Origin: Burkholderia sp. BCC0322
Lineage (GTDB): Bacteria > Pseudomonadota > Gammaproteobacteria > Burkholderiales > Burkholderiaceae
NCBI RefSeq assembly: GCF_902833045.1
Contig: NZ_CADFDU010000005.1
Coordinates: forward strand, 186,583-250,582
Direction of reading: 5' to 3'
Length of the DNA: 64,000 bases
Shown: piece after piece, positions 1-64,000 of the stretch
Position numbering within the stretch: the first letter of the stretch is position 1
Layout: each line of letters begins with the position of its first letter
Notes under the pieces: generated by a model
Seen by the model: the letters and a program-made list of their open reading frames with translations, nothing else
Database searches by the model: none
What the model was told of the DNA's origin: nothing
Program-made: the position numbers and the translations under genes

Positions 1-3000
1 GGCGTCTGATAGGCGGCGGCCACTTCGCTCAGGAGCCGCGCGGAGCTCCACCCGTCGAGCAGGATGTGGTGATGGCTCCAATGGAAGCGCCATGCGTGAT
101 CGCCCACGCGGAACAGTGCGAGCCGCATCAGCGGGGCGCGGGTAAAGTCGAAGCCGCGCGCCCGGTCTTGCGCCACGTAGGCTTCCCAGCGTTGTTCGGC
201 CTCCGCGGCGGACGCCGCGCGCAGATCCTCGTCGTGCCACGGCAAGTCGATGCGGCGATGCACGACCTGCACGGGGCTTTCGATGTCTTCCCAGTGAAAC
301 GAGGTTCGCAGGATGTCGTGCCGGTGCGCCACGGTATCCCACGCGCGGCGGAACCGTTCGGTGTCGAGCGCCCCGTCGATCGTGAAATTCAGGCTGCTGA
401 AGTACGCATCCGACGCGGGTTCGTACAGGCTGTGGAACAGCATGCCCTGCTGGGTCGGCGTAAGCGCATAGACGTCGGCGATCTCGTCCGGCAGCACCGA
501 GGCCGGCGCCTGCGGCAAGCCGGTCGCGGGCCGGGACGACGCGGACTCCACGGCGTGCCCGGCGACCAGGGTGTCGAGCGCCGCGATGAAGGCCTGCGCG
601 ACGCGCCGGATGGTGTCCGTGTCGTGGCAGGCCCGGCTGAACTCCCACGCAACGTGCAGGCGGTTGCCGGTCACGTAGGCGTTGACGTCGAGCAGGTGCT
701 CGCGCCGCTGGTTCGCATGGCGGCCATCGCCGCTTGGCTCCGCGGCCTGTTTCCAGTCGCGTGCAGCGGTGAACAGCTGGTCGGTCTGGCCCAGGTAGTT
801 GAACAGCAGTCGCGGCTGCGGAGCCGGGCCGTCGAGCCGGTCCTGCAGCAGGCCGTAGCTGATGCCCGCGCGCGGCACGGCGCGCAGTCGCTTCTTGACC
901 GACGCAATCAGGCGCGCCGGATCCTGCGAGCCGGCATCGACGGTCAGCACGACCGGGAAAACCGACGTAAACCAGCCCACCGTGCGCGAGATGTCGAGGT
1001 CGTCGATCAGTTCCTCGCGCCCATGCGCTTCGAGATCCAGCAGGACGTCGGCGCAGCCGCTCCAGTCGCTGACGGCACGCGCAAGCGCGGCGAGCAGCAG
1101 GTCGTTGACCTGCGCGTCATGGGCGCGGGGCGCGGCGCCCAGCAAGGCCGTCGTGGCGGCTTCGCCCAGCTCGACCACGATCGTTTCGGCGGACGACACG
1201 GTATTGGCGTCGGCGGGCGCATCGCGATCGAGCGGCAGGCCGGGCAGCGCGGCACGCGCGAGGGCCTGCCAATGGGCGATGTCGGCGTCGGCGGCGCCGG
1301 AGCCGGCCCAGTTCGAGATCGCCCGGGTCCATGCGGTCCAGGTCGCGCTGCCGCCCGCGAATTCGGGCGCCTTGCCGTTGCGCAGGCGCGTATAGGCGTC
1401 GTACACGGTTTCGAGCAGCGCGCCCCACGACACGCCGTCGACCACGAGATGATGGGCGACCAGCAGCAGGCGGAGCGAACGGCCTTCGTCGAGGCGAAAC
1501 AGGTCCGCGCGCACGACGGGGCCGTCCGCGAGATTCAGGCTCGCATGCGACTGCGCGACGTGCTGCGCGAGCTGATCGCGCGCAAGGTCGGACACGACGA
1601 CGGGCACTTCCGGATCGTCGACGACTGCCTGGATCCAGCCGGCTGCGCCCGCGCGAAAACGCAGCCGCAGCGCGTCATGCCATTTGGCCGCGTGCCGCAG
1701 CGCCTGGCGCAGCACGACCGGATCGAAATCGGCCGGCACGTCGAGCAGGATCGCCTGGTTGTACTGGTCCGGGTCGTCCTTGCGCTGCGCGAAGAAACGC
1801 TTCTGGATGGGCGTGAGCGGCAGCGGGCCGGACGACGCGACGAACTCGGCCGCGCCGACCGTGCCGCGCGTCGCCACGGCGGCGAGTTCGGCAACCGTCG
1901 GATGCTGGAAGATGAGCCGGGTGGTGATCTTCAGGCCCGCCTTCGCGGCCAGCGACACGATGCGCATGCTGAGAATCGAGTCGCCGCCCAGCGCGAAGAG
2001 GTTGTTGTGGATGCCGGGCGCCGGAATGCCCAGCGCTTCGCCCCAGATGCGGCACAGCAGCGTCTCGGTGGGCGTGCGGGGCGGCGTCGGCGCGTGTGCC
2101 GTGGCGGCTAGTCGCGAGCGCGCCAGCGGCGGCAACGCCTTGCGATCGATCTTGCCGTTGCCGCTCAGGGGCAGCGCGTCGAGCACCACGTAGATGCCGG
2201 GCACCATGTAGTCCGGCAGCGTGGCGGACAACGCGGCGGCAATCCGGGCGTCGCTCAGCGACGCGCCGTCGCGGAACGCGACATACGCGCACAGCGCCGC
2301 GCGGCCGGCCTCGTCGCGATAGTCGAGCGCGGCCGCCTGGCGGATTTCCGGAATGGCGGCCAGCGCGTTGTCGATCTCCCCGAGCTCGATGCGGTAGCCG
2401 CGGATCTTCAGTTGGTGGTCCTTGCGGCCGTGCAGCACGATCGTTCCATCGGGCAGGTAGCAGCCGATGTCGCGGGTGCGGTACAGGCGGACGCCGCGCT
2501 CCGGATGGAACGGATCCTCGACGAAAGCCTCGCGCGTCGCGGCTTCGTCGTTCAGATAGCCCCGGCCGACGGCGACGCCGGACACGCAAAGCTCGCCGGG
2601 AATCCCGATCGGGCACAGGTTCATCTGCGGGTCGACGACGTACATGCGCACGTTGCGGATCGGCTTGCCGACCGGTACGTAAGGCGTGGCCGGCGCGCAT
2701 GTCATGCGGTGCTGGGCGATGTCGTCGGACGCTTCGGCCGGGCCGTACGCGTTCACCAGCGGGATGTCCGGGAACGCGTCGAACCACTGTTTCACCAGCG
2801 CCGGGCTGACCATCTCGCCGGTGACGAGCAGGTGCCGCAGGTGCCGCATCCGCGCCGGCTGCTCCGACGCGCGGTCGAGCACGGCGGACAGATAGGACGG
2901 CACCAGTTCGAGGATGCCGATCCGGGCGGTTTCCAGATACGCGACGAAGCTCGCGGGATCGCGAATGCATTCGTCGTCGACGATCACGGTCTTGCCGCCG

Positions 3001-5011
3001 ACGAGCGGCGCCGTGAAAAATTGCCAGACCGAAATGTCGAAGCAATGCGGCGCGGTTTGCGCGATCACCGACGATGCCGAGATCGAAAACTCGTCGATCT
3101 CGGCGAGCATGTGATTCAGCATGCCGGCGTGCTCGACCATCGCCCCTTTGGGCTTGCCGGTGGAGCCGGACGTGTAGATCACGTAGGCGAGGCTGTCGGG
3201 CGACACGGGGCGGCCGGGATTGGTGTCGTCGCCGGCGTCGGCGACGGCGTCGAGCGACACGACCGGCGCGATCCCGGCCAGCGCCGCGGGCAGGAGGCCG
3301 TCGCGGGTCACCACGAGGGCGGCGCCGGAATCCTCGAGAATGGTGCGGATGCGGGCCGCCGGATAGTTGGGGTCGATCGGAACATAGGCGGCGCCGCACT
3401 TCCAGACGGCAAGGATCGTCTCCATCAAGTGCGCCGACCGGTGCATGCAGATCGCGACCCGCGCGTCCGGCCCCAGTTCGGCGGCGGCCAGCAGGCGGTG
3501 CGCGATGCGGTTGGCGCGCGCGTTCAGTTCGCCCGCGCTCAGGACGCTATCCCGGTACTCGACCGCGGGCCGCTCCGGGTGGCTTGCTGCGGCCTGCTCC
3601 AGGCGATGCACCACGGTGAGCGCGGCGTCGAACGGCACGGCGGTGTCGTTGAAGGTTTCCAGCAACTGCCGGCGTTCGGCGTCGGGCAAGATCGGCACGC
3701 GGCCGAGCAGCCGGTTCGGATCGGCCGCGAACGCGTCGAGCGTCGCGGCCACGTGGCCCAGCATCCGCTGCATCGTGTCTTCATCGAAGCGCCGCGGGTC
3801 GAACGACAGTTCCATCTTCCAGTCGTCGCGCGCCGTCACCACGAACTCGAGCGGAATGTCGGCGCGGTTGTAGAGCGCCACCTCGTCGACCGCCAGCCCG
3901 TGCGCGCCATGCGTCAGGGACGCGTCGAGCGGGTAATTCATGAAGGTGATGTTGCTCTCGAACAGCGGCATCGTCGGCGGCACTTCGCTGCAGCGCTGAA
4001 TGTCGGGCAACGGGGTGGACTCGAACGGCGCGCGGGCGGCCACGCGCGCCTGGATCATCTTCAGCCACGGCACCAGCGGTTGCCTGGGGTCGACCCGCAC
4101 CCGCACCGGCACCGTGTTGATGAACAGGCCGAGCATGGTTTCGATCCCCGGCAGATCGGCGCCCCGCCCGGACACGACGGCGCCGAACACCACGTCGGTC
4201 TCCCCGCTGTAACGCGACAGCACGAGCGCCCAGGCTGCTTGCGCGAGGGTATTGAGGGTGACGTGATGGCGGGCCGCGAATTGCCGCAGGCGCGCGCTCA
4301 GGTCGGCCGACAGGTCGGCCTGCACTTGCGCGAGGCCCTGGCCGAAGCGCTCGCCCGCGTCCGCGCGCGCGGCCGTGGGCAGCGGGGTCGGCGAGCGGAA
4401 CCCTTCGAGATAGCGCGTCCAGTATTGCCGCGCGGCTTGCGGTTCGTGCTGCTGCAGCCACTGGATGTAGTCGCGATAGGGGCGCACCGGCGGGAGCGCC
4501 GGCGGCACGCCGCGCGCGAGCGCGCCATACACGTGGAAGATCTCCTCGATGACGAGCGACAGGCACCAGCCGTCGGCCAGGAGGTGATGGTGGCTCCAGC
4601 TGAACAGGCAGGCGTCGGCGGCGACGCGCGCCAGGCGGCAACGCACGAGCGGCGCGCGATCGAGCGCGAAGCCCTCCGCCAGGTCGTGGTCGAGATGCGC
4701 GCGCCACCGCGTGCGCTGTTCGTGTTCCGGCAGGTCGCGCCAGTCGTCCTGCACCCACGGCAGCGTGGCGTGCGCGTGCACGACCTGCACGGGCTTGTCG
4801 AATTCCTCCCAATGGAACGACGTGCGCATCACCGGATGCCGATCGACGAGCTGCTGCCACGCGGCATGAAACAGCGCGGGATCGAGGCTGCCGGTGATCC
4901 GGCAACTGAGCTGGTTGAAGCTGCTTCTCGTGCCGGGTTCGTGCACGGCATGGAAGAGCATCCCCTCCTGCATTGGGGAGAGCGCGTAGATATCGGCAAT
5001 GGCGGGGGATG

Positions 5012-5015
<4 letters not shown>
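1..5015 (-). CDS. ocfE: NRPS, C-A-T-E-C (partial), probable D-2,4-diaminobutyrate module
   Basis: Non-ribosomal peptide synthetase whose C-terminus lies beyond position 1; about 1671 codons are visible and the frame is open to the edge. The start is GTG at 5015, overlapping the upstream stop as GTGA, with AAGGA 8 nt before it. Domains by residue: condensation about 1-440 (HHHLLADGW near 141), adenylation about 450-960 (YTSGSTGKPKG near 619), carrier about 975-1045 (LGGDSI near 1009), epimerization about 1055-1500 (HHLVVDGVSW near 1192, GWFTS, FNYLGQ near 1405), then a second condensation domain (HHHILLDGW near 1648). By-eye alignment to GrsA gives the ten-residue pocket DIWELTADDK. Its three acidic residues suit a cationic side chain, and I recall this as a diaminobutyrate code. 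A Dab aminotransferase gene lies in the same cluster. Predicted product: a D-Dab residue, position 5 in occidiofungin-type peptides. The ocfE letter is inferred from gene order. Confidence 0.93.
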
Positions 5016-8937
<3,922 letters not shown>

Positions 8938-8950
<13 letters not shown>

Positions 8951-10554
8951 AGCACGATCTCCCTCTGCGCGTACAGGATTTCGGAAGCGATCCCCTTGGC
9001 CTTGCAGTGCGCGACGAACTGGGTGGACTGGATGTGGCTGGGCGAGTTTTCGTCGAAGGTGTTGTCGAGGAGGTGGTTCAGCCACGGCTCCTGGCCCATC
9101 GCATAGACATACGCCGCGTTGAACGGGAAATCGTCCACCAGCGCGGCGGCCTCGCCGAACTGGCAGCCCCGCGCCCGGCGCGACTGATCGATATCGCGCG
9201 GCAGCGCCTTGGGAAACAGCGGGCCGTAGACCCATGACGGCGGCGCGCCCTCGGTTTCCATCCCGACGAACAGCGTGTCGGGCTTGCCGGCGAGGCGGAA
9301 CACATGCTCGTAGAGGCGCGGGTCCAGGTTGCACGAATCGGCGATGCACAGCACCGAACGCGAGCCGAAGCGGATCATGAAGCTCTGCTTGCTGTGGATC
9401 GCCAGGTCGTTGTGTTCGCCCAGGAACGGAATGGCGGTGATGGCGCCGTTGGGCAGCTTGATTTCCTGGGCGTCCCGAACTTCCAGCACGTCGTCGAAGC
9501 CGAGCTTGCGCAACGCCAGTTCCATCGACGGATCTTGCGGAAAGCCGTCGAGATTCCGGCCGACCACCACGGTCCTGACCTTGTGGCGAAGCTGCAGCAG
9601 CGTCTCGAGGACGATGTGATCGTGATGGCTGTGCGTGATCAGCACGTAGTCGATCTGGTCCGGCAGGTCGGCGAACGTGTAGCGCGGCAGCGCGGTGTCG
9701 TAGCCGTAGCTGATCACCGGATCGATCAGGATGCTCACGCCCCGGCTCTGGATCAGCACGCACGCATGGCCGTAGTAGCGGATGCGGATGTCGTCGCCGT
9801 CGAACGAACGATCCGGTTTCGGCGCCGGCGCCGCCTCGACGAAGAACGAGCGGAACAGCGGCTCGTCCTTCTCCTCCACGCGCATCAGGTCGACGATTTT
9901 CGCGTAGCTGCCGGGCGTGTCGCGCATGCGGAACAGCGCGTCGAGCGCGCGGTCGTCGAAGGCCATGTTGCTGAACACCGTGCGCGCGTCGCTGAGCCGC
10001 GGCGTGCTGAGGATGAACGGCCGGGGCGTGTTCTCCTCGATCGCCGACAGCGCGATGCTCTGCGCATCGCGCGCATAGAACGGGCTCGCGTACAGCAAGC
10101 TTTCGAACACCCGGAAGGACGGGTTGTGGTTCAGGTCGTAGTAGATCTCGACATAGCCCTTCAACACCTCCGGAATCTCGGGGTAGAGCGGGTCCGACGC
10201 CATCCCCCGGGCCTGTTCCAGCAGCAGCGTCGAGAACGCCTTGTAAGCCTTCGCCAGTTCCAGTTGCCGGGTCGCGCGCCGGGTGGTCTGCTCGATCAGC
10301 GCGCGGATTTCGTCGACGCGCTGGCCGCCCAGGTCGAGGAACGGCCCGCCGCGCATCGCGGGATCCTTGCAGGCCGCCGCGTGCATCATCGGCGACGCGG
10401 CATAGGACTTCAGCAGCGGCAGGAACCGCTCGGCCACGTTGAGGGCGGCGGTCAGCGGCGGAAGCGTGTGATACCACGCGTACCAGCTGTTGATCAGCGG
10501 TTCGAACTGGATGTTGGGTCGCAGGTAGACCTGCGTGCTGGACGAAATAGTCAA
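8938..10554 (-). CDS. ocfG: CmlA-type non-heme diiron beta-hydroxylase acting on a carrier-bound amino acid
   Basis: Protein of 538 aa with the two-part layout of CmlA: an N-terminal helical region of about 230 residues that seats on the NRPS, and a C-terminal metallo-beta-lactamase fold. The metal motif HSHHDH lies near residue 310, with further candidate ligands in GEHNDL (Glu) and ADSCNLD (Asp), matching the CmlA pattern of three His, Asp and Glu. CmlA hydroxylates the beta-carbon of a carrier-bound aromatic amino acid. Here the next gene downstream encodes an A-T-E module, so beta-hydroxylation of carrier-bound tyrosine is the likely job. The start is TTG at 10554 with AAGGAG 6 nt upstream, 10 nt after the stop of the hybrid synthetase; the 3' end overlaps the next NRPS. 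In occidiofungin work the equivalent was described as a beta-lactamase-domain protein. A true lactamase or hydrolase role is unlikely given the N-terminal domain. Confidence 0.93.
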
Positions 10555-10564
10555 CGAAGGCTCC

Positions 10565-24018
<13,454 letters not shown>

Positions 24019-24022
<4 letters not shown>

Positions 24023-27000
24023 CGGGCGCCGATCTCCTGGGCGATCAGTTCGGAAAGGTCGTCCTCGTCGAGGTCGTCGGATGCTTCGTCGACGACCGGC
24101 GCGGGGAGCGACGGCGATAGTTCGTTGAGCACGTACTGGGCGAGCGTCTGCAGGTTCGGATAGGAAAAGAACAACGTCGCGCGAAACGGTCTGCCGAACA
24201 CCTTGGTGAGGCGATCGGTCAGCTCGAGCGCGACCAGCGAATCCAGGCCGAGATCGAGCAGCGATTGCTCGGGCGCGATGGCGTCGGGGCCGGCAAGACG
24301 CAAGGTCTCGGCCAGCATCGTCGCGAGCGTGTCGGTAATGCGCCCGACCCGCTCGCCCGGCGCGCACGCATGCAGTTGTCGCAGCAATGCCGTCTCCTGC
24401 TGCGCAGGCTGCGCGGCCGGTTGCGCCAGCTCGGAAAACAGCGCGGACCCGGCGGCCGGCGCATCGACCCGGAACAGGGTCGGCCAGTCGATCCGCGCGA
24501 CCCCGGACTGGGCGACGCCGGCCGCCATCAGCCGTTCCAGCGTCGCGATGGCCAGTTCGGGCGGCAGCGTGCCGACGCCGAGCGCGCCCAGTTGTTCGTG
24601 CGCGCGCCGCCCGTAGTCGGTGGCGGCGTGGCCGATCTCCGCCCACGGCCCCCAATTGACGCTGAGCCCCGGCTTGCCCTGCGCGCGCCGATGCTGGGCG
24701 AGGGCGTCGAGGAAGCTGTTCGCCGCCGCGTAGTTGCCCTGGCCCGGCATGGTGATCAGCGCGGCCATCGACGAGAACAGGACGAAATGGTCGAGCGGCA
24801 AGTCGGCCGTCAGCTCGTGCAGGTACCAGGCGCCGTCGGCCTTGCCGCTGCCGGCGCGATGGAAGCAGTCGATGTCCTGGCGCGTCAGCAGCGCATCGTC
24901 GAGCGCGCCGGCGAGGTGAAAGACCCCTTTGAGCGGCGGCATTGAATGCGCGATTTCATCGAGCGCCTGCGCGACGTCCTCGCGACGCGACAGGTCGGCG
25001 CGAATGAACCGCGCGCCGAGCGTGCGCAGGATGGTCTCAGCCGCGGCGGAAGGCTCGCCGCGCCCCAGCAGCACGATGTTCCCGGCGCCGTTGCCGGCGA
25101 GCCAGGACGCGAGCCGCAGGCCGAGGCCGCCGAGCCCGCCGGTCACCAGGTAGGTCGCGTCAGGCTGGAACCGGATCGGCCGGTGGCTGATGTATTCGCG
25201 ATTGTCGCGGGCGATGCGCGCGACGTAGCGCTGTTCGCGGCGAAACGCGATCATGTCTTCACGGCCGCCGGCCTGTAGGGCTTGCACGATGTGCGCCGCC
25301 GACGGCTGCGCGGGATCGAGGTCGACGAGCCCGCCCCACAGCGCCGCATGCTCGACCGCGATCGCCCGGCCCAATCCCCACAGCGGGGCCTGCGCCACCG
25401 TGATCGATTCGCCGTCCAGAACGTTCATCGCGCCCGACGTCACCAGCCACAGACGCGCCTGCCGGGCCGACGGCGCGCGTGCCGCAAGCGCGCTGACCAG
25501 GTGCAGCACGCTCGCGCTGGCACGCCGTCTCGCCGCGATGTCGGCGGGCGCGAGATCGAGACTCCACAGGTGGATGACGCCCTTCAGCGGGCGCTCGGGC
25601 GCGGGCAGTTCCGGCGTCGCGTCGGCGAAGCGCAGCGTGCACGTATCGCCCGCGCTTTCCAGCAGGGCGGACAGCTGTGCGCCCACGCCGCCACGGTCCG
25701 CGAGAATCAGCCACTCGCCCTGCGCGGAACCGCCGGTTGCCGCGTCGACGTTCGACGGTCTCCAGACGCGTTGATAAAGCAGCGCGGCGAAGTCGTGCCG
25801 CTCGACGGCGCGCCCCGCGCGTACCTGCTGCAACCGCAACGCATCGATCTCGATCAGCAGTCGCCCCGCCAGGTCGTGGACGCGGATATCGCCTTCCAGC
25901 GCGCCCTGTCCGCTCGGCTTGCGCAGCGTGGCGTGACTCCATGCATCGGTCGACGACGGCGGCTGATGGACCCGTACCGCGCCGATCGAACTGGGCAGGT
26001 ACAGGTCGCCCGACGCCAGCGCGTCCGGATCGATGGCGGCGGCGAGCACGCGGCTGCACGCGTCGAGAAAGGCGGGGTGCACCTGGTACGGCGACTGCGC
26101 CAGCGCGTCGGCCGGCAGGCTGATTTTCCCCAGCGCCTCGCCGGTCGTGCGCCAGATCTGCTGGATCGCGTTGAACACGCCGTCGATCTGCACGCCGTGC
26201 TGCCGGATTTCGCCGTTGAAGTCCGTGCCCGACGTCGTCCCGATGCAGCGGGCCTGCACCTCGGCGGCATCGAACCTCGTCGGCGCGGCGGCTCGCGTGG
26301 GGGCACACATCTCCCGTAGTCGACGCAACTGCGGAAGATTGCCGAGGATCAGCTCGACCGGCGGGCCGAAATCGAGCAGGCAGGCCACTTCATCCACGCC
26401 GATCGACGCGAGATCCCGCACCAGTTCGACGCAGGTGTCCGGCGTGCCGATGAGGCCGCGCGATTGCGCGAAGCGTTCATAGAGAAACTCGACGAACTCG
26501 TCCAGTTCGCGCGCGCCCATCGCGCGCACGTCGACCGACTGGCCGCGACTCTGCGCCAGCCCGTTCAACAGCCCGATATTGCTGCGGATGTAGTTGCAGA
26601 ACGGCACACGCGCCTGTTCGCGCGCTTGCGCCGCGTCGTCGCCGACGAACGTATGCAGCATCACGGATACGGTGCCGGCCGCCGGATCGAAGCCATGCCG
26701 TGCGCGCGCCTCGCGGTAGAGGGCGATCTTGTGCGCGAGCTGGTCCCGATCCTGGTCGAGCACGTGGGTCAGCAGGTTGGCGCCCACTTCGCCGGCGCGC
26801 ACGAACGTCTGCGGATTGCTCGCGGCCGTCACCCAGACGGGCAGTTCCGGCTGCACCGGCGTCGGATAGATGCGCAACCGCACCGGCTTGCCGACGCCGT
26901 TCGTCGCATCCAGCATGCCGCCGCGCCACAGATGCTGGACGGCGCGCATCGTCGCCAGCATGTCATCCTGCCGGCTCGCATATTTGTCCGGGGCGAACAC

Positions 27001-27342
27001 GAAGTCGTCCGGATTCCATCCGGACGCGAACGACACGCCCACGCGGCCGTTCGACAGGTTGTCCACCATCGACCATTCTTCCGCGATCCGGATCGGGTTG
27101 TGCAGCGCGGCGACCACGCTGCCTGCGACCAGCTTCACGCGTTGGGTGGCGGCGGCGAGCGCGGCGTGCAGGACGGCGGGATTCGGGTACAGCGAGCCGA
27201 ATTCGGTGAAATGGCGCTCCGGCACCCAGACGCTGGAGAACCCGTTCGCATCGGCGAAACGCGCGCTTTCCATCACGAGCTGGTACTTGTGGCCGGACAG
27301 CGCCTCTTCACTGCTGGCGAAGAACATCAGGCCGAATTTCAT
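24019..27342 (-). CDS. ocfI: LLM flavin monooxygenase-DH C-terminal half-KR-ACP polyketide synthase
   Basis: Protein of 1107 aa; ATG at 27342 overlaps the stop of the FAAL synthase (ATGA), and its own stop overlaps the hybrid start. Residues 1-330 are a luciferase-like, FMN-dependent monooxygenase of the type embedded in PKS lines (opens [15 protein letters not shown], with the conserved PERHF and FASGWNPDDF segments). Residues about 350-500 are the second hot-dog of a PKS dehydratase (HPAFLDACS near 431); the usual Gln/His four residues after the catalytic Asp is Arg. KR about 510-960 has GGLGGLG near 733, Tyr in GNYAAAN and an LDD motif, so B-type. ACP near 1033 carries GLDSL. Embedded LLM enzymes usually hydroxylate the alpha carbon of the growing chain. 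Predicted yield: an alpha,beta-dihydroxy acyl chain, i.e. hydroxyls at C6 and C7 of the final amino acid. No KS or AT here; both must come from neighbours. Confidence 0.95.
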
Positions 27343-30300
27343 GCGTGGCTCCGATCCGATTCGTGAATTTCGGCACTCGCGCACATCTGCCACGTCGCGG
27401 CGGCGCTCGCGTCCTCGATCCGGTGATAGACGGCAAACGAAAACGGCCCCCAGGACCGGCGGCTCAGCACGGTCTGCACGGTGCGCGATGCATGCGGATG
27501 CAGCGGCAACGGCGCATGCAGTGCGAGGTCCTTCAACGTCGTATGGCCGGCGGCGCCGATTTCCGACGTGGCCGCCAGCGCCATTTCCACATAGGCGGAA
27601 TAGGGCAGGACGGGCGCCCCCTTGACGCGATGACCGTCGAGAAAGGTGGTGGCCGGCGCATCGAGACGCGATTGCCAGATCCACGTGGCCGGCGCATGCG
27701 CGTGCTGCTCCATGAGGTGCCCGAGCAACGGATGCCGAGGCGCACGCGGGCTGATCCAGAAGGTGCGACGCTCGAACGGGTAGGTCGGCAGGGCGAGCCG
27801 GCGGCGCGGTGCGTCCTGTTCCACGGCATCCCAGTCGATGGACGCGCCGCGCACGTAGAGCGCGGCGAGCGTGTGCAGGATCGTGTCCCACGCGGCCGCG
27901 TGCGCGCCGATCTCGATCACGATGCCGTGGTGTCCCGCGGCACCGCCGTCCGGCGCCTGCGGCACGCCCGCCCACGAGGCGGCGGCGCGATGCCCGTCGC
28001 CGGTGCTGCTGACGGCGCCCGGCGTGATGCCGAAGGCCATCCACAGTTGCGCAAGCGCGCGCTGGAATGCCGTGAACCCGGCTTCGGCGGGCGGGAGCCC
28101 CGGCGCGTCGGATTGCTGCTGCATCAGCGCGTCGAAAGCGGGGCAGGCGGCGCGCAATTGCCGCACCGCGTCGGCGCTGCCGCCGTCGTCGGCGCAAAAG
28201 TGGAAGGTCGGCGCAGGCGGTGTCTCCGCGGGCTCGCCGGACGAAACGGCGTCCAGTTGCGAACGCAACGAATCGAGACTCGATGCGACGATGGCCGCGC
28301 GCCGCGCGAAGTGGGTGCGCCCGGTATTGGCCGTGAACGCGACATTCCGCAGGCGCACCTCGGGATGCGCGTCGAGATAGGCCGCATAGGAAGCCGCCAG
28401 CGCCTGCAATGCTTCGGGCGTGCGCGCGGAGAGCGTCACGACGCGCGCCGCGGGCGCTGCCGGGTCGGCTTCGATCTCTGCGGGCTGCGGCGCTTCGGAC
28501 AGGATCATGTGCGCGTTGGTGCCGCCGAAGCCGAACGAACTCACGCCGGCCATGCGCGGCCCGTGTTCCGAATGCCAGGGCGTGACCTGCTGCGGAATGC
28601 GGAAGGGCGTGCCGTCGAGCGCGATTTGCGGATTGATCGACCGGAAATGGAGGTTCGGCGGAATGACGCGATGGTGCAGCGCCAGGGCGGTCTTGATCAG
28701 GCTGGCGATGCCCGCCGCCGATTCCAGATGGCCGATGTTGGTCTTGACCGAACCGATCCAGCAGGGATCGTCCGGCCGACGAGCGTCGCTCAGGACGGCC
28801 GCCAGCGAGTTCAACTCGATCGGGTCGCCGAGCGGCGTTCCCGTACCGTGCGCCTCGACGAAGCCGATGTCGTGCGCGCGTACACCGGCATCGCGCAACG
28901 CACCGTGAATCACGGCCTGCTGGGCCGGGCCGTTGGGCGCGGTCAGGCCATTGCTGCGTCCATCCTGGTTCACCGCCGAGCCGCGGATCACGGCGTACAC
29001 GGTGTCGCCGTTCTCGAGCGCATCGTCGAGCCGCTTGAGCAGCACCATGCCCACGCCTTCGCCGCGTACATAACCGTTCGCCGCCGCATCGAACGCCTTG
29101 CATCGGCCATCCGGCGAGAGCATGCCCGCTTGCGTGAAGGAGGCGCTCAACTGCGGCGCCAGAATCAGGTTGACCCCGCCGGCCAGCGCCGCATCGGACT
29201 CGCCGCGCTGCAGCGCGCGGCACGCCTGATGAACCGCGACGAGCGAGGACGAACACGCGGTATCGACCGCCCAGCTCGGGCCGCGCAAATCGAGCGTGTA
29301 GGAGATGCGGTTGGCGGCGACGCTGAGCGCATTGCCCGTCGCGACATAAGGGCCGACGTCCGCGACTGCTTCCTGCGCCAGACGGATGTAGTCCGAATTG
29401 CTGATGCCCACGATGACCGCGGTGCGTCCGCCGGCGAGACGCCGGGGCGCGATCCCCGCATGCTCGAGCGTCTCCCAGGCAAGCTCCAGCAGCAGGCGCT
29501 GTTGCGGATCCATCGATTCGGCTTCGCGGGCGCTGATGCCGAAGAATGCCGCATCGAACTGATCGACCTGGTCCAGCAGCCCGGCGGGCGGAAGGCCGGC
29601 GGCGCGCTTGGTCGACGCGCCGACCGCGTCGCGGCCCTCCAGGAGAAGCTGCCAGAATGCGTCGGGATTGGCGGCGCCGGGGAAGCGGCATCCGATGCCG
29701 ACGATCGCGATATCCGCGCGTGCTGCGGCTGCGCCGGGCGCGGAGTCCGGCATCGCATTCCCGGTGCCGCACAAATGGCGCGCCAGCAGGGCAATACTCG
29801 GAAAATCGTAGACGACGGTCGGGGAAACCGGCCGCCCGAGCCAGTCCTGCAACTCGCCCGAGAGCATGATGGCGTCTTTCGAATCGAGCCCATGGACGCT
29901 GAACGGCGCGTCGGGGTCGATCTTGCCGGAATCGATTCCCGACAGACGCGCGACACGCTCGATGCACCATTGCACCAGCGCTTGCGTGTCGCGCGCCGCG
30001 GCCGTGGCGGGCGCGTCCTCCACGGAGAACGACCGCCGCCACTCGCCCGCGATCGCGAGCCCCTGTTCGTCGAGGAATGCTTGCCTGATCCGGCTGCGCT
30101 GGATTTTTCCGCTGGACGTGCGCAGGATCGTGGCGGGCTTCAACAGGATCGCCGCATACAGATCGACGTCATGCGCTTCGGCGAGCGTGCGCCGGATTTC
30201 CGTGGCGACGGCTTCCGCGTTCAGCGTGTTGAGCGCTTCGCGGCGCACTTCACAGGCGATGACGACCCGCTCCACGTTGTCGACGTTGATCGAGAAAGCC

Positions 30301-31754
30301 GCCGACGCGTTGGGCGCCAGCGCGGCATGGCTTCCCTCCGCGGATTGTTCGAGATCCTGCGGATAGTGATTGCGGCCGGCGACGATGATGAGGTCTTTCA
30401 GACGGCCGGTGACGAAGAGGTCCTCGCCATCGACGAAGCCGAGATCGCCCGTGCGCAGGTAGCGCGCGTCATCGCCATCCAGCTTCGCGAGAAAGGTGTG
30501 CTCCGTTTCCTCGACGCGGTTCCAGTAGCCGACGCCGACGCTCGGGCCGGTCAGCCAGATCTCGCCGATCCGGCCGGGCGCGCAGCGCTCGCCGGTATCC
30601 GGATTCACGATCTGCAGGCGGTGCTCCGCCCAGGTCCGGCCGCATGAGACCAGCGCGTGGCGCTTGCCGTGGTCGCTTCTCGTCGCCACGCCTTGCGCCA
30701 GGCCGTCGGCGTCGTAGTCCGCCACGCGCGGCAGCGCGCGCGCCGGCTGACCGGAGATGAACAAGGTCGCCTCGGCCATGCCGTAGACCGGGCGCATGGT
30801 GTGCGCGTGGAAGCCGCATGTGGCGAATGCGTGCGAAAAACGCGCCACCGACTCCGCGCGCACCGGTTCCGCGCCGTTGAATGCCACCCGCCAGCTGCTC
30901 AGGTCCAGCTGCGCGCGAGACGCGTCGGAGATCTTGCGCGCGCACAGGTCGTACGCGAAATCCGGCGCGGCGCAATGCGTGCCGCGATACTTCGTGATGG
31001 CCTGCAGCCAGCGGATGGGTTTCTGCACGAACGCCGCGGGCGCCATCAGCACCGACAGCACGCCGAGGTAGATCGGCAGCAGCACCTTCCCGAAGAAGCC
31101 CATGTCGTGAAACACCGGGAGCCAGCTGACGAACACCGCCGACGCATCGGCATCGCTCGCCTCGGCGATGACCGCCATATTGCTCAGGATGTTCGCGTGG
31201 CTGATCATCACGCCTTTGGGCGTGCCGGTGGAGCCTGACGTGTATTGCAGAAGCGCCAGCGTCTGCGGCGTGATTGCCGGTGCGCGCCATTGTTCGGCCG
31301 GTGCGTCGAAGCGCTGGTCCGTCGCCAGGATCTTCAGTTCCAGCGTGTCGGAATAGCCGTCCGCGTGATGCGCGATACCGTCGAGCGTGGCGGCGTCGGT
31401 CAGCGCGACGACCGGCGTGGCGTCGGCGACGATGGCCTTGAGACGATCGGCGGGACGATGCCTGCGCGGGGGATAGGCCGGTACGCCGATCAGGCCCGCG
31501 TACAGGCAACCCACCCATGCGCAGATGAATTCCAGCCCGGGCGGATAGACCAGCAGGACGCGATCGCCTGGTTGCGCGATGTCCTGCAGCCTGGCGGCGA
31601 TGCCGCGAGCCCGCTGGTCCAGGTCGCCGAACGTGAGTCGAGTCAGTTCCGCTTCGCCGTTCTCGAGAAAAACGAATGCCGTCTTCTCCGCTTCGACCTT
31701 GCCGCGAAACAACAAAATTTCTGTAACAGTCCTGAATTTTGTATCGGGAAGCAT
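27339..31754 (-). CDS. ocfJ: FAAL-ACP-KS-AT remnant-DH N-terminal half, chain-initiating polyketide synthase
   Basis: Protein of 1471 aa that starts the assembly line. Residues 1-585 are a fatty acyl-AMP ligase ([11 protein letters not shown] near 173, YPPRR near 110, [25 protein letters not shown]), which activates a free fatty acid and loads it on the ACP near 624 (HGLDSKD). KS about 682-1100 is intact ([29 protein letters not shown]). Residues about 1110-1330 are a collapsed acyltransferase remnant lacking GHSxG. From 1342 to the end lies only the N-terminal hot-dog of a dehydratase (HxxxGxxxxP seen as [10 protein letters not shown] near 1383); the other half is in the next gene, after a monooxygenase. 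I chose ATG 31754 because GAAGG lies about 7 nt upstream and the FAAL fold begins right after; a TTG at 31817 has no such site. A C12 acid would give the C18 amino acid known from occidiofungin, which is inference. Confidence 0.95.
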
Positions 31755-31950
31755 GCTCAACCTTCGTTGTCTTCTAAACGTTGAATGTCTCAGGGCCGGT
31801 TGTGGCGATCCTGCCAAGCTTGCTTCTTGAACTGGATGGTCTTGAAATTAGAGCATTGCTCTAACCCGGCGTCTGCCCCGTAATCCAAGGACACGGCGTT
31901 TCGCGCACTGGATCAATACGGCTTTTGATTGATTCGCACGCCCGCGCTCG
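31755..31950 (-). promoter_or_regulatory. Leader region upstream of the FAAL synthase
   Basis: Gap of 196 bp between the dioxygenase stop and the FAAL start, the largest inside the run of biosynthetic genes. It is more AT-rich than its neighbours and carries a 17-bp palindrome, so an internal promoter here is plausible. I could not assign -35/-10 boxes with confidence. Confidence 0.4.
31848..31864. promoter_or_regulatory. 17-bp perfect palindrome, candidate operator of the core synthase operon
   Basis: TTAGAGC-ATT-GCTCTAA: two 7-bp arms around a 3-bp centre, ending about 94 bp before the FAAL start codon. The arms are AT-rich and there is no following T-run, so an operator fits better than a terminator. 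LuxR-type regulators (ambR1/ambR2 in the occidiofungin literature) control this family of clusters, so a LuxR-type site is one candidate; that is inference. Confidence 0.45.
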
Positions 31951-32937
31951 CTAACGATCGGCCATTCCGTCGATGTCGGGCGCGTACGGGTCCAGCAGCG
32001 ACACGACGACCTTGCGCTCGCCTTCGAACGGGTTGCGGCCATGCGCGAAGCGCATGTTGTCGACCAGCAGGACGTCGCCGCGTTGCCAGGCAAACGTGAT
32101 CGCGCATTCGCGGAACGCGGTGCGGATCTGCTCGATGTCGGCGAGATCGAATGGGCTCCCGTCGCCATAGCACGCATTGCGCGGAATTCGATCCTCGCCG
32201 AACAGGCTGACGATCGAACTGGCGAGCGATGCTTCCAGGTTCGAGATATGGAACAGATGGGCCTGGTTGAAGAATATCCGGTCGCGGGTGACCGGATGGT
32301 AGGCCACGCCCTGGTTGATCTGCGCGGTGCGTAACGTGTCGTCGTCGAGCCATTCGAGCGCGATGCCGTTGGCTGCGCAGAAGGCTGCCACCTGGCCGCG
32401 GTCACTGGTCTGGAAGACGGTTTCCCATGGAATGTCGACGTGCCGCCGGTAGTGCCTGACGTAGCGAACCTGTTTCGCCTCGAACTGATCCAGGATGCGC
32501 GGTCCGATCCTGCGGGTCACCTCCCGCATGTCGGCAAGCGGCGTTTCGCCGCCGGTCGTGGCCGGCGTCAGGCAACAGAACGCCACGCTCAGCGGCCAGC
32601 TGCGTTGATACGCGTTTTCGCAATGAAGTGCGATTGTCTCGCTCGGCGGATACTCGGTTGCGGTGAAGATGTCGTTGCCGATCGAGGTGCGCGGAGTGGA
32701 ACGATAGACGTAGTCGGAACGACGGGACGAAATCGCGTGGGCAAACGCCTCGAAGCCGCTCACGGATGAAACGTCGAAGCCGCGAAACAGGAGTGCGCCA
32801 TGTTCCAGCAGTCGGGATTCGAGTGCCTCCCGGTTGTCGTTCACCGCCTGCGCGATATCGCGCCGGTTCGACACGGGCTCCAGCAGCCACGGAGAACTTC
32901 CGTCGGCAAGCAGCCTGCGTTCCGTCATGCCCAGCAT
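31951..32937 (-). CDS. ocfK: SyrP/TauD-family Fe(II)/2-oxoglutarate dioxygenase, probable amino-acid beta-hydroxylase
   Basis: Protein of 328 aa of the TauD/SyrP family. The metal facial triad reads as HCE in LHCENAY (residues about 103-108; the SyrP branch also uses His-x-Glu) plus a distal His in FAHGRNPF near 303, and the Arg in GERK is the expected 2-oxoglutarate anchor. SyrP-like enzymes hydroxylate the beta-carbon of carrier-bound acidic or amide amino acids. Occidiofungin occurs with Asn or beta-hydroxy-Asn at position 1, so hydroxylation of Asn is the best guess, since beta-hydroxy-Tyr is covered by the CmlA-type enzyme. ATG at 32937 has AGGAAAGGA about 9 nt upstream; a second ATG three codons later is possible. 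It lies 76 bp after the aminotransferase gene. Confidence 0.9.
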   Translation of the reverse strand: MLGMTERRLLADGSSPWLLEPVSNRRDIAQAVNDNREALESRLLEHGALLFRGFDVSSVSGFEAFAHAISSRRSDYVYRSTPRTSIGNDIFTATEYPPSETIALHCENAYQRSWPLSVAFCCLTPATTGGETPLADMREVTRRIGPRILDQFEAKQVRYVRHYRRHVDIPWETVFQTSDRGQVAAFCAANGIALEWLDDDTLRTAQINQGVAYHPVTRDRIFFNQAHLFHISNLEASLASSIVSLFGEDRIPRNACYGDGSPFDLADIEQIRTAFRECAITFAWQRGDVLLVDNMRFAHGRNPFEGERKVVVSLLDPYAPDIDGMADR

Positions 32938-33013
32938 CGTCAGTCATCCTTTCCTGAACGTGGATCGCGGCGACACCGAACGGGTGGATCTGCGTGGTCG
33001 CGCCGCGGTGTGG

Positions 33014-34423
33014 CTATGCCCGGCAGGCCGTTTCCACGGCATGCTCGAAGCGATTGAGAATCTCGTGGATATCCGCTTCCGACACGATCAGCGGCGGCAG
33101 GAACCTAAGTACCGCGCCGTTGCGGCCGCCGGTTTCGATGATGAGCCCGTTTCGCAGGCAGTTCCGCTTGATGGCCTTTGCCCGTTCCGGATCGGTCGGG
33201 CCGGTTCGGCCATGTGCGCCGGGCATGACGACTTCGGCGCCGATCATCAGGCCGCGGCCGCGTATCTGGCCCAGACACGGAAAGCGTTCGGCCAGCGCTT
33301 CGAGGCCGGCAACCAGGCGTTTGCCGACTCTGTCCGCGTGCGCCGACAGATCCTCTCGTTCGACGATGCGCATGGTCGACAAGCCGGCCACCATCGCAAT
33401 CTGGTTGCCTCGGAAGGTGCCGGCATGCGCGCCGGGCGGCCAGGTGTCCAGGCGCTCGTCATAGACCACCACCGATAACGGATAGCCGCCGCCGAATGCC
33501 TTCGACAGCACCAGTACGTCCGGCCGGATGCCGGAATGTTCGATGGCGAACCGGGCGCCGGTTCGGCCGAGCCCGGTCTGTACTTCATCGACGATCAACG
33601 GGATTTCATGCCGCAGCGTCAGCTCGCGCAACTCGATCAGCCAGGCGTCGGGAGCGGGGATGCAGCCGCCTTCGCCTTGCACGACTTCGACGATGATTGC
33701 CGCCGGTTTCGTGATCCCGCTCTCGGGATCGGACAGGACGGTCCGAATATAGTTGATGCTGAGTTGATCGGTCGCCGAGCCATCGGTGCCGAACGGGCAG
33801 CGAAAAGCATAGGGATAAGGCAGGAAATGCACGTCGCGTCCGTGGCCGCCGGCCGATTTGGGCGTGAGATTTCCCGACGCGGCGAGTGCGCCGGCCGTCA
33901 TGCCGTGGTAGGCGCCATGGAACGCCATGATCGTCGAGCGGCCCGTATAGTGCCGGGTCAGCTTGATCGCCGCTTCGACGCCATCCGCTCCGCTGGGGCT
34001 GCAAAACTGGATCTTGCCGGATTCGGCCATCTTCCCGGGCAGGAGCGAGAACAGCTGTTCGACGAACGCGTGCTTTGCCGGCGTCGCCAGGTCGAGTGCC
34101 TGTTGCATTTGATCGGACGACAGAAACCGCATGACGGCTTCATTGACTTCCGGGTGATTGTGTCCGAGCGCGAGCGTACCCGCATTTGACAGGCAGTCGA
34201 AGTATTCCTGCCCCTCGGAGTCGCGGATGCGTACGCCTTTGGCATGGGTAAACAGTCGCGGGAAGGAGGCAGCGTAGGTTCGCGCCTTCGATTCGACCTG
34301 CTTCAGATACTCGAGTTTTTCCATGCGCGCAGATCCGGCTTGCGAGGCGGATTGATGGACACTGGCGCACGAGAATCGCTTCATCCTGGCCAATGGTGTA
34401 ACGGTACGACCTGATTGGAGCAT
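33014..34423 (-). CDS. ocfL: Diaminobutyrate-2-oxoglutarate aminotransferase
   Basis: Class III PLP aminotransferase that makes 2,4-diaminobutyrate from aspartate semialdehyde and glutamate. Visible marks are GHNHPEVN, SGADGVEAAIKLTRHYTGR, the PLP-facing Asp in IVDEVQTGLGRTG, Lys in LSKAFGGGYPL and TFRGNQIAM. These follow the EctB / Dab-aminotransferase pattern. It supplies the Dab for the C-A-T-E module at the left edge. The annotated start at 34423 has GGGGAG close upstream, but residues 1-33 do not look family-like; an ATG at 34324 (MEKLEYL) would give 436 aa, nearer the family norm, though its ribosome site is weak. The 107 bp upstream separate it from the UDP-xylose synthase gene. Confidence 0.93.
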   Translation of the reverse strand: MLQSGRTVTPLARMKRFSCASVHQSASQAGSARMEKLEYLKQVESKARTYAASFPRLFTHAKGVRIRDSEGQEYFDCLSNAGTLALGHNHPEVNEAVMRFLSSDQMQQALDLATPAKHAFVEQLFSLLPGKMAESGKIQFCSPSGADGVEAAIKLTRHYTGRSTIMAFHGAYHGMTAGALAASGNLTPKSAGGHGRDVHFLPYPYAFRCPFGTDGSATDQLSINYIRTVLSDPESGITKPAAIIVEVVQGEGGCIPAPDAWLIELRELTLRHEIPLIVDEVQTGLGRTGARFAIEHSGIRPDVLVLSKAFGGGYPLSVVVYDERLDTWPPGAHAGTFRGNQIAMVAGLSTMRIVEREDLSAHADRVGKRLVAGLEALAERFPCLGQIRGRGLMIGAEVVMPGAHGRTGPTDPERAKAIKRNCLRNGLIIETGGRNGAVLRFLPPLIVSEADIHEILNRFEHAVETACRA

Positions 34424-34530
34424 GGTCTCCCCGCCGCGTCTGTCACGTAAAGAAGGGACACCGGCAATGCGACGTCACCCCGTCATGCCATTGCCTTTCT
34501 GACATCGAGGCGTGGTTTCCGTGCGCGGCG

Positions 34531-35481
34531 TCAAACAGCGAGGGTCGCGCGGAAATAATCGATGGTCCGCTGGAGCCCCGCTTCGAGCCCGATCGTCGGC
34601 TCCCAGTCGAGGTGGGTGCGTGCGAGGCTGATATCGGGGCAACGTTGTGTCGGGTCATCCTTCGGCAGCGGACGGAATACGAGCCGCGACTTCGAGCCGG
34701 TCAGGCGCAGGATGATCTGCGCGAGTTCGCTGACCGCGATCTCGTACGGATTGCCGAGATTGATCGGGCCGGTGAGGTCCGCGGGCGTCGCCATCATCCG
34801 GATCAAGCCGTCGACCATGTCATCGACATAGCAGAACGCCCGGGTCTGGCTGCCGTCGCCATACAGCGTGATGTCCTCGCCGCGCAGCGCCTGCACGATG
34901 AAGTTGGACACCACGCGGCCGTCGTTGGGATGCATGCGCGGCCCGTACGTGTTGAAGATGCGTACCACCTTGATGCGCACGTTCTGCTGGCGGTGATAGT
35001 CGAAGAACAGGGTCTCCGCGCAACGTTTGCCTTCGTCGTAGCAGGCGCGCGGCCCGAGCGGGTTGACGTTGCCCCGGTAACTCTCCGGTTGCGGATGCAC
35101 ATCGGGGTCGCCGTACACCTCGCTCGTCGAGGTTTGCAGAACGCGCGCATGCGTGCGCTTGGCGAGCCCCAGCATGTTGATCGCGCCCATCACACTGGTC
35201 TTGGTGGTCTGCACGGGATCGAATTGATAGTGGATGGGCGAAGCCGGGCAGGCGAGGTTGTAGATCTCGTCCACCTCCACGTGCAACGGAAAGGTGACGT
35301 CGTGGCGCAGCGCCTCGAAGCTCGGGTTGCCGAGCAGCGCCGCCACGTTCTGCTTCGTGCCGGTGAAATAGTTGTCGACGCACAATACGTCGTGACCGAG
35401 TTCGACCAGACGCTCGCACAGATGCGAACCGAGGAAACCCGCGCCGCCTGTTACGAGGATTCGCTTTCGATTACGTTGCAC
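34531..35481 (-). CDS. ocfM: UDP-glucuronate decarboxylase (UDP-xylose synthase)
   Basis: Extended short-chain dehydrogenase of 316 aa with an NAD-binding [10 protein letters not shown] at residues 12-21. Several features fit the UXS branch rather than generic epimerases: [10 protein letters not shown], the catalytic [27 protein letters not shown], and [14 protein letters not shown] converts UDP-glucuronate to UDP-xylose in the cytosol. Occidiofungin carries xylose on its long-chain amino acid, so this gene most likely makes the sugar donor; the transferase itself is not in the window. Earlier reports call the equivalent simply an NAD-dependent epimerase/dehydratase. The gene stands between the thioesterase and the Dab aminotransferase, 153 bp from the former. 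Confidence 0.93.
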
Positions 35482-35634
35482 AATGGCACTCCAAGTATCG
35501 CGAGCAGGGAAGCGACGCGGCCTCCCGGCGTGCTTGACCGGCCCGCGGCGCCGGCATGGAAGCGGATAGGGCGCGGGCCTCTTCGTTCGACGATCACGGC
35601 ACCGGCCGGCACGCCGATCGCGAGGATCGGCCCG

Positions 35635-36354
35635 TCATGCTTGCAGGGCGCTCAACGCGACGTGTTCCGTGCGCCGCAGGCGGGCCGCGATGATGCCGGC
35701 CATCGTCCGCATCTGGTGCCTCAAAAAGAAATGATCGCCTTCGATCACGTGAAAATCGAAGCGCCCGGTGGTCGCGGCGCCCCAGCCTGCAACGGCATCA
35801 ACAGGGACCTGTTCATCCGCGCGGCCCGCGAACGCGGTGATGTCCACCGCCAGCCTGCGCCCCGGCACGGGCCGGTGGTTTTCGATCATCGTGAAATCCG
35901 CACGCAGCGCCGGCATCAGCAGCGCCATCAGTTCGCTGTTGTCCAGCACCGCCTTCGGTGTGCCGCCCATGTCGCGCAGTGCATCGACGAAGGCGCGGTC
36001 GTCCAGCGCCTGCATGCGTCGATCGGGGCGCTCCTTGCCCGGTGCGGGGCGCGCGCTCACGAACAGATGCCGCAGGTTCGGTTGCGCGTGGGCGGGCAGC
36101 CGCAGCGCCAGCTCGACGGCAATCGCCGCGCCCATGCTGTGTCCGAGCAGCGCGAAGGGACGATCGAAGCAGTTGGCCAGGTCGCGCAGCAACGTGTCGA
36201 CCAGCGTCGACATGTCTTGTACGGCCGGCTCGGACAGGCGGCTGCCTCGGCCTGCCAGTTCATGACGGCGCACTTCGATGCCGGGCAACAACGCTTGCAG
36301 CGCACGATAGACGGCGGCCGAGCCGCCCGCGTAGGGAAAACAGATCAGGCGCAT
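35635..36354 (-). CDS. ocfN: Thioesterase of the GrsT/SrfD family, stand-alone
   Basis: Alpha/beta-hydrolase thioesterase of 239 aa. It opens with LICFPYAGGSA (oxyanion region), has the nucleophile elbow GHSMG near residue 95, a catalytic Asp in AGRADEQV near 180 and His in GDHFFL near 210. Type II thioesterases normally clear misprimed carriers. In occidiofungin the free-standing OcfN was reported to act as a second cyclase beside the terminal TE domain, so editing and cyclization are both open. It is the first gene of the minus-strand run and marks the right end of the cluster; upstream DNA is gene-poor. Confidence 0.93.
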   Translation of the reverse strand: MRLICFPYAGGSAAVYRALQALLPGIEVRRHELAGRGSRLSEPAVQDMSTLVDTLLRDLANCFDRPFALLGHSMGAAIAVELALRLPAHAQPNLRHLFVSARPAPGKERPDRRMQALDDRAFVDALRDMGGTPKAVLDNSELMALLMPALRADFTMIENHRPVPGRRLAVDITAFAGRADEQVPVDAVAGWGAATTGRFDFHVIEGDHFFLRHQMRTMAGIIAARLRRTEHVALSALQA

Positions 36355-37610
36355 GCGAGCGGCTCACTTGCGCCTGGCGCACAGGCGATCGCGCTGTGGA
36401 AATTCACGTGTTCGGCGTTTTTCACCATTCAAGTTCCAGTCATTGTTGCCATGGCGACGCATCGGCAATCTTCACTTGGAGAGCAACGGGGGCGGCAGCA
36501 ACGCGCGCGTTGGTTCGCACGCCGATAGCCGGTTCGTCATCGCTGTGCACAGGCAGTGCGTCAAGCACATCGGACGTCATGGAGGCATGGACTGGCTTCA
36601 TGAAGACTCAAGATGCGCGCCGCTCGGATTCGGAATACGCCCGATCCGGGTGGGCATGAGTTAAACACGAGGCTGCGTGGATGTATGTCGTAGGAAGACG
36701 GGACGCGCGTAGTCGACCCTGTCGGATCCGCGCGAATCTGAACGCGTACGGAGGCGGCGCGCAGACGCCACGGAACGCCATGTTCATGTCCGGCGGGTGT
36801 ATCGGTTTCAAGCGCACAGGTTGACGTGCGCCGCATCCAATCCGCTTGCTCGCGATCGGGCCGTTCATCATTCTGATGCGCCTGATCCATTCGCAAACCC
36901 GTTCGATTATTTGCGCCGTCACGTTGCCGGCGGGATAGCGATCGACTGGATGGATATCGTTACGACCCGCCCGGAACGCGGGTTCTTGCTTTCCGGGCAA
37001 TCGCTCGTGAGCGAGCCTTTGAGTGTTTGGACGAGGCTGAGTCGTAGCGACTCGCGACATGGCTGTGTGCGCTGGCCCGGTTCGGTCCCGGTCCCTTGAG
37101 GGCTGCGTCGCCGCACGCCCCGCGCCCGATCAGGCAGGGGTGTACGACCCATCAATGTGCGGAGGTGGCTCGCAGGCCATCATCGACCAAGGGCAAGCAT
37201 CTGCGTGGCGGATGATCCACCTGGACAACCTGCGGCTAGCGGCGATCACCGATTGCGGCCCCGCGGTGGCGGACAAGGCGCGGCGGGCGGTCGAGCGCTC
37301 GACGCAGGTGCTGCGGGATCTCGGCTGCGCGCTGCCGACCGTTGACCAGGCCCAGGCTTACAGGGTCGCGCAGGAGGGGGCATGCGCACCCGCGCAGGCA
37401 GCGCGCCCGACGAGCTCCAGATCGGGTCCGCGCCCCGTCGCCGGAGCAGAGCAGAGACGCGCGAGGAACTGCAACTGGCCATTCCGAGGGTCAAGAACAA
37501 GCGGCTGAAGCGCAGCATCTCGGCAGTCGCCACCGAGGCCGTGCGTGGGTGGGTCTATTCCTTGTGTCCGGGTGTGGTTCGTGACATGGGCTTCGAGTCG
37601 GCAAATCGTG
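36355..37610. other. Gene-poor boundary stretch right of the lipopeptide cluster
   Basis: About 1.25 kb without a convincing intact gene. The first 150 bp are more AT-rich and should hold the promoter of the thioesterase-led operon. Short open frames on both strands do not look like known proteins, except a possible relic near 37440-37560 described separately. The mixed, degenerate character fits an insertion boundary. Confidence 0.5.
37437..37560 (+). pseudogene. Possible relic of a mobile-element (integrase-associated) DNA-binding regulator
   Basis: One frame reads TREELQLAIPRVKNKRLKRS followed by ISAVATEA. This resembles the start and helix-turn-helix lead-in of small regulators found next to phage-type integrases in Proteobacteria (pattern: TRAEI..EL..A..RI.NGR...SI.AVA.EAG). 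The HTH then breaks down and no integrase is present. The call rests on a short pattern match and is weak. Confidence 0.25.
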
Positions 37611-38240
37611 TCACTTTGACTTGGCGGAGATGTCGATACCATGATTGCGACCCGATTCGCGCGCTGTCGCCGATGGGTCCAGTGTCGCGAGAATCTTGTC
37701 GCGACATACCGTCAGGATTTCGTCTGCGAGTGGAGAATCATCCGGGCAAGCGCGCGACAACACAATCGCACCAACCAGATGCGCCATGATGTCGAGGCAG
37801 TTGGCTCGGACCTCCGCCGAGTCCGCACCGTCTGACGGATCTCGTTCTTGAACTAACGCCGCCAGCAGTCTTTCTATGCCGTCCGCGAATGTGGCCCGGA
37901 CCGCTTCGGGTTGGCGCGCGGCATCCCCGCCCAGTGCAGCCATCGTGCAGCCGGTTGCGCGCGAGTCGCGGTGCTCGCGCGCGAGATACTGCCGCACGAA
38001 CTCCGATGCGTCGACCCCGGCCGACAGCGCAACGGTCTGCGCCATGCCGCAGGCCGCCGATTCCGCCATCAGATCGGCCTTTGAGCGGAAGTGCTTGTAG
38101 AAGCCGCCGTGGGTGAACCCGGCTGCGCCCATCAGATCCGCTACTCCGACCCCATCAAAACCGCGTTCCCTGAACAGCGTCGACGCTGTTTCAACGACGT
38201 GGGCCCGATTGGCCTCGGCCTGTGCCTTGGTGACTTTCAC
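37611..38240 (-). CDS. TetR-family repressor, probable regulator of the divergent old yellow enzyme
   Basis: Regulator of 209 aa. The N-terminal HTH spans about residues 12-60 (LFRERGFDGVGVADLMGAAGFTHG is the recognition region in part, with GGFYKHFRSKADL after it); the rest is the ligand-binding helical domain. Cysteines at GCTM, ANCLD and RACPDD could serve as redox sensors, as in NemR. The start is GTG at 38240 with AGAGGAAA upstream. It is transcribed divergently from an OYE-family reductase, with two dyads in the 132-bp gap. This is the NemR-NemA arrangement, so repression relieved by electrophiles or quinones is likely, but the ligand is not shown. Confidence 0.92.
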   Translation of the reverse strand: MKVTKAQAEANRAHVVETASTLFRERGFDGVGVADLMGAAGFTHGGFYKHFRSKADLMAESAACGMAQTVALSAGVDASEFVRQYLAREHRDSRATGCTMAALGGDAARQPEAVRATFADGIERLLAALVQERDPSDGADSAEVRANCLDIMAHLVGAIVLSRACPDDSPLADEILTVCRDKILATLDPSATARESGRNHGIDISAKSK

Positions 38241-38286
38241 TTTTCCTCTCCGTGGGCGCGTTCCTGTCTGATGGCCTGACTATACA

Positions 38287-38306
38287 TTGATGTTGGTCAT
38301 CATCAA
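38287..38306. promoter_or_regulatory. Operator-like dyad 1 of the TetR / OYE divergon
   Basis: TTGATG-N8-CATCAA, a perfect 6-bp inverted repeat between the divergent starts. It shares the pattern ATGNNNGTCATCAT with dyad 2 about 38 bp away, which supports recognition by the same repressor. Confidence 0.55.
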
Positions 38307-38310
38307 AGTG

Positions 38311-38339
38311 TTGACACGTTAGATTATGATCGTCATCAT
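38311..38339 (+). promoter_or_regulatory. Candidate promoter of the OYE gene overlapped by operator-like dyad 2
   Basis: A consensus TTGACA at 38311-38316 is followed after 17 bp by CATCAT, a 4/6 match to the -10 box. The dyad ATGAT-CGTC-ATCAT (38326-38339) covers the spacer end and the -10, where a TetR protein would block RNA polymerase. The start codon is at 38373. Confidence 0.5.
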
Positions 38340-38372
38340 TGAGCCATTCCCATCATCCGACGCTGGAACGAC

Positions 38373-39455
38373 ATGTCAGAGAAAACGCTTTTCGAGCCGT
38401 ACGCCCTCGGTGGCCTGATGCTCGCCAATCGCATCGTCATGGCACCGCTGACTCGCAACCGTGCAGGCGCCGGGCTGGTGCCCGGCGAGCACGCCGCGAC
38501 CTACTACGCCCAGCGCGCCTCGGCCGGACTGATCATCACCGAGGCCACTCAGGTTTCGGCCCAGGCCCAGGGCTATCAGGACACTCCCGGCCTGTACACG
38601 CCCGAGCAGATTGCCGGCTGGCGCAAGGTCACGGATGCCGTCCATGCCAAGGGTGGACGCATCTTCGTGCAGCTCTGGCATGTGGGCCGCGTCTCGCACA
38701 CGGACTTGCAACCTCACGGTACGGCGCCGGTCGCACCTTCGGCTATCCGCGCCGAGACGAAGACTTTCGTCAACAACGGATTTGCCGACGTGTCCGAGCC
38801 GCGCGCGCTGGAACTCGCCGAGCTGCCGGGCATCGTGAACGACTTTCGACAGACCGCGGCCAACGCTATTGCCGCCGGTTTCGACGGCGTGGAAATTCAC
38901 GGCGCCAACGGATACCTGCTGGAGCAGTTCATCAAGGACGGAGCCAACCAGCGCACCGACGACTACGGCGGCTCGATCGAGAACCGTGCGCGCCTGTTGC
39001 TGGAAGTCGTCGCCGCCGTGGTCGAGGAAATCGGCGCGGAGCGCACCGGCGTGCGCATCTCGCCGGTTTCGCCGGCCAACGGCATTTCCTGCAGCGATCC
39101 GCAAGCGCAGTACGACTACATCGTCGAACAGCTCAGCGCCCAGGGCGTCGTCTATCTGCACGTCGTCGAAGGTGCGACGGGCGGCCCACGCGATGTCGCC
39201 GCGTTTGACTATGACGCGCTGCGCCGCCGTTTCAAGCAGACCTATCTGGCCAACAACGGCTACGACCTGGAATTCGCCACTACTCGACTCAATGAGGGCA
39301 GAGCCGACCTGTTCGCGTTCGGCCGCCCGTTTATCAGCAACCCGGACCTGGTCGAACGCCTGAAGCACGGCGCGCCCTTGACGCAGTTCAACCCGGCGAC
39401 GCTCTATGGCGGTGGCGCGGTGGGCTACATCGATTACCCGACGATTTCGGGCTAA
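38373..39455 (+). CDS. Old yellow enzyme family flavin reductase (NemA-like)
   Basis: FMN-dependent ene-reductase of 360 aa, the usual family length. It has MAPLTRNRA near the N-terminus, QLWHVGRVSH, the substrate-binding His and Asn in EIHGANGYLLEQF with its Tyr, then DDYGGSIENR and the phosphate-binding AFGRPFISNPDL. These enzymes reduce activated alkenes, nitro-esters or N-ethylmaleimide with NAD(P)H, and act in the cytosol. The divergent TetR gene and the SDR 56 bp downstream suggest an electrophile-stress unit. The exact substrate cannot be told from sequence. Confidence 0.95.
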   Translation: MSEKTLFEPYALGGLMLANRIVMAPLTRNRAGAGLVPGEHAATYYAQRASAGLIITEATQVSAQAQGYQDTPGLYTPEQIAGWRKVTDAVHAKGGRIFVQLWHVGRVSHTDLQPHGTAPVAPSAIRAETKTFVNNGFADVSEPRALELAELPGIVNDFRQTAANAIAAGFDGVEIHGANGYLLEQFIKDGANQRTDDYGGSIENRARLLLEVVAAVVEEIGAERTGVRISPVSPANGISCSDPQAQYDYIVEQLSAQGVVYLHVVEGATGGPRDVAAFDYDALRRRFKQTYLANNGYDLEFATTRLNEGRADLFAFGRPFISNPDLVERLKHGAPLTQFNPATLYGGGAVGYIDYPTISG

Positions 39456-39511
39456 GGCTCGTGCCCTTGACCGAGTCTCCACCAGCAGAACCCTTGCAAA
39501 GGAAAGTACCC

Positions 39512-40300
39512 ATGACCACGCTTCCGACAGTCCTCATCACCGGCGCCTCCAGCGGCATCGGTGCCACCTACGCCGAACGCTTCGCCCAGCGTGGCCATGA
39601 CCTCGTCCTCGTCGCCCGCGACAAGGCGCGACTCGATGCGTTGGCAGCGCGCCTTCGGGAGGAAACCGGTGTGGCGGTAGACGTGCTGCCGGCCGACCTG
39701 ACCCAGTCCACCGATCTGTCCGCGCTCGAGGCTCGTCTGCGCGATGACGATCGAATAGGAATTCTGATCAACAATGCCGGCGTGGCTCAGTCGGGCGGCT
39801 TCCTGCAGCAAACCCCTGAAAGTATCGAACGCCTGATCACGCTCAACACGACGGCGCTGACGAGGCTCGCAGCCGCGGTCGCGCCACGCTTCGTGCAGTC
39901 CGGTAACGGCTCGATCGTCAACATTGGCTCGGTGGTAGGTTTCGCGCCGGAGTTCGGCATGTCGATCTACGGCGCGACCAAGGCATTCGTGCTGTTCCTG
40001 TCGCAGGGCCTGCATCTCGAGTTGTCGCCCAAGGGTGTTTACGTGCAAGCCGTCCTGCCGGCGGCGACGCGCACGGAGATCTGGGAGCGCGCCGGGGTTG
40101 ACGTGAACACGCTGCCCGAGGTGATGGAAGTGGGCGAGTTGGTTGATGCCGCACTGATCGGGTTCGACCGTCGCGAACGGGTCACGATCCCGCCGCTGCA
40201 TGTAGCCGGGCGGTGGGACGCGCTGGACGGCGCTCGCCAGGGACTGCTATCGGACATTCGACAGGCACACGCGGCCGAGCGTTATCAGCGCCGCGCCTGA
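39512..40300 (+). CDS. Short-chain dehydrogenase/reductase
   Basis: Classical SDR of 262 aa. Cofactor motif TGASSGIG lies at residues 10-17, NNAG near 87, the catalytic Ser in NIGSVVG and YGATK near 156-160. ATG 39512 was chosen because AAAGGAAAG lies about 8 nt upstream and the Rossmann strand starts right after; a frame beginning at 39461 adds 17 unlikely residues. It follows the OYE gene closely and is probably co-transcribed. The C-terminal part resembles the DltE/YqjQ type with unknown substrate; NAD(P)H-dependent reduction of a carbonyl product is a reasonable guess. Confidence 0.92.
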   Translation: MTTLPTVLITGASSGIGATYAERFAQRGHDLVLVARDKARLDALAARLREETGVAVDVLPADLTQSTDLSALEARLRDDDRIGILINNAGVAQSGGFLQQTPESIERLITLNTTALTRLAAAVAPRFVQSGNGSIVNIGSVVGFAPEFGMSIYGATKAFVLFLSQGLHLELSPKGVYVQAVLPAATRTEIWERAGVDVNTLPEVMEVGELVDAALIGFDRRERVTIPPLHVAGRWDALDGARQGLLSDIRQAHAAERYQRRA

Positions 40301-40754
40301 CCATTCAATTGCGGCAAACGGCGGAACGACGGATACCACGATGACCGACAACCCCATCACCACGCCCACGCGCTTCGTGGATGCCAACGGTACTCGATTC
40401 GCCTGGAGAACCGCGCCCCGACGAGGGCGGGCTTGCAGCGTTCTTGAAGTCTGCGTTCAGCAGCGGCTGGGGAACGTTTCGCACGCGGCGTCTACGGGCA
40501 CGCATTTGAGCGCCGAACGCTTGCGATCAGAAACTCATCGCTGGTGAACGTCAGATGAAACGATCCACCACCCGATCGACGCAAGCCGCGCACGAGCGCA
40601 TCGCCGATGCTGGCGCGCGCCGTCGAAGAAGAGCCGTTGTCCGAATCGATGCCTGAGGCCACACTTGAGCATCGGTTCGCGGCGCGGATTGAAGTCCCAC
40701 CTTTTTTCCCGTCAGCAGGATGCTCGACCTATGAAAGCAGCGCCCAGGGAGTGA
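40301..40754 (+). other. Intergenic stretch with a truncated hydrolase
   Basis: About 450 bp between the SDR and the alpha/beta hydrolase. It holds only a truncated hydrolase start (separate entry). The rest has no recognisable gene; a promoter for the downstream hydrolase could lie here but was not pinpointed. Confidence 0.5.
40341..40547 (+). pseudogene. Truncated alpha/beta hydrolase start, paralogue of the next gene
   Basis: A 68-codon frame beginning MTDNPITTP. Its first 23 residues, ending FVDANGTRFAWR, are clearly like FVNAAGTRFAYR at the start of the intact hydrolase at 40755. After that the sequence diverges into non-homologous residues and stops. It looks like the stump of a tandem duplicate or of a deleted hydrolase. 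No catalytic residue is present. Confidence 0.6.
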
Positions 40755-41621
40755 ATGATGAAGAGCATCAACCCGGACACCCAATCGACAACGTCGTATG
40801 CGCGGGCACCGAACAAGTTCGTCAACGCGGCTGGAACCCGCTTCGCCTACCGTGAACTGGGGCCGCACGGCGGCATTCCTTTAGTTTTGCTGAACCATTG
40901 GGGCGCCGTGCTGGACAACTTCGATCCGCGCATCGTCGATGGCCTGGCCCAGAAACATCGCGTCATCGCCATCGACTATCGAGGCATTGGCTTATCCGGT
41001 GGCATCGCGCCCGTAACCGTGGGCGAGATGGCGCGCGACACCATCGCGCTGATTCGCGCAATGGGTTTCGATCAAGTCGATCTGCTCGGCTTCTCGCTTG
41101 GCGGCTTCGTGGCGCAGGACGTGGCGCTCGAGGCGCCAAGCCTGGTGCGTAAACTTATCCTCACTGGCACGGGCCCTGCCGGCGGTCACGGTATCGATCG
41201 TGTGGGTGCCGTATCCTGGCCGCTCATGCTCAAAGGCCTGCTGACGCTGCGCGATCCGAAGGCGTATTTGTTCTTCACGTCCACAACCAACGGCCAGCAG
41301 GCGGCAAGCGCCTTCTTGAAACGGTTGAAGGAACGTAAGGCCGGCCGCGACCAGGGGCCGACACCTCGCGCCTTCCTTCATCAACTCAAGGCGATCAACG
41401 CGTGGGGCCGGCAAGCGCCGCAGGACCTCGCGAGTCTGCCCATGCCCGTCCTGATCGCCAATGGGGATAACGACATCATGGTGCCCACCGCACTCAGCCG
41501 CGATATGGCCCGCCGCATCCCCCAGGCGCAGCTCGTCATTTATCAGGACGCCGGCCACGGTGGAATTTTCCAGCATCACACCCACTTCGTACCCACGGCA
41601 CTGGAATTTCTATCGCAATGA
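40755..41621 (+). CDS. Alpha/beta hydrolase
   Basis: Hydrolase of 288 aa. Nucleophile elbow GFSLGG near residue 113, acid Asp in NGDNDIMVP near 238, His in DAGHGGIF near 268, and an oxyanion-type LNHWGAVLDNF near 48-58. It resembles the family of small esterases/perhydrolases that includes 3-oxoadipate enol-lactonase-like proteins; the true substrate is unknown. ATG at 40755 and 40758 are both possible, behind GGGAG. The next gene begins 66 bp later on the same strand, so the two are likely co-expressed. Confidence 0.92.
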   Translation: MMKSINPDTQSTTSYARAPNKFVNAAGTRFAYRELGPHGGIPLVLLNHWGAVLDNFDPRIVDGLAQKHRVIAIDYRGIGLSGGIAPVTVGEMARDTIALIRAMGFDQVDLLGFSLGGFVAQDVALEAPSLVRKLILTGTGPAGGHGIDRVGAVSWPLMLKGLLTLRDPKAYLFFTSTTNGQQAASAFLKRLKERKAGRDQGPTPRAFLHQLKAINAWGRQAPQDLASLPMPVLIANGDNDIMVPTALSRDMARRIPQAQLVIYQDAGHGGIFQHHTHFVPTALEFLSQ

Positions 41622-41687
41622 ATACGTTGCGGACCAGAGGGTATGAAGTTTTTCGCGAATACGACGCAGCATCGGAGCAAGCGCAAC

Positions 41688-42689
41688 ATGAAAGCACTCA
41701 CATTCAAACGCTATGGAAAATCACCCGAGATCGGGTTCGCCGAAGTGCCGCGCCCCACGCTCAAGCCCGACGAACTGCTGGTTGAGGTGCACGCCGCGGG
41801 GGTGAACCCGATCGACAACATGATTCCAACGGGAATGTTCAAACCCGTGTTGAAGTTCCAATTGCCCGCGACCATGGGTAGCGATCTGGCCGGCATCGTG
41901 ATCGACGTCGGCAGCCGCGTCACTCGCTTCAGGAAAGGCGACGCCATCTTTGCAAGTCTGTTCGACCTTGGAAGAGGATCTATTGCCGAATATGCCGTGG
42001 TACCGGAAAGCGCAGCAGCCCGGAAACCGGTCGATCTGGACTTCGTGCAGGCCGCCTCGGTTCCAATGGTCGGGCTCACTTCATGGCAAGCACTGAAGGA
42101 GCGGGCCAATCTCCAGCCGGGTCAGAAGGTGTTCATTCCCGCGGGGTCCGGCGGTATTGGAACATTGGCGATCCAACTGGCCAAATATTTCGGCGCCAAG
42201 GTGGGAACCAATACCAGCACGGGTAACATCCCGTTGGTGAAAAGCCTGGGCGCGGACGAAGTAATCGACTACAAGAAGCAAGCGTTCGAGAACGTGCTGC
42301 GCGACTACGATGTGGTGCTTGGCACGATCAGGGGTGACGCGGTCGAAAAATCGGTAGGAATCTTGAAGCGAGGAGGAAAGATCGTCTCTCTTGTCGGGCC
42401 GCTGGACGCGGCGTTCGCCCGCGCTCGGGGGCTGAACTTCGTCCTGAAGTGTGTATTCGGCCTGATGAGCCGCAAGATCATGCGTCTTGCGAGGAAGCGG
42501 GATGTTACCTACTCATTTCTCTTCGTACGCCCCGACGGCGCTCAACTTGACGAGATCGGCAAACTGCTCGAATCCGAACGTATCCATCCCGTGATTGACA
42601 AGGTATTTCCGTTTGAACAAGCAAAGGACGCACTTGAATACCTGGCCCAAGGACGTGCGAAGGGTAAAGTCGTGGTCAAGATCAAGTAA
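41688..42689 (+). CDS. Zinc-independent medium-chain dehydrogenase, quinone-oxidoreductase-like
   Basis: MDR-family protein of 333 aa. The N-terminal GroES-like domain has GVNPIDN and GSDLAGIV; the nucleotide-binding motif is AGSGGIGTLAIQLAK near residues 150-164, followed by GADEVIDYK. The zinc-binding Cys/His set of alcohol dehydrogenases is absent, as in NADPH:quinone reductases and enone reductases. ATG 41688 starts at the conserved MKALTF; the in-frame ATG at 41643 adds 15 atypical residues and has its GA-rich site too close. It forms a likely operon with the upstream hydrolase. The role may be detoxification of quinones or enones, in keeping with the OYE nearby. Confidence 0.92.
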   Translation: MKALTFKRYGKSPEIGFAEVPRPTLKPDELLVEVHAAGVNPIDNMIPTGMFKPVLKFQLPATMGSDLAGIVIDVGSRVTRFRKGDAIFASLFDLGRGSIAEYAVVPESAAARKPVDLDFVQAASVPMVGLTSWQALKERANLQPGQKVFIPAGSGGIGTLAIQLAKYFGAKVGTNTSTGNIPLVKSLGADEVIDYKKQAFENVLRDYDVVLGTIRGDAVEKSVGILKRGGKIVSLVGPLDAAFARARGLNFVLKCVFGLMSRKIMRLARKRDVTYSFLFVRPDGAQLDEIGKLLESERIHPVIDKVFPFEQAKDALEYLAQGRAKGKVVVKIK

Positions 42690-42759
42690 CGTACCTAAGG
42701 GTTGAGTGTTGAGGGATGCTAAGCTCGGGAATGGTGCGTGACTCTCGATACGCCTGCCC

Positions 42760-43170
42760 CTGGGTGAGTTTGCATCAGTCTTCGCAACGAATCCTGGCGT
42801 TTCTCAAGCATATTGACCAATCGGTACCGGCCGATCTCGATGTGCATCTGATCGTCGACAACTACGCGACACACAAGCATCCGAAGGTCAAGGCGTGGTT
42901 GGCCACGCTACGCGCTACCACATGCACTTCACGCCAACCTACCCGAGTCGACTAAATCAGGTCGAACGCCGGTTTGGCCTGATTACGCAGCAGGCAACCC
43001 GTCGAGGCTCGTTCAGGAACGTGCGCCAACTCAATGCTGACATCGAACGCCAAATCGGGCAGTACAACCGGCACAAGCGGCCGTTCGTATGAACGGCGAC
43101 CGCCGATTCCATTCTCCGGAAAGCGGCTCGGCTATGTAAAGTTATTTCTGGGACAGAGCACCAGGCAACC
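42760..43170 (+). pseudogene. Decayed IS630-family transposase (C-terminal part)
   Basis: Two adjacent frames together give the C-terminal half of an IS630/Tc1-type DDE transposase. The first carries HLIVDNYATHKHPKVKAWLA; the second continues YHMHFTPTYPSRLNQVERRF and the tail QYNRHKRPFV. A frameshift near 42900-42910 separates them. After PFV the codon is TGA where the family has Trp, and beyond it the same frame still reads TATADSILRKAARLCKVISG, typical family tail. The 5' part and the terminal inverted repeats are not seen. So it is a 5'-truncated, frameshifted and nonsense-mutated relic that cannot move by itself. Confidence 0.8.
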
Positions 43171-43344
43171 GACACCTGTCGCAATCGTCAAGATTCGCGT
43201 CGCGTGCAGATAAAACCTCCCCGTTCCCCCCGCCGTTAACCCGTTCGCAGCCCATGCGCCCCGTGTTGCGTCGCGGCGCGCGTCTTTCGTGATCCGGAAT
43301 CCACATCCGCCGCTGGCCGCGTCCGGCCGGCGCAAGGGAACGTC
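43171..43344 (+). other. Upstream region of the chemoreceptor gene
   Basis: About 170 bp between the transposase relic and the chemoreceptor ATG. A GGGAAC stretch just before 43345 can serve as ribosome site. No clear promoter boxes were identified. Confidence 0.3.
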
Positions 43345-44910
43345 ATGCGAAAACAACTCACTATCCGTGGTGGTCTCATCGCGACCGTCACCGGCTACAC
43401 CGTGCTGCTCGTACTGGTGGTCGGCGCGTGCATCGCGGCCCTCTATATGGGTAACGGTTCGCTCGAGGCGATGTACCGCGACGACACGGCGTCGCTACTG
43501 CACCTGAAGACCAGCTCCGAGCGGATGCTCGTGCTGCGCGAACGCATGAGCGACGTCGCGCAGATCATCAGCGCCGGCCGCTCGGGCAAGGAAGAGATCG
43601 CGAAACTTCGCACGCTCCTCAAGCAGAGCAACGACGAACTGGATGCCTATGCGGGCCTGCACGCGCGCAACGCCGACGAGCAGGCGCTGTTCGACACGCT
43701 GCAGAATCGCCGTCGGGCGTTGCTCGACCGCGTGTTCCTGAAGGCGCTGTCGCAACTCGACGGCGACGACGGTTTCGGCTTTCTCGACACGCAACATACC
43801 GCACCGCCCGAGCTGTTCGCCGCCTACCAGGAGGCGATCGATGCGCTCGAGTCGTTCCAGGTTGCGCGCGAAAAGGCGCGCTATGAGGCGGCCGGGGTGC
43901 ATTTCCACCGGATCGTGTTGGGGATGGCGGCCGTTGCGGCTTTCGCACTCGTCGTCGGCTTCTTTGCCCAGCGCGTGCTCGCGAAGGCGATCATCGAGCC
44001 GATCAATCTCGCGGTCGACCAGTTCGAGAAGATCTCGAAGGGCGACCTGACCGGAACGGTGGTCGTGCCCGGCGAGAACGAGATGGCCTATCTGCTGCAT
44101 GCGCTGAAGCGGATGCAGGACGGCCTCGTCGACACCGTGAACCAGGTGCGCGCGAGCACGGAGACGATCGTCGGCGACGTCCGCACGATCGCGAGCGGCA
44201 ACGTCGACCTGTCGGCGCGTACCGAGGCGCAGGCCGTATCGCTGCAACAGGCGGCGGCGAGCGTCGAGCAGCTGACGGCGGCCGTGCGCCAGAACGCGGA
44301 CAACGCGCGCGATGCCCGCACCTATGTCGAAGGCGCGGCCAGTATCGCGTCGCGCGGCGGCGAGGCGATGCAGCGCGTCGTCGAGACGATGTCGGCGATT
44401 TCGCACGGTTCCACGCGGATCTCGGGGATCGTCGGCGTGATCGAGAGCATCGCGTTCCAGACCAACATCCTGGCGTTGAACGCCGCCGTCGAAGCCGCGC
44501 GCGCAGGCGAGCAGGGGCGCGGCTTCGCGGTCGTCGCGACCGAGGTGCGCGGGCTCGCGCAACGCTGCGCATCGGCGGCGAAGGAGATCCGCGAACTGAT
44601 CGGCCATTCCGCGCAGCGTGTCGAAGACGGCAGCGACCTCGTCGCACAGGCCGGCTCGGCGATGGCCGAACTCGTCGCGGCGGTCGAGCGGGTCAATACG
44701 ATCATGAACGAAACCAGCAACGCGTTCGAGGAGCAATCGTCAGGCATCGAGCAGGTGAACGCCGCGGTCATCCAGATGGAGCAGACGATGCAGCGCAATG
44801 CCGCGCTGGTCGAGGAGGCCGCGGCTGCGGCGCTGTCGCTCGACGAACAGGGCTCGCGGCTGAGTGCGGCGGTTGCGCAGTTCCGTCTGCGTGACGCAGC
44901 GCTCGCCTGA
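43345..44910 (+). CDS. Methyl-accepting chemotaxis protein
   Basis: Inner-membrane chemoreceptor of 521 aa. TM1 lies about residues 10-33, a periplasmic four-helix-type sensor about 34-188, TM2 about 190-212, then HAMP about 213-265 and the cytoplasmic signalling coiled coil. The hairpin tip is conserved (IAFQTNILALNAAVEAARAG near 373-392). The C-terminus ends in FRLRDAALA without the NWETF-type pentapeptide, so it would depend on other receptors for CheR/CheB tethering. The ligand is unknown; neighbouring organosulfur genes may hint but do not show it. Confidence 0.95.
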   Translation: MRKQLTIRGGLIATVTGYTVLLVLVVGACIAALYMGNGSLEAMYRDDTASLLHLKTSSERMLVLRERMSDVAQIISAGRSGKEEIAKLRTLLKQSNDELDAYAGLHARNADEQALFDTLQNRRRALLDRVFLKALSQLDGDDGFGFLDTQHTAPPELFAAYQEAIDALESFQVAREKARYEAAGVHFHRIVLGMAAVAAFALVVGFFAQRVLAKAIIEPINLAVDQFEKISKGDLTGTVVVPGENEMAYLLHALKRMQDGLVDTVNQVRASTETIVGDVRTIASGNVDLSARTEAQAVSLQQAAASVEQLTAAVRQNADNARDARTYVEGAASIASRGGEAMQRVVETMSAISHGSTRISGIVGVIESIAFQTNILALNAAVEAARAGEQGRGFAVVATEVRGLAQRCASAAKEIRELIGHSAQRVEDGSDLVAQAGSAMAELVAAVERVNTIMNETSNAFEEQSSGIEQVNAAVIQMEQTMQRNAALVEEAAAAALSLDEQGSRLSAAVAQFRLRDAALA

Positions 44911-45388
44911 CGCACCGATGCTTGCGACCGGAGCGCGATCGTCGGGCCGCACGTGTGGCCGACGCGGTGCGCCGGTGTCGAAGCGGCACGGTTCTGGTGC
45001 GCACATCCTGACTGCCGACGTCGACGCGCTGCATGCACCGGCGTGGTGAAGCACGACAATCGGACGATCGCCGAACCCGGTGCGACGCGTTCTGCGTTCA
45101 TGGCCCGCGAGGCGATGATGTCGCCGCCGCAATCCTTGTCGGCCAAGGCGGACGCGTATTTTCTCGAACGTTCTCCACAGGGTTATGCACGGAAATTGTG
45201 GATAACTCGAGGAAGACGAAGGACCGCCGACGGTTCGCGCGCGCGGGCGTCGCCATGCGACATCACGTACCGCGAATTGCTTTGCCGGAATGATCGTTTC
45301 GTGGCTGTCGAGAAAGGGCATAGCATGAAGACCCCTCTCGATTGGCCGCGCTATGCGTGGCCAGTCATCGCGACCGTACCGGCCCGAC
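44911..45388. other. Intergenic region with a pair of DnaA-box-like sites
   Basis: About 480 bp between the chemoreceptor and the OsmC-like gene. No gene was recognised. The central part contains two inverted DnaA-box-like nonamers (separate entry). Confidence 0.5.
45183..45205. promoter_or_regulatory. Inverted pair of DnaA-box-like nonamers
   Basis: TTATGCACG at 45183-45191 (8 of 9 to TTATNCACA) and TGTGGATAA at 45197-45205, which is TTATCCACA on the other strand, a perfect box. Two sites only, with no AT-rich unwinding element or replication genes nearby, so not an origin; a DnaA-responsive promoter or chance are the alternatives. Confidence 0.35.
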
Positions 45389-45919
45389 ATGACGACACTG
45401 AACGACTATCTCCAACAGAAGCGCGACGCCTGGCTTGCGAAAAAAGAAGCCGCCCGCAGCCATCCGGATCTCAAGGCGACCCCGCTGAAAGCGACCGTGC
45501 GCGCGCTGGGCCGCAGCGGCGTGCGGGAGATCCGCATACGCGATTTCCAGGTGATCAGCGACAGCCCGCCCGATTTCGCGGGCTACAACCTCGGGCCGGC
45601 GTCGCCGGAGCTGCAACTCGGCGTGCTGGGCAGCTGCCTGACGCACATCACGCTGATTCAGGCCGCGGAGCGCGGCCTGAAAATCGACTCGATCGAGGTC
45701 GAAGTGACCGGTGACCAGCATCCGCTCGCGCAGCAACCGGGTTTCGAGCATGTGCCGGTGTTCCCGCACAACCTCCGCTACACGCTCGATATCGTGTCGC
45801 CCGAACCGCCGGAGACGATCCGCGCACTGCATCAGGCGGTCGAGGTCCTGTGCCCGATCTTCAACCTGCTGCGATTGCCGCAGACGATCGACGGCGAGTT
45901 GCGGCATACGCACGGTTGA
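45389..45919 (+). CDS. OsmC-like family protein
   Basis: Protein of 176 aa with the OsmC/Ohr fold pattern: a basic N-terminal helix, the first conserved Cys in LGSCLTHI near residue 93, and the second in VEVLCPIFNLL near 157. OsmC/Ohr proteins reduce organic hydroperoxides through a Cys pair. The spacing here is that of the broader OsmC-like group, some of which lie in sulfur-metabolism loci. The ATG at 45389 was preferred over an upstream frame with 12 extra residues, though its ribosome site is weak. It converges with the sulfonate transporter genes. Confidence 0.85.
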   Translation: MTTLNDYLQQKRDAWLAKKEAARSHPDLKATPLKATVRALGRSGVREIRIRDFQVISDSPPDFAGYNLGPASPELQLGVLGSCLTHITLIQAAERGLKIDSIEVEVTGDQHPLAQQPGFEHVPVFPHNLRYTLDIVSPEPPETIRALHQAVEVLCPIFNLLRLPQTIDGELRHTHG

Positions 45920-46100
45920 GGTGCGCCGGTGCACCGGTGTGTTGCAGCCTGTCGCGCCGCTGCGGGGCGAGCAAGCGCACGATATCCTGCGTACCCTATC
46001 GGCGCGCGGATATGACTGCGATTCCTGTCGCACCGGTATTCCATGACGGATGCGTCGTCCCGGTGCCGTACGCATGCCGAGTGAGTCAGCCGGCGTGAAG

Positions 46101-46919
46101 TCAGGCTTCAGGGGGGTGAAGGTCACGCGTTCGGTGCCTCGTCTCGTCGGCACGATCCTGAAGCTGCTGGAATGCGTCCAGCAGCCGCGCGCGCAGCCCG
46201 GCCAGCGTCGGGTCGCGGCGATCGCGCGGCCGGGAGACCTCGACGTGGATCTCGTCATCGATGCGGCCCGGGTTGGGCGCAAGCATCAGCACGCGATCGC
46301 CGAGATACAGCGCTTCGTCCAGATCGTGCGTGACGACGATCGCAGCCATCCGGTGCCGCTCGACGACATCGAGCAGCAGCGTCTGCAACCGCATCCGGGT
46401 GATGGCGTCGACCGCGCTGAACGGTTCGTCGAGCAGCAGCAGGTCCGGTTCGCCGAACAGCCCGCGCGCGATTGCCGCGCGCTGGGCCATCCCGCCCGAC
46501 AACGTGGCCGGCAGTTGCCGGGCAACCCCGGCGAGGCCGACTTCGTCGAGCAGCCGTGCGACGGACGGCTCGCGTCCGCCTTGCGGGCCGGCCGCAAAGC
46601 CGACGTTGTCCGCGATCGATAGCCACGGCAGCAGCCGCGGCTCCTGGAAGATCACGCCAACGCGCGGGGAGGGGCCGTCGAGCGCGATGCCGCCCAGCGT
46701 CACGCTGCCGCGGAAATCGGCGTCAAGGCCCGCAACGATCCGCAGCAGCGTGCTCTTCCCGCAACCGCTCGGGCCGACCACACAGACGATCTCGCCGCGC
46801 GCGACCTGCAGCGCGACGTCGGCGAGGATCGTGCGATTGCCATGACGCTTGCGGGCGATTCGCAGGTCGAGCAGCGGTGTCGTGGTACCCGCCGTGTGCG
46901 CGGAAGGACGCGTGCTCAT
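46101..46919 (-). CDS. ssuB: Aliphatic-sulfonate type ABC transporter ATP-binding protein
   Basis: ABC ATPase of 272 aa: Walker A GPSGCGKST near residue 60, Q-loop FQEPRLLPW, signature LSGGMAQR near 155, Walker B LLLLDEPFSAVD near 175, switch His in VVTHDLDEAL. LLPW after the Q-loop is typical of the nitrate/sulfonate/taurine (SsuB/TauB) group. ATG 46919 overlaps the permease stop (ATGA). It energises import through the neighbouring permease and binding protein. Sulfonate specificity is inferred from family and from the flavin monooxygenases nearby. Confidence 0.93.
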   Translation of the reverse strand: MSTRPSAHTAGTTTPLLDLRIARKRHGNRTILADVALQVARGEIVCVVGPSGCGKSTLLRIVAGLDADFRGSVTLGGIALDGPSPRVGVIFQEPRLLPWLSIADNVGFAAGPQGGREPSVARLLDEVGLAGVARQLPATLSGGMAQRAAIARGLFGEPDLLLLDEPFSAVDAITRMRLQTLLLDVVERHRMAAIVVTHDLDEALYLGDRVLMLAPNPGRIDDEIHVEVSRPRDRRDPTLAGLRARLLDAFQQLQDRADETRHRTRDLHPPEA

Positions 46920-47770
46920 GTCGGCACCTTGCGTGGCGTGTGGTCGAACGCGTCGCGCCAGCCGAGCCAGTGCGATTCGATGCGCGCCATCGCGCCGTCG
47001 GTCAGCTTGCCGAGCAACGCCAGCAGCAGGATCGCACCGAACACGAGATCGGGGCGCCCGGTTTCCCGGCCGTCGCTCAACAGGAAGCCGAGGCCACGCG
47101 TGGCCGCGATCAGCTCCGCCGCGACCATGAACATCCACGCGAGACTGAGGCCGGTGCGCAAGCCGGTGACGATCTGCGGCAGCGCGGCCGGCAGCAGGAT
47201 GCGACGGAACAGCGCGAGCGGGCCGAGCCGGTACACCGCACCGAGCTCGACGAGCTTGCGATCGACGTCGCGAATGCCGGCGACCACCGCGAGGTGGACC
47301 GGGAAGAAGGCGCCGATGGCGATCAGCGTGATCTTCGGTGCTTCATCGATGCCGAGCCACAGCAGCAACACCGGCACCCAGGCGAGCGACGGAATCGCGC
47401 GCAGCGCCTGGAACGTCGGTTCGAACAGCGCGTCGATCCGGCGGCTCAGGCCCATCGCCGCGCCGACGACGAGCGCGAGCCCGGCGCCCGCGGCAAATCC
47501 CGCCGCAACCCGCAGCGTACTCGCGCCGACATGGCGCGCCACGCGCATGACGCCCATGCGCGCGAGCGTGGCGAGAATCTCGCTCGGCGCCGGGACGAGA
47601 TGATTCGGCAGCCAGCCCTGCCGCACGACGACCTCCAGCAACGCGAGCGCCGCGAACGGCAGCGCGAGGCCCGCGATTCGCCATCCGCGCAGCGGATCGC
47701 GCCGGACGGCGCGTGACGCAGCGGGGCGGCGGGGGGCGAGCGCATCGTCGCGGGCGGCGGTATCGGTCAT
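46916..47770 (-). CDS. ssuC: Aliphatic-sulfonate type ABC transporter permease
   Basis: Inner-membrane permease of 284 aa with about six membrane helices and the BPD_transp_1 EAA-type loop (ELGAVYRLGPLALFRRILLP region, near residues 175-195). It belongs to the SsuC/TauC/NrtB group. The 3' end overlaps ssuB by 4 bp, and the start is 11 bp after the binding-protein gene, so the three form one operon. Confidence 0.93.
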   Translation of the reverse strand: MTDTAARDDALAPRRPAASRAVRRDPLRGWRIAGLALPFAALALLEVVVRQGWLPNHLVPAPSEILATLARMGVMRVARHVGASTLRVAAGFAAGAGLALVVGAAMGLSRRIDALFEPTFQALRAIPSLAWVPVLLLWLGIDEAPKITLIAIGAFFPVHLAVVAGIRDVDRKLVELGAVYRLGPLALFRRILLPAALPQIVTGLRTGLSLAWMFMVAAELIAATRGLGFLLSDGRETGRPDLVFGAILLLALLGKLTDGAMARIESHWLGWRDAFDHTPRKVPT

Positions 47771-47781
47771 GGGCGGCAGGC

Positions 47782-48774
47782 TCAGCGCGACGCGCCGACG
47801 AGCGGGCGCGCGAACGCCGGATCGATCAGCGTATCGACGATCTTCGCGGGATCGACGCCGGGCCTGGTCAGCTGTTCGGCGGTCAGCACGGGCGCCGCCG
47901 CCTTCAGCGCCGCGCGCTGGGTGTCGCCGGGAACGGGATCGCTGAAGTCGTTGCGCTGCAGCTGCAGTGTCGCCACCGGCAGCGATACCTTCGATGCGTC
48001 GGCGACGATCTGCGCGGTATCGGCCGGATGCGCGACGATCCACTGACGCGCGCGATCGTAGACCTTCAGTACACGCGTGACGGCCTGCGGGTACTGGCTG
48101 GCGAACGCGTCGCGGACGTTCAGGAAACCATAGGTGTTGAATGCAACGTTGCGATAGAGCAGGCGAGCGCCGTCGTCGAGCTGCGCCGCGGCCATGTGCG
48201 GATCGAGGCCGGCCCAGGCATCGACCTGGCCGTTCGCGAGTGCGGTGCGCCCGTCGGGATGCTGCAGGTTGACGATCTCGACATCGTCGCGGGTCAGGCC
48301 GACCGTGTGCAGCGCGCGAAGCGTGAACAGGAACGGATCGGTGCCGCGCGTCGCGGCGATTTTCTTGCCCTTCAGGTCCGCGAGCGAGCGGATCGGCGAA
48401 TCCTTGCGGACCACGAGTGCGGTCCATTCAGGGCGGGAGAACACGTAGACCGTATGAATCGGGTTGCCGTTCGCGCGGGCGAGCACCGACGCGAGACCCG
48501 CGGCGGAACCGAAATCGACCGCGCCGCTGTTCAGGTATTCGAGGGCACGATTGCTGCCCAGGCTCAGCACCCAGCGAATCGACGTGCGGTCGGCCTTGAA
48601 TTCGTCTTCGAGCCAGCCGAAGTGACGGATCACCAGGCTCTCCGGTGAGTAGTACGCGTAGTCGGCGCGGATCTCCGCGGGTGTCGCGGCGCGTGCGTGC
48701 GCCGCGACGAGGCCGGCGAACGCGGCAACGAGGAGGGCCGCGGAGTGCCACGCGCGGGGCCAGGACAGCTTCAT
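47782..48774 (-). CDS. ssuA: Periplasmic sulfonate-binding protein
   Basis: Protein of 330 aa with a clear signal peptide (basic start, hydrophobic core, cleavage near HARA-ATP, residues 26-30). The mature part is a periplasmic-binding fold of the SsuA/NrtA family, with LGSNRALEYLNSGAVDFGS, GKKIAATRGTDP and ANGQVDAWAGLDPH. It delivers alkanesulfonates or related organosulfur anions to the permease and ATPase. It is the first gene of the operon; the promoter should lie in the 348-bp divergent gap towards the MFS gene. Confidence 0.92.
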   Translation of the reverse strand: MKLSWPRAWHSAALLVAAFAGLVAAHARAATPAEIRADYAYYSPESLVIRHFGWLEDEFKADRTSIRWVLSLGSNRALEYLNSGAVDFGSAAGLASVLARANGNPIHTVYVFSRPEWTALVVRKDSPIRSLADLKGKKIAATRGTDPFLFTLRALHTVGLTRDDVEIVNLQHPDGRTALANGQVDAWAGLDPHMAAAQLDDGARLLYRNVAFNTYGFLNVRDAFASQYPQAVTRVLKVYDRARQWIVAHPADTAQIVADASKVSLPVATLQLQRNDFSDPVPGDTQRAALKAAAPVLTAEQLTRPGVDPAKIVDTLIDPAFARPLVGASR

Positions 48775-49122
48775 CGGGAATGCTCCGGAAGAGCGGCAAG
48801 GTGCCGCGAACAGTCAGGGTGACCGGCTAATGTAACGAAGCATCGGCGATCCGCGAACGAAGAAATCCGCGATTGAACATGTACGCTGCTGCTAAGCGCG
48901 GACGGCGAGCAACTTAATGACGCACGCCGAATAATTTATCGCTTTATATCGGTTGGGATAAGCGGATCGGAAGAACAGAATGCATGCGGCCGGAACGTGA
49001 TGGCGGCGCGTGTCGAAAGGATCGCGGTAGCACCGGGTCTTTGTCGGTCGCGCATGTTGAACGCCCGACTTCCGGCTCCATGCGGACCTCGCCGATCATT
49101 CGGCGGAAAACTAAGGAATGCG
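48775..49122. promoter_or_regulatory. Divergent promoter region between the sulfonate transporter and MFS genes
   Basis: About 350 bp separating divergent starts. An AT-rich patch at about 48918-48960 stands out against the GC-rich background and is the likeliest place for promoter elements. CysB/Cbl/SfnR-type control would be expected for such genes, but I could not recognise a definite site. Confidence 0.4.
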
Positions 49123-50550
49123 ATGAGTTCGATTGATCTGAATGCTGTCACGCCGGTATCGTCACCCATTCGCTCTGCAAGCGACGTCGCGCGCCTGATC
49201 AACACGGTGGGCAGCCCGGTCAGCCATGCCCGGATGATCGTATTGCTGGCGCTCGGCGGCGTCTTTCTCGATGCGTACGACCTGACGACGCTCTCCTACG
49301 GGATCGATGACGTGGCGCGCGAGTTCGGCCTGACACCTGCGCTGACCGGGCTGGTCGGGTCGGCGATCATGATCGGCACGATCTTCGGCAGCCTGATCGG
49401 CGGATGGCTGACCGACAAGATCGGCCGCTATCAGGTTTTCATGGCCGATATGCTGTTTTTCGTGGTCGCGGCGATCGCGGCCGGGCTGGCGCCGAACGTC
49501 TGGGTGCTGATCGGCGCGCGCTTCGTGATGGGGCTTGGTGTCGGCATCGATCTGCCGGTCGCGATGGCGTTTCTCGCGGAGTTCTCGAAGTTCAACGGTC
49601 GCGGCAACAAGGCGTCGCGGCTCGCGGCGTGGTGCCCGATGTGGTACGTGGCGTCCTCGGTCTGCTTCCTGCTGATCTTCGGGCTGTATTTCCTGCTGCC
49701 TGCCGAGCACGCCGGATGGCTCTGGCGCGCGTCGCTGATCTTTGGCGCGGTGCCCGCGCTCGTCATCATTCTGTTCAGGAACCGCTTCATGAACGAATCG
49801 CCGCTGTGGGCCGCGAACCAGGGTGATCTGGCCAATGCCGCGCGGATTCTGCGCGAGTCGTACGGGATTCACGCGCACGAAGCGGAGGACGCCCGACGCG
49901 CGCCGAGCCCGCCGCCCGTGCGAATCCGCGTGCTGTTCCAGCGCCCGTACCTGGGGCGCACGATCGTCGCCAGCGTGATGAATCTGTGCATCCCGTTCGA
50001 ATACACGGCGATTGCCTTCTTCTTGCCGTCGATCCTGTCGCAGTTTCTCGGTGCGGGTGTGTTCGAAACGATCGCGGCGTCGCTGGCGCTGAACGTCCTG
50101 TTTGCGTTCACCGGCGGCTTGCTGGGCATGCGCCTGGCCCGTCGCCATGCGTCGCGTCATGTCGCGATCGCGGGATTCGCACTCCAGTGCGTCGCGCTCG
50201 TGGCGCTCGCGCTGGCGGGGCATCCGCATGGTGCAGTCGCGATCGGCTTCGTGCTGTTGATGCTCGGGACCTGGCTGTTCGCCGAAGGGTTCGGGCCCGG
50301 CGCGCAGATGATGATCTACCCGACGCTGTCGTATCCGGCGGCGATCCGCGGCACCGGCGTCGGCTTCGGGCGTTCGCTGTGCGGCATCGGTCAGGCGCTC
50401 GCGCTGTTCGTGCTGCCGATCCTGCAGGCCCGGCTCGGTACGGATATGTTCTGGGTCGTCGCGATCAGCGCCGCTACGCCGATCGTGTTCCTGCTGATCG
50501 TGCGTTACGAGCCGACGGCGCGTGATATCGACGACGACGGCGGTGCTTGA
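49123..50550 (+). CDS. MFS transporter
   Basis: Major facilitator permease of 475 aa with 12 predicted membrane helices. The family loop motif between TM2 and TM3 reads GGWLTDKIGRYQ near residues 92-103, and Asp/Tyr-rich TM1 (LDAYDLTTLSYG) is like the aromatic-acid/sugar porter branch. ATG 49123 has AAGGA about 6 nt upstream; a longer frame from 48997 is not supported. It diverges from the sulfonate ABC operon and faces the flavin monooxygenases, so import of an organosulfur or related acid is plausible, but the substrate is not determined. Confidence 0.93.
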   Translation: MSSIDLNAVTPVSSPIRSASDVARLINTVGSPVSHARMIVLLALGGVFLDAYDLTTLSYGIDDVAREFGLTPALTGLVGSAIMIGTIFGSLIGGWLTDKIGRYQVFMADMLFFVVAAIAAGLAPNVWVLIGARFVMGLGVGIDLPVAMAFLAEFSKFNGRGNKASRLAAWCPMWYVASSVCFLLIFGLYFLLPAEHAGWLWRASLIFGAVPALVIILFRNRFMNESPLWAANQGDLANAARILRESYGIHAHEAEDARRAPSPPPVRIRVLFQRPYLGRTIVASVMNLCIPFEYTAIAFFLPSILSQFLGAGVFETIAASLALNVLFAFTGGLLGMRLARRHASRHVAIAGFALQCVALVALALAGHPHGAVAIGFVLLMLGTWLFAEGFGPGAQMMIYPTLSYPAAIRGTGVGFGRSLCGIGQALALFVLPILQARLGTDMFWVVAISAATPIVFLLIVRYEPTARDIDDDGGA

Positions 50551-50811
50551 GCGAGGTCGCGGTCGCGCGTCATTGGGAACGCGAGCGCGCTGGGTGCGCG
50601 CGTCGTCGTTGCCACGACCGCAATGCTCGCCCGCTCGATGTGCGAGCGCGGAAGCAGAGTGCACGTAGGCGTCGCACCGGGTGGCGAGTGAGGGGAGAGG
50701 GGCGATCGGGCGGCGGATCGGGCGAGTGGTGGCCCGACGCACCGGTTTCTGCTCATCGTGAAGCCGGCCGGCCCGCACGCGGGCCAACCAGCCGATACAT
50801 TGCCGTTACGC

Positions 50812-52206
50812 TCAGGCCGCTACCCGCTCGGCATCGCGCTTGACCTGCTCGATGTCGCGGAACTGCGCGGCCGGATGTTCGTCAGGCAGCCGCGCCGATC
50901 CGCCGAACAGTTTCTCGCGCAGCGTGCCGGGCGCATAGCCGGTCGGATACACGCCGCGCCGCTGCAGCTCGGGGACGAGATGACGCACGACATCCTCGAA
51001 GGTTTCGTGCGCCAACGCATACGCGAGATTGAAGCCGTCCACGTCGGTAGCGGCGACCCATTCCTGCAGGATGTCCGCGACGGTCGCGGCCGAGCCGACG
51101 AACACCGGGCCCAGGCCGCCGATGCCGCCCCAGGCCGCCAGTTCCTCGATCGTCCATGCGGTGTCGCCGCCCGCCAGGTGCTCGACCGCCGACACGATCG
51201 CATTCGTTTCGACGCGCCGGACGGGATCGCCCGGCGCGTACTGGCCGAAGTCGATGCCGGTCCAGCCGGACATGAACACCAGCGAACCGTCGTACGACAC
51301 ATACTGGCGATATTCGTCGAACTTTGCCTGCGCTTTCTCGTCGGTTTCGTCGACGATCACGGTGACGAGGTTGTAGATCAGGACCTTGCTCGCGTCGCGC
51401 CCGGCAGCCGTGGCCTGCGCGCGCACGTCGGCCACGTAGCGCGCGAGCTGCGGGCGGGTCGGCGCGGCGACGAACACGCATTCCGCGTGTTGCGCGGCGA
51501 ACGCCTTGCCAGGGCCGGACGCGCCGGCCTGGAACAGCACCGGCGTGCGCTGCGGCGACGGTTCGCACAGGTGGTAGCCGGGTACGTCGAAGAAGCGGCC
51601 CTTGTGGCCGATCTCATGCACTTTCTCCGGATGCGTGAACACGCGGCCGTCGCGATCGCGGACGACCGCCCCGTCTTCCCAGCTCCCCTCGAACAGCTTG
51701 TACAGCACCTCGACGTATTCGGCCGCGACCGCATAGCGGTCGTCGTGCGTGCGCAAGCCGTGATCGCCGACGTTCTTCGCGCCGCTTTCGAGGTAGGACG
51801 TGACGATGTTCCACGCGAGCCGGCCCTTCGTGTGGTGGTCGGCGGTCGACAGCCGGCGCGCGAACGTGTACGGGTGCTCGAACGTCGTCGATGCGGTGAT
51901 GCCGATGCCGAGATGCTCGGTCGCCATCGCGATCGGCGCGGCGAGCTGCAGCGGATCGTTGACCGGGATCTGCGCGGCCTGTTGCAGCGCGTGGTAATTG
52001 CTGCCTTGGTAGACGTCGTAATAGCCGATCACGTCCGCGATGAAGATCGCATCGAAAATCCCGCGTTCGAGCACGCGCGCGAGGTCGGTCCAGTAGTCGA
52101 GATCCTTGTACTGCCACGACCGGTCGCGCGGGTGGGCCCACAGCCCGGGCGACTGGTGGCCGACGCAGTTCATCTCGAACGCGTTGAAGCGGATGGTCTT
52201 GCTCAT
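50812..52206 (-). CDS. NtaA/SnaA/DszA-family FMN-dependent monooxygenase
   Basis: Flavin monooxygenase of 464 aa in the luciferase-like superfamily. Family marks are HPRDRSWQYKDLDYWTDLAR, the ADVIGYYDVYQG segment, TFEHPYTFARRLSTADHHTKGR, WNIVTSYLES and LFQAGASGPGKAFAA. DszA, NtaA and DmoA of this family cleave C-S or C-N bonds of sulfones, chelators or dimethyl sulfide using FMNH2 from a partner reductase. ATG 52206 overlaps the stop of the upstream flavoenzyme (ATGA). Together with that gene it forms a two-step organosulfur oxidation unit near a sulfonate transporter. No reductase gene is in view. Confidence 0.93.
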   Translation of the reverse strand: MSKTIRFNAFEMNCVGHQSPGLWAHPRDRSWQYKDLDYWTDLARVLERGIFDAIFIADVIGYYDVYQGSNYHALQQAAQIPVNDPLQLAAPIAMATEHLGIGITASTTFEHPYTFARRLSTADHHTKGRLAWNIVTSYLESGAKNVGDHGLRTHDDRYAVAAEYVEVLYKLFEGSWEDGAVVRDRDGRVFTHPEKVHEIGHKGRFFDVPGYHLCEPSPQRTPVLFQAGASGPGKAFAAQHAECVFVAAPTRPQLARYVADVRAQATAAGRDASKVLIYNLVTVIVDETDEKAQAKFDEYRQYVSYDGSLVFMSGWTGIDFGQYAPGDPVRRVETNAIVSAVEHLAGGDTAWTIEELAAWGGIGGLGPVFVGSAATVADILQEWVAATDVDGFNLAYALAHETFEDVVRHLVPELQRRGVYPTGYAPGTLREKLFGGSARLPDEHPAAQFRDIEQVKRDAERVAA

Positions 52207-53486
52207 CGGGCGGCTCCTGTCGCTGCCTGCGTGTTCGCGCTCGCATCCACATCCGCGCCTGCGCCGTTGCCGATCTGCCAGACGAACGGCGGCGTGCGCC
52301 CGTTGATGACCCAGTCGCCGACGATCCGTGCCTTGTAGACGAGCGGATTGTGCGACGACACGGTGCGCGCATTGCGCCAGTGACGATCGAGCGCCGTCGT
52401 GCTGCGGGTCGCGGAAGCGCCGAGCGCGTCGAACAGGCGCGTCGCCGCGCGCAATACGAGTTCCGACACGACGAGCTGGCTTTGCGCGGATTCGATCTCG
52501 GCCGCGACGTTCGCATCGTGCTCGGCCGTTGCGTCGCCGCCGAAGTGCGCTTCGTAGGCCTGTTGCAGCGGCTGCGCGGCGCGCAGCGCGAGCGCGTCGG
52601 CCGCATAGGCCCACGACGCGATCTCGCCGATGACCTGTTGAAGCTGCGCGTCGTCGGCCGCGCGCGGGGCGTTGCCGTGGCTGTATACGCGGGTGCGGCG
52701 GCGTACCAGGTCGCCCGCGTCGCGCACGATCGCGTGGCCGATGCCGGCCAGCGTCGCGACGTGGAAGAGCTGGTAGAACGCCGTCTGGTACTTGAAGCGT
52801 CGCGCGAAGTCGGTGATGTCCCGTGCGTCGACCGCCGCGTCTTCGAAGCGCGTGGTGCCGCTGCCGGTCGTCGTCTGGCCGAAGCCGTCCCAGTCGTCTT
52901 CGCGGATCACGCCGGGCTGCGCGGTTGCCACGGCGACGATCACGTCGCGGCCGTCGTCCGCGCGTTGCGCGAACACGTCGATCCAGTCGGCGAACAGGCT
53001 GCCGGTGCTGTAGAACTTCCGGCCGTTCAGCACGAACCGGCCATTCCGTTCCGAAACCTTCGTGATGGTCTGGCCAAGCGCGACGTCGCCGGTTTCCGTC
53101 CACGCATTGCCGACGAGCTGGCCGCTCGCGAAGCGGTCGAACCACGTCTGGCGATCGGCGCCGGGCGGCGCGTTCAGCCAGTCCTCGACGAACGCGAAGT
53201 GCCCGCGCAAGGCCTGCGGCAGATTGGAATCGGCGGTGGCGAGTTCGATCAACAGCCGGAACAGCTGCGGCAGCGACGCGCCGGCGCCGCCGTCGTGCAC
53301 CGGCAGCCGCACGGCGCCGAAGCCGGCGGCCTTCAGCCAGCCGATCGCCTCGTGCGGCAGCTCGCGGCGGTGCTCGCGTTCCGTGGTGCCGGCCGCGATG
53401 CGTTCGAAGATCGGCCTGAAGCGGCTGGCAAGCGCGTCATAGTCGGCGCCGGTGGAAAGGCGGGTTGCTGCGGGAGACGAAGTCAT
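52203..53486 (-). CDS. DszC/SfnB-like flavin-dependent monooxygenase (acyl-CoA dehydrogenase fold)
   Basis: Protein of 427 aa with the acyl-CoA dehydrogenase fold but the motifs of the DszC/SfnB branch: GRKFYSTGSLFADW, DDWDGFGQTTTGSGTTRFED and the tail ALDRHWRNARTVSSHNPL. The catalytic Glu of true acyl-CoA dehydrogenases is not evident. DszC-type enzymes use FMNH2 and O2 to oxidise sulfur atoms. ATG 53486 has AAGGA 6 nt upstream; the longer frame from 53585 is not supported. It is the first gene of the pair with the NtaA/DszA-type enzyme and is divergent from a second paralogue at 53778. Confidence 0.92.
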   Translation of the reverse strand: MTSSPAATRLSTGADYDALASRFRPIFERIAAGTTEREHRRELPHEAIGWLKAAGFGAVRLPVHDGGAGASLPQLFRLLIELATADSNLPQALRGHFAFVEDWLNAPPGADRQTWFDRFASGQLVGNAWTETGDVALGQTITKVSERNGRFVLNGRKFYSTGSLFADWIDVFAQRADDGRDVIVAVATAQPGVIREDDWDGFGQTTTGSGTTRFEDAAVDARDITDFARRFKYQTAFYQLFHVATLAGIGHAIVRDAGDLVRRRTRVYSHGNAPRAADDAQLQQVIGEIASWAYAADALALRAAQPLQQAYEAHFGGDATAEHDANVAAEIESAQSQLVVSELVLRAATRLFDALGASATRSTTALDRHWRNARTVSSHNPLVYKARIVGDWVINGRTPPFVWQIGNGAGADVDASANTQAATGAAR

Positions 53487-53777
53487 GCGGAGTCCTTGAA
53501 AGGCGGGGTCGTCGATGCCGGCAGGCCAGTATATGAAGCGCGCTGCCGACGATCCAATAACGGATTCGCACATCGTTATCGCCATCGGGCATTACGCCGG
53601 CGGGGCGGCGTGGTGTCGATGCTGAAGCGTCGATCTCACCGCTGACGCGCGGTTTCCTGCCTGCGGCGTGCCGGATCGTTTGTCGTCCGAAGGAATATCG
53701 TTGTGCGAATCGATCGGTTTGCCGGCATGCGGGGCGCTGCTAGATTGAATCTTTCCGTCAATCAGCAGGAGAGCCCG
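53487..53777. promoter_or_regulatory. Divergent promoter region between two SfnB/DszC-type genes
   Basis: About 290 bp between divergent starts. It should contain both promoters; no clear operator or sigma-54 -24/-12 element was recognised by eye. Confidence 0.35.
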
Positions 53778-55016
53778 ATGTCAGAGACGAGCGCCACGAT
53801 CCAGGAACGGCCGGCCGATACGCAACCTCAGGCGGCCCGCGTGATCGCCGACGACGCGCAGGCCATCGCGGCCGCGCATGCGCTTGCGCAGCGGCTCGCG
53901 GAAGGGGCGGCCGAGCGCGACCGGGCGCGCCGACTGCCGCACGACGAGATCGAATGGTTCTCGCAATCGGGGCTGTGGGCCATCACGGTGCCGAAGGCCT
54001 ATGGCGGCGCGGGCGTATCGCATGTGACGCTGACGGAGGTCGTGAAGATCGTCGCGGCGGCCGATCCGTCGCTCGGGCAGTTGCCGCAAAATCATTTCGG
54101 GCTGGTCGACGTGATCGCGCTGACCGGCACCGACGCGCAGAAGCGTCACTTTTTCTCGGAAGTGCTGAGCGGCAAGCGGTTCGGCAACGGTTTTTCGGAG
54201 AAGGGCACGAAGCACGTGCTCGACCTGAAGACGCGCGTGCGGCGGGACGGCGACGATTACGTCGTCGACGGCACCAAGTTCTATTCGACCGGGGCGCTGT
54301 TCGCGCATTACGTGCCGGTGCTCGGCCTCGACGACGAGCGCCACGCGTGGCTCGCGTACATTCGCCAGCCGACGCCCGGGCTGACCGTGATCGACGACTG
54401 GTCGGGGTTCGGGCAGCGGACCACCGCGAGCGGCACCGTCGTGCTCGACGAGGTGCGCGTGCCTGCGTCGCACGTGCTGCCGGCCCAGCGCGTGTCGGAT
54501 CTGCCGACGTTGAACGGCCCGCTGTCGCAGATCATCCAGGCCGCGATCGACGCGGGCATCGCGAAGGCCGCGCTCGACGATACGCTGGCGTTCGTGCGCA
54601 CGCGCACGCGGCCGTGGGTCGACAGCGGCGTCGAGCGGGCGGCCGACGATCCGCTGACGATTCGCGAGATCGGGCACTTGCACATCCAGCTGCATGCGGC
54701 GGAGGCGCTGCTCGAGCGCGCGGCGCGTACGCTCGACGAGATCGCGGCGCGCGACGACGTGACCGAGGGCGATGTGGCGCGCGCGTCGGTGGCGGTGGGC
54801 GAGGCGAAGGTGTTGACGACGGAGATTGCGCTGCTCGCGGGCGAGAAGCTGTTCGAGCTGGCCGGCACGCAGTCGACGCTGGCCGAGCACAACCTCGACC
54901 GGCATTGGCGCAATGCACGCACGCACACGCTGCACGATCCGGTGCGCTGGAAATATCACCTCGTCGGCAACTACTACCTGAACGGCGTGCGGCCGGCGCG
55001 CCATGCGTGGAATTGA
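53778..55016 (+). CDS. sfnB: SfnB-family sulfur-acquisition flavoenzyme
   Basis: Acyl-CoA-dehydrogenase-fold protein of 412 aa, typical of SfnB. Visible marks are PKAYGGAGVSHVTL, GQLPQNHFGLVDVI, DGTKFYSTGALFAHYVPVLG, DDWSGFGQRTTASGTVVLDEV and HNLDRHWRNARTHTLHDPVRWKYHLVGNY. SfnB proteins are expressed under sulfate limitation and linked to dimethyl sulfone and related organosulfur use. ATG 53778 is preceded by CAGGAGAG. It is a paralogue of the divergent DszC-like gene, not co-transcribed with it. Confidence 0.93.
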   Translation: MSETSATIQERPADTQPQAARVIADDAQAIAAAHALAQRLAEGAAERDRARRLPHDEIEWFSQSGLWAITVPKAYGGAGVSHVTLTEVVKIVAAADPSLGQLPQNHFGLVDVIALTGTDAQKRHFFSEVLSGKRFGNGFSEKGTKHVLDLKTRVRRDGDDYVVDGTKFYSTGALFAHYVPVLGLDDERHAWLAYIRQPTPGLTVIDDWSGFGQRTTASGTVVLDEVRVPASHVLPAQRVSDLPTLNGPLSQIIQAAIDAGIAKAALDDTLAFVRTRTRPWVDSGVERAADDPLTIREIGHLHIQLHAAEALLERAARTLDEIAARDDVTEGDVARASVAVGEAKVLTTEIALLAGEKLFELAGTQSTLAEHNLDRHWRNARTHTLHDPVRWKYHLVGNYYLNGVRPARHAWN

Positions 55017-55216
55017 ACGCGTGGCGACCGTGGTGTGATGGCTCGGCGAGGGTTGAGCGCATCGCCGCGGTCGAATGCCTCACGCGATCATGAGCGAACC
55101 CGGCAATGCGTTCGTCGAAGCGCAATCGCCGGGTATCGGGCGGATGAATGCTGCCAGGCGGGTGTGACTGTCACGTCGCGGCGACGCGATGAAGTCACCG
55201 CACCCGATGCGTCGGC

Positions 55217-55624
55217 TTACCGGGGCGAGTCAGGCAGCGTGTAGTCGAAGCGGTACGAATGCTGGCCGTTGTCGATGGCAATGGTCATCGAGCCTGAGAG
55301 CCCCAGCAATTCTCCGGTTCCGGAATCGGGCACGACGGTGATCGATTGCTGCGGCTGCCCGCGCGTCATCGTGGAGCTGTGCTGCAGGACAAAACTGCCG
55401 TGGCGGCCGCCCAGCGCACCTTGCACGGTTTCCATCGCCACATAGCCGGCGGAGCCCTGGACGCTGCTTCGAAACGCGAGCATCTCTCCCTGACTGACGG
55501 CTTCCAGGTCGCCGTGATACTGCTTGTCCAGCGACATGCGGCCGAGCCCGGCGTGTTCCGCGACGGTACTCAGGGATTCCGGATTCAGCTTCACTTCAAA
55601 CGGACCATTGGCCAGCAATGTCAT
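55217..55624 (-). CDS. DUF3224 family protein
   Basis: Small protein of 135 aa with the DUF3224 pattern: an N-terminal FEVKLNPE segment, DKQYHGDLEAVSQGEML, AMETVQGALGGRHGSFVLQHSSTM, then VVPDSGTGELLGLSGSM and a C-terminal HSYRFDYTLP. Its family resembles allene-oxide-cyclase-like barrels, but the biochemical role is unknown. It precedes the perhydrolase-like gene's 3' end by 150 bp and is not clearly in an operon with it. Confidence 0.88.
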   Translation of the reverse strand: MTLLANGPFEVKLNPESLSTVAEHAGLGRMSLDKQYHGDLEAVSQGEMLAFRSSVQGSAGYVAMETVQGALGGRHGSFVLQHSSTMTRGQPQQSITVVPDSGTGELLGLSGSMTIAIDNGQHSYRFDYTLPDSPR

Positions 55625-55774
55625 CGCAGCGCTCCTCGTCGAATGGGCAACCCGGACTATAAACCAGCCGGATTCCGCCGGAGTAACGGTTTGCGCGATA
55701 GGGCGGAATCGAATACGAATCGGACGGCCTTCAGCCGCGGCGGCAACTGAAGGTCGCGGTGGCGTTGTCGGCGT

Positions 55775-56605
55775 TCAGCTGCGGATGAACGCGAGCAGAT
55801 CGGCGTTGATCGTCTCGGCGTTCGACGTGGGCATGCCATGCGGGAAGCCGGCATACGTCTTCAACGTGCTGTTCCTGGCCAGCTTCGCCGACAGGAGACC
55901 GGAGTCGGCATACGGGACGATCTGGTCGTCGTCGCCATGCATCACGAGAACGGGAATCGTGGTGCTTTTCAGGTCTTCGGTGAAGTCGGTCTGCGAGAAC
56001 GCGACGATGCCGTCGTAGTGCGCCTTCGCGCTGCCCATCATGCCCTGCCGCCACCAGTTCCAGATCACGCCTTGCGACGGTTTTGCGCCGTCGCGGTTGT
56101 AGCCGTAGAACGGGCCGGCCGGGACGTCGTAGTAGAACTGAGCGCGGTTTGCCGCGAGTTGCGCCTGGAGGTTGTCGAACACCGCTTTCGGCAGGCCGCC
56201 CGGATTGCTGTCCGTCTGGACCATCAGCGGCGGAACGGCGCTGATCAGCACGGCCTTGGCGACGGGGTCTTCGCCGTGACGGGCGACATAGTGGATGACC
56301 TCGCCGCCGCCGGTCGAATGGCCGACGTGCACGGCGCCTTGCACGCCGAGGTGTTTCACGACCGCGGCGACGTCGTCCGCGTAGTGATCCATGCCATGAC
56401 CGTCCCAGACCTGGCTGGAGCGCCCGTGGCCGCGACGGTCGTGCGCGATCACGCGGTAGCCCTGTGCGAGGAAGTAGAGCATCTGCGCATCCCAGTCGTC
56501 GGCGCTGAGCGGCCAGCCATGATGAAAGAAGATCACCTGGGCGTCGCGCGGGCCCCAGTCCTTGTAGAAGATGTCGACGCCATCCCTCGTTGTGACGTAT
56601 CCCAT
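55775..56605 (-). CDS. Alpha/beta hydrolase of the non-heme chloroperoxidase / perhydrolase type
   Basis: Hydrolase of 276 aa. HHGWPLSADDWDAQM (oxyanion region), GHGRSSQVWDGHGMDHYADD, nucleophile elbow GHSTGG near residue 95, acid Asp in GDDDQIVPY near 225 and His in FPHGMP near 253. This is the bacterial cofactor-free haloperoxidase/perhydrolase pattern. Halogenation is usually an in vitro side reaction; esterase or perhydrolase activity is more likely. CAGGAG lies before ATG 56605. It is divergent from a MerR gene and driven by a promoter with a 19-bp spacer, so MerR activation is expected. Confidence 0.93.
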   Translation of the reverse strand: MGYVTTRDGVDIFYKDWGPRDAQVIFFHHGWPLSADDWDAQMLYFLAQGYRVIAHDRRGHGRSSQVWDGHGMDHYADDVAAVVKHLGVQGAVHVGHSTGGGEVIHYVARHGEDPVAKAVLISAVPPLMVQTDSNPGGLPKAVFDNLQAQLAANRAQFYYDVPAGPFYGYNRDGAKPSQGVIWNWWRQGMMGSAKAHYDGIVAFSQTDFTEDLKSTTIPVLVMHGDDDQIVPYADSGLLSAKLARNSTLKTYAGFPHGMPTSNAETINADLLAFIRS

Positions 56606-56724
56606 GTCTGCTCCTGTTCGGTGGGCGATGTCGATCCGTGACGGTCCTGCCGTTCGCGGTGGTCGCCAGGCGGGCGCTGCGTACGCGGCGGCATCGGCCG
56701 TCCGCCTGCCTTGGCGATGCACTC

Positions 56725-56755
56725 ACTCTAGGTTTAAAGTTAGGTTTAATGTCAA
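56725..56755 (-). promoter_or_regulatory. MerR-type promoter of the perhydrolase-like gene
   Basis: Read on the minus strand: TTGACA, a 19-bp spacer, then TAGAGT. The over-long spacer is the hallmark of promoters that MerR proteins twist into register. The spacer reads ttaaacctaactttaaacc and resembles those of two other promoters in this window. The MerR gene starts 18 bp away on the other strand, so the site may also control it. Confidence 0.7.
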
Positions 56756-56773
56756 TGCGCTGGCGAGGCAGGT

Positions 56774-57223
56774 ATGAGAATTGGGGAGCTCGCGAAGCTC
56801 AGTGGCCTGACGGCATCGCGGATCCGTTTCTACGAGGCTGAAGGGCTGCTCACGGCCGTGGAGCGCGGCACGAATGGTTATCGCGACTACGGCGACGATG
56901 CGGTGTGGATGCTTGAGATCATCGCCAGCGCACAGAGCGCCGGGTTCTCGCTGGAGCAGATTCGCCATCTGCTGCCGGTGAAAGCCGGCAACTGGCAGCA
57001 TGACGGGCTGGTGGAGGCACTCGAACGGAAAGTCGCCGAGATCGAGGCGATGCAGAAGCGCCTCAAGGAGAACAAGGCGCAGCTGCTGGTTGCGATCGAC
57101 AGCATCAAGAACCGGCCGACCGAGCTGAACTGCTCGGAGCGTACGCGATGGGTGATGGACCGGTTGCGCAATTCGGGCGAGGTGTCGACATCCGGCAAGG
57201 GGCGTCGCACGGCCGTCAAATGA
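56774..57223 (+). CDS. MerR-family transcriptional regulator
   Basis: Regulator of 149 aa. Winged HTH at residues 1-70 (MRIGELAKLSGLTASRIRFY, then EAEGLLTAVERGTNGYRDY), followed by a dimerization coiled coil about 80-118. One Cys lies after the coil (ELNCSER), at a position shared with the second MerR of this window (SVDCATR). It does not have the metal-binding Cys set of MerR/CueR/ZntR. It is divergent from the perhydrolase-like hydrolase over a 19-bp-spacer promoter. The inducer is unknown. Confidence 0.93.
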   Translation: MRIGELAKLSGLTASRIRFYEAEGLLTAVERGTNGYRDYGDDAVWMLEIIASAQSAGFSLEQIRHLLPVKAGNWQHDGLVEALERKVAEIEAMQKRLKENKAQLLVAIDSIKNRPTELNCSERTRWVMDRLRNSGEVSTSGKGRRTAVK

Positions 57224-57293
57224 TCCGACATCGGCGCGGCGAGCGCCTGCCGGTCGCCCGGACGCAATCCGACGTGCCCCTCTACGCGGGCCC

Positions 57294-57324
57294 TTGACCT
57301 TAAAGTTGACTTCAATCTTAGAGT
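57294..57324 (+). promoter_or_regulatory. MerR-type promoter of the acetoacetate-decarboxylase-like operon
   Basis: TTGACC, a 19-bp spacer (ttaaagttgacttcaatct), then TAGAGT, about 76 bp before the start codon at 57400. Same architecture and similar spacer to the sites at 56725 and 61033, and the -10 TAGAGT is identical to the first. Confidence 0.7.
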
Positions 57325-57399
57325 GCTTGCTGACGGCAGTGAGTCAGCGGGCATCGGGTGTTGCCTGCCACGGTCGATCATCGACGAGAGGCGACGAAC

Positions 57400-58317
57400 A
57401 TGGAAAGGCGGTTGACACAGGTCGAATTCGGACCACACAAGGTCGACGTGCCCGAAGGCGGGTACTACGACCGGTTCCGGATGAACCCTGACCTCGACGA
57501 GGTGGCGCGCGATCCCGCGGCGGGGAACATCGACTTTTTCCGTCGGATTCCGAAGCGTCAGGTGGAGTCGAAGGTCGGCCCGACCTGGGCGCCGAATTTC
57601 TACTATCGTTCCAGCAGCATTCAGCTGCTGTTCCTCGCGCCGCTCGAACGCCTGCGGACCACGCTGCCGGTGCCGCTCGAGCCGCTGCGCGCGCTGCCCG
57701 GGTACGGGCTCGTCGCGCTGACCTTCTTCTCGTATTCGGTGTGCGACAACGATCCGTATGACGAAGTGTCGGTCGCGGTGGTGATCCGGCGGCCCGGCGC
57801 GACAGGGTCGCACGCGCTCGAGCTGATCGACTCGATGCGGCGTCGGAGCTTCTTTGCGCACGTCCTGGCGCTGCCGGTCACCACCGAAATCGCGCGGGTG
57901 CGCGGCGTGCACGGCTATCAACTGCCCAAGTGGCTCGCCGATATCGACGTGAACCTCGGCGCCACCGCCAGCGCCCGCATTGCCGGCCCGGGCGGCCGGC
58001 CGGACCTGAGCCTGAGCGTGCCGATGCCCGAGCTGACCCGCGTCGCGTCGCAGTCGCACATGGGCACGTCGACGATGATCAACCGCATCGACGGCGAATG
58101 GCACCAGACATGGGTGCAGACGAATGCGCTATCGTTCGCCCAGCGCCTGCTGCCGCGCAACGTCGAGCTCGTGCGGCACGGCGGTCCGTTGAGCCAGCTG
58201 CTCGACGGGCTGGGCGCGTCCACCATCCTGCGTCTCGACGTGGTGAAGGACGCGCAGCTGGTGCTGAACCTGCCGACTCCCTTGAAGGCCTTCGATGAAC
58301 CCGGAAAGCAACGCTGA
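57400..58317 (+). CDS. Acetoacetate decarboxylase-like protein
   Basis: Protein of 305 aa with the ADC-like fold pattern: APNFYYRSSSIQLLFLAPLERL, the central YGLVALTFFSYSVCDNDPYDE, and VRGVHGYQLPKWLADI. True acetoacetate decarboxylases form a Schiff base with a Lys in a Glu/Lys-rich segment; I do not see that motif clearly, so another function within the superfamily is likely. ATG 57400 follows GAGGCG. Its 3' end overlaps the next gene by 23 bp, so the two are coupled. A MerR-type promoter lies upstream. Confidence 0.85.
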   Translation: MERRLTQVEFGPHKVDVPEGGYYDRFRMNPDLDEVARDPAAGNIDFFRRIPKRQVESKVGPTWAPNFYYRSSSIQLLFLAPLERLRTTLPVPLEPLRALPGYGLVALTFFSYSVCDNDPYDEVSVAVVIRRPGATGSHALELIDSMRRRSFFAHVLALPVTTEIARVRGVHGYQLPKWLADIDVNLGATASARIAGPGGRPDLSLSVPMPELTRVASQSHMGTSTMINRIDGEWHQTWVQTNALSFAQRLLPRNVELVRHGGPLSQLLDGLGASTILRLDVVKDAQLVLNLPTPLKAFDEPGKQR

Positions 58318-59605
58318 CACCACGCAACGCCGCGGCACGCCGGCGCCGAAGGCGTCGCCCACGACCCGTCCGATCCACGATCTCGTCGTGTTCGGCGCCA
58401 CCAGTTTCGTCGGGCAGATCCTGGCCCGCTACCTGTCGGAATACCTGTCGGGCTCCGGAGAGGCGCTGCGCTGGGCCATTGCCGGCCGCTCCGAGGCAAA
58501 GCTCAGGCAGGTCAGGGATACGCTGGGCGCGGCCGGGCAGTCGGTGCCGATCATCGTCGCCGACGCGGCCGACGAAGCGCAGCTTCGAGCGCTTTGCGCG
58601 CAGACGCGGGTGGTCGTGTCCACCGTCGGCCCCTACGCGCTTTACGGGGAGCCGCTGGTCAGGATCTGCGCGGAAACCGGCACCGACTACTGCGACCTTA
58701 CCGGCGAGACGCAGTGGATCAAGCGGATGATCGACAAGTACGAGCCGGCGGCCCGGCAATCGGGCGCGCGCATCGTCCATTGCTGCGGCTTCGATTCGGT
58801 GCCGTCGGACATGGGGGTGTTCTTCCTGCAGCAACAGGCGCGACAGCAGTGGGGCATGCCGGCCACGCAAGTGAAGATGCGTGTCAGGACGCTGAAGGGC
58901 GGCGCGTCGGGCGGCACGGTGGCGAGCGTGATCAACGTCGTCCGGGAGGCCGCGGCCGATCCCGCGTTGCGCAGGGAACTGCTCGATCCTTATTCGCTGT
59001 GCCCGAAGGGGCATGGCTTCACGATGCGCCAGCATGCGGTGCGGTCCGCCGCGTTCGACCGCGACTTCGATGCGTGGATCGCGCCATTCGTGATGGCGGC
59101 GATCAACGAGCGTATCGCGCATCGCACCAATGCGCTTGCCGGCAACGCGTACGGCAGCCGCTTCACGTACGACGAAGCGGTGATGACGGGTACGGGCCTC
59201 AAGGGCCGCCTGACCGCGGTGACGATGGTGGCGGGCCTCGGCGCGTTCATGGCGGGTGTCGTCGTCAAGCCGGTGCGCAGCCTGATGGAGCGCTTCCTGC
59301 TGCCGAAACCCGGCGAGGGGCCGAGCGCTGCGGCACGACTGGCCGGCCGCTACGATCTGCGGTTCTTCGGCCGTGCCGACGACGGGAAGACCTTGCGGGT
59401 GAAAGTCACCGGCGACCGCGATCCGGGCTACGGCTCCACCGGCAAGATGCTCGGCCAGGCCGCGATCAGTCTCGCACTGGATTGCGCGGGCGACGGCGTC
59501 AAGACCGGTCGCGGCGGCGGCTTCTGGACCCCCGCGACGATGTTCGACACGCGCTACATCGAGCGCCTGGTTCGCCATGCGGGGTTGCGTTTCGAAGTGA
59601 TTTGA
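58295..59605 (+). CDS. Saccharopine dehydrogenase-like oxidoreductase
   Basis: Protein of 436 aa. N-terminal Rossmann domain with VFGATSFVGQILARYL near residues 31-46 and IAGRSEAKL, then STVGPYALYGEPLVRICAETG and YCDLTGETQW. This is the SacchrpDH_NADP type close to mycobacterial trans-acting enoyl reductases, not lysine metabolism. It overlaps the ADC-like gene and precedes a MerR gene. A reductase acting on a lipid or ketone substrate together with the ADC-like partner is a guess. Confidence 0.9.
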   Translation: MNPESNADTTQRRGTPAPKASPTTRPIHDLVVFGATSFVGQILARYLSEYLSGSGEALRWAIAGRSEAKLRQVRDTLGAAGQSVPIIVADAADEAQLRALCAQTRVVVSTVGPYALYGEPLVRICAETGTDYCDLTGETQWIKRMIDKYEPAARQSGARIVHCCGFDSVPSDMGVFFLQQQARQQWGMPATQVKMRVRTLKGGASGGTVASVINVVREAAADPALRRELLDPYSLCPKGHGFTMRQHAVRSAAFDRDFDAWIAPFVMAAINERIAHRTNALAGNAYGSRFTYDEAVMTGTGLKGRLTAVTMVAGLGAFMAGVVVKPVRSLMERFLLPKPGEGPSAAARLAGRYDLRFFGRADDGKTLRVKVTGDRDPGYGSTGKMLGQAAISLALDCAGDGVKTGRGGGFWTPATMFDTRYIERLVRHAGLRFEVI

Positions 59606-59730
59606 GCGCGTGCCGTTCGCCATTCGACAGGAAGCCGATAAAGATCGGATTGCGAATCAATATCAGGAGACAGCTGACAGTCACGACGGGGCAGAGGGCC
59701 GGACACGATCCGGCCGGGGAGTATCGGAAC

Positions 59731-60111
59731 ATGAAGATCGGGGAACTGGCGGAACGCACCGGCGTGACCCCTTCGCGCATCCGCTTTTACGAACGCATCG
59801 GTCTGTTGACGCTCGTCGAGCGCGAAGCGAACGGCTATCGCACTTATCCGCAGGAAGCGGTGACGGTGCTCGATCTGATCACGGCCGCGCAGCAGGCGGA
59901 TTTCAGTCTCGACGAGATTCGCACCTTGATCCCGGCCGACCTCGCGCAATGGCCATGCGATTCGTTGCTGGCTGCGCTGGGCCGCAAGGTGCAGGACATC
60001 GAGGCGCTCGAGGCGCAGCTCGCGCAGCGCAAGGCACGGATCCTGTCGAGGATCGCCGAAATCGCCGCGAAGCTGGAGTCGGTCGATTGTGCAACCCGTG
60101 CGCAACGATGA
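59731..60111 (+). CDS. MerR-family transcriptional regulator, second copy
   Basis: Regulator of 126 aa, clearly paralogous to the one at 56774: MKIGELAERTGVTPSRIRFY, then ERIGLLTLVEREANGYRTY, with a coiled coil about 80-115. Two Cys residues (WPCDSL and SVDCATR); the second matches the single Cys of the paralogue. It sits 125 bp after the saccharopine-dehydrogenase-like gene on the same strand and is probably the last gene of the MerR-box-driven operon, giving feedback control. Confidence 0.92.
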   Translation: MKIGELAERTGVTPSRIRFYERIGLLTLVEREANGYRTYPQEAVTVLDLITAAQQADFSLDEIRTLIPADLAQWPCDSLLAALGRKVQDIEALEAQLAQRKARILSRIAEIAAKLESVDCATRAQR

Positions 60112-60239
60112 CTGCCGCGGATTCCACCCGGGCATGCGGCGGATCGCGGAAGCGGTGACGCTGCAACGGTCGCCGTCGATCGTGGCGAAGCAGTTGTGCG
60201 CCGGTCGAGCGGCGCTTGAGCCGCCGCCGGCGCATCACG

Positions 60240-60923
60240 TCACAGCAACGCGACGACCTGTTCCGCGGTCGCTTTCGCCGACTGCGGATTCTGGCCGGTC
60301 ACCAGGCGGCCGTCGACGACGACGTTCGACGTGAACGGCAGCAGCGCCTTCTCGTAGCGCGCGCCGCGCTGCTGCATCTGCTGCTCGACGTTGTAGGGCA
60401 CCTTCTTCGCGACGCCGGCCAGGATTTCCTCCAACCACGAATAGCCGGTGATCCGGCGGCCGGCAACCAGCAGCGAGCCGTCCGACAGCCTCGTGTTCAA
60501 CAGCCCGCAGTAGCCGTGACAGACCGACGACACGATGCCGCCGCGCTCGTAGATCTCGCGCGTGAGCCGCTGCAACCCCGCATCATCCGGGTAGTCCCAC
60601 ATCACCGCATGGCCGCCGGTGAAGTAGATCGCATCGAAATCGGCCGGATCGATCTCGTCAGGGCGCGCGGTGCTGGCCAGCAGCGCCGCGTTGGCCGGGT
60701 CGGCGCGCCACGCCTTCGCGGCGGCGTCCACATGCGGCCATTTGAGCGAGCGCGGCTCCAGCGGCGACACGCCGCCCTTGGGGCTCACGAGCTGCTGCTC
60801 ATAGCCTTTCGCCGCGAAGATGTGATGGGCATGCGTCAGCTCGGACAGCCACAGGCCGGTCGGTTGCGACGGATCGGCATAGTGCGCGACGTTGCTGACG
60901 ACGTGGAGGATGCGCTTGCTCAT
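60240..60923 (-). CDS. DJ-1/PfpI superfamily protein, Hsp31-like
   Basis: Protein of 227 aa with the class I glutamine-amidotransferase-like fold. It has TGLWLSELTH with the conserved Glu near residue 28, YFTGGHAVMWDYPD, the nucleophile Cys in SSVCHGYCGLL near 134 and its His next to it. This matches the Hsp31/glyoxalase III branch, which converts methylglyoxal to lactate or repairs glycated proteins. The promoter at 61033-61063 has a MerR-type 19-bp spacer, which ties this gene to the same stress regulon. Confidence 0.92.
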   Translation of the reverse strand: MSKRILHVVSNVAHYADPSQPTGLWLSELTHAHHIFAAKGYEQQLVSPKGGVSPLEPRSLKWPHVDAAAKAWRADPANAALLASTARPDEIDPADFDAIYFTGGHAVMWDYPDDAGLQRLTREIYERGGIVSSVCHGYCGLLNTRLSDGSLLVAGRRITGYSWLEEILAGVAKKVPYNVEQQMQQRGARYEKALLPFTSNVVVDGRLVTGQNPQSAKATAEQVVALL

Positions 60924-61032
60924 GATACGGTTTCCCTTTCATCGGCCACGGGCGGGCGGGCGTCGTCGACGCACCGCCGGATTGTCGGATGGCAGTACCC
61001 ATACCCATGACCTCGACAGGCTGCCGAGGCAA

Positions 61033-61063
61033 ACCATAACCTTGAAGCAAAGTTGAAGGTCAA
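61033..61063 (-). promoter_or_regulatory. MerR-type promoter of the Hsp31-like gene
   Basis: On the minus strand: TTGACC, a 19-bp spacer (ttcaactttgcttcaaggt), then TATGGT, about 110 bp before the start at 60923. The -35 box overlaps the last bases of the TetR gene. Third member of the shared MerR-type promoter set. Confidence 0.65.
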
Positions 61064-61713
61064 GGCCTTTTCGTTTTCGCCGCCTTCGCGGGATTCGCGG
61101 GCAGCACGAGTCCGTCCAGCAACGTGGTCAGCGCATCCTCGATCGCGTGATCGCCGACCTTCTCGCGCACCAGCCGCCCGTCGATCACCAGCATCGTCAG
61201 GCCATGCAGGTGCGCCCAGCAGGCGGTCGCCTGGCCGAGCGCCGGGCGCGGGCGGATCGTGCCGGCGCGCTGGCCGCGCTCCAGGATGTCGACGACCAGC
61301 AGGAACGGCGCCTGCACGCGCGGATCGAGATGGATGTCCGTGGGCTCCCCGGCATCCGCGGCAAACATCAGTCGATAGAGATCCGGGTTGCGCTGCCCGA
61401 ACGCGAGATGGGCGTAGGCCAGTGCGAGCAGTACGTCCGGTGCGTGCGCCGCGGGATCGACGGACGCGACGAGGTCGTCGTGCAGCCGGTCGAAGCCGAT
61501 CAGCGCGAGTTCGTGCAGCAACGCGGCCTTGTCCGGGAAATGCCGGTATGGCGCCGAGTGGCTGACGTTCGCGCGCCGCGCGATTTCGCGCAGCGTGAAC
61601 TGCCAGCCCTGTTGCTCGTGCAGCGTGTCGAGCGCCGTTTCGATGATCGCGCGACGCAGATCCCCGTGGTGATAAGCCCTTTGCCCGGCGTCCGCATCCC
61701 CATCCGACGACAT
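61060..61713 (-). CDS. TetR-family repressor, divergent from the aldehyde dehydrogenase
   Basis: Regulator of 217 aa. HTH about residues 18-62 (YHHGDLRRAIIETALD, FTLREIARRANVSHSAPYRHF), then a TetR_C-type domain with RNPDLYRLMFAAD. ATG 61713 has TAGGAG upstream. The gap to the divergent aldehyde dehydrogenase holds two 19-bp direct repeats, the likely operators. It probably represses that gene and itself; an aldehyde or phenolic ligand is inferred. Confidence 0.93.
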   Translation of the reverse strand: MSSDGDADAGQRAYHHGDLRRAIIETALDTLHEQQGWQFTLREIARRANVSHSAPYRHFPDKAALLHELALIGFDRLHDDLVASVDPAAHAPDVLLALAYAHLAFGQRNPDLYRLMFAADAGEPTDIHLDPRVQAPFLLVVDILERGQRAGTIRPRPALGQATACWAHLHGLTMLVIDGRLVREKVGDHAIEDALTTLLDGLVLPANPAKAAKTKRP

Positions 61714-61727
61714 CGCGTTGCTCCTAT

Positions 61728-61746
61728 GTTGACAGGGAACACATTG
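61728..61746. promoter_or_regulatory. Operator-like repeat A of the TetR / aldehyde dehydrogenase divergon
   Basis: GTTGACAGGGAACACATTG. It matches repeat B at 15 of 19 positions (pattern GTTGACAGNGNNNACATTG) and contains the dyad ATGT-N11-ACAT when extended by two bases. It lies just upstream of the TetR start. Confidence 0.55.
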
Positions 61747-61771
61747 TGGTCCTATGATCCGCCGCATGCAA

Positions 61772-61790
61772 GTTGACAGTGTCTACATTG
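61772..61790. promoter_or_regulatory. Operator-like repeat B of the TetR / aldehyde dehydrogenase divergon
   Basis: GTTGACAGTGTCTACATTG, 44 bp after repeat A in the same orientation. It contains the palindrome GACAGTGTC and a TTGACA that could be a -35 box, so repressor binding would block transcription. Confidence 0.55.
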
Positions 61791-61812
61791 ACGCAACCTC
61801 GTGAGGTGCACC

Positions 61813-63288
61813 ATGGCCGTTTTCGCGGAATCCAGCTCGAGCTTCGACCCGGCGGTGTTGCTGGCCCGCCAGCGCAACGCGTTTGTCAGCGAGGGGCCGC
61901 CGAGCATGCAGCAGCGCAAGGCCCGGCTCGCGCGGCTGCGCGCCGTGGTGCTCGCGTATCGCCGCGAACTGGAGGAGGCGGTCAGCGCCGATTTCGGGCA
62001 CCGCTCGCGACACGAGACCGCGATCATGGAACTGGTCGGCGTGATCCAGGCGATCGACTACCTGACGCGCAACCTTCGCCGCTTCATGAAGCCGCAGCGC
62101 CGGCACGTCGGGATTTTCTATCGGGCCGGGCAGGCGCACGTCGAATACCAGCCGTTGGGTGTCATCGGCGTGATGGCGCCGTGGAACTACCCGTTCGCGC
62201 TCACGTTCATTCCGCTGGCCACCGCGCTGGCCGCGGGCAACCGCGCGATGCTCAAGCCATCCGAACTGACGCCGCGCACCAGCGAGGTGATGCGCCGGAT
62301 GCTCGCGGAGACCTTCCCGAGCGAAGAAGTCGCGGTCGTGCTCGGCGGCCCGGAAGTCGGCGCCGCCTTCAGCGGCTTGCCGTTCGACCATCTGCTGTTC
62401 ACCGGCAGCACGCAGGTGGGCCGCAAGGTCATGAAGGCGGCCAGCGACAATCTGGTGCCGGTGACGCTCGAACTCGGCGGCAAGAGCCCGGCGATCGTCG
62501 CGAGAGGGCACGTCGACGGCCGGACGATGTCCAGCATCGTGTTCGGCAAGCTGTCGAACGGCGGGCAGACCTGCGTCGCGCCGGATTACGCGCTGGTGCA
62601 TGAAGACGACCTCGACGCGTTCATCGCGCAATACGATGCGGCCGTCGCGCGCTTCTACCCGGACGGGCCGACCAGCCCGGACTACACGTCGATCGTCAGC
62701 GACCGGCATTACGATCGCCTGAAACGTCTCGTCGACGAAGCACGCAGCCAAGGCGCACGCGTGATCGAGGCGGGCGTGAACCCGCAGCAGGCGGCCACCC
62801 GCAAGCGGACGCTCGCGCCCACGCTGATCGTCGGGGCCGGCGACGATACGACCGTCATGCAGGAAGAGATCTTCGGGCCGATCCTGCCGGTGCGCACCTA
62901 TCGCACGATCGACGAAGTCGTCGACTACGTGAATGCGCGTCCGCGGCCGCTCGCGCTGTATTACTTCGGCGCGCGGGACAGCGACTGCGCGTCGTTGCTG
63001 ACGCGCACCACGTCGGGCAATGTCGGCATCAACAACACGCTCCTGCATGTCGCGCAGGAAGACCTGCCGTTCGGCGGCGTCGGTCCGAGCGGGATGGGGG
63101 CGTATCACGGCATCGAGGGATTCCGCGCGATGAGCCATGCCAAGGGCGTGTTCGCGCTGGGGCGCTGGAACCTGCCGAGCCTGCTGCGCGCGCCGTTCGG
63201 CAAGCTCGCGGATCTGTCGCTGGCGGCGCTGCTCGGGCGGAGCCGGGAACCGGAGGGCGTGCGGGCGGGATTGACCGCGAAGCGCTGA
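61813..63288 (+). CDS. Coniferyl-aldehyde-dehydrogenase-like aldehyde dehydrogenase
   Basis: NAD(P)-dependent aldehyde dehydrogenase of 491 aa. MAPWNYPFALTF, FTGSTQVGRKVM, the general-base Glu in TLELGGKSP near residue 223 and the catalytic Cys in NGGQTCVAPDY near 257 are all present. The short form with PWNYPF and the C-terminal FALGRWNLPSLLRAPFGK tail fits the coniferyl/fatty aldehyde dehydrogenase branch. ATG 61813 follows GAGGTG. Control by the divergent TetR is likely. Confidence 0.94.
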   Translation: MAVFAESSSSFDPAVLLARQRNAFVSEGPPSMQQRKARLARLRAVVLAYRRELEEAVSADFGHRSRHETAIMELVGVIQAIDYLTRNLRRFMKPQRRHVGIFYRAGQAHVEYQPLGVIGVMAPWNYPFALTFIPLATALAAGNRAMLKPSELTPRTSEVMRRMLAETFPSEEVAVVLGGPEVGAAFSGLPFDHLLFTGSTQVGRKVMKAASDNLVPVTLELGGKSPAIVARGHVDGRTMSSIVFGKLSNGGQTCVAPDYALVHEDDLDAFIAQYDAAVARFYPDGPTSPDYTSIVSDRHYDRLKRLVDEARSQGARVIEAGVNPQQAATRKRTLAPTLIVGAGDDTTVMQEEIFGPILPVRTYRTIDEVVDYVNARPRPLALYYFGARDSDCASLLTRTTSGNVGINNTLLHVAQEDLPFGGVGPSGMGAYHGIEGFRAMSHAKGVFALGRWNLPSLLRAPFGKLADLSLAALLGRSREPEGVRAGLTAKR

Positions 63289-63627
63289 GACCGGCGGCGC
63301 ACCGCGCCCGGCGCGCAGCGGTTTCGCAAGCAGCGCGCCGTGGGGGGGCGAACGCGAATGCGTCGGCGAGTGCGTGGTTCGGACCTCAACCGCGAACGAT
63401 GCCCACCAAGGCTTGTTGCGCGTGCCTGCCCCGTTGCGCATGGCGGTTTCATCGCAAATCGTCGCGGTGAATTCGACGGCGGCCGGCATCGCCGCGCCAT
63501 GCATCATCACGAATTCCATTTCCGGCAGCGCCGGCAAGCTGGCCGGAAAAACGGCGGCGGTGATCCATGTGCGCGGGCTTGGTTATCAGTCGCCGGGCTC
63601 GTTCACGCAAGCGGCCGGATTCGATCT
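63289..63627. other. Intergenic region between the aldehyde dehydrogenase and LysE-family genes
   Basis: About 340 bp between convergent genes. Open frames exist on both strands but none resembles a known protein or has a good ribosome site. Nothing else was recognised. Confidence 0.4.
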
Positions 63628-64000
63628 TCAGCGCCCGCCGCGTGCGATGGCGAGCGCGACGCCGAAGCCGACGAGCAGACAACCGAAGGTGCGGTCGATC
63701 CAGTGGCGCAGTGCCAGCAGCCGATCGCGGACGGCCGTCGCGGAGAAGCACAGGGCCACCAGGCTGAACCAGCCGGCATGCGCGACGGCGATGAACGCGC
63801 CGTAGCCGATCTGCACGATCAACGGCGTGTCCGGCCGCACGGCCTGCATGAACAGGCTGACGATGAACACCGTGGTCTTGGGGTTCAGCGCATTGGTCAG
63901 GAAGCCGGTGCGCAGCGCGGCCAGATCGGATAGCGGTGCGGCCGGTGCATCCGGCTGCCCGTTGCCGGCCTTCGTCATGAGCATCTTCACGCCGAGGTAG
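63628..64000 (-). CDS. LysE/RhtB-family amino-acid exporter (partial)
   Basis: C-terminal 124 codons of an inner-membrane exporter; the N-terminus lies beyond position 64000 and the frame is open to the edge (YLGVKML is the family's YLGxKxL motif after TM2-3). Visible are the cytoplasmic loop, FLTNALNPKTTVFIVSLF (the conserved NPK motif), and two or three further membrane helices ending GFGVALAIARGGR. The family exports amino acids or homoserine lactone-like compounds. Substrate not determined. Confidence 0.9.
   Translation of the reverse strand, partial: YLGVKMLMTKAGNGQPDAPAAPLSDLAALRTGFLTNALNPKTTVFIVSLFMQAVRPDTPLIVQIGYGAFIAVAHAGWFSLVALCFSATAVRDRLLALRHWIDRTFGCLLVGFGVALAIARGGR

Follow-up and report, generated by a model that had tools for sequence, protein, structure and literature searches.

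What does a polyketide synthase dehydratase (DH) domain do when it is distributed over two consecutive genes, with a flavin monooxygenase between its halves? This question is raised by a locus of Burkholderia sp. BCC0322, which was analyzed in a window of 64,000 nucleotides (contig NZ_CADFDU010000005.1, positions 186,583 to 250,582; coordinates below are those of the window, and all features lie on the minus strand). Gene order and gene lengths matched the cluster of the antifungal occidiofungin (ocf) as given in the ocf table of PMC9494966. The comparison covered ocfG, ocfH, ocfI, ocfJ, ocfK, ocfM, and ocfN; the lengths of ocfI (3324 nt, as in MS14), ocfK (987 nt), ocfM (951 nt), ocfN (720 nt), and ocfG (1617 nt) agreed, and small differences were found for ocfJ (4416 vs. 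4428 nt) and ocfH (13458 vs. 13410 nt). In that table, OcfI is listed as a flavin-dependent monooxygenase only and OcfJ as an NRP synthetase.

Domain organization of OcfJ and OcfI

According to domain search, OcfJ (27339..31754, from ATG) is organized as FAAL-ACP-KS-(AT remnant)-first DH hot-dog. The fatty acyl-AMP ligase (FAAL) domain (30063..31694) matched the AMP-binding family PF00501 (E 5e-69), a DIP2-like AMP domain, and the NCBIfam fatty-acid--AMP ligase models; the module 1 ketosynthase (28644..29714) matched PF00109/PF02801. Spacing revealed an acyltransferase remnant (27888..28220) which has lost its core and retained the KS-AT and post-AT linkers; a Pfam search of OcfJ gave no Acyl_transf_1 match at E 0.001. 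The first hot-dog (DHn, 27420..27734) covered the entire profile of PKS_DH_N (PF21089, E 7e-22, positions 1-103 of 103), and OcfJ ends 6 amino acids beyond the end of this profile.

The ocfJ stop and the ocfI start share the 4 bp ATGA at 27339..27342. OcfI (24019..27342) begins at once with a complete luciferase-like FMN monooxygenase (LLM) domain of the MupA/Atu3671 family (26314..27342; TIGR04020, 491.5 bits at a curated cut-off of 244.45, model positions 1-341 of 341), and only behind it follows the second hot-dog (DHc, 25813..26277; PS-DH PF14765, E 3e-27, profile 3-162 of 166). The module 1 ketoreductase (KR, 24637..25158; PF08659, 2.5e-58) and ACP (24130..24330; PF00550) complete the protein. 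The downstream gene product OcfH (10565..24022) contains module 2 (KS-AT remnant-KR-ACP) and module 3 (KS-AT-ACP-aminotransferase), followed by C-A-PCP-C.

In the window, the two hot-dogs are spread over two genes instead of one chain, and the DH occupies its usual place in the module, between the post-AT linker and the KR. Residues 8-132 of the CurK DH matched the first half and residues 143-290 the second, which places the cut in the inter-hot-dog linker. The initial annotation had described a FAAL synthase ending in a first hot-dog, a 4-bp overlap, an LLM preceding the second hot-dog, and a break at the natural linker, all of which were confirmed; the feature was also found within the span it had given (25870..27740), except that the second hot-dog runs on to about 25813.

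Catalytic motifs and product chemistry

DH domains usually carry HxxxGxxxxP with the catalytic His in the first hot-dog and DxxxQ/H in the second. The former motif is complete in DHn, as had been noted before (catalytic His codon 27632-27630). DHc carries HPAFLDACSR, with the Asp codon at 26064-26062 and, also as previously recognized, Arg four residues after this Asp (codon 26052-26050). DACSR, which departs from DxxxQ/H, occurred in all 15 loci of the Burkholderia group (the window, seven named loci, and seven from the nearest genus sampled); there, catalytic His and Asp are kept and the replacement of Gln/His by Arg is the sole change. Outside this group, His or Asp is missing in some split loci, and the full His/Asp/Gln triad was present in 10 of the 35 split loci among the matches listed. 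Judged by these motifs, loss of catalysis is not universal among the relatives, because these ten retain all three residues.

The reassembled DH might still be a working dehydratase, at least in some lineages, acting on the module 1 intermediate or on an alpha,beta-diol, from which loss of water would lead via an enol to an alpha-keto acyl chain. The intact His and Asp in the window, the ten complete triads, and the described dehydration by the split cremimycin DH once artificially joined favor this explanation. However, according to published NMR data the fatty residue of occidiofungin bears oxygen at C5, C6, and C7, and no double bond is assigned in it, so that the chain retains the C6 and C7 oxygens; furthermore, Arg follows at Asp+4 in 15/15 Burkholderia-group loci, and His or Asp is gone in some others. 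Product chemistry thus argues against dehydratase activity of the window DH, and we consider this explanation unlikely. The initial annotation had named a double bond made by this module as evidence against docking halves; because NMR shows three adjacent oxygens and a double bond was not assigned, the product provides no such evidence.

Occurrence of the split gene in other bacteria

The relatives examined were the best 80 of 212, supplemented by phylum samples with matches at E 1e-150 only. Among the matches listed, the gene was cut at the identical place in 35 of 35 distinct loci with both flanks visible, which excludes chance. L024, a near copy of L023, and duplicate entries for one locus were removed from the counts, and L012, whose contig begins at the LLM, and L120, whose contig ends, stand outside the 35. 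These loci span four named phyla and one unplaced MAG; the same cut is present in at least four bacterial phyla, and Burkholderia, Cyanobacteriota, Bacteroidota, and Chloroflexota share the arrangement. A recent capture in Burkholderia was thereby ruled out. Of the earlier proposal that an LLM gene was captured into a DH domain, the position of the LLM between the halves was upheld, and the notion of a local event was replaced by that of an old arrangement spread over four named phyla.

For the cyanobacterial loci we considered hassallidin as the product, since it bears an alpha,beta-dihydroxy acid. This assignment was left unproven: when plasmids were searched with the L014 protein at E 1e-100, five records were listed, and the hassallidin plasmids given in PMC8600333 were not among them.

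A single stop separates two in-register frames in L081 and in five loci from Chloroflexota (L020, L117-L120), and the split might be merely formal, with frameshifting or read-through producing one polypeptide. However, relative frames and the spacing from stop to LLM (-4 to 817 nt) vary by lineage, a GGAGGA-type site lies a few bases upstream of a GTG start in L020, L117, L119, and L120, and the window junction is an ordinary ATGA overlap into another frame, of the same kind as at ocfI/ocfH. A formal split is therefore very improbable.

In L031 the LLM-KR-ACP gene lacks DHc, and no upstream partner gene was found on the same strand. The second half of L026 scored 22.4 bits, under the Pfam cut-off of 23.7. 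Together with the motif erosion in some lineages, the latter would fit halves that are decaying, functionless remnants of an LLM gene insertion into a DH. Yet L026 has a complete DH upstream of its additional, His-less first half, all 35 split loci among the matches listed, which come from four named phyla and one MAG, have kept the halves, and dN/dS indicated purifying selection on both of them. Hence, functionless remnants appear quite unlikely.

Single-gene modules of the same LLM clade

Modules encoded by one ORF and belonging to the same LLM clade lacked both DH halves in nine of nine cases among the matches listed (Pfam was run on four). Their LLM occupies the same position as in the split modules, and in the tree they nest within the split LLM clade; the loss of the halves upon fusion represents one or two events only, all in Verrucomicrobiota. 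For the LLM tree, 66 "other" rows were thinned to 32 and six near copies were left out; a second tree had 45 rows. In L028, and for the first of the LLMs in L030, the start lies close to a contig end; both were scored as one-ORF modules because the LLM stands in one ORF with a KS linker or AT. The second LLM of L008 (17265), one-ORF and DH-less, belongs to a different LLM clade and stands outside the nine; LLMs from NRPS modules, and those that follow an aminotransferase or an ACP, have no DH position and were excluded as other types. One-chain DHn-LLM-DHc proteins were not found among the domain-mapped loci (best 80 of 212 relatives and phylum samples; L123-L130 lie outside this map, with L123 and L126 identical by coordinates to L019 and L026).

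These modules bear on the possibility that the halves are structural spacers, which set the distance between LLM and KR or serve module dimerization, with docking as a side effect. The usual place of the DH between post-AT linker and KR and the selection on both halves agree with such a role. But the spacer is dispensable in a continuous chain, because the nine one-ORF modules do without it, and we regard this role as rather unlikely.

Structure model of a relative

The two corresponding segments of a relative were modelled with AlphaFold and formed one DH fold from which the LLM is looped out. The curacin CurF and CurK DHs were the nearest solved folds, and the window halves match both in order. 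Superposition gave 2.0 Å over 274/278 residues for the CurF DH and 2.0-2.1 Å for CurF/CurK; these values come from another species, whose two segments were folded as a single chain (pTM 0.57), and AlphaFold may recall the known DH fold. Complementary DH halves, as anticipated by the initial annotation, were thus obtained for the relative in single-chain form. CurF and CurK DHs themselves are continuous domains with Gln/His at Asp+4.

Proposed function of the module

The domain anatomy, its recurrence, the selection on the halves, the fold modelled for a relative, and the agreement with the published product are computational results, and on this basis the locus probably encodes an alpha-hydroxylating module in which non-dehydrating DH halves dock OcfJ and OcfI. 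Together, these proteins would make up extension module 1 of the line that builds the fatty amino acid of occidiofungin. The C-terminal hot-dog of OcfJ and the internal hot-dog of OcfI would associate into one double-hot-dog DH, as modelled for the relative, which would carry out no dehydration in the ocf cluster and would mainly join the two proteins and set the LLM beside the module ACP. With reduced FMN and O2, the LLM would hydroxylate the alpha carbon of the beta-ketoacyl-ACP, as we infer from the product, and the KR would reduce the beta-keto group after this step. Both would yield C6-OH and C7-O, the latter later bearing xylose; module 2 (KS-KR) would supply C5-OH and module 3 (KS-AT-aminotransferase) C3-NH2, and a C12 starter with three extensions would give the C18 chain.

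The recurrence of the same cut suggests that the halves are now mainly a clip joining two proteins. At the level of sequence, the association of split genes with DH halves and the purifying selection on both halves also suggest docking. Against this proposal speak the intact catalytic His and Asp in Burkholderia, the ten loci with a full triad, the activity of the cremimycin DH once joined, the small number of fusion events behind the loss of the halves, the dN/dS of DHn, which was the highest (0.36) of the seven domains tested, and the L031 gene with neither DHc nor an upstream partner.

Relation to known systems

A split DH as such is already known: in cremimycin, the DH is divided between the consecutive proteins CmiP3 and CmiP2 and is active when joined. 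In the window, too, consecutive proteins share the DH, with the cut in the inter-hot-dog linker. In contrast, the description of cremimycin makes no mention of an LLM at its cut, its DH dehydrates when joined, and it belongs to a macrolactam starter line. The entry 6K97 "Fusion DH" is presumably the fused form of this split DH. CmiP2 begins directly with the second hot-dog, whereas OcfI places a complete LLM before it. PKS proteins are known to dock through terminal elements such as short helices or four-helix bundles.

In PuwE (puwainaphycin synthetase, 6KET), the monooxygenase (OX) domain is an LLM that follows an aminotransferase within a single chain, and its description includes no DH. 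MupA, which gave its name to the TIGR04020 family of the OcfI LLM, was demonstrated in vitro to alpha-hydroxylate a beta-ketoacyl-ACP (PMC10953402). Unlike the LLM of OcfI, MupA is freestanding and belongs to the mupirocin alpha-hydroxylation bimodule, at a boundary between modules that has a KS0; its description mentions no DH halves. An LLM at a DH split was found nowhere in the literature searched, with subscription papers outside the search.

There is about an even chance that the double-hot-dog DH represents a two-part protein clip, kept in split LLM modules and lost on fusion, a type of docking device absent from the literature searched, which occurs in at least four phyla and has an alpha-hydroxylating enzyme where its two parts meet. 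The published labels of OcfI and OcfJ miss the DH halves. If the proposal is true, the partners would be joined by one full domain of which each holds a part, with the oxygenase between these parts; this predicts a portable means of linking two proteins and introducing an alpha-hydroxyl at the same time, and the origin of the C6-OH and C7-O of occidiofungin becomes testable.

Results

The occidiofungin (ocf) cluster is present in the window, as judged from ORF lengths against the table in PMC9494966, which in the part consulted gives matching values for ocfI (3324), ocfK (987), ocfM (951), ocfN (720) and ocfG (1617). According to domain profiles, OcfJ (27339-31754, minus strand) comprises a FAAL domain at its N-terminal start (30063-31694), an ACP, a KS, a post-KS stretch without AT core and a complete N-terminal dehydratase (DH) hot-dog (PF21089; DHn); OcfI (24019-27342, minus strand) comprises a complete luciferase-like monooxygenase (LLM), a complete C-terminal DH hot-dog (PF14765; DHc), a KR and an ACP. 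The LLM, which opens OcfI, belongs to the MupA/Atu3671 family (491 bits, cut-off 244), and the two genes share a 4-bp ATGA overlap. Thus, a DH divided over two genes with an LLM between its halves, as proposed in the initial annotation, was recovered. The break was also correctly placed between the hot-dogs, since the window halves matched consecutive, non-overlapping parts of the DH domains of CurK (8-132 and 143-290) and CurF (3-128 and 131-281); they very probably form one DH. Motif reading confirmed an intact HxxxGxxxxP and Asp as well as Arg in place of Gln/His four residues past this Asp. The ocfI/ocfH junction (24019-24022) is an ATGA overlap, too; here, OcfI ends and OcfH begins with acidic, helical-looking tails that may resemble ordinary docking segments.

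One genome scan supplied 80 of the relatives' loci (L numbers), namely those of the best 80 among 212 relatives; others were taken from plasmid records and from searches for which 1697 genomes were counted. Matches to the LLM-bearing query are rare, with 10 of 61 among relatives of the closest available genome (E 1e-60) and, at E 1e-150, 9/386 cyanobacterial, 2/345 Bacteroidota, 5/301 Chloroflexota, 1/398 Pseudomonadota and 3/194 Verrucomicrobiota genomes sampled, not every match being a split-DH module. In the domain maps, one gene carries KS-(AT)-DHn and the following one LLM-DHc, usually with a KR behind it, and the gene boundary separates DHn from LLM. Including the window, 37 distinct split loci were obtained; DHn and LLM-DHc lay in different genes in all 35 with both flanks visible, L012 starting and L120 ending at a contig end. 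Hosts were Burkholderia, cyanobacteria, Bacteroidota (Lewinella, Fibrella), Chloroflexota (a Ktedonobacteria genome and sampled relatives) and one unplaced MAG harboring both L019 and L026. Across 36 loci, the first protein ended a median of 6 aa (0-34) past the hot-dog profile. Relative frame at the junction varied and spacing ranged from -4 to 817 nt; therefore, the split has outlived much change at this site. In L020, L117, L119 and L120 (Chloroflexota) the LLM gene starts with GTG behind a GGAGGA-type site of its own. In L020, L117-L120 and L081 the DHn and LLM genes are in one frame, separated by a single stop.

In nine modules of the same LLM clade, all from Verrucomicrobiota (eight named Opitutae or Opitutaceae), the LLM occupies the DH position in one ORF with the upstream module parts, and the DH halves are lacking. 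Five one-ORF proteins, including four from this clade, were searched with Pfam, and none gave a hit to a DH model. Where measurable, the distance from post-AT linker to LLM was 19-51 aa for six of these nine modules and 134-233 aa for split loci; that from LLM to KR was 212-281 aa (9/9) as compared to 377-469 in measurable split loci, except for the longer L015, L019 and L081 (547-844). In a tree of 45 rows the nine modules fall inside the split-DH rows. Constraining the split rows to one clade cost 52.6 log-likelihood units (p-AU 1.4e-4), and one clade for the nine was not rejected (p 0.22). This nesting makes the split state the older one, with one or two losses of both halves where the chain turned continuous.

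Two loci bear on this contrast. L026 is telling: in the region 4915-13540, a protein with a complete DH and intact motifs carries an extra DHn lacking the His at its very C-terminal end, and the next gene encodes an LLM with a weak DHc (22 bits). L031, with an LLM-KR-ACP gene that lacks DHc, counts against this contrast, though an upstream partner is also missing on its strand. L025, L032 and L116 have LLM genes that stand by themselves, encode about 360 aa and are related to PKS LLMs; that of L032 groups in the PKS-LLM clade and that of L025 adjoins PKS/NRPS genes.

In eight Burkholderia sequences, dN/dS was 0.36 for DHn, 0.24 for DHc, 0.14 for LLM, 0.24 for KS, 0.27 for psi-KR, 0.25 for KR and 0.32 for ACP; the halves are therefore maintained, DHn least strictly. 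Catalytic His was found in 30 of 36 first halves (Tyr in five, Asn in one), catalytic Asp in 28 of 36 second halves (Glu in seven, His in one). The Asp+4 position held Gln in 17, Arg in 15 (the window and the rest of the Burkholderia group), Leu in three and Glu in one. His, Asp and Gln occurred together in 10/35 loci.

Discussion

OcfJ has one KS and OcfH two, therefore three extensions would lead from a C12 starter to C18; this count differs from the C18:0 FAAL substrate which a review entry marks as hypothesis (PMC11837247, relevant entry). Furthermore, a domain profile search at E 0.001 detected no condensation domain in OcfJ, which departs from the Asn1-incorporating NRP synthetase described in the section consulted of PMC9494966. 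The NMR data consulted in PMC10897925 place nitrogen on C3, hydroxyls on C5 and C6 and xylose-bearing oxygen on C7 (3R,5R,6S,7S), with no double bond assigned in the fatty residue. C7-O would derive from the module 1 KR, C6-OH from the LLM acting at the alpha carbon of the first extension, C5-OH from the module 2 KR and C3-N from the module 3 aminotransferase. MupA, in the part of PMC10953402 consulted, accepts a beta-keto, not a beta-hydroxy, thioester; therefore, the LLM should precede the KR. Dehydration is probably absent from this cluster. The AT cores of modules 1 (27888-28220) and 2 (within 10565-24022) are missing or eroded, module 2 showing GHGIG where GHSxG is expected; only the module 3 AT looks intact (GHSVG). 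L001 and L007 share the AT-region spacing of the window. Loading of all three ACPs may fall to the module 3 AT or to a trans AT.

In cremimycin biosynthesis a DH is divided over CmiP3 and CmiP2 and is active once artificially joined (PMC11284099, as excerpted); MupA, OocM and PuwE are, in the excerpts consulted, known or proposed LLM alpha-hydroxylases. The open literature searched yielded no description of this combination of an LLM at a DH cut with conservation of the cut across four phyla.

The initial annotation suggested that the halves are docking scaffolds rather than a dehydratase. Its observation stands and its reading does so in part: the halves are under constraint, but loss of catalysis is not general, given the triad in 10/35 loci. 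Judged from these residue counts, DH catalysis looks dispensable in some lineages and may persist in others. The absence of DH halves from continuous-chain modules as compared to their retention in split ones points, at the sequence level, to a docking role, and we propose, with moderate confidence, that docking is the main role of the halves.
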